Shown here one piece after another: positions 1-64,000 of a stretch of DNA of 64,000 nucleotides. The stretch lies in NCBI GenBank assembly GCA_029258725.1, contig JAPDKE010000025.1, positions 1 through 64,000 of the forward strand, in the 5' to 3' direction. Position 1 is the stretch's first letter. Each line of letters starts with the position of its first letter. This stretch comes from a bacterium. GTDB taxonomy: Bacteria; Hydrothermota; UBA3072; JAPDKE01. Under the pieces are notes generated by a model that saw nothing but the letters and a program-made list of their open reading frames with translations, ran no database searches and was not told the DNA's origin. Made by a program: the position numbers and the translations under genes.

Positions 1-2
1 GG

Positions 3-638
3 AACTGGTGGTTGACGTATGGCAGGGACTCGGTCAAATACAGACCCATATATTGTGACAGTCCTTATGTGGCTGATGGGTATTATGTTGGAGTGGAGGG
101 TGCTTATTCGGACACGGTGGGTCATGTTCAGTATGAGATAGCAATACCTTTTGGAGAGAGGAACGAGGAGCTGAATGTGGTTGCTGGGGATACCATAGGG
201 ATAAGCGTTGGTGTCCTTGGGGTTTTATTTCAGGACCCCACCGGTGGTTTATTCAACGATGTTTATGGCTGGTTTCCCCAGGATATAACTCCTCAGGAGG
301 TATTTCTTGCGCCGTATGTTTTCAGCAAGGTTATTCTTGGCACTGAGCCTCTGGAGGGAGTGGAGAGGAGACTTAATTCTCCAAGGAGGTTTTATGTGAG
401 GAGTGAGAGAGGCGTTTCCGGCAATGGGGCTGTTATAGAGGTTTCTCTTCCTGAGGAATGTAAGGTCAATCTCAGGATATACGACATCACTGGCAGGCTT
501 ATTGCTGAGCCTATTGACGGGGTAATGAATGCGGGGGTTCACAGGATAGGGTGGGATACAGAGACACCCGGGGTATACTTCTATCGGCTTAAGGCTGGGG
601 AGCGCACCGCAACAGGAAAGATAATACTGGTGAGGTGA
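3..638 (+). CDS. Secreted protein with C-terminal sorting domain (5' partial)
   Basis: The frame is open to the left edge, so only the C-terminal ~211 residues are present. The TTG at 12 is an internal Leu, not a supported start. The first ~100 residues look like a beta-sandwich (VQYEIAIPF, AGDTIGISVGV), loosely like carbohydrate-binding/DOMON modules; this is a weak resemblance. The last ~75 residues match the type A sorting domain of type IX secretion substrates, also described as FlgD-Ig-like: a VNLRIYDITGRLI strand, a TPGVYFYRLKAGE strand and a terminal GKIILVR. Such domains direct export through SprA/PorV-type machinery, and homologues of both lie in this window. Likely a cell-surface or extracellular protein. 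No hairpin terminator is visible after the stop. Confidence 0.75.
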   Translation, partial: NWWLTYGRDSVKYRPIYCDSPYVADGYYVGVEGAYSDTVGHVQYEIAIPFGERNEELNVVAGDTIGISVGVLGVLFQDPTGGLFNDVYGWFPQDITPQEVFLAPYVFSKVILGTEPLEGVERRLNSPRRFYVRSERGVSGNGAVIEVSLPEECKVNLRIYDITGRLIAEPIDGVMNAGVHRIGWDTETPGVYFYRLKAGERTATGKIILVR

Positions 639-697
639 AAAGAGGGGGCTACACCTTTTTAATGGAGACAGTATTTTCCGGAAAGAAAATCGGAGAG

Positions 698-726
698 TTG
701 ACTTTTTATTTCTCCCTCTCTATAAT
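698..726 (+). promoter_or_regulatory. Sigma70-type promoter for the Lrp-like gene
   Basis: TTGACT (698-703), 17-nt spacer, TATAAT (721-726). The expected start of transcription is near 733, giving a short leader that carries AAGGAGGG (735-742) before the ATG at 748. This is a conventional leadered promoter, useful as contrast to the leaderless ones in the window. Confidence 0.75.
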
Positions 727-747
727 TTTGAAAAAAGGAGGGAATGG

Positions 748-990
748 ATGGCTGCAAAGGCCTACTGTCTCATCAAGGTGAAACCTGGAAAGGCCTTCCA
801 TGTTTTTGAGAGTCTTTCAAAACTGGAATACGTGGAACTCGTTGAGGCTGTTACAGGCCCTTATGATATAATTGCATATCTCAAGGCACCGGACTTCTCA
901 ACCCTGGGAAAATTTATACTTGAAAACATCCATACCCTTGATGGGATAGCAGAAACCCTCACCTGTAATGTGATAGAGTTTGGAAAGTGA
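748..990 (+). CDS. Stand-alone Lrp/AsnC ligand-binding (RAM) domain protein
   Basis: An 80-residue protein that is only the regulatory ferredoxin-like domain of Lrp/AsnC regulators (CLIKVKPGK at the start, EAVTGPYDIIAYLKA in the middle, TLTCNVIEFGK at the end). There is no helix-turn-helix. Such stand-alone RAM proteins assemble as dimers to decamers and bind amino acids or other small ligands. The ATG at 748 follows a strong Shine-Dalgarno; an out-of-frame ATG lies at 744. The downstream nucleoside kinase starts 7 nt after the stop, so they probably form a two-gene operon. The ligand cannot be told from sequence. Confidence 0.85.
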   Translation: MAAKAYCLIKVKPGKAFHVFESLSKLEYVELVEAVTGPYDIIAYLKAPDFSTLGKFILENIHTLDGIAETLTCNVIEFGK

Positions 991-997
991 GATAATA

Positions 998-2566
998 ATG
1001 AGAAAGAAAATCATTGAATTGCTTCCTGTGGAGTATCCCTCCACAAGTGCGGTGGTGAATAATCAGTATCTCAGCCTTGTGGATGAGGTATTTCCAGAAG
1101 AAAAGATAGAATTGCTTGATGTGCGTGGAGGTGAGGGAAGGAGGACCTACGAAAGAACACTGACCTTTTTACTTTCCTATGCCGCAGGACTGCTCGGTGT
1201 GAGGATGAGGATTGAACATTCGTATGGGGAGTGCCTGTATGGTGAGGTGGAGGGGATGGAGGTCGAGGAATTTATAAGAAAAGCAAAGGAAATAGTGGGA
1301 AGGCTTGTTCAGCAAAAGATTCCCATAGTAAAGGAGGATGTAACGAAGGAAAGGGCAATAGAGTGGCTGAGGGCTGAGGGAAGGGAGGATGATATAAGAC
1401 TTTTGAGGTATCTTTCGCGAGACCTCATATCCATATACCGGATAAAGAACTATTTTGCCTATTTTGCAGGTCCCCTTCTCCCGGATACCTCATTTATAAA
1501 GATATTTGACCTGGTTCCTGCGGGAAATGGATTCCTTGTGATTCTTCCATCAAGGATGGACCCCTGGAAACCAGCCCGAATAACCGGGATGGAAAAGGTA
1601 TTCTCAACCTTTCAGGAGTCAAAAGACTGGGCATCAATTCTCGGGGTTGAGTACGCAGGAGACCTTAACGACGCAATAAGGGATGGAAGGATATCGGAAA
1701 TAATAAAGATACAGGAAGGACTGCACGAGAAAAAAATTGCAAGCATTGCGGATGAGATAAAGAAAAAAAATGTGAGGGTAGTATTCATTGCTGGACCCTC
1801 ATCTTCAGGAAAAACGACATTTACAAAGAGATTGTCCATACAGTTGAAGGTCAATGGAATAGAGCCGGTCATGCTTTGCATGGACGACTACTTCCTGGAA
1901 AGAGAAAAGACCCCAAAGAATGAGAAGGGGGAATACGACTTTGACACACCTTATGCTCTTGATATAAAACTCCTTCTCTCCCATGTTCACAGACTTTTAA
2001 ACGGCGAAGAAGTGGAAAGGGTGAAATTTGATTTTTACAGGGGAAGGAAGTATAAAACCGGCGAGACAATAAAACTCCCTGCTCATGGTGTTCTTCTCAT
2101 TGAGGGAATCCATGCTCTTAATCCCATGTTTCACGAGGGTATAGAAAATCCGTTCAGGATTTACGTGAGTGCATTAACCCAGTTAAATATTGACAGGATA
2201 AACAGGATACCAACAAGGGATACGCGTCTTTTAAGAAGAATAGTGAGGGATACGAGATTCAGGGGACACTCAGCGGAAGAGACCCTGAAAAGATGGAAGT
2301 ATGTGATAGAGGCGGAGGAGAAGTACGTGTTCCCCCACCAGGAGGATGCGGATGTTGTTTTCAACTCAGCCCTTGTCTATGAGATTGCGGTCATAAAATA
2401 CTTCGTGGAATCATACCTCCGTCCCATAGGTCCGGAGGTTCCTGAGTACCGGGAGGCATTGAGACTGCTAAACTTCCTCTCACACTTCCTGGGAATCCTT
2501 CCTGACGAGGTCCCCCCCACCTCCATCCTGAGGGAATTCATTGGAGGAAGCAGTTTTGTTTATTGA
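998..2566 (+). CDS. Uridine kinase-like nucleoside kinase with ThrRS-like N-terminal domain
   Basis: A 522-residue protein. The N-terminal half resembles the TGS/second-additional domain of threonyl-tRNA synthetase (HSYGECLYGEVEG near residue 75). The C-terminal half is a uridine kinase/phosphoribulokinase-type P-loop kinase: GPSSSGKTTF around 265-275, DDYFLEREKTP as substrate-binding region, GRKYKTGE and LIEGIHALNP. This fusion is a recognised bacterial family that phosphorylates nucleosides. A TTG at 980 is also in frame but lies inside the upstream gene; the ATG at 998 is preferred. The 3' end overlaps the convergent GT39-like gene by 7 bp. Confidence 0.88.
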   Translation: MRKKIIELLPVEYPSTSAVVNNQYLSLVDEVFPEEKIELLDVRGGEGRRTYERTLTFLLSYAAGLLGVRMRIEHSYGECLYGEVEGMEVEEFIRKAKEIVGRLVQQKIPIVKEDVTKERAIEWLRAEGREDDIRLLRYLSRDLISIYRIKNYFAYFAGPLLPDTSFIKIFDLVPAGNGFLVILPSRMDPWKPARITGMEKVFSTFQESKDWASILGVEYAGDLNDAIRDGRISEIIKIQEGLHEKKIASIADEIKKKNVRVVFIAGPSSSGKTTFTKRLSIQLKVNGIEPVMLCMDDYFLEREKTPKNEKGEYDFDTPYALDIKLLLSHVHRLLNGEEVERVKFDFYRGRKYKTGETIKLPAHGVLLIEGIHALNPMFHEGIENPFRIYVSALTQLNIDRINRIPTRDTRLLRRIVRDTRFRGHSAEETLKRWKYVIEAEEKYVFPHQEDADVVFNSALVYEIAVIKYFVESYLRPIGPEVPEYREALRLLNFLSHFLGILPDEVPPTSILREFIGGSSFVY

Positions 2567-4041
2567 ATAACTCGGTACACATAGCTTGTCGGGGGTATTT
2601 CCTTTACAAGGGAAAAACGCTCTGGCATTTTTGCCATTGCAGGCACTGCATACATCTCTATAATGGAATAGCCCCGATAGATGAAAAGATAATCCACCCC
2701 ATTTCTCTCTATTTCCTTCCACAGAACCTCTGGGCTGGAGGAACGTGGATACCGTATGCATTTCCTTTCTGAGTGCCAGTACACTCTGGCAGGTTTTATT
2801 CCCATAACCACCGCATCCGGGGGAGTGTTTTCCTTAATCCACTGGCATGCCTGTATGAAGCTCCTTATCCTTGGTGAGTAATAATAGCAGTAATGGTCTC
2901 CCCTGAGATACCTTACGTTTAAAGGGAAGAAGTATGAAATATACATCAGGTTGAGAAAAAGATTCATCCCGATTACACCTCCTCCAACAATGTAAAAAAA
3001 CGTTTCTTTCCTTTTCATCTTTCTTGCCATGCAAAATATTCCCTCCCGGAGAAATATTACAAAAAATGGTAAAAGAGGGATTAGAAACCTTGCATCAACC
3101 CAGATAGAAGGCCAGAGAAGATAGATTAAGAAATAAAAGGCAATGTAAATGGTAAAAGGAAGATATCTTTTAAACGCACATACATATCCAGTGGTGAGTA
3201 TGGCAAATGGAATAAAAAACAGGAACATGAGAGCCGCATGTTTATAAAAAACCCCAAGCAACAGCATGGAAATTTCCCGAAATATCACATCCAGAAGATT
3301 GCTTGCAATACGCAGAAGCAGACCCTGAAATGTAATGGTCCCGGCCTGTGGAATGTATGGGTTTACCAATTTCCATTGTTCAAAATACACACTTGCTCCC
3401 CCTCCTACCAGTTTGTTTCTCCCAAACCATAAAGCCATTGCCATCATCAAAATTATTCCATATATGAAGCCCTCCTTTCTTCTCTTTCTCAGAAAGAGCC
3501 AGAGAGGCACGGATAAAAGTGCTATTCCAATGGTTCTGGTATAGAATGCAGCAATGGCAAAAATAATGGAAAAATAAAGATATTTCCGGTTATCTTTTCT
3601 TTCATAAAGAAATGCAAAATAAAGTGAAAGAAATGAAAATAATGTGTATGGAACGTCAGAATAAATAGACTGGGCATATAGAAGCATATAATGAGTAAGG
3701 GAGAAAAGTAAAAATAGAAACCATCCATTTTTTCTATCAATATCATTGTAAAATCGGAAAATGCAGCAGAGTAAAATCCAGTAAATAGAAATCATAAGCA
3801 ACTTTGCTCCCACAATGCTTCTTCCTCCACTGAATATGGCAAGCAATAGGGGAAAAAGAGGAGGAAATTTGGTATGGGGAGGTTCTCCGGGAATATGAAG
3901 ATTCACATATCTTCCGTGTTCTCTTATGGACCTTGCAAGTATAAGATACATGTAATTGTCCCCTCCCCCCAGGAGGGCAAAATTGAGGAAAAAGATAGAA
4001 ATAAAAAAGGGAATGAAGAAAACCCACTTCTTTCCCTTCAT
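2560..4041 (-). CDS. GT39/ArnT-like membrane glycosyltransferase
   Basis: A 493-residue polytopic membrane protein with about 10-12 predicted transmembrane segments and a soluble C-terminal tail. The first luminal loop holds GGGDNYMYLILARSI with Asp28, the position of the catalytic Asp in GT-C enzymes such as protein O-mannosyltransferases and ArnT. PFLPLLLAIF-like and WVDARFLIPLLPF segments also fit the family. It probably transfers sugar from a polyprenyl-phosphate donor on the periplasmic face; the acceptor is unknown. Monocistronic. The ATG follows the -10 box of its promoter by 9 nt and has no Shine-Dalgarno, so the message is probably leaderless or nearly so. Confidence 0.75.
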   Translation of the reverse strand: MKGKKWVFFIPFFISIFFLNFALLGGGDNYMYLILARSIREHGRYVNLHIPGEPPHTKFPPLFPLLLAIFSGGRSIVGAKLLMISIYWILLCCIFRFYNDIDRKNGWFLFLLFSLTHYMLLYAQSIYSDVPYTLFSFLSLYFAFLYERKDNRKYLYFSIIFAIAAFYTRTIGIALLSVPLWLFLRKRRKEGFIYGIILMMAMALWFGRNKLVGGGASVYFEQWKLVNPYIPQAGTITFQGLLLRIASNLLDVIFREISMLLLGVFYKHAALMFLFFIPFAILTTGYVCAFKRYLPFTIYIAFYFLIYLLWPSIWVDARFLIPLLPFFVIFLREGIFCMARKMKRKETFFYIVGGGVIGMNLFLNLMYISYFFPLNVRYLRGDHYCYYYSPRIRSFIQACQWIKENTPPDAVVMGIKPARVYWHSERKCIRYPRSSSPEVLWKEIERNGVDYLFIYRGYSIIEMYAVPAMAKMPERFSLVKEIPPTSYVYRVIQ

Positions 4042-4050
4042 TGTTAGATA

Positions 4051-4079
4051 ATTATATCACAGACTCCCCACTTTGTAAA
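4051..4079 (-). promoter_or_regulatory. Promoter of GT39-like gene, leaderless type
   Basis: On the minus strand: TTTACA (4079-4074), 17-nt spacer, TATAAT (4056-4051), then 9 nt to the ATG at 4041. No Shine-Dalgarno fits in the gap. It stands back to back with the promoter at 4088-4116, the two -35 boxes being only 8 bp apart. Confidence 0.7.
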
Positions 4080-4087
4080 GATTTTTC

Positions 4088-4116
4088 TTGAAATCCTTTG
4101 TGAAAGTGTTTATATT
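4088..4116 (+). promoter_or_regulatory. Promoter of the stress/envelope operon, leaderless type
   Basis: TTGAAA (4088-4093), 17-nt spacer, TATATT (4111-4116), then 9 nt to ATG 4126. The gap has no ribosome binding site. It should drive the six-gene operon 4126-9650. Confidence 0.65.
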
Positions 4117-4125
4117 ATCCATAAG

Positions 4126-4467
4126 ATGGACTGGCTTGAAAAAATCCTGGAGAAGGATGGGAGGTACGCAGGAGAGGCTTATGTTTTTGTCCTCTCCGCA
4201 ATTACTTATACCAAGGAAAAACTTGAAAGGGATGGACACATATCCGCAAGGGAACTGCTGGAAGGGATAAGGGAACTGGGTATCAAATGGTATGGAAGGA
4301 TGACCCGCTTTGTCTTTGAATCCTGGGGTGTAAAGAGCACGGAAGATTTCGGTGAAATCGTTTACAACCTCATAGATGCGGGTCTTGCAGCAAAATCCCC
4401 TGCGGACTCAAAAGAGGATTTCAGGAATATATATTCATTTGATGAAGCCTTTGGAGGTATGGAATGA
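4126..4467 (+). CDS. Minf_1886-like conserved protein
   Basis: A 113-residue soluble protein. It matches, from memory, the Minf_1886 family of small conserved proteins: an early Y-x-x-E-A-Y-x-F-V-L core (YAGEAYVFVLSAITYT), then SARELLEGIRE, FESWGVKSTEDFGEIVYNLID and a C-terminal KEDFRN. The function of the family is not known. First gene of a tightly packed operon; its stop overlaps the next start (ATGA at 4464). The start codon lies directly behind a promoter with no Shine-Dalgarno. Confidence 0.8.
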   Translation: MDWLEKILEKDGRYAGEAYVFVLSAITYTKEKLERDGHISARELLEGIRELGIKWYGRMTRFVFESWGVKSTEDFGEIVYNLIDAGLAAKSPADSKEDFRNIYSFDEAFGGME

Positions 4468-5237
4468 GAATAATCACCTTAACAACGGACTTTGGAATTG
4501 AAGACCCTTTTGTTGCCGTGATGAAGGGTGTTATATACACCATAACCTCTGAAGCAAGGGTGATTGACATCTCCCACAACATACCTCCAGGAAACATTGT
4601 TGTTGGTGCCTTTTTTGTGGACTATGCATCTAAATTTTTCCCGAGAGATACAATACATGTTGTGGTCGTTGACCCCGGTGTGGGAGGTGAAAGAAGACCA
4701 ATAATGGTATCTGCAAGAGGACAGTATTTCATAGGTCCTGATAATGGCATATTTACACCTCTCTACACGGGTGGAGAGTCGGTGTATCACCTGACAAGCA
4801 CATGGTATTTCAGAACCCCTGTGTCAAACACCTTCCACGGAAGGGATATATTTGCCCCGGTTGCTGCCCATCTATCAACAGGTCTCTCTCCTGATTTCTT
4901 CGGTGAGAGAATAGAGGACTACAAAAAAATACCTCTCCCCACCCCAAAAAAACTGGACGATGGGACCATTGAAGGAGAAATAATCCATGTGGATCGATTC
5001 GGAAATCTCATAACCAACATTTCCCATGAACTGCTGGATGGGACTGAATACGAGATAGAAATAAACGGAAAGGTAATAGATGGTATAAAGAAAACCTATG
5101 GCTCGGTTCCTCCAGGAGAACCTCTTGCCCTTATTGATTCCTTTGATATGCTTGAAATAGCAATAAACAGGGGAAGTGCTGCAAGGGCGTTTGGGGTAAA
5201 GCCAAGAACCCCGGTAAGGGTAAGGAGGAAATCATGA
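4464..5237 (+). CDS. S-adenosylmethionine hydrolase (SAM hydroxide adenosyltransferase family)
   Basis: A 257-residue member of the DUF62/SAM hydrolase family, which hydrolyses SAM to adenosine and methionine. Family motifs are intact: LTTDFG near the N-terminus, VVDPGVGGERRP around 70-81, GPDNGIF, TFHGRDIFAPVAAHL and HVDRFGNLITNI in the C-terminal beta-barrel. The absence of halide-specific features favours the hydrolase over fluorinase/chlorinase. Overlaps both neighbours by 4 nt, so it is translationally coupled with the Minf_1886-like gene and hsp20. A SAM-clearing enzyme in a proteostasis operon suggests a metabolite-repair role; that link is inference. Confidence 0.9.
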   Translation: MRIITLTTDFGIEDPFVAVMKGVIYTITSEARVIDISHNIPPGNIVVGAFFVDYASKFFPRDTIHVVVVDPGVGGERRPIMVSARGQYFIGPDNGIFTPLYTGGESVYHLTSTWYFRTPVSNTFHGRDIFAPVAAHLSTGLSPDFFGERIEDYKKIPLPTPKKLDDGTIEGEIIHVDRFGNLITNISHELLDGTEYEIEINGKVIDGIKKTYGSVPPGEPLALIDSFDMLEIAINRGSAARAFGVKPRTPVRVRRKS

Positions 5238-5638
5238 ACCTTTTTGAGGAAATGAAAAACATTGAACTCTTTTTTGAAAGTCTTTTGAGGTTCCACCATC
5301 CTGTTCATGGAAGAGGGGTTATTCCAGGGGTGAACATATATGAAAGTGAGGAAAAACTTTACATCCTCATAGAGGCCCCGGGGGTTGAACCGGAAAATAT
5401 AAGGATAAGGATAGAAGGTGATATGCTTGTGATTTATGGAAGAAAAGAAAATCCTTTTGAGATAGGAGAGAGAAACATGCATCACTATATGGAGATAGAA
5501 TTCGGCGAATTTGAAAGAAGAATGCATCTTCCCTGTGATATTGTACCGGATGAGGCAGTCACTGAGATAAAAAATGGATTCATACTCCTCATCTTCCCGA
5601 AAAAGAAAAGGATAGAAAGAATAATAGAAATAGAATAA
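5234..5638 (+). CDS. Hsp20/alpha-crystallin small heat-shock protein
   Basis: A 134-residue sHSP. The alpha-crystallin domain spans about residues 33-125 (PGVNIYESEEKLYILIEAPGV, LVIYGRKE, GEFERRMHLPCDI, IKNGFILLIFPK) and ends in RIERIIEIE, containing an IxI-like anchoring motif typical of oligomer assembly. ATP-independent holdase that keeps unfolding proteins soluble. Begins inside the stop of the SAM hydrolase gene and is followed after 9 nt by lon, so chaperone and protease are made together. Confidence 0.92.
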   Translation: MNLFEEMKNIELFFESLLRFHHPVHGRGVIPGVNIYESEEKLYILIEAPGVEPENIRIRIEGDMLVIYGRKENPFEIGERNMHHYMEIEFGEFERRMHLPCDIVPDEAVTEIKNGFILLIFPKKKRIERIIEIE

Positions 5639-5647
5639 GGAGGTAAT

Positions 5648-7978
5648 ATGGCAGACGAAAAACTCTCGGTTCCGGAAATACTCCCTATACTTCCTTTAAG
5701 AGGAGTGGTTGCCTTTCCAAATCTTCTTATTCCGATTGCTGTAACCCTTGACAAGAACATAAAACTTGTGGATGATGTGCTCAATAAAGATAAACTGCTT
5801 GGAATTGTGGCACAGAAAACGGATAAGGAGGTCCCGGAGAAAGAGGATATTTTCATGGTTGGGGTCTTTGGAAAAATAGTGAGAATGCTGAGGTTTCCCG
5901 ACCAGACAATAAGGATTCTCGTTCAGGGACTCGCAAGGATAAGAATAAAAGAGATCCTCACCCTTGATCCTTACATTCTTGCAAAGGTTGAGGAGATAAA
6001 GGAAGAGGTGAAAAAGGATATGGAGCTTGAAGCGCTTGCAAGGGAGGTTCTTGGGCTGTTCCAGAAACTTACAAAACTTGCTCCATATCTTCCAGAGGAG
6101 CTCGGTGTAGTGGTGATGAACATAGAGGACCCGGTAAGGCTTGCGGATTTTGTGAGTTCCAATGTCAATTTCTCTCTTGAGGATAAACAGAAGTTGCTCG
6201 AGACTCCAAATGTGAAGGAAAGATTGAGAATGCTCATAACCCTTATCAATAAAGAGTTAACGGTTCTTGAGCTTGGAGAGAAGATAAGGGAGAGAATAGA
6301 GTCAAAAATAGATAAGGACCAGAGGGAATACATCCTGAGGGAACAGTTAAAGGCAATACAGAAAGAGCTGGGCATAGAGGACGAACAGCAGGCTGAAATT
6401 GAAGAACTGAGAAGGAAGATAAAAGAGGCAAAGATGCCAGAGGATGTTGAAAAGATAGCCATGAAGGAACTTGAAAGACTCTCAAGGATTCCTCCACAGG
6501 CGGCTGAGTATACGGTTATTCATACATATCTTGACTGGCTGATAAACCTTCCATGGGCAAGGGAAACAAAGGACAGGCTTGATATAAAGGAGGCGGAGAA
6601 AATCCTGGATGAGGACCACTACAATCTTGAAGACGTTAAGAAGAGAATTCTTGAATACCTTGCGGTTAAGAAACTGAAGAAGGATGCAAAGGGTCCTATT
6701 CTCTGCTTCGTTGGACCTCCCGGGGTTGGAAAGACATCCCTTGGAAGGTCCATAGCAAGGGCTCTTGGAAGGAAGTTCATAAGGATTTCCCTGGGTGGTG
6801 TGAGGGATGAGGCAGAGATAAGAGGACACAGGAGAACGTATGTTGGTGCATTGCCCGGGAGGATAATACAGGAGATAAGAAGGGCAGGTTCAAAGAATCC
6901 GGTGTTCATGCTTGATGAGGTTGACAAGATAGGGGTTGACTTCCGTGGAGACCCTGCATCAGCATTGCTTGAGGTCCTTGACCCTGAACAGAACTTTTCT
7001 TTTGTTGACCACTATCTTGATGTTCCCTTTGATTTGTCCAGGGTGATGTTCATAACCACGGCAAACATAATAGATACAATCCCCCCTGCATTAAGGGACA
7101 GGATGGAGATAATAAAACTTCCGGGATATACCCTTGAGGAGAAAAAGGAAATTGCAAAAAGATATCTTGTCCCAAGGCAGATAAAGGAAAACGGTCTCTC
7201 AAAAAAATATATAAAGTTCACAACCGCCGCCATAACAAAGATAATAGGTCAATATACAAGGGAAGCAGGAGTGAGAAATCTTGAGAGAAATATAGGTGCA
7301 ATATGCAGAAGGATTGCGGTTGATGTTGCAAAAGGAAAAAAGGGGCTTGTTGTGATAGATGAGAAGAAGGTTGAGGAAATCCTGGGACCCCCGAGGTATA
7401 TTGAGGAGGGAAAAGAGAAGAAGCCAGAAGTTGGGGTTGCAACCGGACTTGCATGGACCCCGGTTGGAGGAGAGATTCTTTTCGTTGAGGCAACCAAGAT
7501 GAAAGGGAGGAAGTCATTAACCCTTACCGGTCAACTTGGGGATGTCATGCAGGAATCCGCAAAGGCTGCCCTTTCCTATGTGCGTTCAAAGGCGGAGGAA
7601 TTCGGTATAGACCCGGAATTCTTTGATAAATACGATATTCATATCCACGTTCCTGCGGGAGCAATTCCAAAAGACGGACCCTCCGCAGGAATTACCATGA
7701 CTGTTGCCCTTGTCTCTCTCCTTACTGAAAAACCTGTTCTTTCTGATGTTGCAATGAGTGGAGAAATAACCCTGCGGGGAAGGGTTCTCCCTGTTGGAGG
7801 GATAAAAGAAAAGGTGCTTGCTGCAAAGAGGGCAGGAATAAAGAAGGTTATACTTCCAAAGGAAAATAAAAAAGACCTGCACGATGTCCCTGAAAGGGTG
7901 AGAAGGGGGTTGAAATTTGTGTTTGTTGAAAGAATAGAAGAGGCTTTACCTCATGCAATAAAAGGGTGGAAGGCATGA
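5648..7978 (+). CDS. lon: ATP-dependent protease Lon (LonA)
   Basis: A 776-residue LonA. Order: LAN substrate-binding domain ([13 protein letters not shown] at about residue 13), coiled-coil helical segment, AAA+ module with GPPGVGKTS near 356 and Walker B FMLDEVDK, then the protease domain with catalytic Ser in PKDGPSAG (~680) and Lys in [11 protein letters not shown] (~720). All catalytic elements are present and length is normal for bacteria. AGGAGG stands at 5639-5644 before ATG 5648. Cytosolic degradation of misfolded proteins. The stop codon overlaps the ATG of the next gene. Confidence 0.97.
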
Positions 7979-8793
7979 TATTCCTTTTTGGCTTTTTTCT
8001 CCTTGAGATAGGAAAGGACGTTTATGTGGCTCCAGGGGACACCGTCTCCTCCATCATTGCAATTGGAGGGAAGGTTGAAGTAAGAGGAATGGTGGATGGG
8101 GATATACTTGCCATAGGAAAGGGAGTGAGGGTTTCAGGGTATGTGGATGGGGATATAACCTCAATTGGTGGACCTGTTTATCTGGAATCCACTGCGGTTG
8201 TGAACGGAGATGTTGTGGTTGTTGGAAGCACATGCTCCAGGGAGGAGGGAGCAAGGGTTGGAGGAGAGATAATACTCAGGAAAAGACACCATCACCATCT
8301 TACTTTCCTTCCCTTCCGTGGATTTTTCTCCTTCATCTCCATCCTTATCCTTTCACTCCTCACCTATCTTTTATTCCCTGGAGCCTGCGAAAGGGTTGAG
8401 GAAAAAATAAAAGAGAAGCCGGGGATCTCCTTCCTCACCGGTCTTGGAGCAGAGGCGGTTTTTGTCCCTCTTTTTATAATGTTTGTCTTTACCATAATAG
8501 GGATACCCATAGCACTCCTGCTTTTTCCTGCATATTTTGGCGCATACATCCTGGGGATAACCTCCTTCTCTCTCTTCGCAGGAAAGAAAATCCTGAAGCA
8601 TGGAAATCCCTATACAACCATTCTCCTTGGTTTTTTTGTTATTCACATCCTGCCTTTTCTCTCTTTCATTCCACTCATTGGCGCTTTCTTTTCGTTTGCA
8701 GGAATATTCATAGCATGGGCGACAGGAACCCTGGGATTTGGTGGAGTTGTGCTTTTGATTTTTGAAAAAGGAAAAAGAAAGGAGGAAAAATGA
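7975..8793 (+). CDS. Bactofilin-like membrane protein
   Basis: A 272-residue protein. After a short hydrophobic N-terminus (IFLFGFFLL) come repeated beta-helix turns of the polymer-forming cytoskeletal/bactofilin type (VEVRGMVDGDILAIGKGVR, VSGYVDGDI, NGDVVVVGS), residues ~25-95. A basic linker with four His in a row follows, then about four transmembrane segments. Known relatives combine bactofilin-like repeats with membrane helices; function is not established. ATG 7975 forms an ATGA overlap with the lon stop; a GTG at 7966 is in frame but less likely. The natural His run is not a tag. Overlaps the next gene by 4 nt. Confidence 0.7.
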   Translation: MIFLFGFFLLEIGKDVYVAPGDTVSSIIAIGGKVEVRGMVDGDILAIGKGVRVSGYVDGDITSIGGPVYLESTAVVNGDVVVVGSTCSREEGARVGGEIILRKRHHHHLTFLPFRGFFSFISILILSLLTYLLFPGACERVEEKIKEKPGISFLTGLGAEAVFVPLFIMFVFTIIGIPIALLLFPAYFGAYILGITSFSLFAGKKILKHGNPYTTILLGFFVIHILPFLSFIPLIGAFFSFAGIFIAWATGTLGFGGVVLLIFEKGKRKEEK

Positions 8794-9650
8794 TAGCATT
8801 TCTCGGACTTTTCTTCCTTTTCAGCAGCGAGTTTTACATTGCACCGGGTGATAATATAAGAATCATAATAAGGGGTCCGGATATAAATTCAGATGTAACT
8901 GCCCAGGTGAGTAACGAGGGAGAATATCCCTTAATAATAAAAAAGACAGAAATAACCCCAGATGGAACTCCCTACTTTATTTCTGAGGTTCTCACGGTTC
9001 TGAAGGCTGGAGGACTCAAAGTGGAAGAGGTCAAAAAAATGATAGAGGATACCGTGAGGACCTACCTGGGAAATGTAAAGGTAAATACTTTCATAATTTC
9101 CCCAAGATATACGGTTACCATTAACATAGGGGGCGAGGAAAATACTCCGGGAGAAGTAAAAGATTACAATCCTGTCTTTACCATCTGGGATTATATTTCC
9201 CGGACCCAGGGAATAAATGTATACGGGGTTATAGAGGATGTGTACATTATCAAAAGAAACGGTGAAAAAATCTATATTCCTCCTGAGAGTGTGTTTACTT
9301 ACATTCCAGAGTGGGGAGATGTAATATATATCCCCAAAAAACATGTATTTGTTGAGGGAGCAGTTCCTGTTCCAGGTGCCTATCCTTATGTAGAGGGAGA
9401 AGGCCCTCTTTATTATATAGGTCTTGCAGGAGGGGAAATTCCTCATCGTGGAAACTTGGGAAGTGCTTATGTAATAAGGGCAAGAACCGGAGAAAAGATA
9501 TCTATCCGGAAAGTTACGAAAATAGAACCCAACGATAAAATAGTGGTGCCGGAAAGGCTCTTTACCTTAAAAGACATGATACAAATGCTTCCTTCTCTTG
9601 TGAGCATGGGAGTGATGATTTACACCGTGTTCTTTGTGCAATCCCAATAA
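8790..9650 (+). CDS. Wza-like polysaccharide export protein with SLBB domain
   Basis: A 286-residue exported protein with a very short signal (IAFLGLFFLFSSE), a poly-export domain beginning EFYIAPGDNIRIIIRG, a helix with LKVEEVKKMIEDTV, SLBB-type beta-grasp elements (HVFVEGAVPVPGAYPY, GLAGGEIPHRG) and a C-terminal hydrophobic helix (MLPSLVSMGVMIYTVFF) that may form the outer-membrane crown. There is no lipobox Cys, unlike E. coli Wza. The role is export of capsule or exopolysaccharide across the outer membrane. Last gene of the Lon operon. Polysaccharide assembly genes lie elsewhere in the window (32120-35134, 50790). Confidence 0.85.
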   Translation: MIAFLGLFFLFSSEFYIAPGDNIRIIIRGPDINSDVTAQVSNEGEYPLIIKKTEITPDGTPYFISEVLTVLKAGGLKVEEVKKMIEDTVRTYLGNVKVNTFIISPRYTVTINIGGEENTPGEVKDYNPVFTIWDYISRTQGINVYGVIEDVYIIKRNGEKIYIPPESVFTYIPEWGDVIYIPKKHVFVEGAVPVPGAYPYVEGEGPLYYIGLAGGEIPHRGNLGSAYVIRARTGEKISIRKVTKIEPNDKIVVPERLFTLKDMIQMLPSLVSMGVMIYTVFFVQSQ

Positions 9651-9699
9651 CATCCGAAAAAGACCATACACAATGAATTGGTGGTTGTAAGATAAATAC

Positions 9700-9728
9700 T
9701 TGACAAGCATCATCTTATATGCTATAAA
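9700..9728 (+). promoter_or_regulatory. Promoter of MBL hydrolase gene, leaderless type
   Basis: TTGACA (9700-9705), 17-nt spacer, TATAAA (9723-9728), then 7 nt to the GTG at 9736. The TTG that opens the longer reading frame at 9700 is itself the -35 box, so it cannot be translated from this promoter. Confidence 0.78.
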
Positions 9729-9735
9729 CTCAAAT

Positions 9736-10575
9736 GTGAGGATAAAATTCTGGGGAACTCGAGGCTCCATACCGGCTCCCGGAAGGGAGACGGTAAAATA
9801 TGGGGGAAATACCACTTGTGTTGAGATAAGGTCCGGTGAGGGGACTTGTATTATAATAGATGCAGGAACCGGAATAAGAAGTCTGGGGAAAAAGCTTCTG
9901 AAAGAAGGTGTAAGGGAAATTCATTTACTCATAACCCATACTCACTGGGACCACATTCAGGGATTTCCCTTCTTTGGACCTGCATACAGAGCCGATACAG
10001 TTATAAAAATCTACGGTGTTCCTCCAACGTTTGAGAAACTTGGAAAACTGCTTGCAGGACAGATGTCCTTTGACTATTTCCCTGCAGAATTTCATAAACT
10101 GCCTGCGACCATAGAATTCGTGGAAATTAAAAAAGACGGATTTTTACTCAAAGAATTTTTTATAAAATCAATAGAGACAAACCATCCCCTTGTAACCCAT
10201 GCATACAGATTTGAAAAGGGGAAAAAGGTTTTCGTCTTTATGACCGACAATGAACTTGACAGTCAGGAAATCGCAAGGGTCTCCTGGGATGAACATGTGG
10301 AATTCGTAAAGGAAGCTGATATTCTGGTTCACGATGCACAGTACACCCTGGAGGATTTCCCAAGGCTGAAGGGATGGGGACATTCCTCCTGGCAGCGTAC
10401 ACTTGAGTTTGCAGAAGAGGGAAAGGTTGGGGAAGTTGTATTATTTCACCACGATCCAGAAAGAAAAGACCAGGAAATAGATTCCATCTTGAGAAAGGCA
10501 AAAAGGATTATTCAAAGGAATGGATACAGATTAAGGGTGTCAGCCGCAAGAGAAGGAAGGATTATCAGAATGTGA
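9736..10575 (+). CDS. Metallo-beta-lactamase-fold hydrolase
   Basis: A 279-residue MBL-fold protein. N-terminal VRIKFWGTRGSIPAPG and YGGNTTCVEI are characteristic of a family related to RNase Z and cyclic-nucleotide phosphodiesterases. The metal site THTHWDHIQG lies at ~68-77, with further ligands in MTDNE, HDAQYT and GHSSW. The family motif begins exactly at the GTG, which with the promoter position fixes the start at 9736. Substrate is unknown; a cyclic-nucleotide phosphodiesterase role would fit the class III cyclase at 24132 but is only a guess. Its 3' end overlaps sprA by 11 bp. Confidence 0.88.
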   Translation: MRIKFWGTRGSIPAPGRETVKYGGNTTCVEIRSGEGTCIIIDAGTGIRSLGKKLLKEGVREIHLLITHTHWDHIQGFPFFGPAYRADTVIKIYGVPPTFEKLGKLLAGQMSFDYFPAEFHKLPATIEFVEIKKDGFLLKEFFIKSIETNHPLVTHAYRFEKGKKVFVFMTDNELDSQEIARVSWDEHVEFVKEADILVHDAQYTLEDFPRLKGWGHSSWQRTLEFAEEGKVGEVVLFHHDPERKDQEIDSILRKAKRIIQRNGYRLRVSAAREGRIIRM

Positions 10576-13500
10576 ATACAATCTTCCCCTTTATTCCAAA
10601 CAGTTTTGTGGTGATTAGCTGTCTTGTTGTTCTCCGGTTATAGTTCACTGAAAGTTCTCCCTTAACATCCTTGGTAAAGGTGTAATTTCCGGTAAGGGAG
10701 ACATTCATTTCCTTTACATTGGTTGCCTCCTCATACGCATCCCTTGAAACATTGTAATTAAAAGTTCTTTTGCCCGAATACCCAATTCTGAGGGAAAGAT
10801 TCAGGGTGTTTGTGAATCTTATTCTTCTCAGAAGAGGAAGGTATATCCCACCTGGAGCACTGAAAGCATATCCTGTTCCTGCACTTATCTTCCATTCCTC
10901 CTCCCTCATCGTCGTGGAAATAGCAGAAATCACAGCGCCTGTGGATGTGCGATATTCACCATCAACATTGATTCTTATTCCCTTTGGGAAGGTAAGTGTG
11001 AGCCCTGGAGAAACCTTCCACTGTTTTTTTACCTCCTCTCTTGGACCACTTATGTTCACGGTTGAATCCCTCCTCAGAGACACATTCAAATCCATCTTCT
11101 TTATCCACCGCTTTGCAGGGATTAATTTCTCAATGCCTCCCCATCTGAAGTCAATGGAAGGAAAGGAAATTTCAATTTTGTGGACCGATGTTGCTTTCTT
11201 TATCTTTATATCCTTCCAGGTTCCTGTGAGGCCAAGAGAAATATCTTTATAGGTGAACTTCTCCTCAAAGGAAAACGACCTCGTATCTTCATATCCTTCA
11301 TCAGGAGAATGTAATATATACTCACTGTCACGCTTATCAAACAAACCAAACCATCTGAACCTGAGAGAAGGTCTCCTGAGAAAATAGGGATAGTACTGGG
11401 CATTTGTCCAGGTAAGGTTGAAAGATGGGTCAGAGAATTTCTTTGTTAAGAGATAAACAAGGTGCAGTAACCATTCTGGATCACCGGGTTTTGATTCCTC
11501 TCTTTTGAAAATGCCGAAAATTCTGCATATCTTTGGTGTAGCCCTCACCGTGAAAGTTCTGGTATATTTTCCACTTCTCACATCAATTGTATCTCCGTGA
11601 ATGTGCCGGTATTCTGGTCTGTGGTTCTCTGCAAAATTCCCGGAAAAGTTTTCACTGTGAGTGAGAATCTGGAATAGATTTCCGGAAAAACTTCCTGACA
11701 CTCCCTCAGTGTATGAATATGCTGTATTTTCCTCTCCTTTCAGGGAAAAAAGTTCATAAAAAAGACCTTCTGAGGGCTCTTTACCCGTCACCTTTCTTCT
11801 TAATGTAAAACGCAGGGCAGGAAGTGGTTGATATCCGATAGAGAATGATGCCTGTGTATTTTCCGTTTTTTCTTTTGGCTTCTCAACAAATTCCCCCTCT
11901 TCCTCCACCCATTCCCATGAACGTTTGAGTCTTTCTGAATATCCTCCACTGAATGTAAAGGACCTTGGAAGAAGGGAAAACTTCCATATACGGAGGGATG
12001 GTATTGGTAGATTATAAGAGATATTCACATTCCTTGATATGGTTGAATCTCTGGAAACAAGGGGCTTGAGATTGTAATTCCTCTCAAAACTTCCCCTGAG
12101 ATTCCATCCCTTGATAAGATACTTAACAAGCGGATTGCTACTCTCCCCTTTCTTCTTTATGCTTCCTCCTATTCTCTCTACCTTTCCCCTCTCACTCAAA
12201 CTGTCTCTGAGTTCCTCATGAAGGAAGATGTCGGTTTTGGGATAGTAAACCGGAATGCCTGAAGAACGGCTCATGGTGAGAAATACAGGAATTTCAAACT
12301 GATTGAAGGTCAATGCATCCAGGCTTGCATCCATGGAGAAAGAATAGGAAAGTTTTTCTTTATCCTTTATCTGCCTCATCTGGCTTTTACCGGCTACATA
12401 ATACGGGTCCTCGTAGGATATCCTGCCGGATACACGCACCCCCCACACTTTTAACGAGGTATTGAACGAAAGTTTTTTACCTATCCTATCTATCGGGTCC
12501 TCAAGGCACAGGTCGTTTATCCACAGTTCCCCTTCTTTTGTCTCTCCATGTGGGTTTATTACACCCATATTTATCCTCTGGATGCTGCTGAAAACAGGAT
12601 TCCCTTTTATTCTGTAATTCCCGTCCACTGTATCTCCTCTCAATTTCATATCCATAAATGGCTGAAAGTCAATGGAATAATACTTCCATCCGCTATCATG
12701 AATCCCCATCATGTATTCATAATAATTCGTGGAGTCCTTGCCAACAAGTTTCACAAAGAAAACAAGGCTATCTCCACTTATATTGTTGATGTAGAGAGAA
12801 AGTTTTCGATACAGTCTCAAATCCTTTGCTCCTCCAAGATACTGACTCACCTCCCCTTTTTCTCCCGGGGGAAGCCGATATTCAAAAACAAGAGATTGCT
12901 CCTTTTTCTCCTGCCCGAACATATCCCTTCCCGGGTCATAAGGAGGATAATACTCAGGGTCCTTGTAATTGTTTTTTGCAAAAACATGGAAGTATCCATT
13001 GGTTGTGTCTGAAGGAGCCGCCTTCACACTCCATTTGTTTCCAATAAATCTCACTGCTGCCATTGTATACTTAACGGGGGTATCGTGCCCTTCTGTCCAT
13101 ATCCTTACATATCTTATATTATCCCATGAGGGGTTACCAACTTTTGTATAATTGCTTGAATCCGAAAGTGGTATCCTGAATATCTTCCATCCATTCTTTC
13201 CTTCCATTTCAAGATACTGTGGATTTTCAAGATCTATGGTAAATTCAAAGTAATGGTTGTCTCTGTCAAAGTTTCCATCCTTATCCAGGTCCTCGGTGTC
13301 GAGCCGGTTATTTCCCTCCGTTCCATTCATCCTGAGGGTATCTTCCCTGGTTTCGGGTGTTGATGTTCCGCAGTAATCATCGTTTCCATCATCTCCAGGA
13401 ATTCTCTCCTCATCGTTTCCAGCAATCCCATCAAGTCCCGTATCTTCTCCAGCATCCAGCCAACCATTTTCGTTAACATCTTCAGAATTAAACGTGTTAA

Positions 13501-15841
13501 TCCCCACAAGGTTCCCATCCGCATCCCTTCTTACCTGGTCCTCATCCATATCACTTCCTATATCTATGTAAATCTTCCCCTTGCTTCCCTGAACTATCAC
13601 CTCAAGAAATGCAAAGTCTTCTGTAACCTTAAATCCCTCACTCCATACGCATGTAAGTATCCCTCCCCAGGAAGATGGAGAGTTATTATGGGGCTCAAAT
13701 TCAAAGACGAGTGCATAACTCGGGCTTATTTCACCGGTATATCTTGGTGCGGATGGATTTATTATGCTTTCAGGAACTGCAACAGGATACCAGTGAACCT
13801 CTCCCACATCTTCCGGAATTTTTCCATCCGGTAAACTCGCAGGATACCAGCGGAAGTGCCATCTCGCGTAAAGCATATCAGCAGGTTTTTCAACATTCTC
13901 CATATCATCAAGGTATGCCTTCCCTTTAGAATTTGGATTGGGAAAGGAAAAGGACATATTTCCAGAAAAATTGATGGTGTTATCTCCCATGAATTTTAAT
14001 GGCTTTGCAAGATTGAGATTCAAACCGTTTACAAATAGATGTCCTGGTTCCTCTCCAAATCTTGGTCTTTCTTCTCTTGTTGATATTGCTGTGAAGTCAA
14101 AAAAAGTCCTCCATTTCAACATATCCCATGCAGTAGAATTGAGATTGAGACGGGTAATGTAGGTTGTGGTAAATGTAAGGAAGGGCTTTGTTTCATACGA
14201 AATCTCTATTTTTGCCCCTGGGGCAAGGGCTCGTGGAGTAACAAATTCTATTTTTCCTGTACTGTAATCTATTCTGTAATCCTTGCCCCTTTCGAGCAAC
14301 TCACCATCCACCCTTATTTCCTCTGATCCCTCCACTATATTAACATCGGTTAGCACCACCTCTCCCCTTGTATACCTTATCACCCTTATTTCATAAATCT
14401 GTCCTTCTTCTTCTCTTGGTTCCTTGAAGTATATGAGGCTGTCGATTTCAGGCAGTCTTGGATTCAGGAAGGGATAGGGTTCAGGAAAGACAATAATTCC
14501 CTCATCCATTCTGTATCTATTGAAGTCTATTCCTGGAAAAGTATCCTCATCAAGTCCAAGAATCTGAAGATACGTAAGAAGAGAAGCAGAATCCACCTCG
14601 ACAGGACCGGCTTCGGTTATGTGGAGTATTTTGACCTCTATTTTATCCGCATTCCCTCCTATGGGATATATGTTTTTCATACAGTACCTCTGCCAGGCTG
14701 GATTCTCATACTGGAGCCTTTCATTTTCCGGTTTGAGCATCTGGAGAATCATGGTATCACCTGCAATGGACCCTGCGGTATCTATTCTTCCATAGGCATC
14801 CTTGTAAACATAGTAAACCCCAACCATCTTTCCGGTAACATCCTTGTCAAGTACAAGAATGGGATATGCTGGATTGTCTGGAGTCTGCATATACATGATA
14901 TGATAATCCTCTTCTGGAATAAGCATTCCAAACCTTCCCACACCAAGTAGAGTATCCTGTGTTCTGGCATCCAGATAAAGTTTCGCCGGTCTCCATTCTA
15001 CTCCTGTTATTTCCTGGAGAAAAACATAGAGTTCCATAAGGGAATCCTTTTCAGAAATGCCAAGGGTGAAGTACTTGTTTTTGATGTAATCTTTCTCGTG
15101 GAAGATACTCACACTTGTATCTGCAGAGATTGTCCTTGATACCTTTCTTGTCTCGGTCTGCTGTCTTCCGGTGCTGAAGTCAAATCCTATCCCGCCAATC
15201 TTTCCGCTCATGGAAATTCCAAAAATTCCCTTCTTCCCCCCCATTATATCTCCAAGATTTAAAGACTGGATTATATCATCCTCATCTCCCTCATATCTCA
15301 ATTCTACTTTATTATCCTCAAATATACCGGCCTCTGGATTCTGTTTGACATCAACATGTATCTTTTCTCCTATAACCCCGTTTATCTGGACATTGAGTTT
15401 CTGTTCAAGGGTTGGCTGGGGAATCTTTTCCCATTTTCCCTCAGGAATCGATGGAGACTTTGCATACCTCCATTCAAGCCCGATATTAACCGTCTCGCTT
15501 CCTCTCACCATAATCTTTCCACCCTCCCCTATAATCCTTCTCACTGTTAATGGAAATTTTACGGGAATTTCTATATCCGGGATTATCCCTGCATAGGACT
15601 CCTCTCTTTCCCTTGTTGCCCTCTTTATTCCCTCAAGCAACCTATCATAAAGTGCCTTTTTTATAATTGATGCGGTAAACTCATCAAAACCCCTGACTTC
15701 TTTTATTCCAACAAACTCTCCTTTCCAGTAATACTCTCCGACCACCATATTTACTTCAGGATAAAATACATAGTGAACTTCCATATACTTTTCCGGATGA
15801 TACGGAATCTCAAACCAGATGGTGGAAACCAGAAGTATCAT
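10565..15841 (-). CDS. sprA: SprA/Sov-type giant outer-membrane protein (T9SS translocon)
   Basis: A 1758-residue protein, shorter than the ~2300-2500 of Bacteroidetes SprA. Family signature segments near residues 145-200 (LNVQINGVIGEKIHVDV, NKVELRYEGDEDDIIQSL, NLGDI) identify it. It has a short uncharged signal (MILLVSTIWF), an Asp/Asn/Gly-rich EF-hand-like stretch at about 755-890 (DVNENGWLDAGED, DTEDLDKDGNFDRD), many amphipathic beta-strands and a terminal aromatic residue (GIKGKIVFTF), as expected for a very large beta-barrel. SprA is the outer-membrane pore of the type IX secretion system. Last gene of the tal-mfd-parvulin-S4-pdxA operon; starts in ATGA overlap with pdxA. Confidence 0.88.
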   Translation of the reverse strand: MILLVSTIWFEIPYHPEKYMEVHYVFYPEVNMVVGEYYWKGEFVGIKEVRGFDEFTASIIKKALYDRLLEGIKRATREREESYAGIIPDIEIPVKFPLTVRRIIGEGGKIMVRGSETVNIGLEWRYAKSPSIPEGKWEKIPQPTLEQKLNVQINGVIGEKIHVDVKQNPEAGIFEDNKVELRYEGDEDDIIQSLNLGDIMGGKKGIFGISMSGKIGGIGFDFSTGRQQTETRKVSRTISADTSVSIFHEKDYIKNKYFTLGISEKDSLMELYVFLQEITGVEWRPAKLYLDARTQDTLLGVGRFGMLIPEEDYHIMYMQTPDNPAYPILVLDKDVTGKMVGVYYVYKDAYGRIDTAGSIAGDTMILQMLKPENERLQYENPAWQRYCMKNIYPIGGNADKIEVKILHITEAGPVEVDSASLLTYLQILGLDEDTFPGIDFNRYRMDEGIIVFPEPYPFLNPRLPEIDSLIYFKEPREEEGQIYEIRVIRYTRGEVVLTDVNIVEGSEEIRVDGELLERGKDYRIDYSTGKIEFVTPRALAPGAKIEISYETKPFLTFTTTYITRLNLNSTAWDMLKWRTFFDFTAISTREERPRFGEEPGHLFVNGLNLNLAKPLKFMGDNTINFSGNMSFSFPNPNSKGKAYLDDMENVEKPADMLYARWHFRWYPASLPDGKIPEDVGEVHWYPVAVPESIINPSAPRYTGEISPSYALVFEFEPHNNSPSSWGGILTCVWSEGFKVTEDFAFLEVIVQGSKGKIYIDIGSDMDEDQVRRDADGNLVGINTFNSEDVNENGWLDAGEDTGLDGIAGNDEERIPGDDGNDDYCGTSTPETREDTLRMNGTEGNNRLDTEDLDKDGNFDRDNHYFEFTIDLENPQYLEMEGKNGWKIFRIPLSDSSNYTKVGNPSWDNIRYVRIWTEGHDTPVKYTMAAVRFIGNKWSVKAAPSDTTNGYFHVFAKNNYKDPEYYPPYDPGRDMFGQEKKEQSLVFEYRLPPGEKGEVSQYLGGAKDLRLYRKLSLYINNISGDSLVFFVKLVGKDSTNYYEYMMGIHDSGWKYYSIDFQPFMDMKLRGDTVDGNYRIKGNPVFSSIQRINMGVINPHGETKEGELWINDLCLEDPIDRIGKKLSFNTSLKVWGVRVSGRISYEDPYYVAGKSQMRQIKDKEKLSYSFSMDASLDALTFNQFEIPVFLTMSRSSGIPVYYPKTDIFLHEELRDSLSERGKVERIGGSIKKKGESSNPLVKYLIKGWNLRGSFERNYNLKPLVSRDSTISRNVNISYNLPIPSLRIWKFSLLPRSFTFSGGYSERLKRSWEWVEEEGEFVEKPKEKTENTQASFSIGYQPLPALRFTLRRKVTGKEPSEGLFYELFSLKGEENTAYSYTEGVSGSFSGNLFQILTHSENFSGNFAENHRPEYRHIHGDTIDVRSGKYTRTFTVRATPKICRIFGIFKREESKPGDPEWLLHLVYLLTKKFSDPSFNLTWTNAQYYPYFLRRPSLRFRWFGLFDKRDSEYILHSPDEGYEDTRSFSFEEKFTYKDISLGLTGTWKDIKIKKATSVHKIEISFPSIDFRWGGIEKLIPAKRWIKKMDLNVSLRRDSTVNISGPREEVKKQWKVSPGLTLTFPKGIRINVDGEYRTSTGAVISAISTTMREEEWKISAGTGYAFSAPGGIYLPLLRRIRFTNTLNLSLRIGYSGKRTFNYNVSRDAYEEATNVKEMNVSLTGNYTFTKDVKGELSVNYNRRTTRQLITTKLFGIKGKIVFTF

Positions 15842-16728
15842 CCCGCCTCCTGTGCAAGTTCAATCGCATGCACCATGCTTCTTTCAGACGCTATGCCTTT
15901 TCCCACTATATCAAATGCAGTTCCATGGTCGGGGGAGGTCCTGAGAAATGGAAGACCAAGAGTGACATTCACCCCCTCTCCAAACGAAAGAATCTTAAAA
16001 GGTATCATTCCCTGGTCGTGATACATCGCAAGAACACAATCCCCTCTATCCTCCCTGCACCAGTAGGTATCAGAAGGAAAAGGCCCCCTCACCCTGAACC
16101 CCATTTCCCTTGCTTCCTCCACCGCAGGTCTTATCTCCTCAATCTCCTCCCTCCCAAGGTCCCCCTCCTCTCCCCCATGAGGATTTAAAGAAAGAACATC
16201 TATCAAAGGATTTTCTATCTCAAAGTATTTATTTAAACCTTCTGTTATAACCTCAATTTTTTCAATAACTTTTTCTTTCTTTATCCTTACATCTCTCAGG
16301 GGGAGATGGGTTGTTACGAATGCAACATTTACCTTCCCGTGCATCAGCATGCAGAATTTTTCTGTGCGGGTCAACTCTGCCAGGAATTCGGTCTGACCCG
16401 GGTAGTTAAATCCTGCAATATGAAGGGCTTTTTTGTTCACAGGGGCTGTGACCACTGCCTTTATCTTCCCTTCTTTCCAGAGTTCAACCGCCTTTATAAT
16501 GGATTCTCCTGCAATCTTTCCGTTCCCTTTTGAGATTTTTCCCGGGGACCACTTTCCAGGGATGTCAACTATTTCAACCTCAGGAATTTCAAGGTTCAGA
16601 ATGGATGCATAATATTCCAGTGCCTTCCTGTTTCCTATGAGTATAAAATCTCCCTTCACCTTTTTCAGAGCCTTTAAAGTTATTTCAGCTCCTATTCCTC
16701 CGGGGTCTCCCAGGGTTATTCCAACCAT
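15838..16728 (-). CDS. pdxA: 4-hydroxythreonine-4-phosphate dehydrogenase
   Basis: A 296-residue PdxA, somewhat shorter than the usual ~330. Motifs: ITLGDPGGIGAEI at the N-terminus, TAPVNKKAL, PGQTEFLAELT, NPHGGEEGDLG, and MYHDQGMIPFK with the metal-binding His, followed by GLPFLRTSPDHGTAFDI. Catalyses NAD-dependent oxidation of 4-phosphohydroxy-L-threonine in the DXP-independent pyridoxal phosphate pathway. Begins inside the 3' end of the S4 gene (13-bp overlap) and overlaps sprA by 4 nt. Its place between an RNA-binding protein and an outer-membrane translocon looks like operon convenience rather than shared function. Confidence 0.95.
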   Translation of the reverse strand: MVGITLGDPGGIGAEITLKALKKVKGDFILIGNRKALEYYASILNLEIPEVEIVDIPGKWSPGKISKGNGKIAGESIIKAVELWKEGKIKAVVTAPVNKKALHIAGFNYPGQTEFLAELTRTEKFCMLMHGKVNVAFVTTHLPLRDVRIKKEKVIEKIEVITEGLNKYFEIENPLIDVLSLNPHGGEEGDLGREEIEEIRPAVEEAREMGFRVRGPFPSDTYWCREDRGDCVLAMYHDQGMIPFKILSFGEGVNVTLGLPFLRTSPDHGTAFDIVGKGIASERSMVHAIELAQEAG

Positions 16729-16979
16729 CTTCTTTCCTCCAGGATCCGGTAAAGGGAAGATGCCTCTTTTTTACTCACATTTCCAGATGGAATTTTCAAA
16801 ATCTCCACCTTCCTGTATCCCTCCGGTGTTTCCAGTTCTATTATATCCCCTTCCCTCACCTTCTTCCCTGGCTTCCCCACCTCTCCATTTACTTTAACCA
16901 GTCCCTTTTCGCAGTATTCCTTGGCAAGTGTTCTCCTTTTAATCAGTCTTGAAATCTTCAAAAAGAGGTCAAGCCTCAT
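16716..16979 (-). CDS. S4-domain RNA-binding protein (RqcP/HslR-like)
   Basis: An 87-residue protein that is a single S4 domain: MRLDLFLKISRLIKRRTLA, then CEKGLVKVNGEV and VREGDIIEL. Stand-alone S4 proteins of this size include RqcP (ribosome quality control) and Hsp15/HslR, which bind stalled large ribosomal subunits with nascent chains. The C-terminal tail is helical and charged. Overlaps the upstream parvulin gene by 4 nt. Family clear, exact role inferred. Confidence 0.88.
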   Translation of the reverse strand: MRLDLFLKISRLIKRRTLAKEYCEKGLVKVNGEVGKPGKKVREGDIIELETPEGYRKVEILKIPSGNVSKKEASSLYRILEERRWLE

Positions 16980-18025
16980 AGTAGTATCTTCACGTAATAC
17001 TTCTCTTTCAATGCCTCAACCTCTTTTCTGTATCTTTTCTCCATTTCTCTGGAGAAAAGAATGTTTTTTATTTTATCCTTTATCATCTCAAACGGAGGAT
17101 ATTCCTTTTCTTTCTTTTCCACCACCTTTATAAGATAAAACTTCCCTGCGTCAAAAACCGGTCTGGTTACTCCTCCTTCTGGAATGGTGTCTATCAGAGA
17201 TACAAGAGCCGGATTTAGTGCTTCAACGGGTATCTCCCCCATCTCTTCCACCCCATCCGGAGCCTCTCCTGAAAGCCATTTTTCTCTTATTCTTTCAGCC
17301 TCTTCTCTTCCACTCTCATAGTCTTTTTGGGTAAATTCAAAATTGAAGGCCATCATTTTCAGCTGAATGTAATTTTCCCTTCTCCCCATACATGCAATCA
17401 CATAAAACCCATCCGGCGCCTCCAGCACTCTCATCTCCCCATCATCCATATCTCCCACCTCTCTGAACTCAGGTGGAAGTTCTCTCACATCCACCCATCC
17501 CATATCCTTCATTTTCTCCCACCCTTCCCCCTTTCTAAGCCGTTGAGCAAACCTTTCTGCCTCTTTTTTCTTCTCCTCCCTGTCTGCCGGGTGAAGAGAA
17601 ACGGAGTATCTTTCAAGCCTTACCATTGCAGGAATAAAAAGAGAGTCCCTCTTCTCGTTATAAAACCTCAGTGCGTCCATATCGGTTATCACTGGAAGTC
17701 CTTTTTTCTGCATGAGTTTCTGGATAATAAGCTGATTTCTCACCTTTCTTTTTATGAGGGAAAGGTTCCTGAGCCATTCCTCTTCATCAGGAAAGTTCTC
17801 CCTCATTCTCTTCAATGCATCTTCAAGTTCCTCGGAAGATACTTCCACCGTCTCACTCTCTGCCTCAAGCACAAGCAATTCCTCTTCAAGCAACATGTTT
17901 GCGACTTCAGAGAGGGAGGCACCCGGATAGAAGAGTGCCTCCCTTCTAATCTCGGAAAGTGTAAATGCCTTATCCTCCACCACAAGAGCCAGCCTGTCAA
18001 ATGTGAGCGCGAAAAGCAGTATCAT
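16976..18025 (-). CDS. SurA-like periplasmic peptidyl-prolyl isomerase
   Basis: A 349-residue exported protein with a short uncharged signal (MILLFALTF), a SurA-type helical chaperone domain (residues ~15-130) and one parvulin-like region (YIQLKMMAFNFEFTQ, FDAGKFYLIKVVEKK, residues ~215-310), then a basic C-terminal helix returning to the chaperone fold. Third foldase of a parvulin triplet lying upstream of sprA in the same operon; periplasmic folding of outer-membrane proteins is the expected job. Overlaps both neighbours by 4 nt. Confidence 0.82.
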   Translation of the reverse strand: MILLFALTFDRLALVVEDKAFTLSEIRREALFYPGASLSEVANMLLEEELLVLEAESETVEVSSEELEDALKRMRENFPDEEEWLRNLSLIKRKVRNQLIIQKLMQKKGLPVITDMDALRFYNEKRDSLFIPAMVRLERYSVSLHPADREEKKKEAERFAQRLRKGEGWEKMKDMGWVDVRELPPEFREVGDMDDGEMRVLEAPDGFYVIACMGRRENYIQLKMMAFNFEFTQKDYESGREEAERIREKWLSGEAPDGVEEMGEIPVEALNPALVSLIDTIPEGGVTRPVFDAGKFYLIKVVEKKEKEYPPFEMIKDKIKNILFSREMEKRYRKEVEALKEKYYVKILL

Positions 18026-18810
18026 GGTATCTCTCCAAGTGCCCTCTCAAAGGGCTCCATGTTTATGAAATATTTATATTTTTCTTTCAGTTCCTGAACC
18101 TTTGCATTGTATATCTCCATCCTTCTCCTGTTCATGAGATAGTTCCATATCCCTCTTTTCACATCATCAAATTCCTGTGGTTTTTTGAGTTTCTTCACAC
18201 TCAGAACCTTCACAACAAAGTATCCATGCATTGTCTCAATGGGTCCTGCTGTCTTCCCCTGGGGGGTTGTAAACGCAGCCTCTTCAACCTCTGGTATCTG
18301 AAACTCTCCCCTTTTGAGTGTGAGTGTCTGGAACTGCTGGATTACGTCTTTATCTCCTTCCTCCATTCTTCTCATTGCCTCCTGTGCAATTTCCTTGGTT
18401 GGATACACGGCATACATTATCTTCCTTTCCTCTCTGTATTCATCAAGGTGAGAATCATAGTAATTTTTTACATCCTCTTCCGTAACCATCACGTTTCCCA
18501 TTCCAAGAACTTCCTGGAAGTATCTATCAATCACGAGTTTCTTCCGGTAATCTCTCACCTGTGCCTCTATCATCGGGTCCTTATCAAGTCCCATTTTCTT
18601 TGCATCGATGTAAAATAGACTCTGTTCTATCCACCTGTTTATCAGGTCTTCCCTCTCCTCCGGAGTAAGAGATTTCCACTGGTCGCGGGGAGCATACTGG
18701 AAAAGCATGTCAACCGTAAGAACCTCTCCATCCACCTTGGCGACCACATCTTTTTTCCCCTTCCCGCATCCCGCAAGGGAAAGGGCAAGCAGTAAAAGAA
18801 AGTACCTCAT
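18022..18810 (-). CDS. Lipoprotein parvulin (PrsA/SurA-like)
   Basis: A 262-residue protein with signal peptide MRYFLLLLALSLAGC: the lipobox LAGC places Cys15 as the lipidated residue. A SurA-N-like helical domain follows (VDGEVLTVDMLFQ to RKKLVIDRYFQEV), then a shortened, partly degenerate PpiC region (IMYAVYPTKEIAQEA, AAFTTPQGKTAGPIET, HGYFVVKVLSVKKL). Membrane-anchored foldase or chaperone in the periplasm. The second of three consecutive parvulin genes. Confidence 0.85.
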   Translation of the reverse strand: MRYFLLLLALSLAGCGKGKKDVVAKVDGEVLTVDMLFQYAPRDQWKSLTPEEREDLINRWIEQSLFYIDAKKMGLDKDPMIEAQVRDYRKKLVIDRYFQEVLGMGNVMVTEEDVKNYYDSHLDEYREERKIMYAVYPTKEIAQEAMRRMEEGDKDVIQQFQTLTLKRGEFQIPEVEEAAFTTPQGKTAGPIETMHGYFVVKVLSVKKLKKPQEFDDVKRGIWNYLMNRRRMEIYNAKVQELKEKYKYFINMEPFERALGEIP

Positions 18811-20333
18811 TTCTCCTCCTTATTGAAGATTTGCACATGGTACTTCCTGCTGAAGGTTTCAAACAGGGAGTCTTCCTGAGACCTGGTAAAGTCCTGAATG
18901 TAATCCCTTTTCACTTTTCCTTTGACTTTCTCAAATTCAGGAGAACGTCCCTTTCTCACCTTTTTAACCTTGACTATTGCCCATCCCCTTTTCGTCTTGA
19001 AAGGTTTTGAAATCCGACCTTCGGGTGTGGAGAATATTGCCTTATCTATTTCCTCCTCATACTGTCCCTTCTTTACAAACCCCAATCTTCCCTTGAACCT
19101 TGCAGTTTTGTGGATTGAATATAGTTTTGCAAGATTCCCGAAATCCTCTCCTTTAAGTGCTCTTCTCCTTATATCCTCTATTTCCTCTTTCGTCTTGGTT
19201 TCTATTATGTACGCCTCCCTCCTTTCAGGCTCATAGTATTTATCCCTGTGCCTTCGGTAGTACTCCCTCAACTTCTCATCCGTCACCTCAGGCTTCCTTA
19301 TGTGCTTTTCTCTAAATGCTTTCACAACCATCTCCTTTCTCATATTTTCAATCTCCTTCGCCTTCCTCAAATGTATCCCCTTTCTTCTTGCCTCCTCATA
19401 CAGCAGTTGATAAAGTATCATCCACTTTATATATTCCTTAACATCCTTTTCATCCCTGTATCTTGGTGCCTTTCCGGAAGCCTTCACATCACGCATAAGG
19501 TCCCCTATGGTGTACACACCAAAACTTGTATATGCAAGAACTCTCTTTTTATCTTCCTCATTTATGTTAGGGACCATCGTTCTTCCACTGAACATGTAAG
19601 GTGCTTTCTTTGTAAGAAATTCTATCCCATCCTCATCATATCTTATCCTTGCTATTTTCTCAAGCAACTTTACATGCCTCTCCGCCTTCCTTCTCATTAT
19701 AACCCTCTTTATCCTCATCTTTATCCCATCTTTTTCGTCCCTGAAAAGCCTCTTGGGCTCGGGTCTCACATCCTCCACCATTACAATGTTCCATCCTCCC
19801 CGGGAGAAGAAAGGATAACTGAATTCGTTTTTCTTGAGTTTCAGGGCAACGTTTCTCCACCTGGGATTTGCCACACTTGCCACTGCCCAACCAGCCTCTC
19901 CACCTTTTTTTCTCAATCTCTCATCATCACAGTACTGTCTTGCAACTGAATCAAAATCCCTTCCTTTTTTAAGTTCCCTCCATGCCTCCCATATCTTCCT
20001 GAAGGAACGTGTGAATATTCTTCTAACCTTTACCCTCTTTCCCTTCGTTTTCCAGAAGCGGTATGCCTCAAAATCTGATACATGTGTGGATTTATCCACC
20101 GTCTCCGTGTAAAGTGCTCTTATAAGGAAGAGCATTTCCTTTGCGTGAATGCTTGCCTCAAGAGAATCCTCAATACCCTCGTCCTTTGCAGCAAGGTAAA
20201 ATACCTCGCGCTTTACATAATCCTCAACCTTCTGACCTTCCAGCTCTTCTTCGGTTATTTCCCTGTCTCCTATTTTTGCAACCACACCCCCATAAAGAAA
20301 AAGGGGCAGAAACATCCATACCATCCTTCTCAT
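18807..20333 (-). CDS. Periplasmic protein with two parvulin (PpiC) domains
   Basis: A 508-residue exported protein (MRRMVWMFLPLFLYGGVVA signal). Two parvulin domains are visible: one at ~85-205 (VRRIFTRSFRKIWEAW, GGEAGWAVASVAN, GGWNIVMVEDVRPE) and one at ~355-475 (REAYIIETKTKEEIED, GRLGFVKKGQYEEEI, FKTKRGWAIVKVKKV), separated by helical SurA-like segments. Rich in Lys/Arg. The in-frame TTG at 20339 lies within the Shine-Dalgarno region; ATG 20333 follows AAAGGAGG at proper distance. mfd ends 2 nt upstream. Confidence 0.88.
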   Translation of the reverse strand: MRRMVWMFLPLFLYGGVVAKIGDREITEEELEGQKVEDYVKREVFYLAAKDEGIEDSLEASIHAKEMLFLIRALYTETVDKSTHVSDFEAYRFWKTKGKRVKVRRIFTRSFRKIWEAWRELKKGRDFDSVARQYCDDERLRKKGGEAGWAVASVANPRWRNVALKLKKNEFSYPFFSRGGWNIVMVEDVRPEPKRLFRDEKDGIKMRIKRVIMRRKAERHVKLLEKIARIRYDEDGIEFLTKKAPYMFSGRTMVPNINEEDKKRVLAYTSFGVYTIGDLMRDVKASGKAPRYRDEKDVKEYIKWMILYQLLYEEARRKGIHLRKAKEIENMRKEMVVKAFREKHIRKPEVTDEKLREYYRRHRDKYYEPERREAYIIETKTKEEIEDIRRRALKGEDFGNLAKLYSIHKTARFKGRLGFVKKGQYEEEIDKAIFSTPEGRISKPFKTKRGWAIVKVKKVRKGRSPEFEKVKGKVKRDYIQDFTRSQEDSLFETFSRKYHVQIFNKEEK

Positions 20334-20335
20334 GC

Positions 20336-23272
20336 TCAACCTCCTTTTTTTGGAATATTATCATATTGAGAGAGGATTTTCAAGAATTTTATGAGTTTCT
20401 CTTTTTCCTTTGGCATGGATATCTCCAGTTTTTCCTTCCATGAGAACCTCAGTCCATCCACCTCTTTTATTACTTTTTCAAGAGTCTGCCTTGGCATGGT
20501 CTCAAGCATTACAACATACTCATCCCTTCTTTCCTCAATCCTCTCAACCCCTGCACGGGTTCCCAGGGATTTTATCCTCATCCATTCAAATAAGACCCTC
20601 ACCTCAGCGGGAGGTTCCCCGAATCTGTCTTTTATCTCCTCAAAAATTTCCTCTATTTCTTCTTCATCTCTCACACCGCTCAGGCGTTTGTATACAACCA
20701 TTCTCTCCTCAAAGGATGGAATGTAACTCTCGGGTATGAGCAATTTCTCTCTCACTCTGAGCTCCACATCCTCTCTCTTTACCTCCTCTCCTTTGAGTTC
20801 CCTCACCGCCTCTTCAACGAGTTTCATGTAAAGTTCATATCCAACCTCGTGCATGTGTCCGTGCTGTTCTTTTCCCAGGATATTTCCCGCCCCTCTCATC
20901 TCAAGGTCAAGTTTTGCTATCTTAAATCCTGCACCAAGATGGGAATACTGTTTTATTGCAAAAACCCTTTTTCTTGCCTCCTCTCTCATTCTTTCAGGGA
21001 CTATGAGATAACAGAACGCCTTTCTTGGAGACCTTCCCACCCTTCCCCTAAGCTGGTGGAGTTCTGCAAGACCAAACCGGTGTGCGTTGTTGATTATGAT
21101 TGTGTTTGCATTCGGTATATCTATCCCTGCCTCAATGATTGCAGTGGATAGAAGGACATCGTATCGCTTTTCAATGAAGTCCCTCATCACCCTTTCAAGT
21201 TCTTTTGACCTCATCCTTCCATGCGCAACTCCGATGGACACCTCAGGGACTATTCTTTCAAGTTTTTTTCTCACCCCCTCTATGGTCTCAATCCGGTTGT
21301 GAATAAAAAACACCTGCCCTCCTCTCTCCACCTCTCTTAAAATAACCTCCCTTATTACCCCATCGTTCCAGTGAATTATCTCTGTCTCAACTGCCTTTCT
21401 TCCAGGGGGAGGTGTCTCTATAAGAGAAAAGTCAAGGAATCCTGAGAGAGAAAGTTTCAGGGTTCTCGGAATTGGGGTTGCGCTCATAGAGAGGACATCC
21501 ACGTTTATCCTTAATTTTTTGAGTTTCTCCTTCTGCAAAACACCAAACCTGTGTTCCTCGTCGATTATGACAAGCCCCAGGTCCCTGAATTTAACATCAT
21601 CTGAAAGCAACCTGTGGGTTCCTATTATTATGTCAATCCTTCCCTCCTCAAGGTCCTTCAAGATTTCCTTTTCCCTGTTTTTGGTAAATCTTGAAAGGAG
21701 TTCCACCCTTACAGGAAAACGCTCAAGCCTTTCTTTAAATGTGAAGTAATGCTGTTCTGCAAGAAGTGTTGTTGGTGTCAGAATTGCGACCTGCTTTCCA
21801 TCCATAACAACCTTGAATGCCGCCCTGAGTGCAACCTCGGTTTTCCCGTATCCAACCTCTCCGCAGAGTAATCTGTCCATTGGATATGGTGCCTCAAGGT
21901 CCTGTTTTATTTCCTCTATTGCCCTCAACTGGTCCTCGGTCTCCTCGTACGGGAACAGAGCCTCCATTTCACGCTGCCAGAGAGTATCAGGGGAGCAGGC
22001 AAACCCCTTTGATTTCTTTCTTTTGGTGTAGAGTTCAAGCAGTTCCCTTGCTATCTCCTTAACGCTCTCCTTTATCCTCCTTTTCTTCCTCTCCCACACC
22101 CCCTTTGCAAGGGATGAGATTTCTATATCCTCCTTTCCAATGTATTTTGACAACCGGTGCATGAAGTAAACAGGAACATAAATCCTTGCATTATCCCGGT
22201 ATCTCACAACCGCACATTCTGTCTCCGTGTTTCCCACCTTTAAAAGTTCCATTCCCTCAAATACCCCTATCCCGTAGTCCTCATGCACGACAAGGTCTCC
22301 CTCCCTCAGTGTCTCAAGTGGTTCTGTTTTTATTTCTATTTTCTCCCTTTTCCTGAGGGACCTTCCAAACAGGTCCATTTCGGTAAAAACAGCAAGGCGG
22401 GTATCGTGGATGATAAATCCACGTGAGAGATACCCCTCCTCAATTATGAGTCCTGGAAATTCATCCTCAAGGAGTTCCTTCAATCTTTCCTTTTCTCCCG
22501 GGGATGATGAGAGGAAGTAAATGGTGTATCCATCGAGTTTTTTTAAATGTTCCTTAAAGTTTTTGAAGTCCCTTTCAAAGTACGGGGCCACCTCAAATCT
22601 GAATACCTTTCCTTCTGGAGAAAGGTCTATGAGGTTTCCACACTCACCTATCCATGGAAATTCTTTGATAACTTCTCCGAATGTAACTTTTCCCTTCTCC
22701 GGGTCCCTGGGATGGATGACAACCGAGTTTATCTTGTTTATTGAACGCTGGGATACGGGATCAAAGTTTCTTAAAGACACAACCTCATCCTCAGAGAATT
22801 CCACCCTTACCGGGACGCTCTCCCCCACTGGAAAAACATCAACAACGCATCCTCTTACTGCAAATTCTCCCTTTTCTCTTACGAACTCTGTTCTTTCGTA
22901 TCCCCAGTCTGAAAGAAGTTTTAGAAATTCCTCCCACTCAAGGTACATTCCCCTTTTTATCTCCCTTCCCTTCAGGATGGGAAATGGAATCTCAAGGTCT
23001 TCGGGAGAGAGAACGAGAACTGAAAATTTCTTCCTTTCAATTGCAGCGGCAACCTCAACCGTGTTTTTTGGAGAAAGAGAGAGAACATCTTTAAGGATTC
23101 CTGAGATGTCTTCTCCCAATTTCTCTTTATCCTCTGTAACAACGCACAGGGGAGACTGTTTTAAAGAAGAAAGGGTAAGGAGGAGTATTCCTGGATATGG
23201 AGGGGGGAGGACCTTCCCCTTTATCTCAGGTATTCTTTCAACTATTCCGGAAAGTCCTCCCCTTATTTTCAC
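20336..23272 (-). CDS. mfd: Transcription-repair coupling factor Mfd
   Basis: A 978-residue Mfd, shorter than the ~1150 of E. coli, mainly through a compact N-terminal UvrB-homology part. The RNA polymerase interaction domain is at ~325-395 ([20 protein letters not shown]), the RecG-like translocase has [11 protein letters not shown] near 467, IIDEEHRFG near 568, SATPIPRTL and [14 protein letters not shown], and the C-terminal D7/TRCF domain is present. Removes stalled RNA polymerase at lesions and recruits UvrA. It starts with GTG; GTGA overlaps the stop of the transaldolase gene. Confidence 0.95.
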
Positions 23273-23934
23273 TTTATCTTATCTTTGACCCGCTCCCAGT
23301 CGGAGAGAAATCTTTCAATGCCAACGTCGGTGAGCTTGTGCTGGACGAGTTTTTCAAAAACCCTGAATGGCATGGTTACAATGTCTGCCCCGTAGAGGGC
23401 AGCTTGGTAAACATGTTCAGGATGCCTCACGCTTGCAACTATGACTTCGGTTCCAAATCCATAGTTTTCGTAAACCTGCATTATGTCCCTTATAAGGTCC
23501 ATCCCCCTGTGACCTATGTCGTCAAGCCTTCCTATGAAGGGGCTCACAAAGTTGCTTCCAACCTTTGCTGCAAGAACTGCCTGGTTGAGTGAAAAAACAA
23601 GGGTCATGTTGGTCATTATTCCCTCTTCCCTGAGTTTCCGGGTTGCCTTGAGCCCCTCAACGGTCATGGGGACCTTTATTGCAATGTAAGGGGAAAGGGA
23701 TGCAAGTTCCTTTCCCTCCTTATAAATCCCCTCTGCATCAAGTGCGGTTACCTCTGCGCTCACGGGTCCCTTAACCATTTCGCATATTTCAACAAGGATA
23801 TCCTTGGGCTTTTTACCCGTTCTTTCAATTTCCCTTGCAAGAAGGGTCGGGTTTGTTGTAACCCCATCAACCACGCCCCATTCACATGCCGTCTTTATCT
23901 CTTCAAGATTTGCGGTATCCAGGAATATCTTCAT
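23269..23934 (-). CDS. Transaldolase / fructose-6-phosphate aldolase (TalC-FSA type)
   Basis: A 221-residue short-form transaldolase. [16 protein letters not shown] opens the (beta/alpha)8 barrel; [13 protein letters not shown] and YIAIKVPMT (Schiff-base Lys) are conserved; [18 protein letters not shown] and SPFIGRLDD follow. FSA and TalC enzymes cannot be told apart safely. The start at 23934 follows AGGAGGTGAGG and coincides with the family N-terminus; the frame extends 27 codons upstream into the promoter, which is not coding. First gene of the eight-gene operon. Confidence 0.93.
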
Positions 23935-23956
23935 CCTCACCTCCTCTTTTTGGTAA

Positions 23957-23984
23957 AGAATAAAGGTATTGGAAAATTTGTCAA
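23957..23984 (-). promoter_or_regulatory. Promoter of the tal-mfd-parvulin-sprA operon
   Basis: Minus strand: TTGACA (23984-23979), 16-nt spacer, TATTCT (23962-23957). A leader of about 15 nt carries AGGAGG before ATG 23934. Leadered type. Confidence 0.65.
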
Positions 23985-24095
23985 GGTAGGGTGGAGAAAT
24001 CTGTATAATTGCCACTTCATATACTGAGGGAATGGGTTAAAGAGAAGGGAAAAATGTTTCAAGGGTGCGTTTGCTCTTGAATGCAAAGCGCCCGT

Positions 24096-24124
24096 TTGAC
24101 ATTTATCCATTCCTGTGATATCCT
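24096..24124 (+). promoter_or_regulatory. Promoter of cyclase gene, leaderless type
   Basis: TTGACA (24096-24101), 17-nt spacer, TATCCT (24119-24124), 7 nt, ATG 24132. No Shine-Dalgarno in the gap. It shows that the frame upstream of 24132 (open from 24081) is promoter and not coding. Confidence 0.7.
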
Positions 24125-24131
24125 TAATCCG

Positions 24132-27100
24132 ATGGATGAGAAGAAACTTATTGAGGCATTGAAGAGGTATCTGCCGGCAAGGGTTGTTGAAAAGATAATG
24201 TTAAACCCTGAAAAGGCAACGGTTGAGGGGGAAAGAAAATTTGTAACAATCCTGTTCGGTGACCTCTCCGGATTCACATCCCTTTCTGAGAAACTTGAGG
24301 ACCCTGAAAAGGTGGTTGAGGTTGTCAACAGATACTTTACACGGATGCTTGAAATAGTTGAAAAATACGGAGGGGACGTTGATAAGTTCCTGGGAGATGC
24401 AATTATGGTCGTATTTGGGGCCCCAGTTGCGCACGGAAACGACCCTGAAAGGGCATGCAGGGCCGCACTTGAAATGGTTAAGGCAATAAAGGAATTTGGA
24501 TTTGTTGAGACACCAAAGGGACCCGTTGAGATAAACATGAGCATAGGTGTGAATACCGGAGAGGTTGTTGCACTGAACGTGGGGTCTGAAAAAAGAATGG
24601 AATACACGGTAATGGGAGACAATGTGAACCTTGCCTCAAGACTTGAGGGGGTTGCAAGGGCTGGAGAGGTTATCATAAGTGACAGCACCTACCGCTATGT
24701 TAAGGATATTTTTGAGGTTGAAAAACTGGAACCCGTAAAGGTGAAGGGAAAGGAAAAGCCAATCCAGATTTACAAACTAACAGGTTTGAAAGAGGAAAGG
24801 AAAAAAGAAAAGATTTTCGCTGGAAGGGAAAGGGAACTTGAGGAATTGAAAAATATTTTTGAGAAGGAAAGGATTGTATGGATAACAGGAAGGGAGGGCA
24901 TTGGGAAAACAACCCTGGTTGATAGATTCCTTGAACCCCTGAGAGGATACAGGATTTTCCACATCTCAGGTTCTCCCTATGCATCGTTTGAATCCTTCCA
25001 TCCATTTATTGGATGGTATGAAAGGGAAAGGGGGAAAAAGCCGGAGAATGTGGAAAAGGAAGTTATAGAATTCGTAAGGGAGGCTGAAAAAAGTCTCCCA
25101 CCTGTATTCAGGATAGAGGACCTCCACACATTTGACCCTGCCTCCTTTGACCTTTTGATGAAAATAATGGATGAATTTCCCGGGGCAAAATTCATAATAG
25201 AGAGTGAGAAAAAAGAGGGAGAGGGAAAAGAAGTCTCCCTTCCTCCATTCTCCCGTAAAGAGGCAGAGGAATTCCTGAAAAGACTGTGGAATGCAAGGAG
25301 CGTGGAGCCAGATGTGGTTGAAAGGTGTCTCCTTTCAACAGAGGGAATACCACTTTACATAAAGGAATTTGCACAGAGTGTTGATGAAAGGGGGCTCATA
25401 TACCGGGTTAAGGGAAGAATAAGGGCAAAGAAGGAATTCTTTGAGTTTGCCCCTGAGGGGGTTGGAGCATTGATAACCGCAATGCTTGATTCCCTTCCTG
25501 AGGAAGAAAAGGTCTTCTTGCAGCATGCATCCATGTTCCAGGGTCCTTTTACTATTTCCCTCTTTTCCAGAATATTCTCCATGGAGATGGAAAAAGCAGA
25601 AGGAATTGCAGAGAGGCTTGAAAGAAAGGGACTTCTTATAAAAAGAGGAGAAACATTAATGTTTTCTTCTATTGCGCTGAGGGATGCTGCATATTCAACT
25701 GTTTTGAGGAAGAAAAAGAAGGAAATCCATCCCCTGATTGCCCGGGAACTTGAAAAGGAGGAGGCACCTCTCTCCCTCATTGCCCTTCAATACGAACTCG
25801 GTGGTAAAAAGGAAAAGGCAAAGGAGTTTTACCTCCGTGCCGGGGAGGAGGCTGTGAACAGGGGAGGCATGAAGACGGCAAAGGGAATATACGAAAGATT
25901 GATGAAATTAACGGAGAAGGAGAAAGGGGAAAGGAGGTGGAAGGTGCTTCTTAGATATGCAAGGGTTTTATCCTCCCTTGGAATGGACAGGGAAAGTGAA
26001 AAAATAGGAAAATCAGCACTTAAACTCACAGAGGAAAACACTCCTGAAAAGGGATCAACACTCACTCTTCTCGGAAGAATAAATTTTAAACTTGGAAGAT
26101 TTGAAAAAGCGGAGAAATACTGGAAGACGGCTCTCAAGATATTTAAATCTCTTGAAAATAAACAGGATACATGCACAGTGCTGGAAAATCTTGCCACCCT
26201 GTATGTAAGAACAGGAAAACTGAAGGAGGCAGAAGAATATTACCAGGAAGCGCTTGATACGGCACTTGAAAGCGGACTTCCCGATGTTGCGGCTCATGTT
26301 TACATGTTTTTACATGAGATAAAGGTGGCACAGGGAGATATGGAGTCAGCCCTTTTTATGCTTGAAAAGGCAGAGGACCTGGGAATAAAGATGGACGATC
26401 GCGAATTCCTCGCTGCACTCTATACTTCATGGGGAGGTCTGCTTGCAGACCTGGGAAACCTTGAGGAGGCAGAGGAAAAAAGTTATAAGGCACTGAAAAT
26501 TCTTGAAGAAACCGGGAACCTGGTAAATAAAGGGGTAAACTTTATAACTCTGGGAGTGGTTTCTCTCTATCGTGGAAACATGGAAAAGGCAAGGGAATTC
26601 TTCGAATCTGCGGAGATGATTTTTGAAAGGATAGGAGATAGATTCCACCTGGATATAGCAAGGGTAAACCTTGCAGATATTCATCAGTTAACAGGGAAAA
26701 TTGAAAGGGCAGTTGATTACTATAAAAAAATTGTGGAAACCACTAAGGAATACAATCCCGATCTCCACGCCTACACCCTTGTTCGCCTCGGGGAATCGTG
26801 CTATTACATGGAGGAACCGGGTGAGGCAGAAAAATACTTCACTCAGGCATCCGGGATGGAAGGAGACCACAGGCTTGATTCCCTCCAGTACCTCCTCAGG
26901 ATAAAAACAGAAAGGGGTGAGGAGGACGAAGAACTCGTCCAACTGCTAAATCAAAGGCCCTCAATGGTTGAGATTGAGGGAAGGATGAAAGAGGCTCTCG
27001 GGTTCTATCATATTATGAAAAAAGATTTTGAAAAAGCCGAAGAGATCGGAAGGGAACTTTTTGAGATGGGAGAGAAAATAGGGAATGTGGAGATAAAGGG

Positions 27101-27629
27101 AAGGGGACTGTGTTTGCTTTTGAAAATATCCATTGCTGAGTTCATAGAACCTGTGATGGAAATCCTGGACAAACTTCCTCTCCCTCTCAGGCTTGAACTC
27201 CTTTCCACTGCTGGTGAATTCTATCTATCCTGTGAGGACCACACCTCCGCTGTCTCGGTGGCTGATGGGATACTTGAAGAGATAGAAAAGAAAAAATATA
27301 GGAGATGGAGAAAGAAGGCACTCATGATAAAAGGCAAGGCACTCCTGAAAATGGGGAATAAAAAGGGATTAAAGTATCTTGAGGAGGCAGGGAAAATTGT
27401 AAAAACCGCGTGTGCGAGGATGGAAAATAAAGAGGGATATGTACGGGTGCACATGGATATTTTCAGAACCCTGCTTGAGTATGCATTATCCAGAGACAAT
27501 CTTCCACTCGCTATTGAGTATTTCAAAATTCTCCCCTCTCCCCTCCAGAAGCCACTCCTTGAAGAACTCTCAAAAACCTATCCCTCTGCAAAAAAACTTC
27601 TTCCACTTGCACTCACCGCAGAAGAATAA
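24132..27629 (+). CDS. Class III nucleotidyl cyclase with ATPase and TPR repeats
   Basis: A 1165-residue regulator. Residues ~1-210: class III adenylyl/guanylyl cyclase domain with intact metal-binding FGDLSGFTSL and GDAIMVVFGAP, and transition-state region YTVMGDNVNLASRLE. Then a STAND/AAA-type ATPase with TGREGIGKTTLVDR near 250. From ~560 on, at least eight TPR-like repeats (GRFEKAEKYWKTALKIF, GKLKEAEEYYQEALDTA, GNLEEAEEKSYKALKI). The architecture is that of large signal-integrating cyclases, with TPRs sensing a partner. No receiver or HTH domain is seen. Alone in its transcription unit; its 3' end overlaps the next convergent gene by 17 bp. Confidence 0.92.
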   Translation: MDEKKLIEALKRYLPARVVEKIMLNPEKATVEGERKFVTILFGDLSGFTSLSEKLEDPEKVVEVVNRYFTRMLEIVEKYGGDVDKFLGDAIMVVFGAPVAHGNDPERACRAALEMVKAIKEFGFVETPKGPVEINMSIGVNTGEVVALNVGSEKRMEYTVMGDNVNLASRLEGVARAGEVIISDSTYRYVKDIFEVEKLEPVKVKGKEKPIQIYKLTGLKEERKKEKIFAGRERELEELKNIFEKERIVWITGREGIGKTTLVDRFLEPLRGYRIFHISGSPYASFESFHPFIGWYERERGKKPENVEKEVIEFVREAEKSLPPVFRIEDLHTFDPASFDLLMKIMDEFPGAKFIIESEKKEGEGKEVSLPPFSRKEAEEFLKRLWNARSVEPDVVERCLLSTEGIPLYIKEFAQSVDERGLIYRVKGRIRAKKEFFEFAPEGVGALITAMLDSLPEEEKVFLQHASMFQGPFTISLFSRIFSMEMEKAEGIAERLERKGLLIKRGETLMFSSIALRDAAYSTVLRKKKKEIHPLIARELEKEEAPLSLIALQYELGGKKEKAKEFYLRAGEEAVNRGGMKTAKGIYERLMKLTEKEKGERRWKVLLRYARVLSSLGMDRESEKIGKSALKLTEENTPEKGSTLTLLGRINFKLGRFEKAEKYWKTALKIFKSLENKQDTCTVLENLATLYVRTGKLKEAEEYYQEALDTALESGLPDVAAHVYMFLHEIKVAQGDMESALFMLEKAEDLGIKMDDREFLAALYTSWGGLLADLGNLEEAEEKSYKALKILEETGNLVNKGVNFITLGVVSLYRGNMEKAREFFESAEMIFERIGDRFHLDIARVNLADIHQLTGKIERAVDYYKKIVETTKEYNPDLHAYTLVRLGESCYYMEEPGEAEKYFTQASGMEGDHRLDSLQYLLRIKTERGEEDEELVQLLNQRPSMVEIEGRMKEALGFYHIMKKDFEKAEEIGRELFEMGEKIGNVEIKGRGLCLLLKISIAEFIEPVMEILDKLPLPLRLELLSTAGEFYLSCEDHTSAVSVADGILEEIEKKKYRRWRKKALMIKGKALLKMGNKKGLKYLEEAGKIVKTACARMENKEGYVRVHMDIFRTLLEYALSRDNLPLAIEYFKILPSPLQKPLLEELSKTYPSAKKLLPLALTAEE

Positions 27630-29415
27630 TTTTTTCTATTTTCTCCCCTTCCTTTATAAAGTACACCCCGGGATTCTTCACCCCTTTAACCCTCTTACCA
27701 GCAATGTCGAATATCTCAGCATTATCAGGAATCTTTTTTAACTTACCGGCAAAAACGTTTACTCCCCTTTCCTCCGGATGGAACATAACCACAGCGTTTG
27801 AAAGCCATACCTCCCTTCCATCCATGATACCCCCAATTCTGTAGGTGTATCTTCCTGGTGCAGGAGGGATATCCTTAACCTCAATAACCTCCCTCCTAGA
27901 AGAAGCATAAACACCTTCCCATATCCTCACCCATTCCTCACCTTCCCTTCTCCTCTCAATCATCCACCGCTCAACACCGCAATCGCTCTCCTTAACAAAC
28001 CTCAAAATAACCTCGCCTCCGGTTACCAGTGCATTAAACGATACAAAATTAACCGCAAGGGGCGGATAGGCATAGTAAAACTCCTCCAGCGTATTCTGGA
28101 GGAAGTCCTCCCTTACACCATCTTCAATGGTGGAGTAATCAAAACTGTAGAAAACACTCTTCCCTCCACCCGGGAAGGACTCATTCTCAACCCCCTCCAC
28201 GGGATCGGCTTTCTTTGAGGTAATACCATAAACAACGGGAAAACCATTGCCATCGGGAAGAATTTCATCGGGAGAGGCAGGATTGACCAATCTCCCTCTT
28301 AAACCTCTGAGAAAATCATCGCCGTAAACTCCATCAAGTGCTATACCATTCTGCACAAAGTAAACTCCAAACACATCCCCGAGATACCCTTTCCATCCTA
28401 TTGCTGAAAGTTCATAGGCGATATTCTCCCCTGTTATAAACAGACAACCTCCATTGTTGAGATACTTTTTAATGGCAAGGGTATCAGCAGCAAGCAGGGT
28501 ATATCTATCTTCTTTTCCACAGCACCATATCACTATAGAATGGTTGCACATGACCTTAAATGAGGGTCCTGGAGACTCGGCAGGAACCTGCCACAATGCA
28601 TAGGTAACATCGCGTGTCCTTAAATCCTGCTCCACCACTGACGATGAGCTATAATCATAGGTCGCATCATCCTGCACCAGCAGGACCTTTCCATATCCAA
28701 AGAATGTAGCTATTCTTGCCATGAGAATCTTACGCGCCACAGAATCCGGGACAGTGGGATCTGTTGAACGGAGAGCACCAAACTCAAAAGAAACATTTAC
28801 TGTTTTGTAAAGCACGGTTTTCTCAGAAGATGTCTTTGCAAAAGAAACTCCCCTTGCTGTATATGCTTTTCTGCTGTCATATGAGATAAACATGCTATCC
28901 GCATCCGCCACTGCAGGAACTATAATATCAGGAGTGGTGTCAGGACCAGTTCCTGCTGGATAAAGATATTTAACTCCGGCTGCAAATGAACTGTCATGCC
29001 CTATAATACTGTCCATGTATCCATATCCCACATCCTGGTCCACGTATTTTGTTCCAAAATAGTCAAGAATGAAGTAAGGGTCTATTTTTGAAAGTACAGC
29101 GTTTACATTATTACCCTCCATGTAAACACAATTCCCCGCCTCAAGATACTTTCTTATCGTATCCCTTTCTTCAGCCTTTATCATCTCATCATCTCTCCAC
29201 CCATTGACTATAAAGAGCATGTCATAGAGAAGAAGGGTCTTGAGAGATGGAAGTCCCGTTCCCACCTCCACATTCTCTGCCCCAATCACCTCTTTCAATG
29301 CCCTGACAAGATTATACTCACACCCCACCCTCTCATTAACTTCAGGGTCATAAAAGGCAAGTCCTCCATCGTTGTCCCACACATACGCCGTTGCTGCTAC
29401 CAGTATCCATATCAT
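27613..29415 (-). CDS. Secreted protein with C-terminal sorting domain
   Basis: A 600-residue exported protein. Short uncharged signal (MIWILVAATAYVWDNDG). Two repeats of a Rossmann-like fold follow (LLLYDMLFIVNGWRDDEM ... AGNCVYMEGNNV; and SIVIWCCGKEDRYTL ... GGCLFITGENI), resembling glutamine-amidotransferase-like surface domains seen in FCB secreted proteins. Then a fibronectin-like stretch (~455-535) and a C-terminal sorting domain at ~545-600 (AEIFDIAGKRVKGVK, NPGVYFIKEGEKIEKIILLR). Predicted T9SS cargo. ATG 29415 follows GGGAGGTGATT, a near-perfect anti-SD match; a GTG two codons upstream sits inside that site and is unlikely. Confidence 0.8.
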   Translation of the reverse strand: MIWILVAATAYVWDNDGGLAFYDPEVNERVGCEYNLVRALKEVIGAENVEVGTGLPSLKTLLLYDMLFIVNGWRDDEMIKAEERDTIRKYLEAGNCVYMEGNNVNAVLSKIDPYFILDYFGTKYVDQDVGYGYMDSIIGHDSSFAAGVKYLYPAGTGPDTTPDIIVPAVADADSMFISYDSRKAYTARGVSFAKTSSEKTVLYKTVNVSFEFGALRSTDPTVPDSVARKILMARIATFFGYGKVLLVQDDATYDYSSSSVVEQDLRTRDVTYALWQVPAESPGPSFKVMCNHSIVIWCCGKEDRYTLLAADTLAIKKYLNNGGCLFITGENIAYELSAIGWKGYLGDVFGVYFVQNGIALDGVYGDDFLRGLRGRLVNPASPDEILPDGNGFPVVYGITSKKADPVEGVENESFPGGGKSVFYSFDYSTIEDGVREDFLQNTLEEFYYAYPPLAVNFVSFNALVTGGEVILRFVKESDCGVERWMIERRREGEEWVRIWEGVYASSRREVIEVKDIPPAPGRYTYRIGGIMDGREVWLSNAVVMFHPEERGVNVFAGKLKKIPDNAEIFDIAGKRVKGVKNPGVYFIKEGEKIEKIILLR

Positions 29416-29548
29416 AATCACCTCCCTCTCTTTTTTAAAATTTCATACAAAAACTGTGCCAGAAATCCACCCATCAAAAACCCCTTTTATGACCCGGTTT
29501 CGGTATCCATGTTTCACTTTTGTGCAAATTTTACTTATGATTTTTTAC

Positions 29549-29565
29549 AACCCTGTTTCAGGGTT
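29549..29565. promoter_or_regulatory. Palindrome upstream of lysine-catabolism operon (possible operator)
   Basis: AACCCTG-TTT-CAGGGTT: perfect 7-bp arms around a 3-nt centre, 17 bp upstream of the -35 box at 29583. It could be an operator for a dimeric repressor or activator, or a small hairpin. No T-run follows directly, so it is a poor intrinsic terminator. A related but imperfect element (ACCCGGTTTCGGT) lies at about 29491-29503. The rest of the 29416-29632 gap is AT-rich with nothing else recognised. Confidence 0.4.
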
Positions 29566-29582
29566 ATGAAATTTTTACAGAC

Positions 29583-29612
29583 TTGAATTTTCTACACATT
29601 TTCTGTTATATT
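29583..29612 (+). promoter_or_regulatory. Promoter of saccharopine dehydrogenase operon
   Basis: TTGAAT (29583-29588), 18-nt spacer, TATATT (29607-29612). Leader of about 14 nt with AAGGAGG before ATG 29633. Confidence 0.6.
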
Positions 29613-29632
29613 CAGGAAAAAAAGGAGGATAT

Positions 29633-30946
29633 ATGGGGAAGGTTCTGGTTCTCGGAGCGGGTCTTGTCGCAAGACCTGGGGTGAGATATCTGCTTGATAA
29701 GGGAATGAACGTAAGGGTTGCGTCACGTACCCTTTCAAAGGCAGAAAAACTCGTTGAGGGACACCCCAATGGGGAGGCGGTTCGGTGGACTGTGGATGAA
29801 AAGGAAAGGCTTTCAGAGATGGTGAAGGAGGCGGATGTTGTTGTGAGCCTCCTTCCCTATATTTACCATGTTGAGGTTGCAAAGGTATGTCTGGAACACA
29901 GAAAGCACTTGGTAACGACTTCCTACGTGAGCCAGGATATGCGTGCACTTGATGGAGAGGCAAAAACCAGGGATGTTATCTTGCTGAACGAGATAGGGCT
30001 TGACCCCGGAATTGACCACATGTCCGCAATGAGGACCATAGACCATATAAGGAAGAGGGGAGGGAAGATTCTCGCATTCAGGTCCTACTGTGGAGCGCTG
30101 CCTGCGCCTGAGGCTGCAGACAATCCCTTCAAATATAAGTTTGCCTGGAGTCCACGCGGTGTCGCACTTGCTGGAAGAAACTCCGCACGGTTTATTGAGG
30201 ATGGAAAAGAAATAAACATTCCCGGAGAGGAACTCTTCAGGCACTACTTCACCATGGAGATAGAGGGGCTGGGAACATTTGAGGTCTATCCAAACAGGGA
30301 CTCTGTTCCATACATGGATACATACGGAATAAAGGAGGCACACACGATTTTCAGGGGAACCCTCAGATATCCTGGATGGTGTGACCTGTGGTATGCAATA
30401 TCCCGTCTTGGAATGCTTGATGTTGAGGAGAAGGAATGGAAGGGAAAGACATACCGGGATTACATGAGGGAACTCATTGGTGCAAAGACCGATGATATAG
30501 AAAAGGAGACCGCGGAGTTCCTGGGAATTCCTGAGGATTCAGAGGTTATGGAGAAACTCAGGTGGCTCTCTATATTCTCCGATGACCCGATAAAGATAGA
30601 AAAGGGAGGAAACATAGACGTTCTGGTTGAGAAACTCACTGAAAAACTCGCATACAAAGAGGGTGAGAGGGACATGGTGATTCTGAGGGACGAGGTTCTC
30701 GGCGAGGTAAACGGGAAGAAGGAAAGACACATTTCCGTTCTCATAGACTATGGAGAGATAGGAAAGGATACAGCAGTTGCAAGGACTGTGAGCCTCCCCG
30801 CTGCTGTGGCTGTGAAACTCATAATAGAGGGAGAGATAAAGGAAAGGGGGGTTCACATCCCCACCCATCCTGATATCTATGCCCCGGTTCTTGAGGAACT
30901 GAAAAATCTGGGAATTGAAATGAGGGAGGAGATAAAGGAGGAGTAA
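29633..30946 (+). CDS. Saccharopine dehydrogenase family protein
   Basis: A 437-residue enzyme of the LYS9/saccharopine reductase type. The Rossmann dinucleotide site is VLVLGAGLVARPGVRYLL; VVVSLLPYIYHVEVAKVCL, TTSYVSQDMRALD and LLNEIGLDPGIDHMSA are family landmarks, and ARTVSLPAAVAVKLI lies near the C-terminus. It interconverts saccharopine with glutamate and 2-aminoadipate semialdehyde in lysine breakdown (or synthesis). The adjacent acyl-CoA dehydrogenase supports a catabolic role, though neither lysine-ketoglutarate reductase nor an aminoadipate semialdehyde dehydrogenase is in the window. Confidence 0.9.
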   Translation: MGKVLVLGAGLVARPGVRYLLDKGMNVRVASRTLSKAEKLVEGHPNGEAVRWTVDEKERLSEMVKEADVVVSLLPYIYHVEVAKVCLEHRKHLVTTSYVSQDMRALDGEAKTRDVILLNEIGLDPGIDHMSAMRTIDHIRKRGGKILAFRSYCGALPAPEAADNPFKYKFAWSPRGVALAGRNSARFIEDGKEINIPGEELFRHYFTMEIEGLGTFEVYPNRDSVPYMDTYGIKEAHTIFRGTLRYPGWCDLWYAISRLGMLDVEEKEWKGKTYRDYMRELIGAKTDDIEKETAEFLGIPEDSEVMEKLRWLSIFSDDPIKIEKGGNIDVLVEKLTEKLAYKEGERDMVILRDEVLGEVNGKKERHISVLIDYGEIGKDTAVARTVSLPAAVAVKLIIEGEIKERGVHIPTHPDIYAPVLEELKNLGIEMREEIKEE

Positions 30947-30959
30947 AAAGGAGGTTTCC

Positions 30960-32123
30960 ATGCATCACTACTATAATTTCTCCGAAGAGGAACTCATGAT
31001 AAAGGAGGTGGCGAGAAAGATAGCGGAAGAGAAGGTGCGTCCTGTAAGGCAGGAACTTGACAGAGAGGGAAGGTTTCCAAGAGAGATTCTCAATGAAATA
31101 GCAAGGGCAGACCTTTTAAGGGTATTCATTCCTGAGGAATACGATGGTCTTGGAATGGGAATAACCGGGATGTGCATAGCAACAGAGGAACTATCAAGGG
31201 TTGATGGTGGAGTGGCAATCTCCTATGCTGCAAATGGGCTTGGTGCAACGCCAATTCTCATTGCAGGAACCGAAGAGCAGAAGAGGAAGTATCTTCCAAA
31301 GATAGCATCGGGTGAGATGTTTGCGGCATTTGCACTTACAGAGCCTGAGGCGGGGTCTGATGCTTCCAATGTGAAAACAAGGGCAGTGAAGGATGGGGAT
31401 TACTATATTCTCAATGGAAACAAAATCTTCATAACGAATGGTGGAGAGGCTGACATTTATGTTGTAATAGCATCAACCGACCCTGAAAGGGGAGCGAGGG
31501 GACTTTCTGCATTTATCGTGGAGAAGGGAACCGAGGGATTCTCGTTCGGGAAGAAAGAAGACAAGATGGGAATAAGGGCTTCTGTGACAAGGGAACTTGT
31601 TTTTGAGGACTGTAAGGTTCCGAAGGAAAACCTCCTGGGAAGAGAAGGGCAGGGATTCATAATAACGATGAGGACCTTTGACCGGACACGTGTTGGGGTT
31701 GCGGCACAGGCGGTTGGAATTGCACAGGGAGCGCTTGAGGAGGCAACGGAGTATGCAAAGACACGCGTCCAGTTCGGGAAGCCTATAATTGAGTTCCAGG
31801 CAATTCAGTTCATGCTTGCCGACATGGCGACCCAGATAGAGGCAGCAAGGGCTCTCACCTATCTTGCTGCAAGGCACATAGACTCGGGAGCAAAGGACAT
31901 AGCCAAGATATCCTCCATGGCAAAACTCTTTGCAAGTGATGTCGCAATGAAGGTTACAACCGATGCGGTGCAGATTTTTGGAGGATACGGGTACATGAGG
32001 GAGTATCCAGTTGAAAAGATGATGAGGGATGCAAAGATAACGCAGATATACGAGGGAACGAATCAGATACAGCGCCTTGTGATTGCCTCCCATCTTATAA
32101 AGGAAAAACTTGGAAGAGAATGA
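30960..32123 (+). CDS. Acyl-CoA dehydrogenase
   Basis: A 387-residue FAD enzyme of full length. Features: FAFALTEPEAGSDAS-like FAD/substrate loop (AAFALTEPEAGSDAS), FITNGGEADIYVV, RTRVGVAAQAVGIAQGALE, YAKTRVQFGKPI, QIFGGYGYMREYPVE and the catalytic Glu in IYEGTNQIQR (~366). Position and sequence resemble butyryl-CoA/short-chain dehydrogenases; glutaryl-CoA is an attractive substrate because of the saccharopine gene 13 nt upstream, but this is inference. An AAGGAGG site precedes the ATG. Electron-transfer flavoprotein genes are not in the window. Confidence 0.93.
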   Translation: MHHYYNFSEEELMIKEVARKIAEEKVRPVRQELDREGRFPREILNEIARADLLRVFIPEEYDGLGMGITGMCIATEELSRVDGGVAISYAANGLGATPILIAGTEEQKRKYLPKIASGEMFAAFALTEPEAGSDASNVKTRAVKDGDYYILNGNKIFITNGGEADIYVVIASTDPERGARGLSAFIVEKGTEGFSFGKKEDKMGIRASVTRELVFEDCKVPKENLLGREGQGFIITMRTFDRTRVGVAAQAVGIAQGALEEATEYAKTRVQFGKPIIEFQAIQFMLADMATQIEAARALTYLAARHIDSGAKDIAKISSMAKLFASDVAMKVTTDAVQIFGGYGYMREYPVEKMMRDAKITQIYEGTNQIQRLVIASHLIKEKLGRE

Positions 32124-33088
32124 AGGTGAGTTTCGGGGTCCCCCCTCTCTGGGTGGAGGGGGGGCTCCGCCATCAGGTTCTTTCTTTAAAAAGGGAACTT
32201 GAAAAGAAAGGTGTTGAGGTTGAAATCCACTCCCCTGAGAAAAAACCTTCTGGAATATTTCACCTCTTCAAGGCATCCTTTTCCACCCACGAACTTGCGG
32301 GAAGGGTAAAAGAGGCAGGAATTCCACTCATAACAACCCCGGTTTTTTATTCCTCCCATCCTTCCCTTTTTCCATTTCTTGTTAAAATTGATTCCTTCTT
32401 TTCCCGGTTCAAACTTTTTTCAGAAAGATATTTCATAAAAGAAATTCTCACCCTCTCAGACCTGGTTCTCCCGAATACGGAGGAGGAGAAAAAACTGTGT
32501 GAACGGCTGGGAGCCCGGAATGTGAAACTCCTTCCCGTGGGTGTGGAGGAAAGATTCAAGGATGCATCACCTGAAGAATTTGTGAAAAAATACGGAATAA
32601 AGGACTTTGTGCTTTATGCAGGGGAGATAGGGACGAAAAGAAAAAATACATGGAGGGTTGTTGAGGCACTGAAGGGATTGCCTGTGGTTTTTATCGGGAA
32701 TCCAAGGGATGAAAAAATTCTTGAAAAAATAAAAGAATATAAATTTCTCTGGATACCAGAACTCCCTCACTCTTCATCCCTCCTTGCCTCTGCATATGCG
32801 GCATCTCGGGTTTTTGTCCTTGCCTCACTTTATGAGACTCCGGGGATATCGGCAATGGAGGCAGGGCTTGCAGGGGCGAATGTGGTCATAACTCCTTATG
32901 GAGGGACAAAGGAATACTTTGGAAAATACGCATTCTACTGCAATCCTTACAGTGTGAGGTCCATAAGGGAAAAGGTTATTGAGGCAATGGAGTCCCCATA
33001 CAGGAAGAAACTCAGGGAAAGGCTTTTACAGTTTACATGGGAAAGGATTACAGAAAGACTTGTGGAGTATTACTCATGGATATCCTGA
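32120..33088 (+). CDS. GT4-type glycosyltransferase
   Basis: A 322-residue GT-B fold protein. The N-terminal acceptor domain is short; the C-terminal donor domain carries KDFVLYAGEIGTKRKN and the EX7E motif in ETPGISAMEAGL, followed by ITPYGGTKEYFG. Hallmarks of family 4 retaining transferases that build surface polysaccharides. It starts in ATGA overlap with the acyl-CoA dehydrogenase stop, linking lysine catabolism and polysaccharide genes in one transcript. Sugar donor unknown. Confidence 0.85.
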   Translation: MKVSFGVPPLWVEGGLRHQVLSLKRELEKKGVEVEIHSPEKKPSGIFHLFKASFSTHELAGRVKEAGIPLITTPVFYSSHPSLFPFLVKIDSFFSRFKLFSERYFIKEILTLSDLVLPNTEEEKKLCERLGARNVKLLPVGVEERFKDASPEEFVKKYGIKDFVLYAGEIGTKRKNTWRVVEALKGLPVVFIGNPRDEKILEKIKEYKFLWIPELPHSSSLLASAYAASRVFVLASLYETPGISAMEAGLAGANVVITPYGGTKEYFGKYAFYCNPYSVRSIREKVIEAMESPYRKKLRERLLQFTWERITERLVEYYSWIS

Positions 33089-34200
33089 AGGGAACATCCT
33101 TAGTTCTTTCAGGAAACCTGCTTGCAAGATTCTCTGGATTTCTTGCCACAGTTTATCTTGCAAGGGTTCTTGGAAACCAGGGGTATGGGAGTTATGTGTT
33201 TTACATAACCATTCTCTCATACCTTGCCCTGCTTCAGGACCCGGGCCTTTCAACACTCGGGGCAAGGGAGATAGCATCCGGGGAGAAGGTTGAGGGAAGG
33301 ATTTTTGGAACCAAACTTTTAATCTCTTTTATCCTCACCTCCTTATTTTTCCTTTACCCTCCTTCCTTCCGTCCTTTTGTCTTTGCTCTGATTCCCCTCG
33401 CTTTATATCCTGAATGGATGTTGAGGGGGCAGGGTGAGTTTAAAAAATTATTCTTTCTCTCCCTCTTCCGTTCATTATTCTTCCTTGGTTCTGTTCTTCT
33501 TTTTGTTCCCTCCTTCAGGATTAGGGGGGGCGCATATGCATATGCAATTTCTTTTCTTCTGCCTTCCCTTTTCTTTATCTGGAAGGTACAGCCATTTTCG
33601 TTTTCATTTTCTCTCCTCCGCCTTGCCCTGCCCTTTGGTATAAGCGGGATTTTATATCAGATTTATCACAATTCCGATATGCTCATTCTCGGAATTTTCC
33701 GGTCCCGTTCAGAACTCGGTCTTTACGGTGCAGCGTTCAGGGTTGTATTCCTTTTCCTCCTGCTTGACAGGGCGGTTGAAACCGCCTCCCTCCCGCTTCT
33801 ATCAAGAGAGGAGAAAAGAGAAGAGACTGTTGCATTTTTGAGAAAACTTGTTATTGCAGGTGTGATTGTATCCGCTTTCATTACGGTTTTTTCGCGTCTC
33901 ATCGTTCTTTTCATTTTTGGAAAGGAATACCTCCTTTCTTCCCTCTACCTCTCCATTCTCATCTGGTCATTTCCCCTTTCTCTTTTCTCAACCCTTCATG
34001 CGGTCTCACTCATCGTGCATAAAAGGGATAAGGAATACATGGTGTGCAGTGTATGCGGGGTTTTGCTCAATCTCTTTCTCAACCTTGCCCTCATCCCCAG
34101 GTATGGTGCCCTTGCTGCTTCTCTTTCAACCATCGTGGCTGAAATCCTGATGGCTTACATGTTTGCAAGGTATGACAGAGCACTGGCACGCATGGATTGA
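33076..34200 (+). CDS. Wzx-like polysaccharide flippase
   Basis: A 374-residue integral membrane protein with about 10-12 hydrophobic segments. The N-terminus (LKGTSLVLSGNLLARFSGFLATVYLARVLG, of which the GNLLARFSGFLA part is typical) and the GLYGAAFRVVFLFLLLDRAV region match the MOP/MATE superfamily of oligosaccharide-PP-undecaprenol flippases. ATG 33076 is preferred to the longer frame from 33037 since the family N-terminus starts here; it overlaps the GT4 gene by 13 bp. Likely moves the lipid-linked product of nearby transferases to the periplasmic face. Confidence 0.85.
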   Translation: MDILKGTSLVLSGNLLARFSGFLATVYLARVLGNQGYGSYVFYITILSYLALLQDPGLSTLGAREIASGEKVEGRIFGTKLLISFILTSLFFLYPPSFRPFVFALIPLALYPEWMLRGQGEFKKLFFLSLFRSLFFLGSVLLFVPSFRIRGGAYAYAISFLLPSLFFIWKVQPFSFSFSLLRLALPFGISGILYQIYHNSDMLILGIFRSRSELGLYGAAFRVVFLFLLLDRAVETASLPLLSREEKREETVAFLRKLVIAGVIVSAFITVFSRLIVLFIFGKEYLLSSLYLSILIWSFPLSLFSTLHAVSLIVHKRDKEYMVCSVCGVLLNLFLNLALIPRYGALAASLSTIVAEILMAYMFARYDRALARMD

Positions 34201-35134
34201 GTGTGAGGGGATGGATTTTGAACCTGAAATAATCCCTTATGTTTCCCTTCTTTTTGAGGAAGGGGAAAGAATGAGGGTATTTTACAGGAGGGGAATGAGA
34301 ATTGTTTACGAAAGGGTTTCAAAAGTAGATAAAAGAAGAATTTTTTTGAGGATAAGGGATAAAATGATAAAAAAATACGGGTATTACATGAAAAAATCCG
34401 CCTCCTTTATGACTGGATTGAGGATTGATACTGATTTTTCATCATGGGAGGAGGTGAAAAAAGCAATTTCCATCCTTTCGGGATTTCCTGCAACCGTGTT
34501 TGTGCATGTATCAGCAATTAAAGAAATTGAACCTGTTGAGGGAATTGAATTCGGGCTTCACTGTTATGAGCACAGGGAGTTTGAGGATGAAAAGGAATTT
34601 GAGGAGGATATAAGGAGGGGGGTTGAGTTTCTTAAAAGGAAGGGGATTGAGGTCAGGGGATATGCCTCTCCTTATGGTTTTTACCGCTCATTCTTTCCAC
34701 AGGTTCTTGAAAAATATGGATTTCTGTATTCCTCCTCCTTCTCTTTCATGTACGACCTTCCACCGATAAGAAATGGAAAGGTCTTTGAGGTTCCTGTTCA
34801 TCCGGTGGCTCCTGAAAGATTTGTGTATGCAGGAATATCGCTGAAGTATGCTCTTGAGTATTTTTACGCAAGGATGCTTGAGGCAGAAAGGCTTGGTTTT
34901 CCATTTCTGGTTTACACCCATCCCCGATTCATTCTGAAAAATCCTGAATTCATGAGGGATTTGATTGAGATTTTGAATTACGGGGAACCTGTGAGCATGT
35001 TTGAGTGTCTGAATAAATGGAGGGAAAGAAAAAAGAGGGAAAGGGTAAAGCCGGGAATATCCTCCGGTGCAGATTTTATGGGTGAGGTGATTCTTAAATT
35101 GAAAATGCTTGTTAAGGAAAAAGCCCAGGATTGA
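34172..35134 (+). CDS. Polysaccharide deacetylase-like (NodB-fold) protein
   Basis: A 320-residue protein related to the polysaccharide deacetylase fold: TGLRIDTDFSSWEE supplies the catalytic-type Asp pair, FGLHCYEHREF the metal-binding His motif, YASPYGFYRSFFPQVLEKYG the region around motif 3, and FLVYTHPRFI a late His. Probably removes acetyl groups from a surface glycan or its precursor. The start is uncertain: ATG 34172 overlaps the flippase gene by 29 bp with no clear ribosome site; ATG 34211 is an alternative. Ends the lysine/polysaccharide operon. Confidence 0.72.
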   Translation: MTEHWHAWIECEGMDFEPEIIPYVSLLFEEGERMRVFYRRGMRIVYERVSKVDKRRIFLRIRDKMIKKYGYYMKKSASFMTGLRIDTDFSSWEEVKKAISILSGFPATVFVHVSAIKEIEPVEGIEFGLHCYEHREFEDEKEFEEDIRRGVEFLKRKGIEVRGYASPYGFYRSFFPQVLEKYGFLYSSSFSFMYDLPPIRNGKVFEVPVHPVAPERFVYAGISLKYALEYFYARMLEAERLGFPFLVYTHPRFILKNPEFMRDLIEILNYGEPVSMFECLNKWRERKKRERVKPGISSGADFMGEVILKLKMLVKEKAQD

Positions 35135-35159
35135 TAAACTATCTTCCCCATTGTAAAAT
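35131..35159 (+). promoter_or_regulatory. Promoter of DUF433 antitoxin gene
   Basis: TTGATA (35131-35136), 17-nt spacer, TAAAAT (35154-35159). A short leader includes GGGAGG before ATG 35181. The -35 box overlaps the stop codon of the deacetylase-like gene. Confidence 0.65.
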
Positions 35160-35180
35160 TTAATCAAAAGGGAGGAAAGG

Positions 35181-35405
35181 ATGAAGTTTAAAAGAATTAC
35201 AATAAATCCTGAACAGATGGGAGGGGTTCCGTGCATCAGGAACCTGAGGATTCCTGATGCAACCATAATAGGAATGCTTGCAGAGGGAATGAAGGAAGAA
35301 GAGATACTCAGGGCATATCCCGATCTTGAACCAGAGGATATAAAAGAAGCACTGAGATTTGCGGCGGAGGTTCTTCAGGAAAGGGAAATTCCCCTCGTAA
35401 GATGA
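35181..35405 (+). CDS. DUF433 antitoxin
   Basis: A 74-residue DUF433 protein (RITINPEQMGGVPCIRNLRI, then GMKEEEILRAYPDLEPEDI, EALRFAAE). Members are VapB-like antitoxins paired with PIN-like DUF5615 toxins. Intact, with its own promoter and ribosome site, and in ATGA overlap with the toxin remnant that follows. Because the toxin is truncated, this is now probably an orphan antitoxin. Confidence 0.88.
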   Translation: MKFKRITINPEQMGGVPCIRNLRIPDATIIGMLAEGMKEEEILRAYPDLEPEDIKEALRFAAEVLQEREIPLVR

Positions 35406-35521
35406 AGTTTTTAATAGACAACGCCATTTCCCCTCTTGTAGCAGAGGCATTGCGTAGAAACGGGTGTGATGCAGCACATGTTAGTAACTTCCGCAGGGTA
35501 GGGTCAGGCATTAACAGTTAA
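35402..35521 (+). pseudogene. Truncated DUF5615 PIN-like toxin
   Basis: Begins ATGA-coupled to the antitoxin: MKFLIDNAISPLVAEALRRN then GCDAAHVSNFRR, the typical N-terminus with the first PIN-like Asp. After ~33 codons the gene runs into the transposon inverted repeat at 35501 and stops at 35521, giving a 39-residue peptide. The remaining two thirds with the other acidic residues are absent, also beyond the element. Too short to be caught by a 60-residue cut-off. Confidence 0.85.
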
Positions 35522-35527
35522 CAATTT
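35501..35527. repeat. Left 27-bp inverted repeat of transposon remnant
   Basis: GGGTCAGGCATTAACAGTTA followed by ACAATTT; exact reverse complement of 36000-36026. The TTAACAGTTAA core is itself nearly palindromic, as expected of REP-type recognition sequences. Confidence 0.92.
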
Positions 35528-35674
35528 TTCTTTTTTTCTTCTCTTCTTGCATATGTCAATTTTGCGCCCGCAGGAAAGATTTCCTTCCAGGTTAAAGAGT
35601 CCTTCGCATAAGAGAACAACCCCCATGTTCTAATCGCATCTTTTTTAAATTTTATAACATCCTCAATACTTTCT

Positions 35675-35961
35675 TTATAAACGCCTCATCACCATATAAT
35701 CCTGCACCTTCTTCACCTCAGGCATGGAAGCCATCCTTGCACGAACAGGATTGAGATGATGAACATACCTGGTGAGTAATCTCTGCGGGGCTCATGAGCC
35801 GTTTCAATCAGTAAATGAACATGATTAATAAACCTGTATCTGCGGGTGAGCTCCTTCAACATCTTTAAAAATTCCTCCCAGAATATCACCCGCCCCTCAT
35901 TTCCCTTAAAAATAACATGATGCAGAGCACCAGGATAATCAACCCGCAAAGGACGTGGCAT
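35675..35961 (-). pseudogene. REP-associated tyrosine transposase, frameshifted and deleted
   Basis: Starts with the family N-terminus MPRPLRVDYPGALHHVIFKG, continues to RRYRFINHVHLLIET (HUH motif HVH kept, but several residues before it are missing), then shifts frame. In another frame the next family block is readable: YVHHLNPVRARMASMPEV, down to a stop at 35675. Internal deletions plus a frameshift mean it is inactive. The region 35522-35674 holds further, more degraded C-terminal traces only. Confidence 0.85.
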
Positions 35962-35999
35962 GGGAAGAGTTTAAAGAAATCAGGAAAAATTTTTCAAGC

Positions 36000-36026
36000 A
36001 AATTGTTAACTGTTAATGCCTGACCC
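36000..36026. repeat. Right 27-bp inverted repeat of transposon remnant
   Basis: Exact reverse complement of the left copy at 35501-35527. The minus-strand secreted gene runs into it and terminates within it at 36013. Confidence 0.92.
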
Positions 36027-36252
36027 CCCTGGGTGGTTCACAGGTAAGATAGTAATCCTTTGGATTTGAAATCCATACCTCAATCTTAACAGGAGTAACC
36101 CCTCCCCATTCACGCATGCTCACCTCCCAGGGAGGCTCCTCATTCTGACCTGTAAACCACCCCCTTATGCCATCCAGAAACACCTGGAACCACTTATCAC
36201 ACTCCTGAGTCACCTCATCCCATGAAAGAGTGAAAAAGATAAAAAGCATCAT
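36013..36252 (-). pseudogene. Truncated secreted paralogue (3' end lost at transposon)
   Basis: N-terminal ~75 residues of a protein similar to the gene at 37248-38201. Short signal (MLFIFFTLSWDEV), then WEVSMREWGGVTPVKIEVW, INSNPKDYY-like and TCEPP, matching WETCLSSWGGRVPVRVEGR and YYTGEP of the paralogue. After EPP the frame enters the inverted repeat and stops in GVRH. Full-length relatives are ~270-320 residues, so about three quarters are gone. The longer frame from 36294 adds an implausible N-terminus. Confidence 0.72.
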
Positions 36253-36316
36253 AAACGCCTTCCTTTCCACAGATGCCTGATATACAAATCGCATCCATAG
36301 CGATAAAACTGCTGTT

Positions 36317-37225
36317 TCATTCCCTTTCCTTTGTCTTTTCCTGTATTGTCTCTTCCATTATCTTTATCGCCTTTTTAAAGTATCCCTCCGATACAAATAT
36401 CTCCTCTATCTCCTCCTTTCTCACACCCGCATTTTTCAGGGAAAGGAGTATCTTCTCCGGTTCCCATCCCTGAACAGCCCTGCAGTAAATATAAGCCTTT
36501 ATTCCCAGTTTCCTTTTCTCACCCTTCCAGGAAGGTATTTTTTCAAGCAAAAAGGACATGAGTGTATCTGCCTCAGGAGATTTTCTTTCTTCTTCCTTTA
36601 TCCATAAACCAGCCACAACCATGTATGAGACAAACTTTTTCAATCCCTTAACACAATAAAAACTCTGCGGATAGGTTTTAAGAAGATAATGAAGGTGTTT
36701 TGCAAGCATGGATAAAGACCTGGAGGTTAAATAAACCTCCTTATACGCCTCCAGAGCCTCTCTTTCGCCGGGAGGAAGATATACCCGGAAGCAGAATGTA
36801 TCGGAGTACACCTTTTCTGCAATCTCACCATTCTCTGTTCTGTAATAATATATGGTATAACAATATCGCCCTTCGGGAAGTGCAGGAAACTCATTCAGGC
36901 CCCCATGACCCCATCCAAATATTCCCACAAGTTGTATATGATTATAAGAAAGGGTTTCTCCCGGAGCAAGAGAAATAATACGGCTTTTACAGGGATGGCA
37001 TTTCCAGACAGATATTGTGCCTTTTTCTCTCACCGGTGCTCCATCCTCCTTCCACATCTCTCCCCTCATCACCACCTGCCAGTTCGCGGGTATGGCCTCT
37101 ATTTCCACTTCCTCTGGCTCATCATTGATTACCTTCCAGGAAATGTAAACTGGCTCCGCTACCAGGTAACTGTCTTTTGCAGGAGGGATAATCCTTACCT
37201 GAAGAGAAAGCAAAACCACCAGCAT
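36317..37225 (-). CDS. Secreted protein of a tandem paralogue array (unknown function)
   Basis: A 302-residue exported protein not recognised as a named family. Short uncharged signal (MLVVLLSLQ), a beta-sandwich domain at ~12-150 (AEPVYISWKVIN, SLAPGETLSYNHIQLVG, LPEGRYCYTIYYY, YSDTFCFRVYLPP) and a helical, TPR-like C-terminal half (EALEAYKEVYLT, LLKTYPQSFYCVKGLKKF). Two Cys pairs lie in the beta domain. The same plan is seen in the next two genes. AGGAGGTTATTCC precedes the ATG. Confidence 0.7.
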   Translation of the reverse strand: MLVVLLSLQVRIIPPAKDSYLVAEPVYISWKVINDEPEEVEIEAIPANWQVVMRGEMWKEDGAPVREKGTISVWKCHPCKSRIISLAPGETLSYNHIQLVGIFGWGHGGLNEFPALPEGRYCYTIYYYRTENGEIAEKVYSDTFCFRVYLPPGEREALEAYKEVYLTSRSLSMLAKHLHYLLKTYPQSFYCVKGLKKFVSYMVVAGLWIKEEERKSPEADTLMSFLLEKIPSWKGEKRKLGIKAYIYCRAVQGWEPEKILLSLKNAGVRKEEIEEIFVSEGYFKKAIKIMEETIQEKTKERE

Positions 37226-37247
37226 GGAATAACCTCCTTTGTTTCAG

Positions 37248-38201
37248 CTATTGCTTTTGAGGAACCCATTTCTCCAGTTTCTCTCTCAATTCCTTATATC
37301 TCTCCACCATCTTCCGTGGATATTTTCCCTTTGAAAGATACTCCTCTACAAACCAGTCAAGCACCTCGTACATTTCTTTTCTTTTGTCTTTCATTATTCC
37401 TTTATCCATCGCCTTTGAAATAATCCCGTAGAACACCTTTTCAAAAAGAACCGGAATATAAACCGAATTCGGATGCTTCCTGAGTATCCCCATCCCTTCC
37501 TCCCATGCTTTCTCAAACTCTTTTTTATGCTTTATTTTCCATATCCTTTCAACTGCCTCAGACACTTCCTTCTCCTCAGGAGGAGGCTCATGTATCTCAA
37601 AACTTATATCCATCGTATCAATTATTAAACCCCAGAAATAGGGCTTAACCCGGTACTCAGAAGGCACATCCTGCATGTTGGGATAACACATATTGCAACT
37701 CCATAGATAACAGAGATGATACTCAAAACCCGGTTGAAATCGGTTAAGTGTTGACCTGAAACAGTTACAATCATAGAAATCACACAGGGTATCACCGGGA
37801 GCAAGGGGTTTGAGTGTTTTAAGCCACCGGGCATCAATCATAACAAAATCTGCATGGCCTCGAGAGTGCACAGTAAGAAAGCCTTCTTTCTCCTCTCCTA
37901 TTTTCTTCATTGAGCCATAAATTCCCAGGTTGGTGAAAAAGAAAGAGGCAGGAGGAACAATAACAGGCTCATCAACCACGGGATATATTTTTATCTCCAA
38001 ATATATTGGCTCACCGGTATAGTAAACCTTTTTGTAATTAACAATCCTCCCCTCTACCCTTACAGGAACCCTGCCTCCCCAGGAAGAAAGACATGTTTCC
38101 CATACCTCCCGGTTGACTTCCAGCAAATAGTCAAACACCTTTCTGTATTGCTTCTCTATCTTCTCCGGGAGAACATAACCGATAAATAACACCCATATCA
38201 T
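37248..38201 (-). CDS. Secreted protein of a tandem paralogue array (unknown function)
   Basis: A 317-residue exported protein, family not recognised. Signal MIWVLFIGYVLPE; a short helix; then a beta domain (VPVRVEGRIVNYKKVYY, TGEPIYLEIKIYPV, LKPLAPGDTLCDFYD, IIDTMDISFEIHEPPPEE) and helical repeats (AWEEGMGILRKHPNSVYIP). Several Cys in the beta domain (CNCFRS, CYLWSCNMCYP) could form disulphides or bind metal. Full-length relative of the truncated gene at 36013. A strong AGGAGGTAAATTGA precedes ATG 38201, 5 nt after the upstream stop. Confidence 0.7.
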   Translation of the reverse strand: MIWVLFIGYVLPEKIEKQYRKVFDYLLEVNREVWETCLSSWGGRVPVRVEGRIVNYKKVYYTGEPIYLEIKIYPVVDEPVIVPPASFFFTNLGIYGSMKKIGEEKEGFLTVHSRGHADFVMIDARWLKTLKPLAPGDTLCDFYDCNCFRSTLNRFQPGFEYHLCYLWSCNMCYPNMQDVPSEYRVKPYFWGLIIDTMDISFEIHEPPPEEKEVSEAVERIWKIKHKKEFEKAWEEGMGILRKHPNSVYIPVLFEKVFYGIISKAMDKGIMKDKRKEMYEVLDWFVEEYLSKGKYPRKMVERYKELREKLEKWVPQKQ

Positions 38202-38206
38202 TCAAT

Positions 38207-39010
38207 TTACCTCCTGAGTTTTTCAAGCCTCTCCAGTGCCTTTCTCTTTCTCTCCTTTTCTTTCTCCATCCTCTTTGAGATATTCCTGCTTACCCTCTCC
38301 GCCCACTCAAGCAATTCCTCCATCTCAGGATGCCTTTTTCTTATCTCAGCAACTCTATCAGGGGGAAGCCAGACAACCTCAAACAATGCGGGATAACTGT
38401 GAGGATAAAGTTCGAATAACCTCTCTATTTCCTGATAATACTCCTCTTCCGTGCCGTATCTTTTTACGTACCAGTTAATATAATCCTCAAGCACCCAGGG
38501 GGCATATGGAGTATCTCCATATTTTTCAAGAAATTCCATCGCCGCATTTTTCAGTTCCTCTCCATGTGCATCCAGTACCTTTTTATACGCCTCCAGCACT
38601 TCCGAAGGAGGTTCAATTACATAAAACTCAATTGTATCCATGTTAACCACGTATTTTTTCTCCTTTTCCTTCTTTTTATAAAACTCAAGAACATAAAAAA
38701 CACGATACTTTCCGGGAGAAAAAGAGGAAGGATTGAGCAGGCGCAAAAATATTCTCTTTTCTCCGGGATAAAGCAGAATATCCCCTCCTCCATGATATAT
38801 ATAAAGCCTGGATTTAACCCTTTCTCCCTTCTCGTCGAGAATAGTGTATCCATAACCATAAGATTGACCCGTCAATAACCATTCCTCGTCCGAGGGATTC
38901 TCTATTATCAGAATATGCCCTATATCTTCCTTTGCCCAGAAAGTATCCTTTTCCGGGTAAAGTTTAAATTCCACTTTTAAATCCGGTTGAAAAATCAAAA
39001 ACAGAATCAT
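38207..39010 (-). CDS. Secreted protein of a tandem paralogue array (first gene, unknown function)
   Basis: A 267-residue exported protein with signal MILFLIFQ, a beta domain (LKVEFKLYPEKDTFWAKE, LLYPGEKRIFLRLLNP, FSPGKYRVFYVLEF, MDTIEFYVIEPPSEV) and helical repeats (EEYYQEIERLFELYPHSYPA), ending in a Lys/Arg/Glu-rich coiled-coil-like tail. ATG 39010 follows GAGGAGGAAGTG and a consensus promoter; the frame open to 39085 covers that promoter and is not used. First of the four-gene array running to 36013. Confidence 0.72.
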   Translation of the reverse strand: MILFLIFQPDLKVEFKLYPEKDTFWAKEDIGHILIIENPSDEEWLLTGQSYGYGYTILDEKGERVKSRLYIYHGGGDILLYPGEKRIFLRLLNPSSFSPGKYRVFYVLEFYKKKEKEKKYVVNMDTIEFYVIEPPSEVLEAYKKVLDAHGEELKNAAMEFLEKYGDTPYAPWVLEDYINWYVKRYGTEEEYYQEIERLFELYPHSYPALFEVVWLPPDRVAEIRKRHPEMEELLEWAERVSRNISKRMEKEKERKRKALERLEKLRR

Positions 39011-39028
39011 CACTTCCTCCTCAATTTT

Positions 39029-39057
39029 ATTATACCTCTCATGAACAAATATTTCAA
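39029..39057 (-). promoter_or_regulatory. Promoter of the secreted-paralogue array
   Basis: Minus strand: TTGAAA (39057-39052), 17-nt spacer, TATAAT (39034-39029). Leader ~12 nt containing GAGGAGG. Divergent from the promoter at 39077. Confidence 0.78.
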
Positions 39058-39076
39058 GAGAAACCCTTTCCATCCC

Positions 39077-39105
39077 TTGACACATTCCCTCCTTTCTCCT
39101 TAAAT
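39077..39105 (+). promoter_or_regulatory. Promoter of barrel-like gene, leaderless type
   Basis: TTGACA (39077-39082), 17-nt spacer, TTAAAT (39100-39105), 6 nt, ATG 39112. No ribosome binding site in the gap. Confidence 0.6.
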
Positions 39106-39111
39106 ATTACC

Positions 39112-39876
39112 ATGCTTTTCATCCTTTCTTTCCATGTGTATGGAACACTGTGGGGTGGTGTGTTTGCAGGTCCTGATAAACCACCAGAATACTCCTCCGA
39201 GGCATGGATGGACCTGGAAGTTTATCTTTTTGAGATAAAGCAGACAACTTTTTACGTGAAATACATCTCGTTCCTTGAGATGAAAGACCAGGGACCTCCG
39301 ATATACTTTGACCCATTCTGGTCTACCTATCACATAATCACGGGACTTGAAAGAAAATGGCACGGAGGTTTAAAATTTTACTTTGACCACTTCTGCAGGC
39401 ATGTGATTGACCAGCCTGATACCCTTTTTGGAAAGGCAGTATTTAACGGATTTTTCCTTGAGTGGTCCTCTGCAACATCCCCGGTTGAAAAATATTCAAA
39501 AAAGAAAAGTTTTTCATTCACCTACGCCTTCTTTCCCCAGACTGATATAATAAGTTACCTCAACTCCACCCCCTTCTTCAGACACGTGCTTGAAGGAGAA
39601 ATCACATTCTCACACTCCCCCCTCCTTTTCAAACTCCGTGCAGGATACATAAGGAGCATGGAGATAGAAAAGAGGGGAAGATATTACCCACCCGGACACC
39701 ACTGGTATTTTTACCCTGAGATTGAAATCTTCAAAGTTGAAAACGGAAAATGCCTCTCTTTCTTTTTAAGATACTACCTCATAATGCACAGGGACAAATC
39801 CCTGATAATTGAACACCCGGCAATAAAACCCCAGGGACTCTTCTTCCCCGGTCTCAAATTCACATTCTCATTTTAA
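39112..39876 (+). CDS. Putative outer-membrane beta-barrel protein
   Basis: A 254-residue protein of unknown family. Short uncharged signal (MLFILSFHVYGTLWGG). The rest alternates aromatic and polar residues in strand-like runs (KSFSFTYAFFPQ, HVLEGEITFSHSPLLFKLRAGY, CLSFFLRYYLIMH) and ends in GLKFTFSF, with a terminal Phe as in outer-membrane beta-signals. The barrel call is inference from pattern. Starts directly behind a promoter; ends 2 nt from the convergent GIY-YIG gene. Confidence 0.6.
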   Translation: MLFILSFHVYGTLWGGVFAGPDKPPEYSSEAWMDLEVYLFEIKQTTFYVKYISFLEMKDQGPPIYFDPFWSTYHIITGLERKWHGGLKFYFDHFCRHVIDQPDTLFGKAVFNGFFLEWSSATSPVEKYSKKKSFSFTYAFFPQTDIISYLNSTPFFRHVLEGEITFSHSPLLFKLRAGYIRSMEIEKRGRYYPPGHHWYFYPEIEIFKVENGKCLSFFLRYYLIMHRDKSLIIEHPAIKPQGLFFPGLKFTFSF

Positions 39877-39878
39877 GA

Positions 39879-40244
39879 TTAAAGGGGCTTGAAGGATTCG
39901 GAATTTATTTTCACTCCGGCATAAAAAAGGTGTGAGGGACTTTTCTTATCCGATGAACCAAACCCCTTAACCGGTATCTCGAATCGTTCTGCAAGTTTCC
40001 TTGCAATTTCCTCCTCTCCCTCCTTAAACCACCACACCTTAACAAATTCCGTGAATTCCGTGAGGCAGTCAATGTGCCATCTTTTCTTTTTCTTCTTTTT
40101 CTTATGCCTTTCAACCCTCTTTTCCGGATTTTTTCCACCCGAACCCACATAGAGATAGTATCCTTCCTTAAAATAAAACCTCCCGAGTTTTCCTATTTTT
40201 ATCCAGCGGGAATTTTCAAGGTAGAGAAGGACAATGTATCTCAT
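39879..40244 (-). CDS. DUF123 GIY-YIG-like protein
   Basis: A 121-residue protein of the DUF123/GIY-YIG-related family: GYYLYVGSGG (GIY-YIG-like strand), EKRVERHKKK, RWHIDCLTEF and GFGSSDKKSPSHLFY near the C-terminus. In the family this fold may be nucleolytic or only DNA-binding; relatives are often fused to endonuclease domains. A run of seven Lys sits in the middle. Overlaps the PorV-like gene by 4 nt, so it is co-transcribed with it; no functional link is evident. Confidence 0.85.
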   Translation of the reverse strand: MRYIVLLYLENSRWIKIGKLGRFYFKEGYYLYVGSGGKNPEKRVERHKKKKKKKRWHIDCLTEFTEFVKVWWFKEGEEEIARKLAERFEIPVKGFGSSDKKSPSHLFYAGVKINSESFKPL

Positions 40245-41533
40245 CGGTGCTGGAACAGATAGAGAAGTGCATCAGTAACGGATAAAAAGTACATCACTCC
40301 AAGCCCCACCTTTGGTAAAATTCCTCCCTTTCGGTAATTCCATTCGGAAAAGCAAAAAGAGCCCAGAAGGAGCGCCGCACCCTTCCCTATGCTTCCCCTG
40401 TAAAACTGACCCGCTCCGGGAACCATACAGGAGGCAAGAAATGAAATTTTATCATCCAGTTTATCGTTATCTTCCAGAAATCCAGGAAGATGGTGAGAAA
40501 AGTCCACCTGAACCTGCCAGTTGGAAATGGAAGCAGGGTATGTTGGAGTATCGGTTGCTACCCCAATCCTAAAGACTCCAAGGTTCAATCCGTATCCATA
40601 GGTTTTTCCCACTCTTCTTCCCACCGTATCCACAGACTCTCCCCACCGATAAGAGAAGAAATCAAGCAAAGTAACCTCAAAACCCCGGGAATAATAACAA
40701 TGTTCTTCATCCTTTTCCTGTATCCTTACATCCTCTCGTGCGTATGTAAAGGAAAAATATCGTGAAATGTGGGTGTGGAAGAAATAATCAAGCACCTTCA
40801 CGGGTTTTATTGCATATCCAATCCTTCTAAAAAGAGGAAGAGAAACTGCCTCTCCTCCCTCCAGATAGGGAGTGCCTTTTCCAAGATTAAGCAGGGATAT
40901 CCCGAAGGATAAACCTGAAAAGAGGTTCACTAAAATCCCTGCATTGACTCCAAATCCTATACTTGAACCACCACTTGTATCCAGTACCGCCTCCACAAGT
41001 TCTTCCGGAGCAAGGTAGGAATAAATGAATTTTGCCGAAGCACCCACCCCTACCCTTATTACTCCTATCTCCTTCTTCACCCCATACCCTATGCTCACCG
41101 CCATATCAAAAGGTTCAAATTCCAGTGTGGTGGTATCAAGTGTTGCCTCAAAAATTCCCTCATCAAAAAGCGCAAAATCCACCCCCACACCGCCACCCGG
41201 ACAGGGCAATACCATGGCCCAGTATTCGTATCTTATTTCTGGAAGAAAATAAGGACGCCAGAAAGGTTCAGGGGTGGTGGTCGTCTCAAGAAAAAGATTC
41301 ATGGTTCCCAGAATCCCCTTCAGTAAAAGCCTGCCGGGTCCTGGAGGGAAGGCAACATTCATGGAGGATATCTCTGGTTTTTCCACAAATCCAATTGCCC
41401 CTGGATTGTAATAAACGCAGGTTGCATCATCCCACAGGGCAGAAAATGCAGATGCCATCCCCACTGCTTTTGCTCCTGGAGTGATAAGTAAAAATAGGTA
41501 TTCATACCCTATGAGCAGGAAAATTCCATTCAT
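40241..41533 (-). CDS. PorV/PorQ-family outer-membrane barrel with C-terminal membrane domain
   Basis: A 430-residue protein. The segment ITPGAKAVGMASAFSALWDDATCVYYNPGAIGF is characteristic of PorV/PorQ (FadL-like barrels); only pieces such as GAKAVGMASAFSALWDDAT and YYNPGAIG need matching. PorV receives T9SS cargo from SprA and passes it to the attachment complex. The last ~70 residues (ASCMVPGAGQFYRG, KGAALLLGSF) look like the DUF5683-type short membrane domain, an unusual addition. ATG 41533 lies 8 nt after a -10 box; an earlier in-frame ATG at 41557 overlaps the promoter and is rejected. Confidence 0.8.
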   Translation of the reverse strand: MNGIFLLIGYEYLFLLITPGAKAVGMASAFSALWDDATCVYYNPGAIGFVEKPEISSMNVAFPPGPGRLLLKGILGTMNLFLETTTTPEPFWRPYFLPEIRYEYWAMVLPCPGGGVGVDFALFDEGIFEATLDTTTLEFEPFDMAVSIGYGVKKEIGVIRVGVGASAKFIYSYLAPEELVEAVLDTSGGSSIGFGVNAGILVNLFSGLSFGISLLNLGKGTPYLEGGEAVSLPLFRRIGYAIKPVKVLDYFFHTHISRYFSFTYAREDVRIQEKDEEHCYYSRGFEVTLLDFFSYRWGESVDTVGRRVGKTYGYGLNLGVFRIGVATDTPTYPASISNWQVQVDFSHHLPGFLEDNDKLDDKISFLASCMVPGAGQFYRGSIGKGAALLLGSFCFSEWNYRKGGILPKVGLGVMYFLSVTDALLYLFQHR

Positions 41534-41541
41534 GCTTTTAT

Positions 41542-41570
41542 TATATATAAATTTCATAAAGGGTTGTCAA
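41542..41570 (-). promoter_or_regulatory. Promoter of PorV-like gene, leaderless type
   Basis: Minus strand: TTGACA (41570-41565), 17-nt spacer, TATATA (41547-41542), 8 nt, ATG 41533. Its -35 box lies on the same 7 bp (41564-41570) as that of the divergent promoter. Confidence 0.68.
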
Positions 41571-41592
41571 TTTTAGGATTTTTCTTTAAAAT
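41564..41592 (+). promoter_or_regulatory. Promoter of DUF72 gene, leaderless type
   Basis: TTGTCA (41564-41569), 17-nt spacer, TAAAAT (41587-41592), 6 nt, ATG 41599. Shares its -35 DNA with the minus-strand promoter. Confidence 0.68.
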
Positions 41593-41598
41593 TTTCTC

Positions 41599-42291
41599 AT
41601 GAAATTCTACATCGGAACATCAGGATGGATGTATTCATGGAATGAGGAAGGGACGCTTGACTGGTATGTAAGGCATTCCGGATTGAATGCAATTGAACTC
41701 AACATGTCGTTTTACCGGTTTCCTTTTCCCTCACAGGTAAAGGGATGGAGTAAGAGAAATCTTGTATGGGTCGTGAAGGTAAATAAGGTAATAACCCACA
41801 GATTCAAATTCGGTGAAAAGGCAAGAGAATCCTGGGAAAGATTTTTCAATCTTTTCTCCCCTCTTGACCCTTTAATTCACCTCTACCTCTTCCAGGCCCC
41901 ACCAAACTTTTCATGGAAAATGTATAAAAGGATTGAGGAATTCCACCGGTTTACCGGACTCTCCCACAGATTTGCCTTTGAACCAAGACATCCTTCATGG
42001 TTCCAGGAGGAGGCATACACATGGGCAGAGGAATGTGGAATTACATGGGTATCAGTTGATGCCCCTGACCTCCCGCGGGATGTAATTTCCATTAAAAGAA
42101 CTGTTTATTTAAGAATGCATGGGAGAACTGCCTGGTATGCCCATTTTTACACACCTGAAGAACTCAAAGAGGTAAGGGACAAAATCCTTTCCTTAAATCC
42201 GGAAAAGGTTTATGTGTTTTTCAATAACAATCACGCAATGCTCTCAAACGCAAGATACTTCAAGGAACTCCTTGAGGGTTCCACTCCATGA
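41599..42291 (+). CDS. DUF72 domain protein
   Basis: A 230-residue TIM-barrel-like DUF72 protein: IGTSGWMYSWNEEG, GLNAIELNMSFYRFP, VVKVNKVITHR, FEPRHPSWFQEEAY, YLRMHGRTAWYAHFY and VFFNNNHAMLSNA are all family landmarks. Widespread, possibly an enzyme or nucleic-acid-related, with no settled function. Its last 48 bp overlap the convergent sfsA gene. Confidence 0.93.
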   Translation: MKFYIGTSGWMYSWNEEGTLDWYVRHSGLNAIELNMSFYRFPFPSQVKGWSKRNLVWVVKVNKVITHRFKFGEKARESWERFFNLFSPLDPLIHLYLFQAPPNFSWKMYKRIEEFHRFTGLSHRFAFEPRHPSWFQEEAYTWAEECGITWVSVDAPDLPRDVISIKRTVYLRMHGRTAWYAHFYTPEELKEVRDKILSLNPEKVYVFFNNNHAMLSNARYFKELLEGSTP

Positions 42292-42888
42292 AAATAATGC
42301 AAGATACGCCTCTCCTCCTTCTGAAAGAAATTCCCTGAAAAGTCTTCCAAATTCCGGGTCTGTCTCATCGTGGGGCATAAATCCCCTTATTCCGGGAAGA
42401 GACGTAACAAAAACCATGCATCCCCTTTTCCCCTCCCCAACCCATTCAATAAGCCTTTCCAGGTGCTCTCTTCCTCTTAAAGTTGGTGCATCCGGAAAGA
42501 GTGCAATCCCATTCCTTTCCAGGGTGCAGGATTTCACCTCAACCAGCATCTTCTCCCTTCCTCTTCCAAGCAAAAAATCAAATCTTTTCCCCTCATACTC
42601 CCATTCCCCTGCAAGGATTTTCCATCCTTTGAAAATCCTTCCCTCCTCAACCCATCTTTCAAAAAGCCCGTTTACAATGGTTGCATCAATACTCACCCAC
42701 TTTCCTTTATACCTCATTCCTGAAAGTCTCCAGGGGAGTTTCCCCTTTCCCGGTTCAAGCCTCACCTTCGTTCCGGGAACTAACAATGGAAGCCTTCCGG
42801 TATTGGGAATGTAAACCTCAACAGCCTTACCTTCTATTCTCACCCTCCCCCTGAACCGTGAAATTCTTTCAAGAAATATCCCCTCCAG
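42244..42888 (-). CDS. sfsA: SfsA DNA/RNA nuclease, probable CTG start
   Basis: A 214-residue SfsA if started at the CTG at 42888. N-terminal OB part: FLERISRFRGRVRIEGK, VYIPNTGRLPLL; nuclease-like core: RFDFLLGRG, MLVEVKSCTLERNGIALFPDA, TLRGREHLERL; then CMVFVTSL and DPEFGRLFREF. The first standard start in frame is GTG 42843, but family residues (LERISRF) lie upstream of it and there is no ATG, GTG or TTG between 42843 and the in-frame stop. AAGGAGG stands 5 nt before CTG 42888. Overlaps cstA by 20 bp and DUF72 by 48 bp. Confidence 0.82.
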   Translation of the reverse strand: MEGIFLERISRFRGRVRIEGKAVEVYIPNTGRLPLLVPGTKVRLEPGKGKLPWRLSGMRYKGKWVSIDATIVNGLFERWVEEGRIFKGWKILAGEWEYEGKRFDFLLGRGREKMLVEVKSCTLERNGIALFPDAPTLRGREHLERLIEWVGEGKRGCMVFVTSLPGIRGFMPHDETDPEFGRLFREFLSEGGEAYLALFSWSGTLKEFLEVSCV

Positions 42889-44545
42889 TTTCTCCTCCTT
42901 TTATCCTCCTGAGAACGAGAACGGTCTCAAATATCATCCAGAGTTCAAGCAGGAAAATGCATACCCCAACCGTGAACAGAAGCATGTTTTTCTCTGCATG
43001 AAATTTCAAAATATTTTTAACCATCGCCCATCCCGTCATTCCAATCATGAAGAGCATGGGAATTCCGGTGAAATAAAATGGTTTTCTGCGATACGCAAGG
43101 TAAATGGTTATAACCAGGAGGGAAAGACCTGCAAGCAACTGATTTACAGTTCCAAAAAGGGGCCAGAGTATGAGTGCCCCTTTCCCTCCTTTTTGAGAAA
43201 AGGCAAGCAATGCTGATGCACCAACAGCAATGAGGGTTGTAAGGTACCGATTCTTAATCCCTGAAAATTCTCCAACCACATACCTCTGAATCCTGGTTGC
43301 GGTATCAAGTGTTGTTCCTGCAAATGATACGATGAAAACACCCATTATGGTAACGGCAATCGCCTTTGGAATTTTGAGTGCAGCCAGAAGGTTTGAAGAC
43401 CCCTCAATGAATGCACTGAGTTTTGCTCCAAGACCGCTTGCTGCAACCCAGTCAGAATAATGGGCAAACCATGCCTCCCTTCCTGTCAAAAACCTTCCCT
43501 TGAAGTGATAACCCATCCCAAGCCCTGCCGCGATCGCAATTATTACAAGAACGGAAAGAACGCTCTCAAGCAACATTCCTCCATATCCAACAAAAAGCGC
43601 ATCCTCTTCCCTTTCAACCTGTTTTGAGGACGTTCCCGAACTCACAAGGCTGTGAAATCCCGATATTGCACCGCAGGCAATTATGACAAAAATAAAGGGA
43701 AGAATGGAAGGTGCACCAGGAGGTGATGGATTGCAGGAAGGAGCAACTATTGAGGGATGGGCAACCATAACCCCAAGGAAGAGCAAAAACATCACCACTG
43801 CAAGTTCGTGGGAGTTTATGAAGTCCCTGGGCTGGAGGAGAAGCCATACAGGCAGGATTGATGCTATATAGGAGTAAACAAAAAGGATAACAAGCCATGC
43901 CTCAATGGAGGGAAGTTTCAGGGGAAAATAGGCACCTATTATAACCGTGGCATACATGAGTATTATTGCGAGTATGGAAAGCCAGAAAATGTTTTTACCT
44001 TTCCGGTATGCAAGATATCCAACCATTACCGCTATTGGAATCTCCATCCACACCGGAAAAACAGAGGTGGGATAGAGTTTAAAGAGAACACCCATTATCA
44101 TTGCAAAGATTGCTATAACTATCCAGAGTTCAAAGAAGATTATGAGAAGGAAAAGAATCCTTGCCCTGGGCGTGATGAGTGAACCTGTAAGTTCTCCTAT
44201 GGATTTTCCTTCATTTCTCAGAGAAACAACAAGAGAACCAAAGTCATGAACCGCACCCATAAGAATTGCGCCAAAGACCACCCACAGAATCGCGGGAACC
44301 CATCCCCATATTATTGCTATTGCAGGTCCAACAATGGGACCGAGCCCTGCAATGGAGGTGAAGTGGTGTCCAAAGATTATCTCCTTCTTTGTGGGAACAT
44401 AGTCTATCCCATCCATCAATTTTCTTGAGGGAACATCTCCATTTTTCACGAGTTCAAAAATCCTTCCTGAAAGAAATCTTCCATAAAGGTTATATGCAAG
44501 TAAATATGTTATGATAAGAAGGAAGAGCAAAAGGAGGGAATTCAT
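42869..44545 (-). CDS. cstA: CstA-family transporter (carbon starvation protein)
   Basis: A 558-residue membrane protein with about 14-16 transmembrane segments. CstA features: DGIDYVPTKKEIIFGHHF, SIAGLGPIVGPAIAIIWGW, GAVHDFGSLVVSLR, ISGFHSLVSSGTSSKQ and FAGTTLDTATRIQR. Relatives import peptides or pyruvate under carbon limitation. It sits between a diguanylate cyclase and sfsA in a long operon with 4-nt overlap at the start (GGDEF stop). Its 3' end carries the strong Shine-Dalgarno used by sfsA. Confidence 0.95.
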   Translation of the reverse strand: MNSLLLLFLLIITYLLAYNLYGRFLSGRIFELVKNGDVPSRKLMDGIDYVPTKKEIIFGHHFTSIAGLGPIVGPAIAIIWGWVPAILWVVFGAILMGAVHDFGSLVVSLRNEGKSIGELTGSLITPRARILFLLIIFFELWIVIAIFAMIMGVLFKLYPTSVFPVWMEIPIAVMVGYLAYRKGKNIFWLSILAIILMYATVIIGAYFPLKLPSIEAWLVILFVYSYIASILPVWLLLQPRDFINSHELAVVMFLLFLGVMVAHPSIVAPSCNPSPPGAPSILPFIFVIIACGAISGFHSLVSSGTSSKQVEREEDALFVGYGGMLLESVLSVLVIIAIAAGLGMGYHFKGRFLTGREAWFAHYSDWVAASGLGAKLSAFIEGSSNLLAALKIPKAIAVTIMGVFIVSFAGTTLDTATRIQRYVVGEFSGIKNRYLTTLIAVGASALLAFSQKGGKGALILWPLFGTVNQLLAGLSLLVITIYLAYRRKPFYFTGIPMLFMIGMTGWAMVKNILKFHAEKNMLLFTVGVCIFLLELWMIFETVLVLRRIKGGETGGDIS

Positions 44546-46059
44546 GTTACAACCTTATCCTTTCCAAGTTTCTTTGCCCTGTAAAGTGCATCATCAACCT
44601 TCCTCATGAGTGTTTTGAGTTCCTTACCATCATCCGGGTGTGAAACAACACCCATGGATGCGGTGAGGGGGATTCCTACTTTTTTTGCATAAGATTTTAT
44701 CTTCCTTGCCTTTTTTATCCCCTCTTTTATTTTTTCTCCTACCTTTTTTGCCTCCTCTTTTGAAACCTCAGGCATAACCACCACAAACTCGTCCCCTCCA
44801 TATCTTATGAGTGTGTCCCTTTTCTTTATTTCCTTACCCACAATCCTCACAACCTCCTTCAGGATTTTATCCCCTGTGATGTGTCCCAGGCTGTCGTTGA
44901 ATGCCTTGAAGTTATCAAGGTCTATGAAGAGAATGGAAAATCTTTTCTTTTCTTTCAAAAGATGCTTTATCTCATCCTGAAGAACCCTGTGATTGTATGC
45001 CCCGGTTAATGGGTCTGTTATCGCCATTCTTTCAACCTTCTCGTAAAGTGACGCATTCTCAAGCGCAACCGAAATAAACGATGCAAGTATTTTCAGAACC
45101 TCAAGGTCGCTTTCATCAAGGGAATTTGCACCGAACTTTTCAACATCAAGAACACCGATAACTTTTCCTTTTGACTTTATTGGAACGGCTATCTCGGACT
45201 TTCCTATACTTCTATTCCCAACATAGAGTGGTTCCTTCCTCACATCAGGAACAAGCATGGGCTCCCCTGTTTTGTAAACCATGTAGGTAACTCCCCTCTC
45301 AGGACCTATCTCCTTCTCAGCCTTTTTCATATCAATATCAGGATATCCGGCATGAACCTTTATTCTGAGCCTCCCCCTTTCGGGAAGCAGTATTGCAACA
45401 TTCAAATAGTTGAGCCTTGACCGTATTGCCTCAACCACCTGGGGAAGAAGAATGTCCGTTCTCATTATTCTTCCTATCATTGACGCAACCTCATAAACAA
45501 CCCCTACCTTTTCAAGGGTGTGTTTCTCCTCCTCAACCATCTTTGCGTTCTCTATCGCCTTTGCTATGAGGGGAAGCAAAAGATTTAAGAGTTTTATCCT
45601 CTTCCCCATGGACATCACCTTTCCATCCGGGGATGTCCCTTCAAGAACACCCAGTATTTCTTCTTTTCTAATAATGGGAACTATTATGGTATCATCATCA
45701 GGCATGAATACATTCCCGATTTTATCCGCCTCCTTTATTCTTTCCTCAAGCTCCTGAATGGGAATCCTGTATCTTTTCAGGTCCTCAAAGGATGTGCCCG
45801 TTATCCCCACTGCCTCTATTCTTTCCAGCCACCGTTTTTTCTCATCAAGCAATCCTATCATAACCGTTTTAAATCCTAACCTCTCCCTTATCTCCTCTGC
45901 AATCATCCTCAGCATGCCTGGAAGGTCCTGGATGGATGCCTGGAGCAACCAGGAAAATTCTTTAATCAGCTCTTTTTCTTCCTCACTCAGTTTATGTCTT
46001 TTCCAGAAATAGGCGCAGAGTCCCAAAACAGCAATAAAAAGAAAAAGAAGCAGGTTCAT
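44542..46059 (-). CDS. Diguanylate cyclase with tandem GAF domains
   Basis: A 505-residue protein: an N-terminal membrane helix (LLLFLFIAVLGLCAYFW), two GAF domains (~40-170 and ~190-340; ERGVTYMVYKTGEPMLVPDV, SEIAVPIKSKGKVIGVLDVE), then a GGDEF domain (~345-505) with DPLTGAYNHRVLQDE, FIDLDNFKAFND and the intact active-site RYGGDEFVVVMPE near 417. No obvious RxxD inhibitory site was noticed. Makes cyclic di-GMP in response to a ligand of the GAF domains. Co-transcribed with an ABC exporter and cstA, 4-nt overlaps at both ends. Confidence 0.93.
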   Translation of the reverse strand: MNLLLFLFIAVLGLCAYFWKRHKLSEEEKELIKEFSWLLQASIQDLPGMLRMIAEEIRERLGFKTVMIGLLDEKKRWLERIEAVGITGTSFEDLKRYRIPIQELEERIKEADKIGNVFMPDDDTIIVPIIRKEEILGVLEGTSPDGKVMSMGKRIKLLNLLLPLIAKAIENAKMVEEEKHTLEKVGVVYEVASMIGRIMRTDILLPQVVEAIRSRLNYLNVAILLPERGRLRIKVHAGYPDIDMKKAEKEIGPERGVTYMVYKTGEPMLVPDVRKEPLYVGNRSIGKSEIAVPIKSKGKVIGVLDVEKFGANSLDESDLEVLKILASFISVALENASLYEKVERMAITDPLTGAYNHRVLQDEIKHLLKEKKRFSILFIDLDNFKAFNDSLGHITGDKILKEVVRIVGKEIKKRDTLIRYGGDEFVVVMPEVSKEEAKKVGEKIKEGIKKARKIKSYAKKVGIPLTASMGVVSHPDDGKELKTLMRKVDDALYRAKKLGKDKVVT

Positions 46060-47687
46060 TCTCCCTCCAGGATTATCTCTTTTTCTCCAGTCCCGCCTCG
46101 ATGAGAAACATAGAAGACAATTCTCCCATTCATTGCCTTTTTCACAGCATTCAGAACCCTTTTCTCCATCCCTCTATCCATCTGCGATGTTGCCTCATCA
46201 AGGATTAAAACCTCTGGCTCTCTCAAAAGAGCCCTTGCTATCTCTACAACCTGCCTCTCTCCCCCCGATAAATTCTCTATTAATTTATCATAACCCCTGC
46301 AAAAATTCAACATCAAATCTTCAAATCCCCATTCTTTGAGTTTTTCCTTCGCCTTTTTTTCGTCCTCAACAAGAAGATTCTCCATGAGTGTCCCACGGAA
46401 GATGAAGGGTTCCTGGGAGACAAGAGAAAGGTGTTTCCTCAAAGATTTGCATGAGATCTTTTCCATATCCTTCCCGTTTATGAAAATTCTTCCGGATGAT
46501 GGCTTTATGTATCCCAGGATGAGATCAAACAGGGTTGTTTTACCTGCACCGCTTCTTCCCTTCACATTTACCCATTCTCCTTTCTTAACCTCAAAACTCA
46601 CTCCATCAAGTATTCTTTTTCCATCACTTTCATAGGTAACATTATCAAATACTATTTCTTCAATTTTTTCTATTTTTTCTCCCTCCTCCCTTTCGGGCTC
46701 CATCTCCAGGACCTCTTTAATTCTCATAAAACTTCCCCTTCCCTTTTCAATAAATCCTTTTGCCTTTCCCAGGATTTTCACAGGATGAATGGAAGAAACA
46801 CTTGCGGCAAGGAAAATAAGAAACCGGTCAAGAGGAAGGATACCATGAAGGATTAAAAATCCACCGTAAAAGAGAACCACACACGCAACAAGGGCCGAAA
46901 ATATCTCATTAAGGGATGGGGTAAGGGAAAAGTAGGCCCACAGACTCCCGGAGGTTGAGTAGAGTTTCTCATTCTCCCGGGAGAATCTCTCTGTGAATTC
47001 AGGAATGTAGAGTTTGAAAACCCTTGGATTCTTGAAAGCATCTGAAAGCGCGGAGTTTACTCTACCCTTTTCTTCCTGAACCCTTTTTGAAAGGTCTCTT
47101 ATCTTCCTTCCACACCATCCGGTAAAAATGAACACAACCGGAATGACTATAAGCACAGTTAAAAACAGTCTCCAGGATGCCCATAGAGAAAGGAAAAGGT
47201 AGACAAGAATGAGTAAAAGCGACTTCGTAAACTCAACCACCCCATCCGAAATTAAAAGTCTTGTCTGCTCAACATCGTTGAGAACAAGAGAAAGAAAATC
47301 CCCTTCCTTTCTCTTTCTCAAACACGGAAGGGGAAGAGAAAGAATGTGAGTGTAAACCTCCCTTCTCAGGTCTTTTAAAAGTTTTTCTTCCAGAATTCTC
47401 CCTAAATAGAGAAGGGTAAAGTAAGAAAACCCTCTCAAAAGAAAAAGGGAAAGGAGAAAGAGGGTGAGTCTTGTAAGAGAGTGAATTTTATTTCCCTGAA
47501 GAATCCACGAGGTGAGTTTTTCAAGAAAAATGGGAGGGGAGGTCTCTTTTCCAAACAAAATGGAAACAAGAGGAGTTATGAGTTCTATGGTCACACCGTT
47601 GAGAATAACATAAATAATAAGGGAAAGGAAAAGAAGAGAAAGGAGAAAGGAATATTTTTTCAGGATGTGAGAAACTCCCGTGCCCAT
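46056..47687 (-). CDS. ABC exporter (fused permease-ATPase, MsbA-like)
   Basis: A 543-residue half-transporter. Six transmembrane helices in the first ~310 residues, then a nucleotide-binding domain with GRSGAGKTTL (~375), Q-loop SLVSQEPFIF, signature LSGGERQ (~470), Walker B VLILDEATS (~492) and switch SHRGG. Functions as a dimer, likely exporting lipid, lipid-linked glycan or peptide. Overlaps the preceding unknown gene by 28 bp, with a weak AAAGG ahead of the ATG. The C-terminal tail after the switch His is very short (~14 residues). Confidence 0.92.
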   Translation of the reverse strand: MGTGVSHILKKYSFLLSLLFLSLIIYVILNGVTIELITPLVSILFGKETSPPIFLEKLTSWILQGNKIHSLTRLTLFLLSLFLLRGFSYFTLLYLGRILEEKLLKDLRREVYTHILSLPLPCLRKRKEGDFLSLVLNDVEQTRLLISDGVVEFTKSLLLILVYLFLSLWASWRLFLTVLIVIPVVFIFTGWCGRKIRDLSKRVQEEKGRVNSALSDAFKNPRVFKLYIPEFTERFSRENEKLYSTSGSLWAYFSLTPSLNEIFSALVACVVLFYGGFLILHGILPLDRFLIFLAASVSSIHPVKILGKAKGFIEKGRGSFMRIKEVLEMEPEREEGEKIEKIEEIVFDNVTYESDGKRILDGVSFEVKKGEWVNVKGRSGAGKTTLFDLILGYIKPSSGRIFINGKDMEKISCKSLRKHLSLVSQEPFIFRGTLMENLLVEDEKKAKEKLKEWGFEDLMLNFCRGYDKLIENLSGGERQVVEIARALLREPEVLILDEATSQMDRGMEKRVLNAVKKAMNGRIVFYVSHRGGTGEKEIILEGE

Positions 47688-48334
47688 CCTTTCAGTGCCT
47701 TGAGGCTTCTGTATCTCACAACATCCATCCCATCCCTTTCAAGTGGAAGCCAGGCAGAAGAGGGAGCAAGAACAATAAAGGGAATGGAGGAAAGATAAAT
47801 GGACGAGAGTTCAGGATTGAGGTCCATTATCACCTTCTCAGGATGGGGAGGATATTCCTCCAGAATTTCCCTTATTTCAGGATTTTCAATAATAAAGTGC
47901 CTTTTTTCCTTTCTTTTTTTACTCCGATGGTAATGCACCGAAACCCCAAGAAGTCTGCCTATAAATGCAAGCATTGATGGAAAATCCTTTCCCCTTATTT
48001 CCAGATTATGATAAACTGAAGGAAACACTCCCATCCTGACGGGTGCTGGGGAAAGGATGGTTTCCGGTCCCAGATTTATAAAGACATCGTGTTCTGGAAG
48101 TTCCTCTTTTGGTTTGAAAACAACCATTCTTTCAAAAATTTTTTCATATATTCCCGCCTCCTCATCATTCACAACTCCTGTGCATGTATACTTTTTTTCA
48201 AGTTCTTTTATAAACGGTGGTAGAAAACCCGAAAGATAGGGTTCAGGGGGACGCACAAGAATATTCCCGGGAGGTGAAAGTGGAAACGTTATTCTCTCCC
48301 CTCTTTTCTTTATTCTGAATAAAAGCCCCTTCAC
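47660..48334 (-). CDS. Unknown protein, faintly GT9-like
   Basis: A 224-residue soluble protein not confidently recognised. The order GNILVRPPEPY (near 24), FLPPFIKELEKKYTC, VVNDEEAGIYEKIF, HDVFINLGPE and MGVFPSVYHNLEI faintly recalls ADP-heptose-type (GT9) glycosyltransferases, but the C-terminal donor site motifs are missing and the protein is about two thirds of normal GT9 length. It starts in 4-nt overlap with recR and its end lies inside the ABC exporter gene, so a role with that exporter is possible. Confidence 0.6.
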   Translation of the reverse strand: MKGLLFRIKKRGERITFPLSPPGNILVRPPEPYLSGFLPPFIKELEKKYTCTGVVNDEEAGIYEKIFERMVVFKPKEELPEHDVFINLGPETILSPAPVRMGVFPSVYHNLEIRGKDFPSMLAFIGRLLGVSVHYHRSKKRKEKRHFIIENPEIREILEEYPPHPEKVIMDLNPELSSIYLSSIPFIVLAPSSAWLPLERDGMDVVRYRSLKALKGWAREFLTS

Positions 48335-48909
48335 AGTTCCTTCCTCCCCTCAAGGGCCCTGGAGAGGGTGATACTGTCGGCAAGGTCTATGGAACTTCCA
48401 GGAGGCAATCCCCGTGCAATCCTTGTCACCTTAATCCCTTTCTCCTTCAGGCGATGCGTGAGGTAAATGGCGGTTGCCTCTCCCTCTGCTGTTGGATTTG
48501 TTGCTATTATCACCTCCTCCATGCCTTCAAGCCTCTCCATGAGTTCATCTATTCTCAAATCCTCAGGTCCTATTCCATCAACGGGAGATATAACCCCTCC
48601 AAGCACGTGATAGTATCCATGATAAACCCCTGTCTGTTCAATAACGGGAATGTCCATCGGGTCTTCCACCACGCATATTTTCTTCTCCCTCTTTTCATCC
48701 CTGCATATTTTACACGGGTCCTCCTCGGTTATTCCCCCGCACACCGAACAGAACCTCACCTTCTCCATTACCTCCTTTATTCCATTCGCAATCTTTTCTG
48801 CAAGTTCTCTCTTTTTGAGCAGGTAAAAAACTATCCTTCTTGCGGTTTTTTTACCTATGGAGGGAAGTGCCTCAAGCGATTCAATAAGTTTCTTAAAGGA
48901 TTCCGTCAA
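48331..48909 (-). CDS. recR: Recombination mediator RecR
   Basis: A 192-residue RecR: HhH motif LEALPSIGKKTARRI, four-Cys zinc finger CSVCGGITEEDPCKIC, Toprim domain with ICVVEDPMDIPVIEQTG and GVISPVDGIGPE, ATNPTAEGEATAIYL. Acts with RecFO to load RecA at gaps. TTG start: TTGA overlaps the dnaX stop, with GGGAGGTGG 7 nt upstream as ribosome site. The dnaX-recR pairing is a classic bacterial arrangement. Confidence 0.96.
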   Translation of the reverse strand: MTESFKKLIESLEALPSIGKKTARRIVFYLLKKRELAEKIANGIKEVMEKVRFCSVCGGITEEDPCKICRDEKREKKICVVEDPMDIPVIEQTGVYHGYYHVLGGVISPVDGIGPEDLRIDELMERLEGMEEVIIATNPTAEGEATAIYLTHRLKEKGIKVTRIARGLPPGSSIDLADSITLSRALEGRKEL

Positions 48910-50378
48910 TACACCACCTCCCCATCAAGTTCCTCTTTTATCATTTTCACAATCTCGTGCTCAACAAGGGGGACAAACTCCTTTCCCTCAACCACAAACT
49001 CCATCTTAACCTCCTTTCCGCATACCGCCCTGAGATGTTCCTCAAATTTCCTGGTAAAGGTCTCGTCCATTCCCAGCATGGTGAACTTTTCCTCCGTTAT
49101 CTTGACCCTGAGAACCCTGCCATCGTAGGAAATGGGATGGAGAGAAGAAAATATGTTCCTTGCAGCGGGTCTTTCATTTTTCTCTATTCTTTCCTTGAGC
49201 CTCTCCCATACCGAAAGAAGTGTATCCTCCTTTACTTCCTCCCGTATTTCCTCTTTTTTCTCCACCGGCTTTTCCATCCTTTGGGTTTTTTCTTTTGCAA
49301 TCAGTTCCTCTATCCTGGTTATTTCAGGATATCTTGCAAGTTTCATGAGTTCAACCTGAACAATGGCAGTTGTATATGGTACCTGTTTTAATCTTCTTTC
49401 CAGAGAAATCACCTGATTTAACATGTAAAGAATCTGGTCTTCATTCAGTCTTTCTGCTTTTGGCTTGAGCAGTTCATCCTCCTCAATCCCAAGGCGAACA
49501 TGGAGCAGTTTTTCAAAAAAGTCAATGAGCCCTCTTGTAACCTCCCCCCAGTCCACCCCTCTTCTTGAAAGTTCAGTAATCCTTTCTGCAATCTTTTTAT
49601 CATCCCTGTCAAGTATGGCATTGAGCATATCAAGATAAAACTTCTCATCCATTATCCCGAATACCTCTTTTATGTCCTTTTCCGTTATCTTTCCCCCGCA
49701 GTATGTGTTCAACTGGTCAAGCATTCCCTCAGCATCCCTTAAACTTCCATCCGCCCTTTTTGCAATGAGTTTCAGTGCATCGTCGTCTATTTCTATTTTT
49801 TCCTTTTCCTTTATCTCGTAAAGCTGGGTGAATATTTCATCGGTGGTGAGCCTTCTGAAGTCAAACCTCTGGCATCTTGAGAGGATGGTTGATGGAATGC
49901 GATGAGGTTCTGTGGTTGCGAAGATGAAAATAAGATAGGGAGGGGGTTCCTCAAGAATCTTCAAAAGGGCATTGAATGCCTCTTTGGTGAGCATGTGGAC
50001 CTCATCTATTATGTAAATTTTGTATCTTGTCCTTGCAGGGGGATAGAATGCATTTTCCCTCAACCCCCTTACTTCATCAATTCCCCTGTGGGATGCACCA
50101 TCTATTTCGGCAACATCAACGCTTCTTCCTTCCGTTATTTCCCTGCATATTGAGCATTCATTGCATGGTTCCTGTGAAATCCCATGCTCGCAGTTAACCG
50201 CCTTTGAGAGAATTCTTGCAACTGTTGTTTTCCCCACCCCCCTGGGTCCTGCGAATAGATAGGCGTGGGCAACCTTTTTATCCCTGAGGGCGTTTTTCAG
50301 GGTTCTTATAACGTGCTCCTGCCCTCTCACATCCTCAAATCTCTGTGGTCTGTATTTTCTTGCAAGAACGAGGTACAT
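48906..50378 (-). CDS. dnaX: DNA polymerase III subunit gamma/tau
   Basis: A 490-residue DnaX. LARKYRPQRFEDVRGQEHV opens the AAA+ module; GPRGVGKTTVARIL near 44; zinc-binding Cys cluster (NCEHGISQEPCNECSIC); IIDEVHMLTKEAFNALLKIL; ILSRCQRFDFRRLT sensor/arginine finger. The C-terminal third is helical and charged, as in tau. An A6-G stretch at 49254-49259 (minus strand) is not in the register needed for -1 frameshifting. Begins 19 nt after the SRP RNA with AAGGAGC as ribosome site and no promoter of its own visible. Confidence 0.96.
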   Translation of the reverse strand: MYLVLARKYRPQRFEDVRGQEHVIRTLKNALRDKKVAHAYLFAGPRGVGKTTVARILSKAVNCEHGISQEPCNECSICREITEGRSVDVAEIDGASHRGIDEVRGLRENAFYPPARTRYKIYIIDEVHMLTKEAFNALLKILEEPPPYLIFIFATTEPHRIPSTILSRCQRFDFRRLTTDEIFTQLYEIKEKEKIEIDDDALKLIAKRADGSLRDAEGMLDQLNTYCGGKITEKDIKEVFGIMDEKFYLDMLNAILDRDDKKIAERITELSRRGVDWGEVTRGLIDFFEKLLHVRLGIEEDELLKPKAERLNEDQILYMLNQVISLERRLKQVPYTTAIVQVELMKLARYPEITRIEELIAKEKTQRMEKPVEKKEEIREEVKEDTLLSVWERLKERIEKNERPAARNIFSSLHPISYDGRVLRVKITEEKFTMLGMDETFTRKFEEHLRAVCGKEVKMEFVVEGKEFVPLVEHEIVKMIKEELDGEVVY

Positions 50379-50397
50379 TTTTGCTCCTTATTTTTAT

Positions 50398-50672
50398 GCC
50401 AGCCGTGCACCCGGCTTCGACCTCCTCCTTCCCCGGGGTACCCAGGGGTTAAGGCTCCAGTCAGGCTACCCTCCATCAGCAGGAGGAACTCCTTACCGTT
50501 GCTCCCTTCCGGGCCTGGCGGGGTTCGGAGCCCTCTGCTATGGAGGACCCGACCTTCATCGCCCTCCCCTGAGCCCTTCCGGAAAAGGAAGGGCCTCGGC
50601 TCGGGAATTCAGCCCCGCTATGGCGGATTGCGGGTTCAGGGCACCGCCAGCTCCCCGCTTAGCACGGCTGGC
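50398..50672 (-). ncRNA. ffs: Signal recognition particle RNA, long (Alu-containing) form
   Basis: About 275 nt on the minus strand. The two ends pair exactly (GCCAGCCGTGC at the 5' end, GCACGGCTGGC at the 3' end). The apical SRP54-binding hairpin is in the middle (plus 50499-50523; minus reads GGCCCGGAAGGGAGCA with the GGAA tetraloop), and the 5' part reads like an Alu domain (GGTGCCCTGAACCCGCAATC, then ATAGCGGGG). This is the Bacillus/Thermotoga-like large type, not the 4.5S form. With Ffh it targets nascent membrane and secreted proteins. It fills most of the gap between dnaX and 50790. Confidence 0.95.
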
Positions 50673-50678
50673 ATGTAA

Positions 50679-50707
50679 AATATAACCTTATTTCCACAGT
50701 CTGTCAA
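50679..50707 (-). promoter_or_regulatory. Promoter of SRP RNA (and probably the dnaX operon)
   Basis: Minus strand: TTGACA (50707-50702), 17-nt spacer, TATATT (50684-50679), then 6 nt to the G that opens the RNA terminal helix at 50672. The exact fit supports the 5' end call and calibrates the -10 to start distance (6-7 nt) for this organism. Confidence 0.85.
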
Positions 50708-50753
50708 GGAATGGCATTTGAATAAGGGAAAAACCCCAAAAACTCCAGGGTGC

Positions 50754-50782
50754 TTGACAGTTCAGGAGTAAGGTCTTATACT
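50754..50782 (+). promoter_or_regulatory. Promoter of O-antigen ligase-like gene, leaderless type
   Basis: TTGACA (50754-50759), 17-nt spacer, TATACT (50777-50782), 7 nt, ATG 50790. Gap CCACCCG has no purine-rich ribosome site. Confidence 0.8.
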
Positions 50783-50789
50783 CCACCCG

Positions 50790-52178
50790 ATGGACAGGAA
50801 CAGAAAACTTTTCTTTATATCTCTTCCCTTTGTCTTTCTCATTTTTTTCTGTCTCAAAGATTTCCCCTTTTTACTCCTGGGGCTTTTCGCCCTGGGATTC
50901 ACCATACTCTGGGCAGCTGCAATTGCACGCCCCCCATTACTCTGGGCTCTTGTTGCTGCAATTTTTATTTCATTCCAGGCAGAGGTGAGTTCGGTAAAGC
51001 ATGAATTTATTCCAAGAATCCCCCATGAGGCAATGTTTTTGCTGGAATTGCTTCTCTTTATGAGTTTTTTACTATATCTTTATCGGGAAAGGGAAAGAAT
51101 CCAGGAAATCAAAAAAGAGGTATTCTCACATCGTGAATCCGCTCTCCTTTTCCTCTTTCTTCTTTTTGGGGTATGGGCAACCGCATGGGGGATGATGAGA
51201 GCCCATAAACTGGAAAGAATTCTGAGGGAGGCAGGTCATCTTGTAGGGTATATCTCTTTCTTTGTGATGATGCTTGCAGATAAAAAAGATCTTCCCATCT
51301 ACTGGTTCATCCTGCTTGGAGGGGTTCTGATTGCCGATGCAGAATATCTATACACTGCCTGCAAGTTAAGAAGCTATCTTTACCTCTGGGGAAGCAGAAT
51401 ATTCACAACCCAGATACAAATTTCCCTTCCTCTTTTTTCTCTGGGATACACTTTGTTTATATGGGGAAAAGGGAGAGAGAGATTGCTTGGAATAACCATG
51501 ATCTTTCTGTGTTTTCCCCTGGTTTTCCTTGGACAATCACGCGCACTCTGGATGTCCATGGGGGTTGCAGCTTTAGCCTCCACCATCCTGAGTTTCTTTG
51601 CAGAGGGAATTGAAAGAAAGAAAGGATGGCTCTTTATTCTTGGTTCTCTTATATTTATAGGAATAATAGTGTTCACCGGTCTTCATATGATAAGGGAAAG
51701 ACTGGGAGAGGAATTCTATCAGTCCATTGCCTTCCGCTTTGGGACTCTGAGGGAGATAGGCGCTGTTGGTTCATTCAAGGTGAGACTGGCAAATGTGCTT
51801 ACCTATTTCAGGCTTAAATTCAATCTCTGGTCCATCTTTCTCGGGTGGGGACTGGGAAACCCTATACAGCAAACCATACTCCTCATCACCCCCATATACT
51901 TTGTTGATACGTGGTACATAAACATACTCTGGAAGATGGGAGCACCCGCACTTGCAATTTTTCTTCTTTTTATCTTCCATGTGCTCAAAAAATTCCTTTA
52001 CTGGATGAAAACCGGAGAAAATACAGTATGGGCTCTTGGGTATGCAACCTTTATGGTGGTTCTCCTTTTTAATGGTTTTGCCACGGCATTGCTGAGCAGC
52101 AGACGGTGGATTCTCATATTTTCTGGAATTATAGGAATGGGATATGCATACTACCGTGAAAATAAATTTAGGCGATGA
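50790..52178 (+). CDS. O-antigen ligase/polymerase-like membrane protein
   Basis: A 462-residue protein with about 11-12 transmembrane segments and a longer periplasmic loop around residues 290-370 (REIGAVGSFKVRLANVLTYF, FLGWGLGNPIQQ), the layout and GWGLGN-type motif of the WaaL/Wzy O-antigen ligase family. The GQSRALWMSMG segment is also typical. Joins or polymerises lipid-linked glycans on the periplasmic face. It is far from the other polysaccharide genes and has its own leaderless-type promoter. Confidence 0.82.
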   Translation: MDRNRKLFFISLPFVFLIFFCLKDFPFLLLGLFALGFTILWAAAIARPPLLWALVAAIFISFQAEVSSVKHEFIPRIPHEAMFLLELLLFMSFLLYLYRERERIQEIKKEVFSHRESALLFLFLLFGVWATAWGMMRAHKLERILREAGHLVGYISFFVMMLADKKDLPIYWFILLGGVLIADAEYLYTACKLRSYLYLWGSRIFTTQIQISLPLFSLGYTLFIWGKGRERLLGITMIFLCFPLVFLGQSRALWMSMGVAALASTILSFFAEGIERKKGWLFILGSLIFIGIIVFTGLHMIRERLGEEFYQSIAFRFGTLREIGAVGSFKVRLANVLTYFRLKFNLWSIFLGWGLGNPIQQTILLITPIYFVDTWYINILWKMGAPALAIFLLFIFHVLKKFLYWMKTGENTVWALGYATFMVVLLFNGFATALLSSRRWILIFSGIIGMGYAYYRENKFRR

Positions 52179-52342
52179 ATCCTCCAAGATGCTGGAAGGA
52201 TATCCATATAATCAAATTTCAAAAGGCAGGCGCAAAAGCGGTTCTGTTTGAGATAGAAATCTTTTTAAACTGCATTCCCAGGAAATCCTGGAGTGAAAAA
52301 TCGGGGAGAGATAAAACTGCCCGGTGGTTTTTCAGGATGTAA
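52175..52342 (+). CDS. Small ORF coupled to O-antigen ligase gene
   Basis: 55 codons, ATG at 52175 in ATGA overlap with the stop of the upstream gene, running without a stop across the whole gap and 11 nt into the convergent nfi gene. The peptide is basic (MNPPRCWKDIHIIKFQKAGA at the start, WFFRM at the end), with no recognised motif or membrane segment. The coupled start and the filling of the gap are the only support; it could be a chance frame. Without it the 52179-52331 gap holds nothing recognised. Confidence 0.35.
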   Translation: MNPPRCWKDIHIIKFQKAGAKAVLFEIEIFLNCIPRKSWSEKSGRDKTARWFFRM

Positions 52343-52988
52343 AAATTTTTCTTTTCTTCCCTGCCTCAATATCCGCAAGCCTCAGAGGTTCGGGAATACG
52401 GTATTTTGAGGTTTTAAGAACAACTCTTCTTGAAGTTTCAAAGTCGATCCTGTGCCCCGGGGAAACAAAAACCGGTTTAACCCCATCCCGGGTCCTCACT
52501 GCCTCCCCCACCTTCTTCCCCTTATAAAAAACAGAACTCCATGAACCCCTTTCCTCTCCCGGTGGTTCATACTCACCAACAAGGAGATTTTTGGCACATC
52601 CTATAACCGGAACACCAAGAACAACCCCTGTATGGGAGGCAAGACCTGCACCCTCAGGATGCGCTATCCCGTGCCCATCTATAATAAGAACATCAGGCTT
52701 TACAAGAAGTTTCCTCCATGCAAGCAGGACAGGCTTTGCCTCCCTTAAAAAGAAAAATCCGGGAATGTACTGAAATTCTATCGGCGTCCTCACCCATACC
52801 TCCTCAACCACCTCTCCCTCCTTCATAACAACGCATACCCCATACGCATACTTCTCTCCAAATGCAACATCGCATCCCCCAATAAATTCTATTTTCCCGG
52901 TGTATGGAGCAATAATAACTCTCTTTCTTATACTTTCCTGTGCCCGCCTTATTCTTTCAGAAATTTTCCCCGAAAAGTCTCTCTCCAT
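52332..52988 (-). CDS. nfi: Endonuclease V
   Basis: A 218-residue Endo V: FIGGCDVAFGEKYAYG (catalytic Asp), IEFQYIPGFFFLREAKPVL (Glu), VLIIDGHGIAHPEGAGLASHTG (Asp), then VIGCAKNLLVGEYEPP and FVSPGHRIDFETS. All metal ligands are present. Cleaves DNA next to hypoxanthine and other deaminated bases (or inosine in RNA). Last gene of the hpf operon, starting 40 bp inside the GH3-like gene. Its presence there is probably positional. Confidence 0.95.
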   Translation of the reverse strand: MERDFSGKISERIRRAQESIRKRVIIAPYTGKIEFIGGCDVAFGEKYAYGVCVVMKEGEVVEEVWVRTPIEFQYIPGFFFLREAKPVLLAWRKLLVKPDVLIIDGHGIAHPEGAGLASHTGVVLGVPVIGCAKNLLVGEYEPPGEERGSWSSVFYKGKKVGEAVRTRDGVKPVFVSPGHRIDFETSRRVVLKTSKYRIPEPLRLADIEAGKKRKIFTS

Positions 52989-54502
52989 CCCTTCTCCTTT
53001 TCAAGAACCAGGGGCTTGATGTCTCCAAGTTTTTTACCCGATTTCACCTTTCTTTGAATGTATCTCTCCATTCCTCCCTTTTCTATAAGAAAGACCCTCA
53101 GAGGAGCAAGTTGACCGAGTTTTCTTGCATACCGATAGTGATAGTTTTCAGAAAGTTTTCGCTCAAGAAAATCCACAAAGCCCTGTGGAATATTGTCCGT
53201 CTCAATGAAAAGTGTGTAGAAGAGTTTTCCTTTATCTTCATCAGGGGCAAGGAAGTAAAAGGAGGAGGAAATGGAGAATTTATCAAGTGCCTCCTTTATA
53301 CTTTTCTCCACATGAAATGCATTGAGTTTCTCTCCCACCATGTCACATACCATCTCCTTTTCAACAAACTCCAGCATGGGAACACCTTTATAAAATCCCG
53401 TAACCTCAACCACATCTCCAAGCATGTACCTGTAAAGCCCTCCTCCGGTGGTTATAATCACTGAATACTTCTCTCCCTCCCTGAGTTCCCATGCAAAGTA
53501 ACTTTCACCGTTCTTTAAAAACTCAAAAAAGTGGGAATTGATTGAAAGAACATATCCATCCCTCCATGGAAATGTTACAAACCCCTCGGTGGCTATAAGT
53601 CCCTTTCCCTGTATCTCAACGCCCGGGAAAACTCTCTTTAATTCCGGCAGGAATCTGGATGCCCATCCCTGGGTCCAGCAACTTATAAGGGAGAGTCTTT
53701 TCCATATGAGGTCATATCTTTCCCTCTCCAGACACCTTTCCACCCACCTGGCTCTATCAGGCGAAAATTTCCGGAGTTCACTTAAAAGTTTTTCCCGGTA
53801 TTTCTTTATTCTCTCCAGCAGGAGAAGTAAAAACGATGGACTCCATACCGAAATGAGAACCAGGTTTTCCTCACGGAGGAGATAAAAAGCCGTGAGATAT
53901 AAAGCCTCCTCCAGATTGCGTGAAAGAATTGTTGAAGATGGAACAGCAAGGGTGGGTGAAATAAAGAATTTTCCAGCGTTACCGAGATAGGAGATATCCT
54001 CCCTGAATCCAACCGGTACCCTGCATCGCTTTTCATATCCTGAAAGAGGCGTTATCGCCCAGTATGACTTTCCTGCAAGCAGGCCGGGTCTTTTTGTATA
54101 GAGGGTATATATCCACGGAGAAATTCCAGAGAGGAATTCACGGTGGAGGGAAGGGGTATATGGAATGAGTTTTGATGGAGCAGTGCTCCCTCCTGTGGGT
54201 TCAAGCAAAAGAACCTTCTCCCGCGTAAGAACCTGCTTTTCCCCCCTGCATATTTTTTCTATGTAGGGAGCGTAAAATTTGTATGAGGTTAGAGGGACCT
54301 TTTTTCTGTAATCCTCCGGGCTGTTTATCTTCTCAAATCCGAACAGCCTTCCTATCTCGGTATCCCGGTTTCTTTTAATTATCCTTAAAAGGATGGATGT
54401 CTGGGTCTTTTTTAAATCCTCGCATCCCCTGAGAAACCTGAGATAGGAAGGATAGCAGGATAAAACCCAGAGAGAATTGCATGCAAAAACCACACCCTTC
54501 AT
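52949..54502 (-). CDS. GH3-family acyl-acid amido synthetase
   Basis: A 517-residue ANL-superfamily protein of the GH3 type known from plant auxin conjugation. ATP-binding P-loop region LLEPTGGSTAPSKLIPYT at ~95-112, IATEGFVTFPWRDGYVLS, VIITTGGGLYRYMLGDVVEVTG and a C-terminal KSIKEALDKF region. GH3 enzymes adenylate a carboxylic acid and pass it to an amine, usually an amino acid; bacterial homologues are mostly uncharacterised. It is bounded by a GNAT gene (4-nt overlap) and nfi. The pairing with two GNATs and three radical SAM genes suggests a small-molecule or lipid pathway. Confidence 0.85.
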   Translation of the reverse strand: MKGVVFACNSLWVLSCYPSYLRFLRGCEDLKKTQTSILLRIIKRNRDTEIGRLFGFEKINSPEDYRKKVPLTSYKFYAPYIEKICRGEKQVLTREKVLLLEPTGGSTAPSKLIPYTPSLHREFLSGISPWIYTLYTKRPGLLAGKSYWAITPLSGYEKRCRVPVGFREDISYLGNAGKFFISPTLAVPSSTILSRNLEEALYLTAFYLLREENLVLISVWSPSFLLLLLERIKKYREKLLSELRKFSPDRARWVERCLERERYDLIWKRLSLISCWTQGWASRFLPELKRVFPGVEIQGKGLIATEGFVTFPWRDGYVLSINSHFFEFLKNGESYFAWELREGEKYSVIITTGGGLYRYMLGDVVEVTGFYKGVPMLEFVEKEMVCDMVGEKLNAFHVEKSIKEALDKFSISSSFYFLAPDEDKGKLFYTLFIETDNIPQGFVDFLERKLSENYHYRYARKLGQLAPLRVFLIEKGGMERYIQRKVKSGKKLGDIKPLVLEKEKGWRETFRGKFLKE

Positions 54503-55182
54503 TCCACCATCCTTTTTCCGTACCGGGTGAGATTCTCCCGGGAGACCCTTGCAATACAGGCGAGTTCTTCCCCTTCGGTATAATACGGATTTTTCTCAAG
54601 GAAAAACCTCACGTGAGGGTCCCGTCTCACCCTCTCACTCACCCCCCTCCATTTTTCCTTCAATCTCTCCTTTCTTCTTTTTATAACCCCTGTTTCATCG
54701 TCGTATTCGGCAGGAAAAAGCATCTCTCCCATGATCCGGATGAGTTTCCTTTCAAAAGGGGGAGTGGGAGCATCATACCTGGGGTAGAACTCATTGAAGA
54801 AAAGGGGAAGGAGTCTATAGGTCCGGTATCCCATGGATATGAGAAACCAGTAAAGGGGAATATCTTCTTCCATCAGTGGACGGATAAAACCTCCAAACGT
54901 CCTGAAGAGGGCGAGTTCCTGCCAGTGTTCTCTTTCCACAATCGTATCCCCTGAATATATTACCCTTACATCCTTTCCATCCACATTTACGTGATAGAGG
55001 GCAATGGTTGTGAATCCATGGAGTTCTCCTGCCTCTTCAATCAAGATAACATACTCCTTTTTCTCAAGGTCTCTGGTGAAATTCTCAAGGGTGGTATTTT
55101 CAAAATACTCACAGAAGATCCCGAACATCCTTTTTATATCCCTTTCATCCAGTTCCTGGACCTTTACAATCCTTCCCTTCAT
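54499..55182 (-). CDS. GNAT-like acyltransferase (second of pair)
   Basis: A 227-residue protein with a GNAT-like N-terminal half (ERDIKRMFGIFCEYFENTTLE, VILIEEAGELHGFTTIALY, GDTIVEREHWQELALFRTFGGFI). WFLISMGYRTYRLLPLFFNEFYPR is a distinctive conserved stretch. The pantetheine-binding Q/RxxGxG/A loop is not obvious, so acetyl-CoA use is uncertain. ATG 55182 follows the previous gene in ATGA overlap; the longer frame from 55236 is not needed. Placed between another GNAT and the GH3 enzyme. Confidence 0.62.
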   Translation of the reverse strand: MKGRIVKVQELDERDIKRMFGIFCEYFENTTLENFTRDLEKKEYVILIEEAGELHGFTTIALYHVNVDGKDVRVIYSGDTIVEREHWQELALFRTFGGFIRPLMEEDIPLYWFLISMGYRTYRLLPLFFNEFYPRYDAPTPPFERKLIRIMGEMLFPAEYDDETGVIKRRKERLKEKWRGVSERVRRDPHVRFFLEKNPYYTEGEELACIARVSRENLTRYGKRMVE

Positions 55183-56252
55183 AGTATTGCCACCTCCGGA
55201 TAGGGAATTCCCTTTTTTATTTCGGGTCTTTCCCATGCAACCATATAAAGTTTTGCAGGGTATATTTCCTTTCTCAGCCCTTTCAGGACCCGCAGCAATG
55301 GATCATCGGGGGAAAATGCAATGACAAAGTAGGAGTATTTTCCCACAGCATCGTTGTGGAGTCTGGAAAGAAGAGAATAGAATACCCGTGGGTCATCCTC
55401 ATCCACTGCTGGAAAACAGGCATAGAAAAAATTGAGCACGGAACCAGGTGGAGGAAGCACAGGATAACCTGTAATTTTTGCAAACGTATTGTATAACGGT
55501 CTTATACCCCTCATCCATCCTCTGTATCCCTCTATCCTGAACTGCCTGAAATCTCTCTGATCCCATTTTCCAAGGACTCCAGCCACCTTCCCACTCTTTA
55601 TGGCGACATAAAAGTTATCCGGGGAAAGACCGTATAAAAGAGGAGTGCCAAAATCTTCGGGAGTATAATAGGGATAGAATTCTCTCCTTTTCCCGTTTCT
55701 CTGAATGCATAGCACAATATCATCCAGCATGTTCTCACTGCCTCTCACAACCTCCACATCTCCCTCCTTTATTCTTTTTTTGAGAAAGACCGCATGGGTT
55801 ATGTAACTTCCATATTCAAAGAATTCAGGAAGAATTCCTTTTCCCTTTACCATTCTGTAGGCATAACTGTTCCCCTCAATGAGACTTACAAGGTAAAAAG
55901 GGACGGGATCTTTTTCGTGCAGTTTTTTAAGAAAAAGAAGCCCTTTAAAAAATGCCGGGCTTCCGCGATACTCCCTTCTCACCCTCAGTGTGCTCAGGTA
56001 TCCTATCTCTCTCACCTCACCATTTAACCACACCTTTCTCTTTGCCCTGGTGATGGTCCCTGCTATCTTTTTATTTTCCTTATCCTCCGCAACCAGCACC
56101 TGAACAGAGTATCCCTCAATAAATGCGCCCCGGAAGAAGGTGGGTCTCCTCGCATAAACCATCTCAATCCCACCCTCAAGGGACACCTCCTCCACTATTT
56201 CCATGAGTTCTTCATCATCCCTTTCCGTGGCAGGTCTTATCTCTATCTCCAT
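55179..56252 (-). CDS. GNAT-family acyltransferase (first of pair)
   Basis: A 357-residue protein. N-terminal GNAT domain ~1-130: IEIRPATERDDEELMEIVEE, VQVLVAEDKENKKIAGTI, and motif A YLSTLRVRREYRGSPAFFKGL. The C-terminal half contains a second GNAT-like unit (NFYVAIKSGKVAGVLGKWDQ, VGKYSYFVIAFSPDDPLLR), so a tandem GNAT fold is likely. Substrate unknown. Overlaps the third radical SAM gene by 10 bp and the second GNAT gene by 4. Confidence 0.75.
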   Translation of the reverse strand: MEIEIRPATERDDEELMEIVEEVSLEGGIEMVYARRPTFFRGAFIEGYSVQVLVAEDKENKKIAGTITRAKRKVWLNGEVREIGYLSTLRVRREYRGSPAFFKGLLFLKKLHEKDPVPFYLVSLIEGNSYAYRMVKGKGILPEFFEYGSYITHAVFLKKRIKEGDVEVVRGSENMLDDIVLCIQRNGKRREFYPYYTPEDFGTPLLYGLSPDNFYVAIKSGKVAGVLGKWDQRDFRQFRIEGYRGWMRGIRPLYNTFAKITGYPVLPPPGSVLNFFYACFPAVDEDDPRVFYSLLSRLHNDAVGKYSYFVIAFSPDDPLLRVLKGLRKEIYPAKLYMVAWERPEIKKGIPYPEVAIL

Positions 56253-57511
56253 CCTCTCCTCACATCAAAGGCTGCAAGCATGTTGATAACAATACCCGTA
56301 AAAACCGCAAACGTGTCCTGAGTGCGCGCAATCTCCAGAATTCTCCTTATAATGGAAGGAAGCGAATACATCCTCTCCCTTGCGCATCTGCATAGTCTTT
56401 CCAGTTCCTCTCTTCCCATTCTTTCAGGTTCAAAAAATACCCTTCCAGGAAAGGCGTTCCTTTTCAGCCACCATTTTTCATGAACCCTCCTTTCCTTCCT
56501 CAATTTTTCATACACCGGGGTTCCTGGATAGGGTATAAGCACATTGAATCCAACAACTGCAACCGGAAACCTTTCAAGCAATTTCATGGTCTCCTTTACT
56601 GTCTCCACCGTATCATCACCATATCCAAATATAAACGATGCAAATACCGGAATTCTCATCTCCCTCAATCTTGCAAGGTAATACTCCACCTCCTTCCTTA
56701 TCCATCCTTTCCCCATCTCTCTCCTTGAGAGGGAACTTACTGATTCAAACCCCACAAGAACCCCAAGACATCCGCTCCTTTTCAGGAGCAAAAGAAACTC
56801 CCTATCGTCAAGCATTCTCACGTCCACCTGTGCAAGCCATCTCTTCTTTAAGGGAATTATTCTTTCAAGCAAATTTTTTGCATGTTCAGGACTGGAAGTG
56901 AAGTTATCATCCGTAAAAAGAATTATTTTTCTTTTTATTCTTTTCAACTCCTCCACCACCTCCTCCACAGGTCTCTCCTTTCTCTGGGGATAGAGTTTCC
57001 AGGTGCAGCAGAAATTGCATCGGTACCTGCATCCCCTTCCTGTCTCAACAAGAGATACCGGAAGGTATGACTTCCCGCGGAAGATGCTTCTGTCAGGAAA
57101 TATTCCCGAAAGGTCGTTAACAGGCTTTCTGTAAATTCCTTTTAGCCTTCCGCGTGCTGCATCCTCTACAACCTCCCTCCATACTCCCTCTGCCTCACCA
57201 ATAACCACCCCATCTGCATGTTCAAGCGCCTCCTCAGGCACAAGGGTGGGATGTGCTCCCCCCATAACCACTTTCTTTCCTCTTCTTCTGAATTCATCCG
57301 CAAGTTCATAAGCCCTTCCTGCACTGAAGGTATCCACAGAAAAGGCTATGAGGTCCCCATCATCAAAAGAAACCCTTTCTATACGATCATCATAAAACGC
57401 AATCTCCACATGAGGAGGGGTAAGGGATTTAAGAACGGCAATGGAAAGAGGTTCAATGGTCCAGGATGTCTTTTTCCCGGTAAGAGAAGGCTTTATAAAA
57501 ACAACCTTCAT
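56243..57511 (-). CDS. B12-binding-domain radical SAM enzyme (third of three)
   Basis: A 422-residue enzyme. N-terminal cobalamin-binding-type domain (MKVVFIKPSL start, VVMGGAHPTLVPEEALEHAD, GVVIGEAEGVW), then a radical SAM core with VETGRGCRYRCNFC at ~155 (CxxxCxxC for the 4Fe-4S cluster), ILFTDDNF, LVGFESVSSLSRREM, FIFGYGDDTVETVKET and IPYPGTPVYEKLRKE. C-terminal helical tail with AFPGRVFFEPERMG. Paralogue of the next two genes, with ATGA-type overlap. Class B-like methylation or another radical rearrangement is possible; substrate unknown. Confidence 0.9.
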   Translation of the reverse strand: MKVVFIKPSLTGKKTSWTIEPLSIAVLKSLTPPHVEIAFYDDRIERVSFDDGDLIAFSVDTFSAGRAYELADEFRRRGKKVVMGGAHPTLVPEEALEHADGVVIGEAEGVWREVVEDAARGRLKGIYRKPVNDLSGIFPDRSIFRGKSYLPVSLVETGRGCRYRCNFCCTWKLYPQRKERPVEEVVEELKRIKRKIILFTDDNFTSSPEHAKNLLERIIPLKKRWLAQVDVRMLDDREFLLLLKRSGCLGVLVGFESVSSLSRREMGKGWIRKEVEYYLARLREMRIPVFASFIFGYGDDTVETVKETMKLLERFPVAVVGFNVLIPYPGTPVYEKLRKERRVHEKWWLKRNAFPGRVFFEPERMGREELERLCRCARERMYSLPSIIRRILEIARTQDTFAVFTGIVINMLAAFDVRRGWR

Positions 57512-58845
57512 TTTTTCCCTGTATCCAGGTTCTTACCAAGCGGGAGTCCCTGCCTTCTCTCAAATTCCTTTTTTCCAAAAAGATTCTGGGTGAGGAAGAG
57601 GAATCCCATGAAGGGATTTTTAAACACCTCCGGATTCCCGAGAAATCTCCGGAGTATCCCGGAGGAGGAGAAGAAAACCCTTCTTGCATAATAGCATCCC
57701 TCTCTCAATTCCTCAGGGGATAACCTCCAGGGTTTGAATGCAACATCCCCAAATCTGTAACCATCATCAAGCCACCATTTTCGGTATATAAGTCTTCCCT
57801 CCTTTTCAAGCATTGAGTAAAGAGGGGTTCCGGGGAAAGGAACAAGATGATTGAAGGCAGCAATGAGGAATCTTTCCCTGAGTGCAAAATCCAGTGTTCT
57901 TTTTATTGTATCCATATCATCGTGAGGATATCCAAAAACAAAGGTTGCGTAAATAAATATCCCGCTTGAATGTATCCTTTTAATAAGTTCATGGTAGTCA
58001 CCAAGACTCATATTCCATCGTTTGTTCATCGCCTCAAGATTCTCTGGATTGAGCGATTCAAACCCTATGAGCAACACCTTGCATCCACTTTTTGCAAGCA
58101 CATCCAGAAGTTTTGGAAACTTTGCCACGAGTACCGTTGCCTGCGCAGCCCATCTTATTTTCAGGGGAATGAGCTCCCCTGCCAGTTTCTCCAGCCATGC
58201 GGGTTCAACTGCAAGGTTATCGTCCACAAAAAACACATTCTTCGCTCCTGACCGTTCAATCTCCTCCACCACCTTTTTTATATCCTTTTTTCTCCTTGTT
58301 CTTTCATAAAAAACAGAAACAGAACAGAAGTTGCACGCAAACCTGCATCCTCTTCCCGTCTCAACCAGGGTAATGGGGAGGTATTTTCTTTTCCCATTTA
58401 TGGACCTGTCCGGGAACACACCCTCCATTGGAAGTCTCTTTCCACGATAAACCTTTCTGAGTCTTTTTTTCCTTGCATCCTCAATTATCCTTTCCCATAC
58501 CCCTTCAGCCTCCCCTATCAATATCGCATCTGCATATTCCTTTGCCTCGGATGGAACAAGTGTGGGATGATATCCTCCCAGAATAACGGGTATTCCTCTC
58601 TTCCTGAACTCCGATGCTATGAAATATGCCCTCTTTGCAGTATACGTCTCAACAGTTATTGCAACAAGGTCCGTTTTTGTATCATAGTCAATATGTTCTA
58701 TCCTGTCATCAAAAAATTCCTTCTCAACATCAGGAGGGGTAAGAGAGGAGAGGGTCTGAATGTTAAGGGGCTCCATCTTCCAGGAGTCCACATAGGTATC
58801 GTTTTCCTTCTTGCCCACAGCGGGAAGGATGAAGGTAACCTTCAT
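57508..58845 (-). CDS. B12-binding-domain radical SAM enzyme (second of three)
   Basis: A 445-residue enzyme: cobalamin-type domain (VILGGYHPTLVPSEAKEYAD), radical SAM core with VETGRGCRFACNFC at ~161, VFFVDDNLAVEPAWLEKL, LIGFESLNPENLEAMNKRW, FVFGYPHDDMDTIKRT and VPFPGTPLYSMLEKEGR. ATG 58845 lies in ATGA overlap with the first radical SAM gene and matches the family N-terminus MKVTFILPAVG; the frame open to 58974 is only that gene in another frame. Closest in layout to the third copy. Confidence 0.9.
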   Translation of the reverse strand: MKVTFILPAVGKKENDTYVDSWKMEPLNIQTLSSLTPPDVEKEFFDDRIEHIDYDTKTDLVAITVETYTAKRAYFIASEFRKRGIPVILGGYHPTLVPSEAKEYADAILIGEAEGVWERIIEDARKKRLRKVYRGKRLPMEGVFPDRSINGKRKYLPITLVETGRGCRFACNFCSVSVFYERTRRKKDIKKVVEEIERSGAKNVFFVDDNLAVEPAWLEKLAGELIPLKIRWAAQATVLVAKFPKLLDVLAKSGCKVLLIGFESLNPENLEAMNKRWNMSLGDYHELIKRIHSSGIFIYATFVFGYPHDDMDTIKRTLDFALRERFLIAAFNHLVPFPGTPLYSMLEKEGRLIYRKWWLDDGYRFGDVAFKPWRLSPEELREGCYYARRVFFSSSGILRRFLGNPEVFKNPFMGFLFLTQNLFGKKEFERRQGLPLGKNLDTGKK

Positions 58846-60140
58846 CTCACATACTTTGGAAGATTCGTTGCGTATATCCGGTATGCAATGTTGAGTGGAA
58901 GAGAAAGTGAAAGGAGTGTTCTTGAGCCCGATAGCCTCTTCCAGATGGATGGAACGCCATAGGAATGCTTCCATAACCAGAGCAACCCTTCCTGCAATTT
59001 CTCCGGAGACATGTTCTTTGGGCGGAAAACCACATGCTGTCCATCATAGAGGCTCCAGTCCCGGGTTAATATTCTTCCCTCTCTTTCAAGTTCTTTATAA
59101 GCAGGTGTCCCGGGAAATGGTGTATAAACCGAATATCTTGGCAGGTCTATGTGTATCCTGTTTACAAACTCAAGCGTCCTCTCGAAAACATCAGGGGTAT
59201 CGGTATCAAATCCCAGAACGAACGTCCCCATAACTCCTATACCCTGGTCGTGGAGTTTCTTCATTATTTCTCCATAACGTCCAACCACGCTGAATTCCTT
59301 ACATGCCTCATTGAGAGAAAGCTGGGAAACGGACTCAAACCCTATAAGCAATCCCCTGCATCCGCTTTTCACCATGAGAGAAAACACCTCAGGATCATCG
59401 GTAACCTCGGTGGTTGCAAGACCAAGCCAGAGTTTCTTGAGGGGGATAAGTTCACGGAAAAACTTTTTCGCATATTCCCTATCCCCTATTGGATTGGGAT
59501 CAAGGAAGACAACCTCCTTTCCCTCAAGTTTCTCTATCTCCTCTATCACCTCCCTTACCGGTCTGTAATATGTTCTCCTTCCCCATGCAACAGGAACAAC
59601 ACAGAACTTGCAGTGATGGGGACACCCTCTTGTAACCTGGACAGTGTTTATGGTTGCGTATTTTTCTTTTTTGAGAAGGTCTCTCCTGGGAACAGGGACA
59701 TGCTTTATTTCGGTTGATGCTCTTGCAACGTAGATTTTTTTGAGTTTTCCTGTAACAAAATCCCTCAGAACCTGTGGCCATGTGAGTTCACCAAACCCCA
59801 CAACCACTGCATCAGCATGCTGAGAGGCTTCATGAGGCATAAGGGTGGGATGAACCCCACCCAGAACCACAGTTATTCCTTTTTCTCTCAGCCTGTCTGC
59901 TATACGATATGCACGGATACTGGTTCCGGTTATGATGCTTATCCCGACAATATCCGCATCTATGTCCTCGGGTATTTCCTCCACACCCTCATCGTATATT
60001 TCTATTTCTGCCTCTATTTCTGGAGGAACAAGGGCTGCAAGGGTCGTGAGGGTAAGGGGAGCATATCTGAGGGCTTTCTTAAAAGTTCCCTTTCTGTAAC
60101 GGTATATATCACCCCCTGGAAGTAAAAGAGCAATCTTCAT
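58842..60140 (-). CDS. B12-binding-domain radical SAM enzyme (first of three)
   Basis: A 432-residue enzyme: MKIALLLPGGDIYRY, ADIVGISIITGTSIRAYRIA, VVLGGVHPTLMPHEASQHAD (cobalamin-type domain), radical SAM VTRGCPHHCKFC at ~167, VVFLDPNPIGDREY, LIGFESVSQLSLNEACKEF, FVLGFDTDTPDVFERTLEF, TPFPGTPAYKELEREGR. More divergent than the other two. Start ATG 60140 is 1 nt after the dapA stop. Family known for methylating or rearranging unactivated carbons in lipids, hopanoids and natural products. Confidence 0.9.
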   Translation of the reverse strand: MKIALLLPGGDIYRYRKGTFKKALRYAPLTLTTLAALVPPEIEAEIEIYDEGVEEIPEDIDADIVGISIITGTSIRAYRIADRLREKGITVVLGGVHPTLMPHEASQHADAVVVGFGELTWPQVLRDFVTGKLKKIYVARASTEIKHVPVPRRDLLKKEKYATINTVQVTRGCPHHCKFCVVPVAWGRRTYYRPVREVIEEIEKLEGKEVVFLDPNPIGDREYAKKFFRELIPLKKLWLGLATTEVTDDPEVFSLMVKSGCRGLLIGFESVSQLSLNEACKEFSVVGRYGEIMKKLHDQGIGVMGTFVLGFDTDTPDVFERTLEFVNRIHIDLPRYSVYTPFPGTPAYKELEREGRILTRDWSLYDGQHVVFRPKNMSPEKLQEGLLWLWKHSYGVPSIWKRLSGSRTLLSLSLPLNIAYRIYATNLPKYVR

Positions 60141-60141
60141 C

Positions 60142-61008
60142 TCAGAGAAGCCCAAAATCCTTGAGTGCCTTTTTCAGTTTCTCCCTGTTTTCCTCCCTCA
60201 TCGGGCAGAGAGGAGGTCTTAGAGGACCCATATCATAACCGAGCATTGAAAGTGCAGTTTTTACGGGTATTGGATTTGTCTCAATGAACATTGCCTTTGA
60301 GAGGTAGTAAAGCCTTTCATGGAGTTTCCTTGCCTCTTCATACCTGCCTGAGAGGGCAAGTTTGCAGAGTTCAGCAACCTCTTTCGGGGCTATGTTTGCG
60401 GTAACGGATATCACCCCCTTCCCTCCTATGGATATAATGGGAAGGGTGAGCATGTCATCCCCTGAAAGCAAAACAAAATCGGAAGGGGTCATGGATATGA
60501 TCTCGGTCATCTGGAGGAGATTTCCGCTTGCCTCTTTTATTCCAACGATGTTCTTGAATTCTGAAAGCCTTGCAACGGTTTCAGGAAGGATGTTAACCCC
60601 TGTTCTTCCAGGAACGTTGTAGATTATTATCGGGGTGGATACCTCCTCTGCAACCGCTTTGAAGTGCCGGTACAATCCCTCCTGGGTTGGCTTGTTGTAG
60701 TAGGGGGTTATCACCAGCAGATAATCCATCCCGAAACTCTCCGCCTCCTTTGCAAGTTTTATCGTCTTTTCTGTTGAATTCGTTCCTGCCCCTGCAATAA
60801 CCGGGATTTTCAGGTGCTCCTTTGCCAGTTCCATCATTCTCTTTCTTTCATTCTCCCTTATATTCGGTGACTCTCCTGTTGTACCGAAAATTAAAACCGC
60901 GGATGTCCCTGAGTGATTGTGGAGTTCAAAAAGTTCTATTAAGGTTTTTTCATTTACACCATCATCGGTGAATGGGGTTGATAAGGCAACTATGGAGCCT
61001 TCAAGCAT
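60142..61008 (-). CDS. dapA: 4-hydroxy-tetrahydrodipicolinate synthase
   Basis: A 288-residue DapA: STPFTDDGVNEKTL, LIFGTTGESPNI (pyruvate carboxyl and Thr pair), VITPYYNKPTQEGLYRHF, IIIYNVPGRTGVNI with the catalytic Tyr, VGIKEASGNLLQM with the Schiff-base Lys, LLSGDDMLTLP, GVISVTANIAPKEV. Condenses pyruvate and aspartate semialdehyde in lysine/meso-diaminopimelate synthesis. Sits between hprK (9-nt gap) and the radical SAM genes. Confidence 0.95.
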   Translation of the reverse strand: MLEGSIVALSTPFTDDGVNEKTLIELFELHNHSGTSAVLIFGTTGESPNIRENERKRMMELAKEHLKIPVIAGAGTNSTEKTIKLAKEAESFGMDYLLVITPYYNKPTQEGLYRHFKAVAEEVSTPIIIYNVPGRTGVNILPETVARLSEFKNIVGIKEASGNLLQMTEIISMTPSDFVLLSGDDMLTLPIISIGGKGVISVTANIAPKEVAELCKLALSGRYEEARKLHERLYYLSKAMFIETNPIPVKTALSMLGYDMGPLRPPLCPMREENREKLKKALKDFGLL

Positions 61009-61017
61009 ATTCCCTCC

Positions 61018-61989
61018 TTATTCTGTATCCTCTTCAAGTTTTGCATATCTCTTTGCCTCCTCTCTCATCACCCTTATGAGTTCATGTTCAAATACCCTTG
61101 CAGCATCGTATCCAAGCAATTTAAGCATGTGATTCAGGGCAACAACCTCAACAAGAACGGCTATGTTCTTGCCAGGGACGAGGGGAATTTCAACATAGGG
61201 TATCTCTATTCCCAGAATATTTGTATGCTCGGTCTCAAGACCGGTTCGCGTGTAGTCCTTCTGCGGGTCCCATCTTATGAGTTTCACCTCCACCTCAACC
61301 CTTTTGTGCAATCTTATTGCCTTTATCCCGTACATGCTTGCAATGTCAACAATCCCTATTCCCCTTATTTCCATGTGGTGTCTCAGAAGTTCTGATTTTG
61401 CGGTTCCCTCACCTATGAGTATTGAACCCTTGCGCTTTATCCGGACCGTATCATCCGCAACAAGCCTGTGTCCTCTTGCAACCAGGTCAAGTGCAGTCTC
61501 GCTCTTCCCTATACCGCTCTCTCCCGTGAAAAGAATGCCTATCCCGTAAACATCAACAAGGGTCCCGTGAACAATAACCTCAGGTGCGAGTTTATCCTCA
61601 AGATAGAAAAAAAGCCCCCTTACAACATCCGCTGTGGGGAGCGAACTTCTTAAAAGGGGCACATTCCTCTGGGTGCAGAATTCCACAAGTTCTGGCGGAG
61701 GAGAAAGTCCACATGATATGATGATGCAGGGAATCTTCCGGGTTGTTAAACTGTCCAGCCTTTCCCTTCTTTTCTCCCCTATCTCCTGGAGAAAACCAAT
61801 TTCTCTTCTTCCAAGCAGCTGTATCCTTTTTTCCGGGAAGTCCTTTTCATATCCTGCAAGGAAAAGGGAAGGGCGGGTGATATGGGGCTCGGTAATTATT
61901 CGCTTTGTTCCCCTCGTCCCGGCAAGGATTTCAATACCGAGTTCTTCTCCCTTGTCCCTTATAAGTTCAGAGACCGTTATCTTTTTCAT
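61018..61989 (-). CDS. hprK: HPr kinase/phosphorylase
   Basis: A 323-residue HprK. The N-terminal domain (SELIRDKGEELGIEILAG) and the catalytic domain with VHGTLVDVYGIGILFTGESG, GIGKSETALDLVARGHRLVADD (Walker A ~152, catalytic His/Asp region), MEIRGIGIVDIASMYG and KNIAVLVEVVALNHMLK. Phosphorylates Ser46 of HPr and dephosphorylates it with phosphate. No HPr or PTS gene is seen here. Overlaps hpf by 4 nt; hpf-hprK neighbourhood is common in bacteria. Confidence 0.94.
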   Translation of the reverse strand: MKKITVSELIRDKGEELGIEILAGTRGTKRIITEPHITRPSLFLAGYEKDFPEKRIQLLGRREIGFLQEIGEKRRERLDSLTTRKIPCIIISCGLSPPPELVEFCTQRNVPLLRSSLPTADVVRGLFFYLEDKLAPEVIVHGTLVDVYGIGILFTGESGIGKSETALDLVARGHRLVADDTVRIKRKGSILIGEGTAKSELLRHHMEIRGIGIVDIASMYGIKAIRLHKRVEVEVKLIRWDPQKDYTRTGLETEHTNILGIEIPYVEIPLVPGKNIAVLVEVVALNHMLKLLGYDAARVFEHELIRVMREEAKRYAKLEEDTE

Positions 61990-62276
61990 TTGTGATGGCT
62001 TGTTATTCGTTCCTCGTAGTTCCTGAGCTGGTGTTCAAGTTTGCGGTATGCGGTGAGAAATGCATTGTAGATGTTATGGTTCTCTCCCTTTGCCGTGAGA
62101 ACCTCATGTCTGAGTTTTGCGATAAGTTCTGCTTTCCTTATCCTTCCATCAAGTTCAAGAACAACCTCCAGGTGATCGATCCTCCCAAACTTATCCAGAC
62201 GACCGAGTTTCTTGTTTATCCTCTCTTTTAATGCCTGGGTGGGTTCAAAATGGCGGGTGGTGAATGTAACCTTCAT
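61986..62276 (-). CDS. hpf: Ribosome hibernation promoting factor (short HPF)
   Basis: A 96-residue HPF/RaiA-family protein: MKVTFTTRHFEPTQALKERI, KLGRLDKFGRIDHLEVVLEL, AELIAKLRHEVLTAKGENHN, IYNAFLTAYRKLEHQLR. It lacks the C-terminal dimerisation domain of long HPF. Binds the 30S decoding region and stabilises idle ribosomes. GGAGGAGG precedes ATG 62276. First gene of the ten-gene operon. Confidence 0.93.
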   Translation of the reverse strand: MKVTFTTRHFEPTQALKERINKKLGRLDKFGRIDHLEVVLELDGRIRKAELIAKLRHEVLTAKGENHNIYNAFLTAYRKLEHQLRNYEERITSHHK

Positions 62277-62305
62277 CTCCTCCTCCTTTCTTTTTTCTCA
62301 TTTCA

Positions 62306-62334
62306 ATTTTACTCCATTTTCTCTCCCGGGTCAA
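62306..62334 (-). promoter_or_regulatory. Promoter of the hpf-hprK-dapA-radical SAM operon
   Basis: Minus strand: TTGACC (62334-62329), 17-nt spacer, TAAAAT (62311-62306). Leader ~24 nt with AAAGGAGGAGG. The -35 box sits inside a small palindrome CGGGT-CA-ACCCG (62327-62338), a possible regulator site. Confidence 0.72.
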
Positions 62335-62343
62335 CCCGAAAAT

Positions 62344-62922
62344 TTACTCCTCCCCCATCTTCTTCAGTGCATCGAGCAACAGAGACAACTTGCGATTGAG
62401 GCTGTCAATTTTTTCCTTTATCTCCCTCACCTCTTCACGTGATGGAATTTCCATCTCTTCAATCACTTCCTTTATCACAGACCTAATCTCCTCTCTCAGC
62501 ACCTTTCTTGATTCCTCTATCCTTTTGGTTATGGTTTCAAAAATCCTCTCCCCCTCCTCACGTGTTATTCTTCCCTTTTTCACATGCTCATCTATGAGTT
62601 CCCTTACCCTCTCCCCTGTAAGTGCGATGGCATCCACTGCAAGCAGCATTGACTTCTCCACAAACTCCTTTACCCTTTCTCTTCCCTTCTTTATCAATTC
62701 CGAGAGCAAAAGCTTTGCAGACCCCGCACCTATCGCCCCTCTCTCCTGTTCCATTATTATCTGGGCAAGAGTAAGGGGTGTTATGTCCTCCCCGGTTTCA
62801 TGATCGACCACCTTCACCTCCTCCCCACGGGATATAAGTTCGGCAATCCCCCTCAGAGTTATGGGTTTTGAGGTTGTGGTATCATACATCCGGCGGTTGG
62901 AGTACTTCTTTATTATCCTCAT
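62344..62922 (-). CDS. PHA-synthesis-regulator-like DNA-binding protein
   Basis: A 192-residue protein. The first ~60 residues match the PHB/PHA accumulation regulator DNA-binding domain (IIKKYSNRRMYDTTTSKPIT, RGEEVKVVDHETGEDITP, TLAQIIMEQE). The rest is a long helical, phasin-like coiled-coil segment. In PHA-making bacteria this family represses phasin genes; here no PHA synthase is seen, and distant homologues occur in bacteria without PHA, so the target is open. Start overlaps the PhoU gene by 4 nt. Confidence 0.85.
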   Translation of the reverse strand: MRIIKKYSNRRMYDTTTSKPITLRGIAELISRGEEVKVVDHETGEDITPLTLAQIIMEQERGAIGAGSAKLLLSELIKKGRERVKEFVEKSMLLAVDAIALTGERVRELIDEHVKKGRITREEGERIFETITKRIEESRKVLREEIRSVIKEVIEEMEIPSREEVREIKEKIDSLNRKLSLLLDALKKMGEE

Positions 62923-63575
62923 TCCTCCTCCGGCTTGTAGTCAACCCTGGGGAATGGATTTACCACGCTTGAGGCAACATTTTTTACATGCGCACTCACA
63001 CGCTTCAGGTATCTTATGAGCAAAACGTAAATAACCGCAAGTTTCGCAGAGAGTGTTTCATCCTCCATTATCTTATCTATCATCTCCTCACACTCCCTTG
63101 CAATAACAGCATGGGACTCCATCACCTCCCTTCCCTTGTCCCTGTCTCCATCTATAAAAGACTTTATTGCCTTCTGGAAGTTCTCCTGGACTTTGCGTTC
63201 CATTGCCTTTATTTCTTCTATGTAACCTCCTTTGAGAGGGTCCGGATACCTGTGTGCAAGCTCAATCACGTTTTTGGAGTAGTCTCCTATCCTTTCTATG
63301 TCCTTTACTATCGTAATAAGGGTTAAAGCAGGGGTTATGTCCTGCGCAGGATTCAGGGCAAGATGTTCCAGAACCTTTCTCCTCACACCCACCTGAAGTT
63401 CATTGAGTTCCCTGTCCTTCTTATAGATGTCTTCCTTCTCCTTCTCTTTCTCTATCATCACCCTCATGGAGTACTCAAACATGTCACGCGCAATCCTCAG
63501 CATCTTCTCCGTATCACCATAGGCAACACTCAGAAGGTCCGAGGTTTTCCAGAACTCAATGAATTTCTTGAACAT
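62919..63575 (-). CDS. PhoU-domain protein
   Basis: A 218-residue, all-helical protein with two PhoU-type three-helix bundles: KEDIYKKDRELNELQVGV, ALTLITIVKDIERIGDYSKN in the first and HAVIARECEEMIDKIMEDE, YVLLIRYLKRVSAHVKNVAS in the second; E/DxxxD metal sites are visible. Modulates phosphate uptake or signalling. It stands directly behind a Na/Pi transporter, whose own fused PhoU domain seems to be split off here as a separate gene. Confidence 0.9.
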   Translation of the reverse strand: MFKKFIEFWKTSDLLSVAYGDTEKMLRIARDMFEYSMRVMIEKEKEKEDIYKKDRELNELQVGVRRKVLEHLALNPAQDITPALTLITIVKDIERIGDYSKNVIELAHRYPDPLKGGYIEEIKAMERKVQENFQKAIKSFIDGDRDKGREVMESHAVIARECEEMIDKIMEDETLSAKLAVIYVLLIRYLKRVSAHVKNVASSVVNPFPRVDYKPEEE

Positions 63576-63581
63576 ATCCCA

Positions 63582-64000
63582 TCACCTCCTTCCTGTAAGT
63601 ATAAAGATTCCAGGGATTATGAAGAAAATAACAAGTATATAAAGAAGAGCAAGCCATTTTTTCCTTCCTGCAACATCTCCAAGTTTTTTTGCCACCGTTA
63701 TGGGAACCTTCCTTAAAGGATACCATACACATATTCCCAGAAGGTTGAATATAAGATGACAGAAGGCTGCATGGATGGAGTGGATGGAGCCGGTGACAAA
63801 GGAGGCAAGGATTGCCGTGAGTGTTGTGCCCACATTTGCTCCAAGAACATAGGGAAATATCTTTTCAACCGAAAGGATTCCAGCGCCCGCAAGCGGAACA
63901 ACCAGAGATGTTGTAACCGATGAAGACTGAACAAATGCCGTGAGTGCGAACCCCACAAACCATGCAGAGAAAGGAGTTGCAAAAAGGTATCTGTCTATGA
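63582..64000 (-). CDS. Na/Pi cotransporter family protein (N-terminus beyond window)
   Basis: C-terminal ~139 residues; the frame is open to the right edge. Family repeat FVQSSSVTTSLVVPLAGAG followed by YVLGANVGTTLTAILASF marks the NptA/PNaS sodium-phosphate symporters. Three to four transmembrane segments remain, ending with a helix and a short basic tail (GIFILTGRR). The GTG at 63956 is internal. The PhoU gene follows after 6 nt. Confidence 0.88.
   Translation of the reverse strand, partial: IDRYLFATPFSAWFVGFALTAFVQSSSVTTSLVVPLAGAGILSVEKIFPYVLGANVGTTLTAILASFVTGSIHSIHAAFCHLIFNLLGICVWYPLRKVPITVAKKLGDVAGRKKWLALLYILVIFFIIPGIFILTGRR

Follow-up and report, generated by a model that had tools for sequence, protein, structure and literature searches.

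A conserved cluster of GH3, GNAT and B12-binding radical SAM genes with a putative amide-linked lipid product

The 64,000 nt stretch of DNA analyzed here (the window; contig JAPDKE010000025.1) carries a copy of a biosynthetic gene cluster that is widespread yet sporadic in its distribution; in it, a GH3 synthetase and two GNAT acyltransferases are encoded together with B12-binding radical SAM enzymes. Most likely, the cluster produces an amide-linked lipid that is N-acylated and has chemical modifications on its chains, a reading to which we assign a probability of roughly 0.58; we infer a lipid, in preference to a small molecule, from the fold of one of the acyltransferases and from the genes that neighbor the cluster in other genomes. 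As the initial annotation of this DNA had also claimed, we found no description of the cluster, or any named system with this set of genes, in the open-access literature searched.

The six genes form a run on the minus strand from position 60140 to 52949 (Table 1), in which rSAM1/rSAM2, rSAM2/rSAM3, GNAT1/GNAT2 and GNAT2/GH3 overlap by 4 nt and rSAM3/GNAT1 by 10 nt; this confirms the close packing reported initially. A single nucleotide separates the run from dapA. The pathway had been assigned to positions 52332–60140, a range that does contain the six cluster genes but also a seventh, EndoV, a gene outside the cluster that shares 40 nt with GH3. Indeed, EndoV was rejected as a member of the pathway because no homologue is found beside the cluster in loci L004 or L005. 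Genes dapA, hprK and hpf are on the same strand, upstream of the run, and are bystanders of the cluster, as is EndoV. The suggestion that placement next to hpf and hprK links the pathway to the energy state is not supported, the hpf/hprK/dapA context being absent in L004 and L018.

Table 1. Coordinates in the window of the cluster genes and of two adjoining genes.
Feature	Coordinates	Strand	Description
dapA	60142–61008	minus	Upstream of rSAM1, 1 nt between
rSAM1	58842–60140	minus	B12-binding radical SAM, conserved clade A; core
rSAM2	57508–58845	minus	B12-binding radical SAM, conserved group B; core
rSAM3	56243–57511	minus	Third B12-binding radical SAM, lineage-specific extra
GNAT1	55179–56252	minus	Double-GNAT acyltransferase, N-myristoyltransferase type; core
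GNAT2	54499–55182	minus	Single-domain GNAT acyltransferase; core
GH3	52949–54502	minus	Predicted GH3-type ATP-dependent acyl amide synthetase; core
EndoV	52332–52988	minus	Endonuclease V (PF04493, E 8e-62)

Genes for GH3, GNAT1, GNAT2 and at least two such radical SAM enzymes occur together in 67 of 80 loci selected by their GH3 gene, from at least a dozen phyla, and most of the 13 loci without the full core are interrupted by contig ends. A second search in Planctomycetota with GNAT2 as the query found the same operon, and the distance matrices of the core genes correlate with each other (Spearman 0.38–0.73; 0.61 for GH3 and GNAT2, the only pair that was shuffled, with shuffles reaching at most 0.15). 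The linkage of the core genes is far beyond chance. The co-occurrence of GH3, GNAT and radical SAM genes, for which a neighborhood search had been proposed, is therefore conserved in distant genomes, so that the objection of an absent linkage falls away and the idea of an undescribed pathway with a GH3, two GNATs and B12 radical SAM enzymes, for an acylated or amidated molecule that also undergoes radical modification, gains support.

The distribution is nonetheless patchy: GH3 was found in 6 of 147 genomes of its own phylum, and GNAT2 in 14 of 149 genomes of Planctomycetota and in 2 of 150 and 4 of 196 genomes from the classes of L030 and L072, respectively. A scan of genome contigs with the single GH3 sequence gave zero matches, and it was the alignment-based search that succeeded. 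The taxonomic spread is taken from the titles of public records, mostly metagenome-assembled genomes, some of which may be mis-binned (e.g., L017, Nanoarchaeota, and L016, Nealsonbacteria); at least one locus, L068, is from a named strain, Anaerotalea alkaliphila F-3ap, and not from a metagenome bin. At least one genome of Planctomycetota (locus L129) contains GH3 and both GNATs together with Rieske and desaturase genes, with neither of the two core radical SAM clades (A and B, see below) nearby and with no strong match to group B in that genome, which implies that the radical steps are not indispensable.

The three radical SAM enzymes matched the radical SAM domain PF04055 and the B12-binding domain PF02310 (rSAM1, E 1.3e-20 and 1.8e-12; rSAM3, E 1.8e-22 and 1e-11, respectively), although for rSAM2 (PF04055, E 1.5e-18) the match to PF02310 was just below the Pfam cut-off (28.9 vs. 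32.1 bits). All the CxxxCxxC and GGxHPT motifs described at the outset are present, as CPHHCKFC and GGVHPT in rSAM1, CRFACNFC and GGYHPT in rSAM2, and CRYRCNFC and GGAHPT in rSAM3; mutual identity among the three is 34–42%. The usual core of the loci comprises two radical SAM clades, A and B. In the tree, rSAM1 is in clade A (SH-aLRT 100) and rSAM2 in group B, in agreement with the 713 bits of rSAM2 against the group B profile in a search of its own genome, while rSAM3 is on the rSAM2 side, where only the copies from L005 and L063 group with it (98). Of the three paralogues initially grouped, only rSAM1 and rSAM2 are in conserved core clades, and rSAM3 is a lineage-specific extra copy. A further radical SAM pair, C and D, was found almost solely with each other; a mutual exclusion between this pair and the oxygen-dependent module was not supported, both being present in L030, L045, L057 and L091.

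GNAT1 had no match in Pfam at the default threshold and only weak GNAT matches in a sequence search against the PDB, making a comparison of folds necessary. AlphaFold models (AlphaFold2; pLDDT 94.4 for GNAT1 and 95.9 for GNAT2) and Foldseek confirmed the GNAT fold of both proteins. The PDB structures closest to GNAT1 are N-myristoyltransferases (NMTs; TMq 0.57–0.65, E about 1e-12, about 380–440 alignment columns), which it resembles over its whole length, with two GNAT domains; an NMT sequence domain is absent from the Pfam families matched by the 54 members. The C-terminus of GNAT1 is fixed as E-x-x-x-L-COOH, with leucine (Leu357 in GNAT1) as the exact last residue in 71 of 75 homologues and in 59/59 of those without a tail, and in the model it belongs to an 18-residue extension past the last strand; unlike GNAT1, the tails of GNAT2, GH3, rSAM A and rSAM B are ragged. 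The C-terminal carboxylate serves NMT as a base (PMC7048800), and a fixed terminal leucine is as expected if the carboxylate is the catalytic base in GNAT1. Human NMT1 shortened by two residues retained its kcat in the presence of a substitute base, but its affinity for the peptide was lost (PMC7048800). An earlier structure search had noted NMT-type folds in bacteria, while cautioning against taking activity for granted (PMC12219266); what is new here is the NMT-like fold modeled for GNAT1 together with the fixed leucine C-terminus of its homologues.

GNAT2 gave a sub-threshold match to Acetyltransf_9 in Pfam and no match in a sequence search against the PDB; its fold is nearest to that of Eis/AAC(2'), which are antibiotic acetyltransferases, and a conserved S-G-[DN]-T motif was evident in the alignment columns. 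The N, M and C domains of GH3 (PF03321, PF23571 and PF23572) are all above the Pfam cut-off (PF03321, E 9.6e-40), and its nucleotide-binding motifs TGGSTAPSK, ATEG and GLYRYMLGD are intact; among 80 homologues, loose patterns of the three occur in 69, 79 and 72, respectively. The best sequence match of the GH3 family profile in the PDB was JAR1 (4epl; E 2.5e-37). The GNAT, GH3 and B12 radical SAM families also act in non-lipid pathways, which counts against a lipid.

There is no lipid enzyme inside the window operon. Among related loci, a fatty acid desaturase is near the core in 16 of 77, and PAP2 and Rieske proteins in 11 of 77 each (raw counts). In L018, an acyl-ACP--phospholipid O-acyltransferase (Aas-type; 1337 bits, cut-off 1221) is encoded 3 nt upstream of rSAM A. 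L015 has CTP_transf_1, PlsC-type and CDP-alcohol transferases as neighbors, and L023 has FA_hydroxylase; seven loci contain radical SAMs of types X1 or X2, whose nearest solved structure is a tetraether synthase. Besides the desaturase/Rieske/PAP2 module, each lipid-type neighbor is limited to a few loci, and most clostridial loci had none among the tracked families. Taken together, the lipid-enzyme neighbors, the intact GH3 motifs and the NMT fold of GNAT1 make an N-acylated, amide-linked lipid the best reading.

In the pathway that we propose, where we infer the substrates, the sequence in which the enzymes act and what each radical SAM catalyzes, GNAT1 would acylate an amine with a long chain taken from CoA or ACP, its own C-terminal carboxylate serving as the base. 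GH3 would convert a carboxylate to acyl-AMP, be it that of a fatty acid or the acid end of the N-acyl product, and couple it to an amino acid or amine through a second amide bond; GNAT2 could add a further acyl group or load a substrate. As a pair, rSAM1 and rSAM2, of groups A and B, may attack unactivated carbons in the chain or the head and carry out C-methylation, C-C bond formation or oxidation there, and rSAM3 would provide one additional, lineage-specific step. More tentatively, the bacteria with these loci, scattered over a dozen or more phyla, could share a class of amide lipids not described so far. GH3 and an NMT-type enzyme with a C-terminal base would make these lipids, and pairs of B12 radical SAMs (A and B, optionally C and D) would tailor them, a role in which oxygen-dependent desaturases and Rieske proteins would partly substitute in some aerobes.

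A soluble secondary metabolite or signal, that is, an amide natural product instead of a membrane lipid, appears rather unlikely. It would agree with the patchy distribution, which looks like that of an accessory pathway, with the similarity of GNAT2 to antibiotic acetyltransferases and with the several B12 radical SAM relatives that make natural products; however, GNAT1 is closest to myristoyl, not acetyl, transferases, and the desaturase, PAP2, Aas-type, CTP_transf_1 and PlsC-type neighbors argue for a lipid. We consider it improbable that the genes specify an OlsH-type route to ornithine lipids in which the GNATs replace OlsI. OlsH is a bacterial GH3 that makes N-acyl ornithine (PMC12493201) and its model is matched by 52 of 54 homologues, but the window GH3 was rejected as a member (NF052613; 43.1 bits vs. 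a cut-off of 620) and differs in motif III. Moreover, the partner OlsI is an alpha/beta-hydrolase, a type not found among the six window genes and present, as one family, near the core in just 7 of 77 loci.

It is very doubtful that the target of the cluster is a ribosomal peptide or a protein, as in RiPP-like modification or protein lipidation, even though lanthipeptides are lipidated by tandem GNATs (PMC13060382), NMT acylates proteins and some B12 radical SAMs modify peptides: the overlaps among the window genes leave no space between them for a precursor gene (ORFs of at least 80 aa were considered in the locus survey), and the known substrates of GH3 enzymes are small acids and amino acids. 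That the six are unrelated neighbors in a long operon starting upstream at phoU/hpf/hprK is hardly credible. They do share a strand with dapA, hprK and hpf, which precede them, but the core moves as a unit in other phyla, also without these three genes adjoining it (L004 and L018), and the conserved linkage already refutes this reading.

The conservation of the five-gene core over many phyla, with a product unnamed in the searched literature, points to an undescribed chemical of many mostly uncultured bacteria. An N-acylated, amide-linked lipid could add a class of membrane lipids of use in biomarker work, and the pathway would place bacterial NMT-fold proteins in a functional setting, with the GNAT1 C-terminus as a clean test case for the carboxylate-base mechanism. 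Lipidomics may be feasible with the named strain of L068.

Among known systems, the top NCBIfam matches of rSAM1–3 (90–100 bits) are those of the BchE/HpnJ/rSAM_ladder_B12 group (TIGR02026, TIGR03471 and TIGR04072), with which they have in common the B12-binding region and the radical SAM core; membership in the BchE, HpnJ or ladderane-type families was rejected (at most 100 bits vs. cut-offs of 360–578). As for the tetraether synthase Tes (7TOL) and the bacterial Mss, Tes is the nearest solved structure for accessory radical SAMs of some related loci and of the own genome, whose copies are on contig C12, outside the window operon. These proteins, which score 54–112 bits where the Tes model requires 450, are accessory only and none is in this operon, so Tes/Mss was rejected as the core function. 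The OlsH/OlsI pathway of Singulisphaera acidiphila (PMC12493201) similarly involves a GH3-like, ATP-using joining of a carboxylic acid and an amine in a bacterial lipid context, whereas the description of that system mentions neither a GNAT nor a radical SAM and motif III is GMWSHLIGD in OlsH vs. the plant-like GLYRYMLGD of the window GH3. The plant GH3 acyl acid amido synthetases (JAR1 and GH3.12) have the same three-domain architecture and nucleotide motifs, although they conjugate hormones, whereas the GH3 described here is encoded alongside acyltransferases and radical SAMs in a bacterial operon. Finally, GNAT1, a predicted enzyme from a bacterial biosynthetic operon, is about 11% identical to NMT and yet has in common with it the double GNAT fold and a match over the full length.

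Six genes, encoding three B12-binding radical SAM enzymes (rSAM1, rSAM2 and rSAM3), two acyltransferases (GNAT1 and GNAT2) and a GH3 ATP-dependent acyl amide synthetase, follow one another with successive overlaps of 4, 4, 10, 4 and 4 nt, in agreement with the tight array described in the initial annotation, whose range also took in, unmentioned, an endonuclease V gene. Upstream of rSAM1, at a distance of 1 nt, is dapA, itself preceded by hprK and hpf. Genes dnaX and recR occur downstream of the cluster both in the window and in a Nitrospirota locus (L018); this common placement may be a coincidence.

Location of the genes discussed (window coordinates, or locus identifier and coordinates)
Feature	Position	Strand	Remarks
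rSAM1, rSAM2, rSAM3, GNAT1, GNAT2, GH3	60140 down to 52949	minus	six-gene run
Endonuclease V	52332-52988		40 nt overlap with GH3 gene
462-aa protein	50790-52178	plus	mostly hydrophobic (membrane-like), between endonuclease V and dnaX genes; no Pfam or NCBIfam match
Protein adjoining hpf	62344-62922		PhaR/phasin-like NCBIfam matches
dnaX and recR, window	48331-50378
dnaX and recR, Nitrospirota	L018:11751-14590		YbaB-like gene in between
Second locus, contig C12 of the window's genome (G000)	L143:3501-9485		unlinked to the window operon
Planctomycetota locus	L129:7288-12619		Rieske, GNAT2, GH3, GNAT1, fatty acid desaturase; no A or B near
FeeM-like GNAT fused to PLP aminotransferase	L058:222-1991		directly upstream of rSAM A (single case)

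The linkage of GH3, GNAT and radical SAM genes, for which the initial annotation had proposed a neighborhood comparison, is conserved among distant genomes. Within WOR-3, a group named for that comparison, genome G004 contains rSAM1, rSAM2, GNAT1, GNAT2 and GH3 in the same order as the window, without rSAM3, and genome G031 contains GNAT1, GNAT2, GH3 and two radical SAM genes in a different order, at a contig edge; neither dapA nor the endonuclease V gene was seen in the regions fetched from both genomes, and no endonuclease V homolog is next to the cluster in loci L004 or L005. A GH3 alignment search of genome contigs yielded 174 relatives, and the best 80 loci were retained, including again both WOR-3 loci and one contig counted twice. 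By record title, a dozen phyla or more are represented in these best 80 loci (among them Planctomycetota, Verrucomicrobiota, Chloroflexota, Acidobacteriota, Bacillota, Pseudomonadota, Thermodesulfobacteriota, Nitrospirota, Elusimicrobiota, Spirochaetota, Myxococcota, and Deinococcota), and 67 of them contain GH3, GNAT1, GNAT2 and at least two of the radical SAM genes, those lacking the full set being mostly on short or cut contigs. Distances between core proteins (GH3, both GNATs and the radical SAM enzymes of clade A and group B, see below) showed Spearman correlations of 0.38–0.73, with 0.61 for GH3 and GNAT2 (shuffled maximum, 0.15), as would be expected of genes travelling together.

Because the loci found with GH3 represent a GH3 clade, a search with GNAT2 was added. 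Matches appeared in 14 of 149 Planctomycetota genomes, and the regions from 11 of these 14 were fetched. The operon was seen in five; A and B are both present in four of these, and the fifth (L126) lacks A and has the contig end close by. Three other contigs were too short to judge. A Rieske gene accompanies GH3, GNAT1 and GNAT2 in L129 (together with a desaturase gene, but no A or B), GH3 and GNAT2 in L128, and GNAT2 in L132. GNAT2 is rare in the classes of an Anaerolineales locus (L030; 2/150 genomes) and of a Ruminococcaceae locus (L072; 4/196, one match weak), and in the phylum of the window a GH3 of the cluster type was found in 6/147 genomes, two matches being partial or weak.

All three radical SAM enzymes contain radical SAM and B12-binding domains (the latter scoring 28.9 in rSAM2, cut-off 32.1), and the intact CxxxCxxC clusters and GGxHPT motifs read initially in three divergent enzymes are indeed present, with 34–42% mutual identity. 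In a tree of 94 sequences, rSAM1 belongs to clade A, set apart from the other sequences with a support of 100, rSAM2 to group B, and rSAM3 clusters solely with the copies from L005 and L063 (support 98). Since its grouping is so restricted, rSAM3 is a lineage-specific extra, and of the proposed set of three paralogs only rSAM1 (A) and rSAM2 (B) stand as core members. Among 74 loci with radical SAM genes, A is present in 65, B in 71 and both in 62. Of 28 loci with either of two further radical SAM groups, C and D, both groups are present in 27 when all ORFs are counted, and in 24 once overlapping ORFs are removed. A membrane protein of about 220–256 aa without Pfam match (memX; L026, L039, L059, L066, L076, and L084) is confined to loci with D, five of these six also containing C.

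In the GH3 protein, the three GH3 domains are all present, as are the nucleotide motifs TGGSTAPSK, ATEG and GLYRYMLGD, and its closest solved structure is JAR1; nearly all of 30 carrier genomes searched have a single GH3 above the PF03321 cut-off, with a second one in G172. Structurally, GNAT2 is a GNAT whose fold is close to those of Eis and AAC(2′). In the GNAT1 family, the terminal residue is leucine in 71/75 homologs, with E-x-x-x-L at the C-terminus in 68/75, and none of 59 aligned sequences has a tail past the terminal leucine position; C-termini are ragged elsewhere, with median tails of 9 (GNAT2), 6 (GH3), 24 (A), and 12 (B) residues.

Recurrent neighbors (raw counts in 77 loci) include fatty acid desaturase (16) and PAP2, SnoaL, Rieske and DUF4345 genes (11 each), and seven loci contain X1- or X2-type radical SAM genes, with tetraether synthase (Tes) as the closest solved structure. 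Single cases are, in L018, a gene for an acyl-ACP--phospholipid O-acyltransferase (1337 bits, against a cut-off of 1221) that precedes A by 3 nt, CTP_transf_1, PlsC-type and CDP-alcohol transferase genes in L015, and FA_hydroxylase in L023. In the second locus of the window's own genome, a paralog of rSAM A (488 bits) has as neighbors a Tes-like radical SAM gene (PDB 7TOL, E 5.9e-25), a further radical SAM gene and an HpnN-like RND transporter gene. From the conserved linkage, folds, intact motifs, fixed GNAT1 terminus and lipid-type neighbors that we observed, we infer that the cluster product is an N-acylated, amide-linked lipid, in which GNAT1 and GH3 would make the amides and the A and B enzymes would modify unactivated carbons; a soluble metabolite is also a possible product.

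The initial annotation knew of no named system with this gene set, and we likewise found no description of it in the open-access full-text literature, although this is weak evidence of novelty because of that open-access scope. OlsH is a bacterial GH3 whose product is N-acyl ornithine (PMC12493201); the window GH3 was rejected as OlsH (43 bits, cut-off 620) and has a plant-like motif III, GLYRYMLGD, vs. GMWSHLIGD in OlsH. As for GNAT1, the top PDB matches of its AlphaFold model (pLDDT 94.4) are eukaryotic N-myristoyltransferases (NMTs; TMq 0.57–0.65, about 380–440 columns), above Eis-like proteins (TMq 0.44–0.50); NMTs have two GNAT domains. Bacterial NMT-type folds have been detected by structure search (PMC12219266), and in human NMT1 the catalytic base is the C-terminal carboxylate of Gln496 (PMC7048800). 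The 18 final residues of the GNAT1 model reach past its last strand, and the same holds for the C-terminus in NMT1 (PMC12219266).
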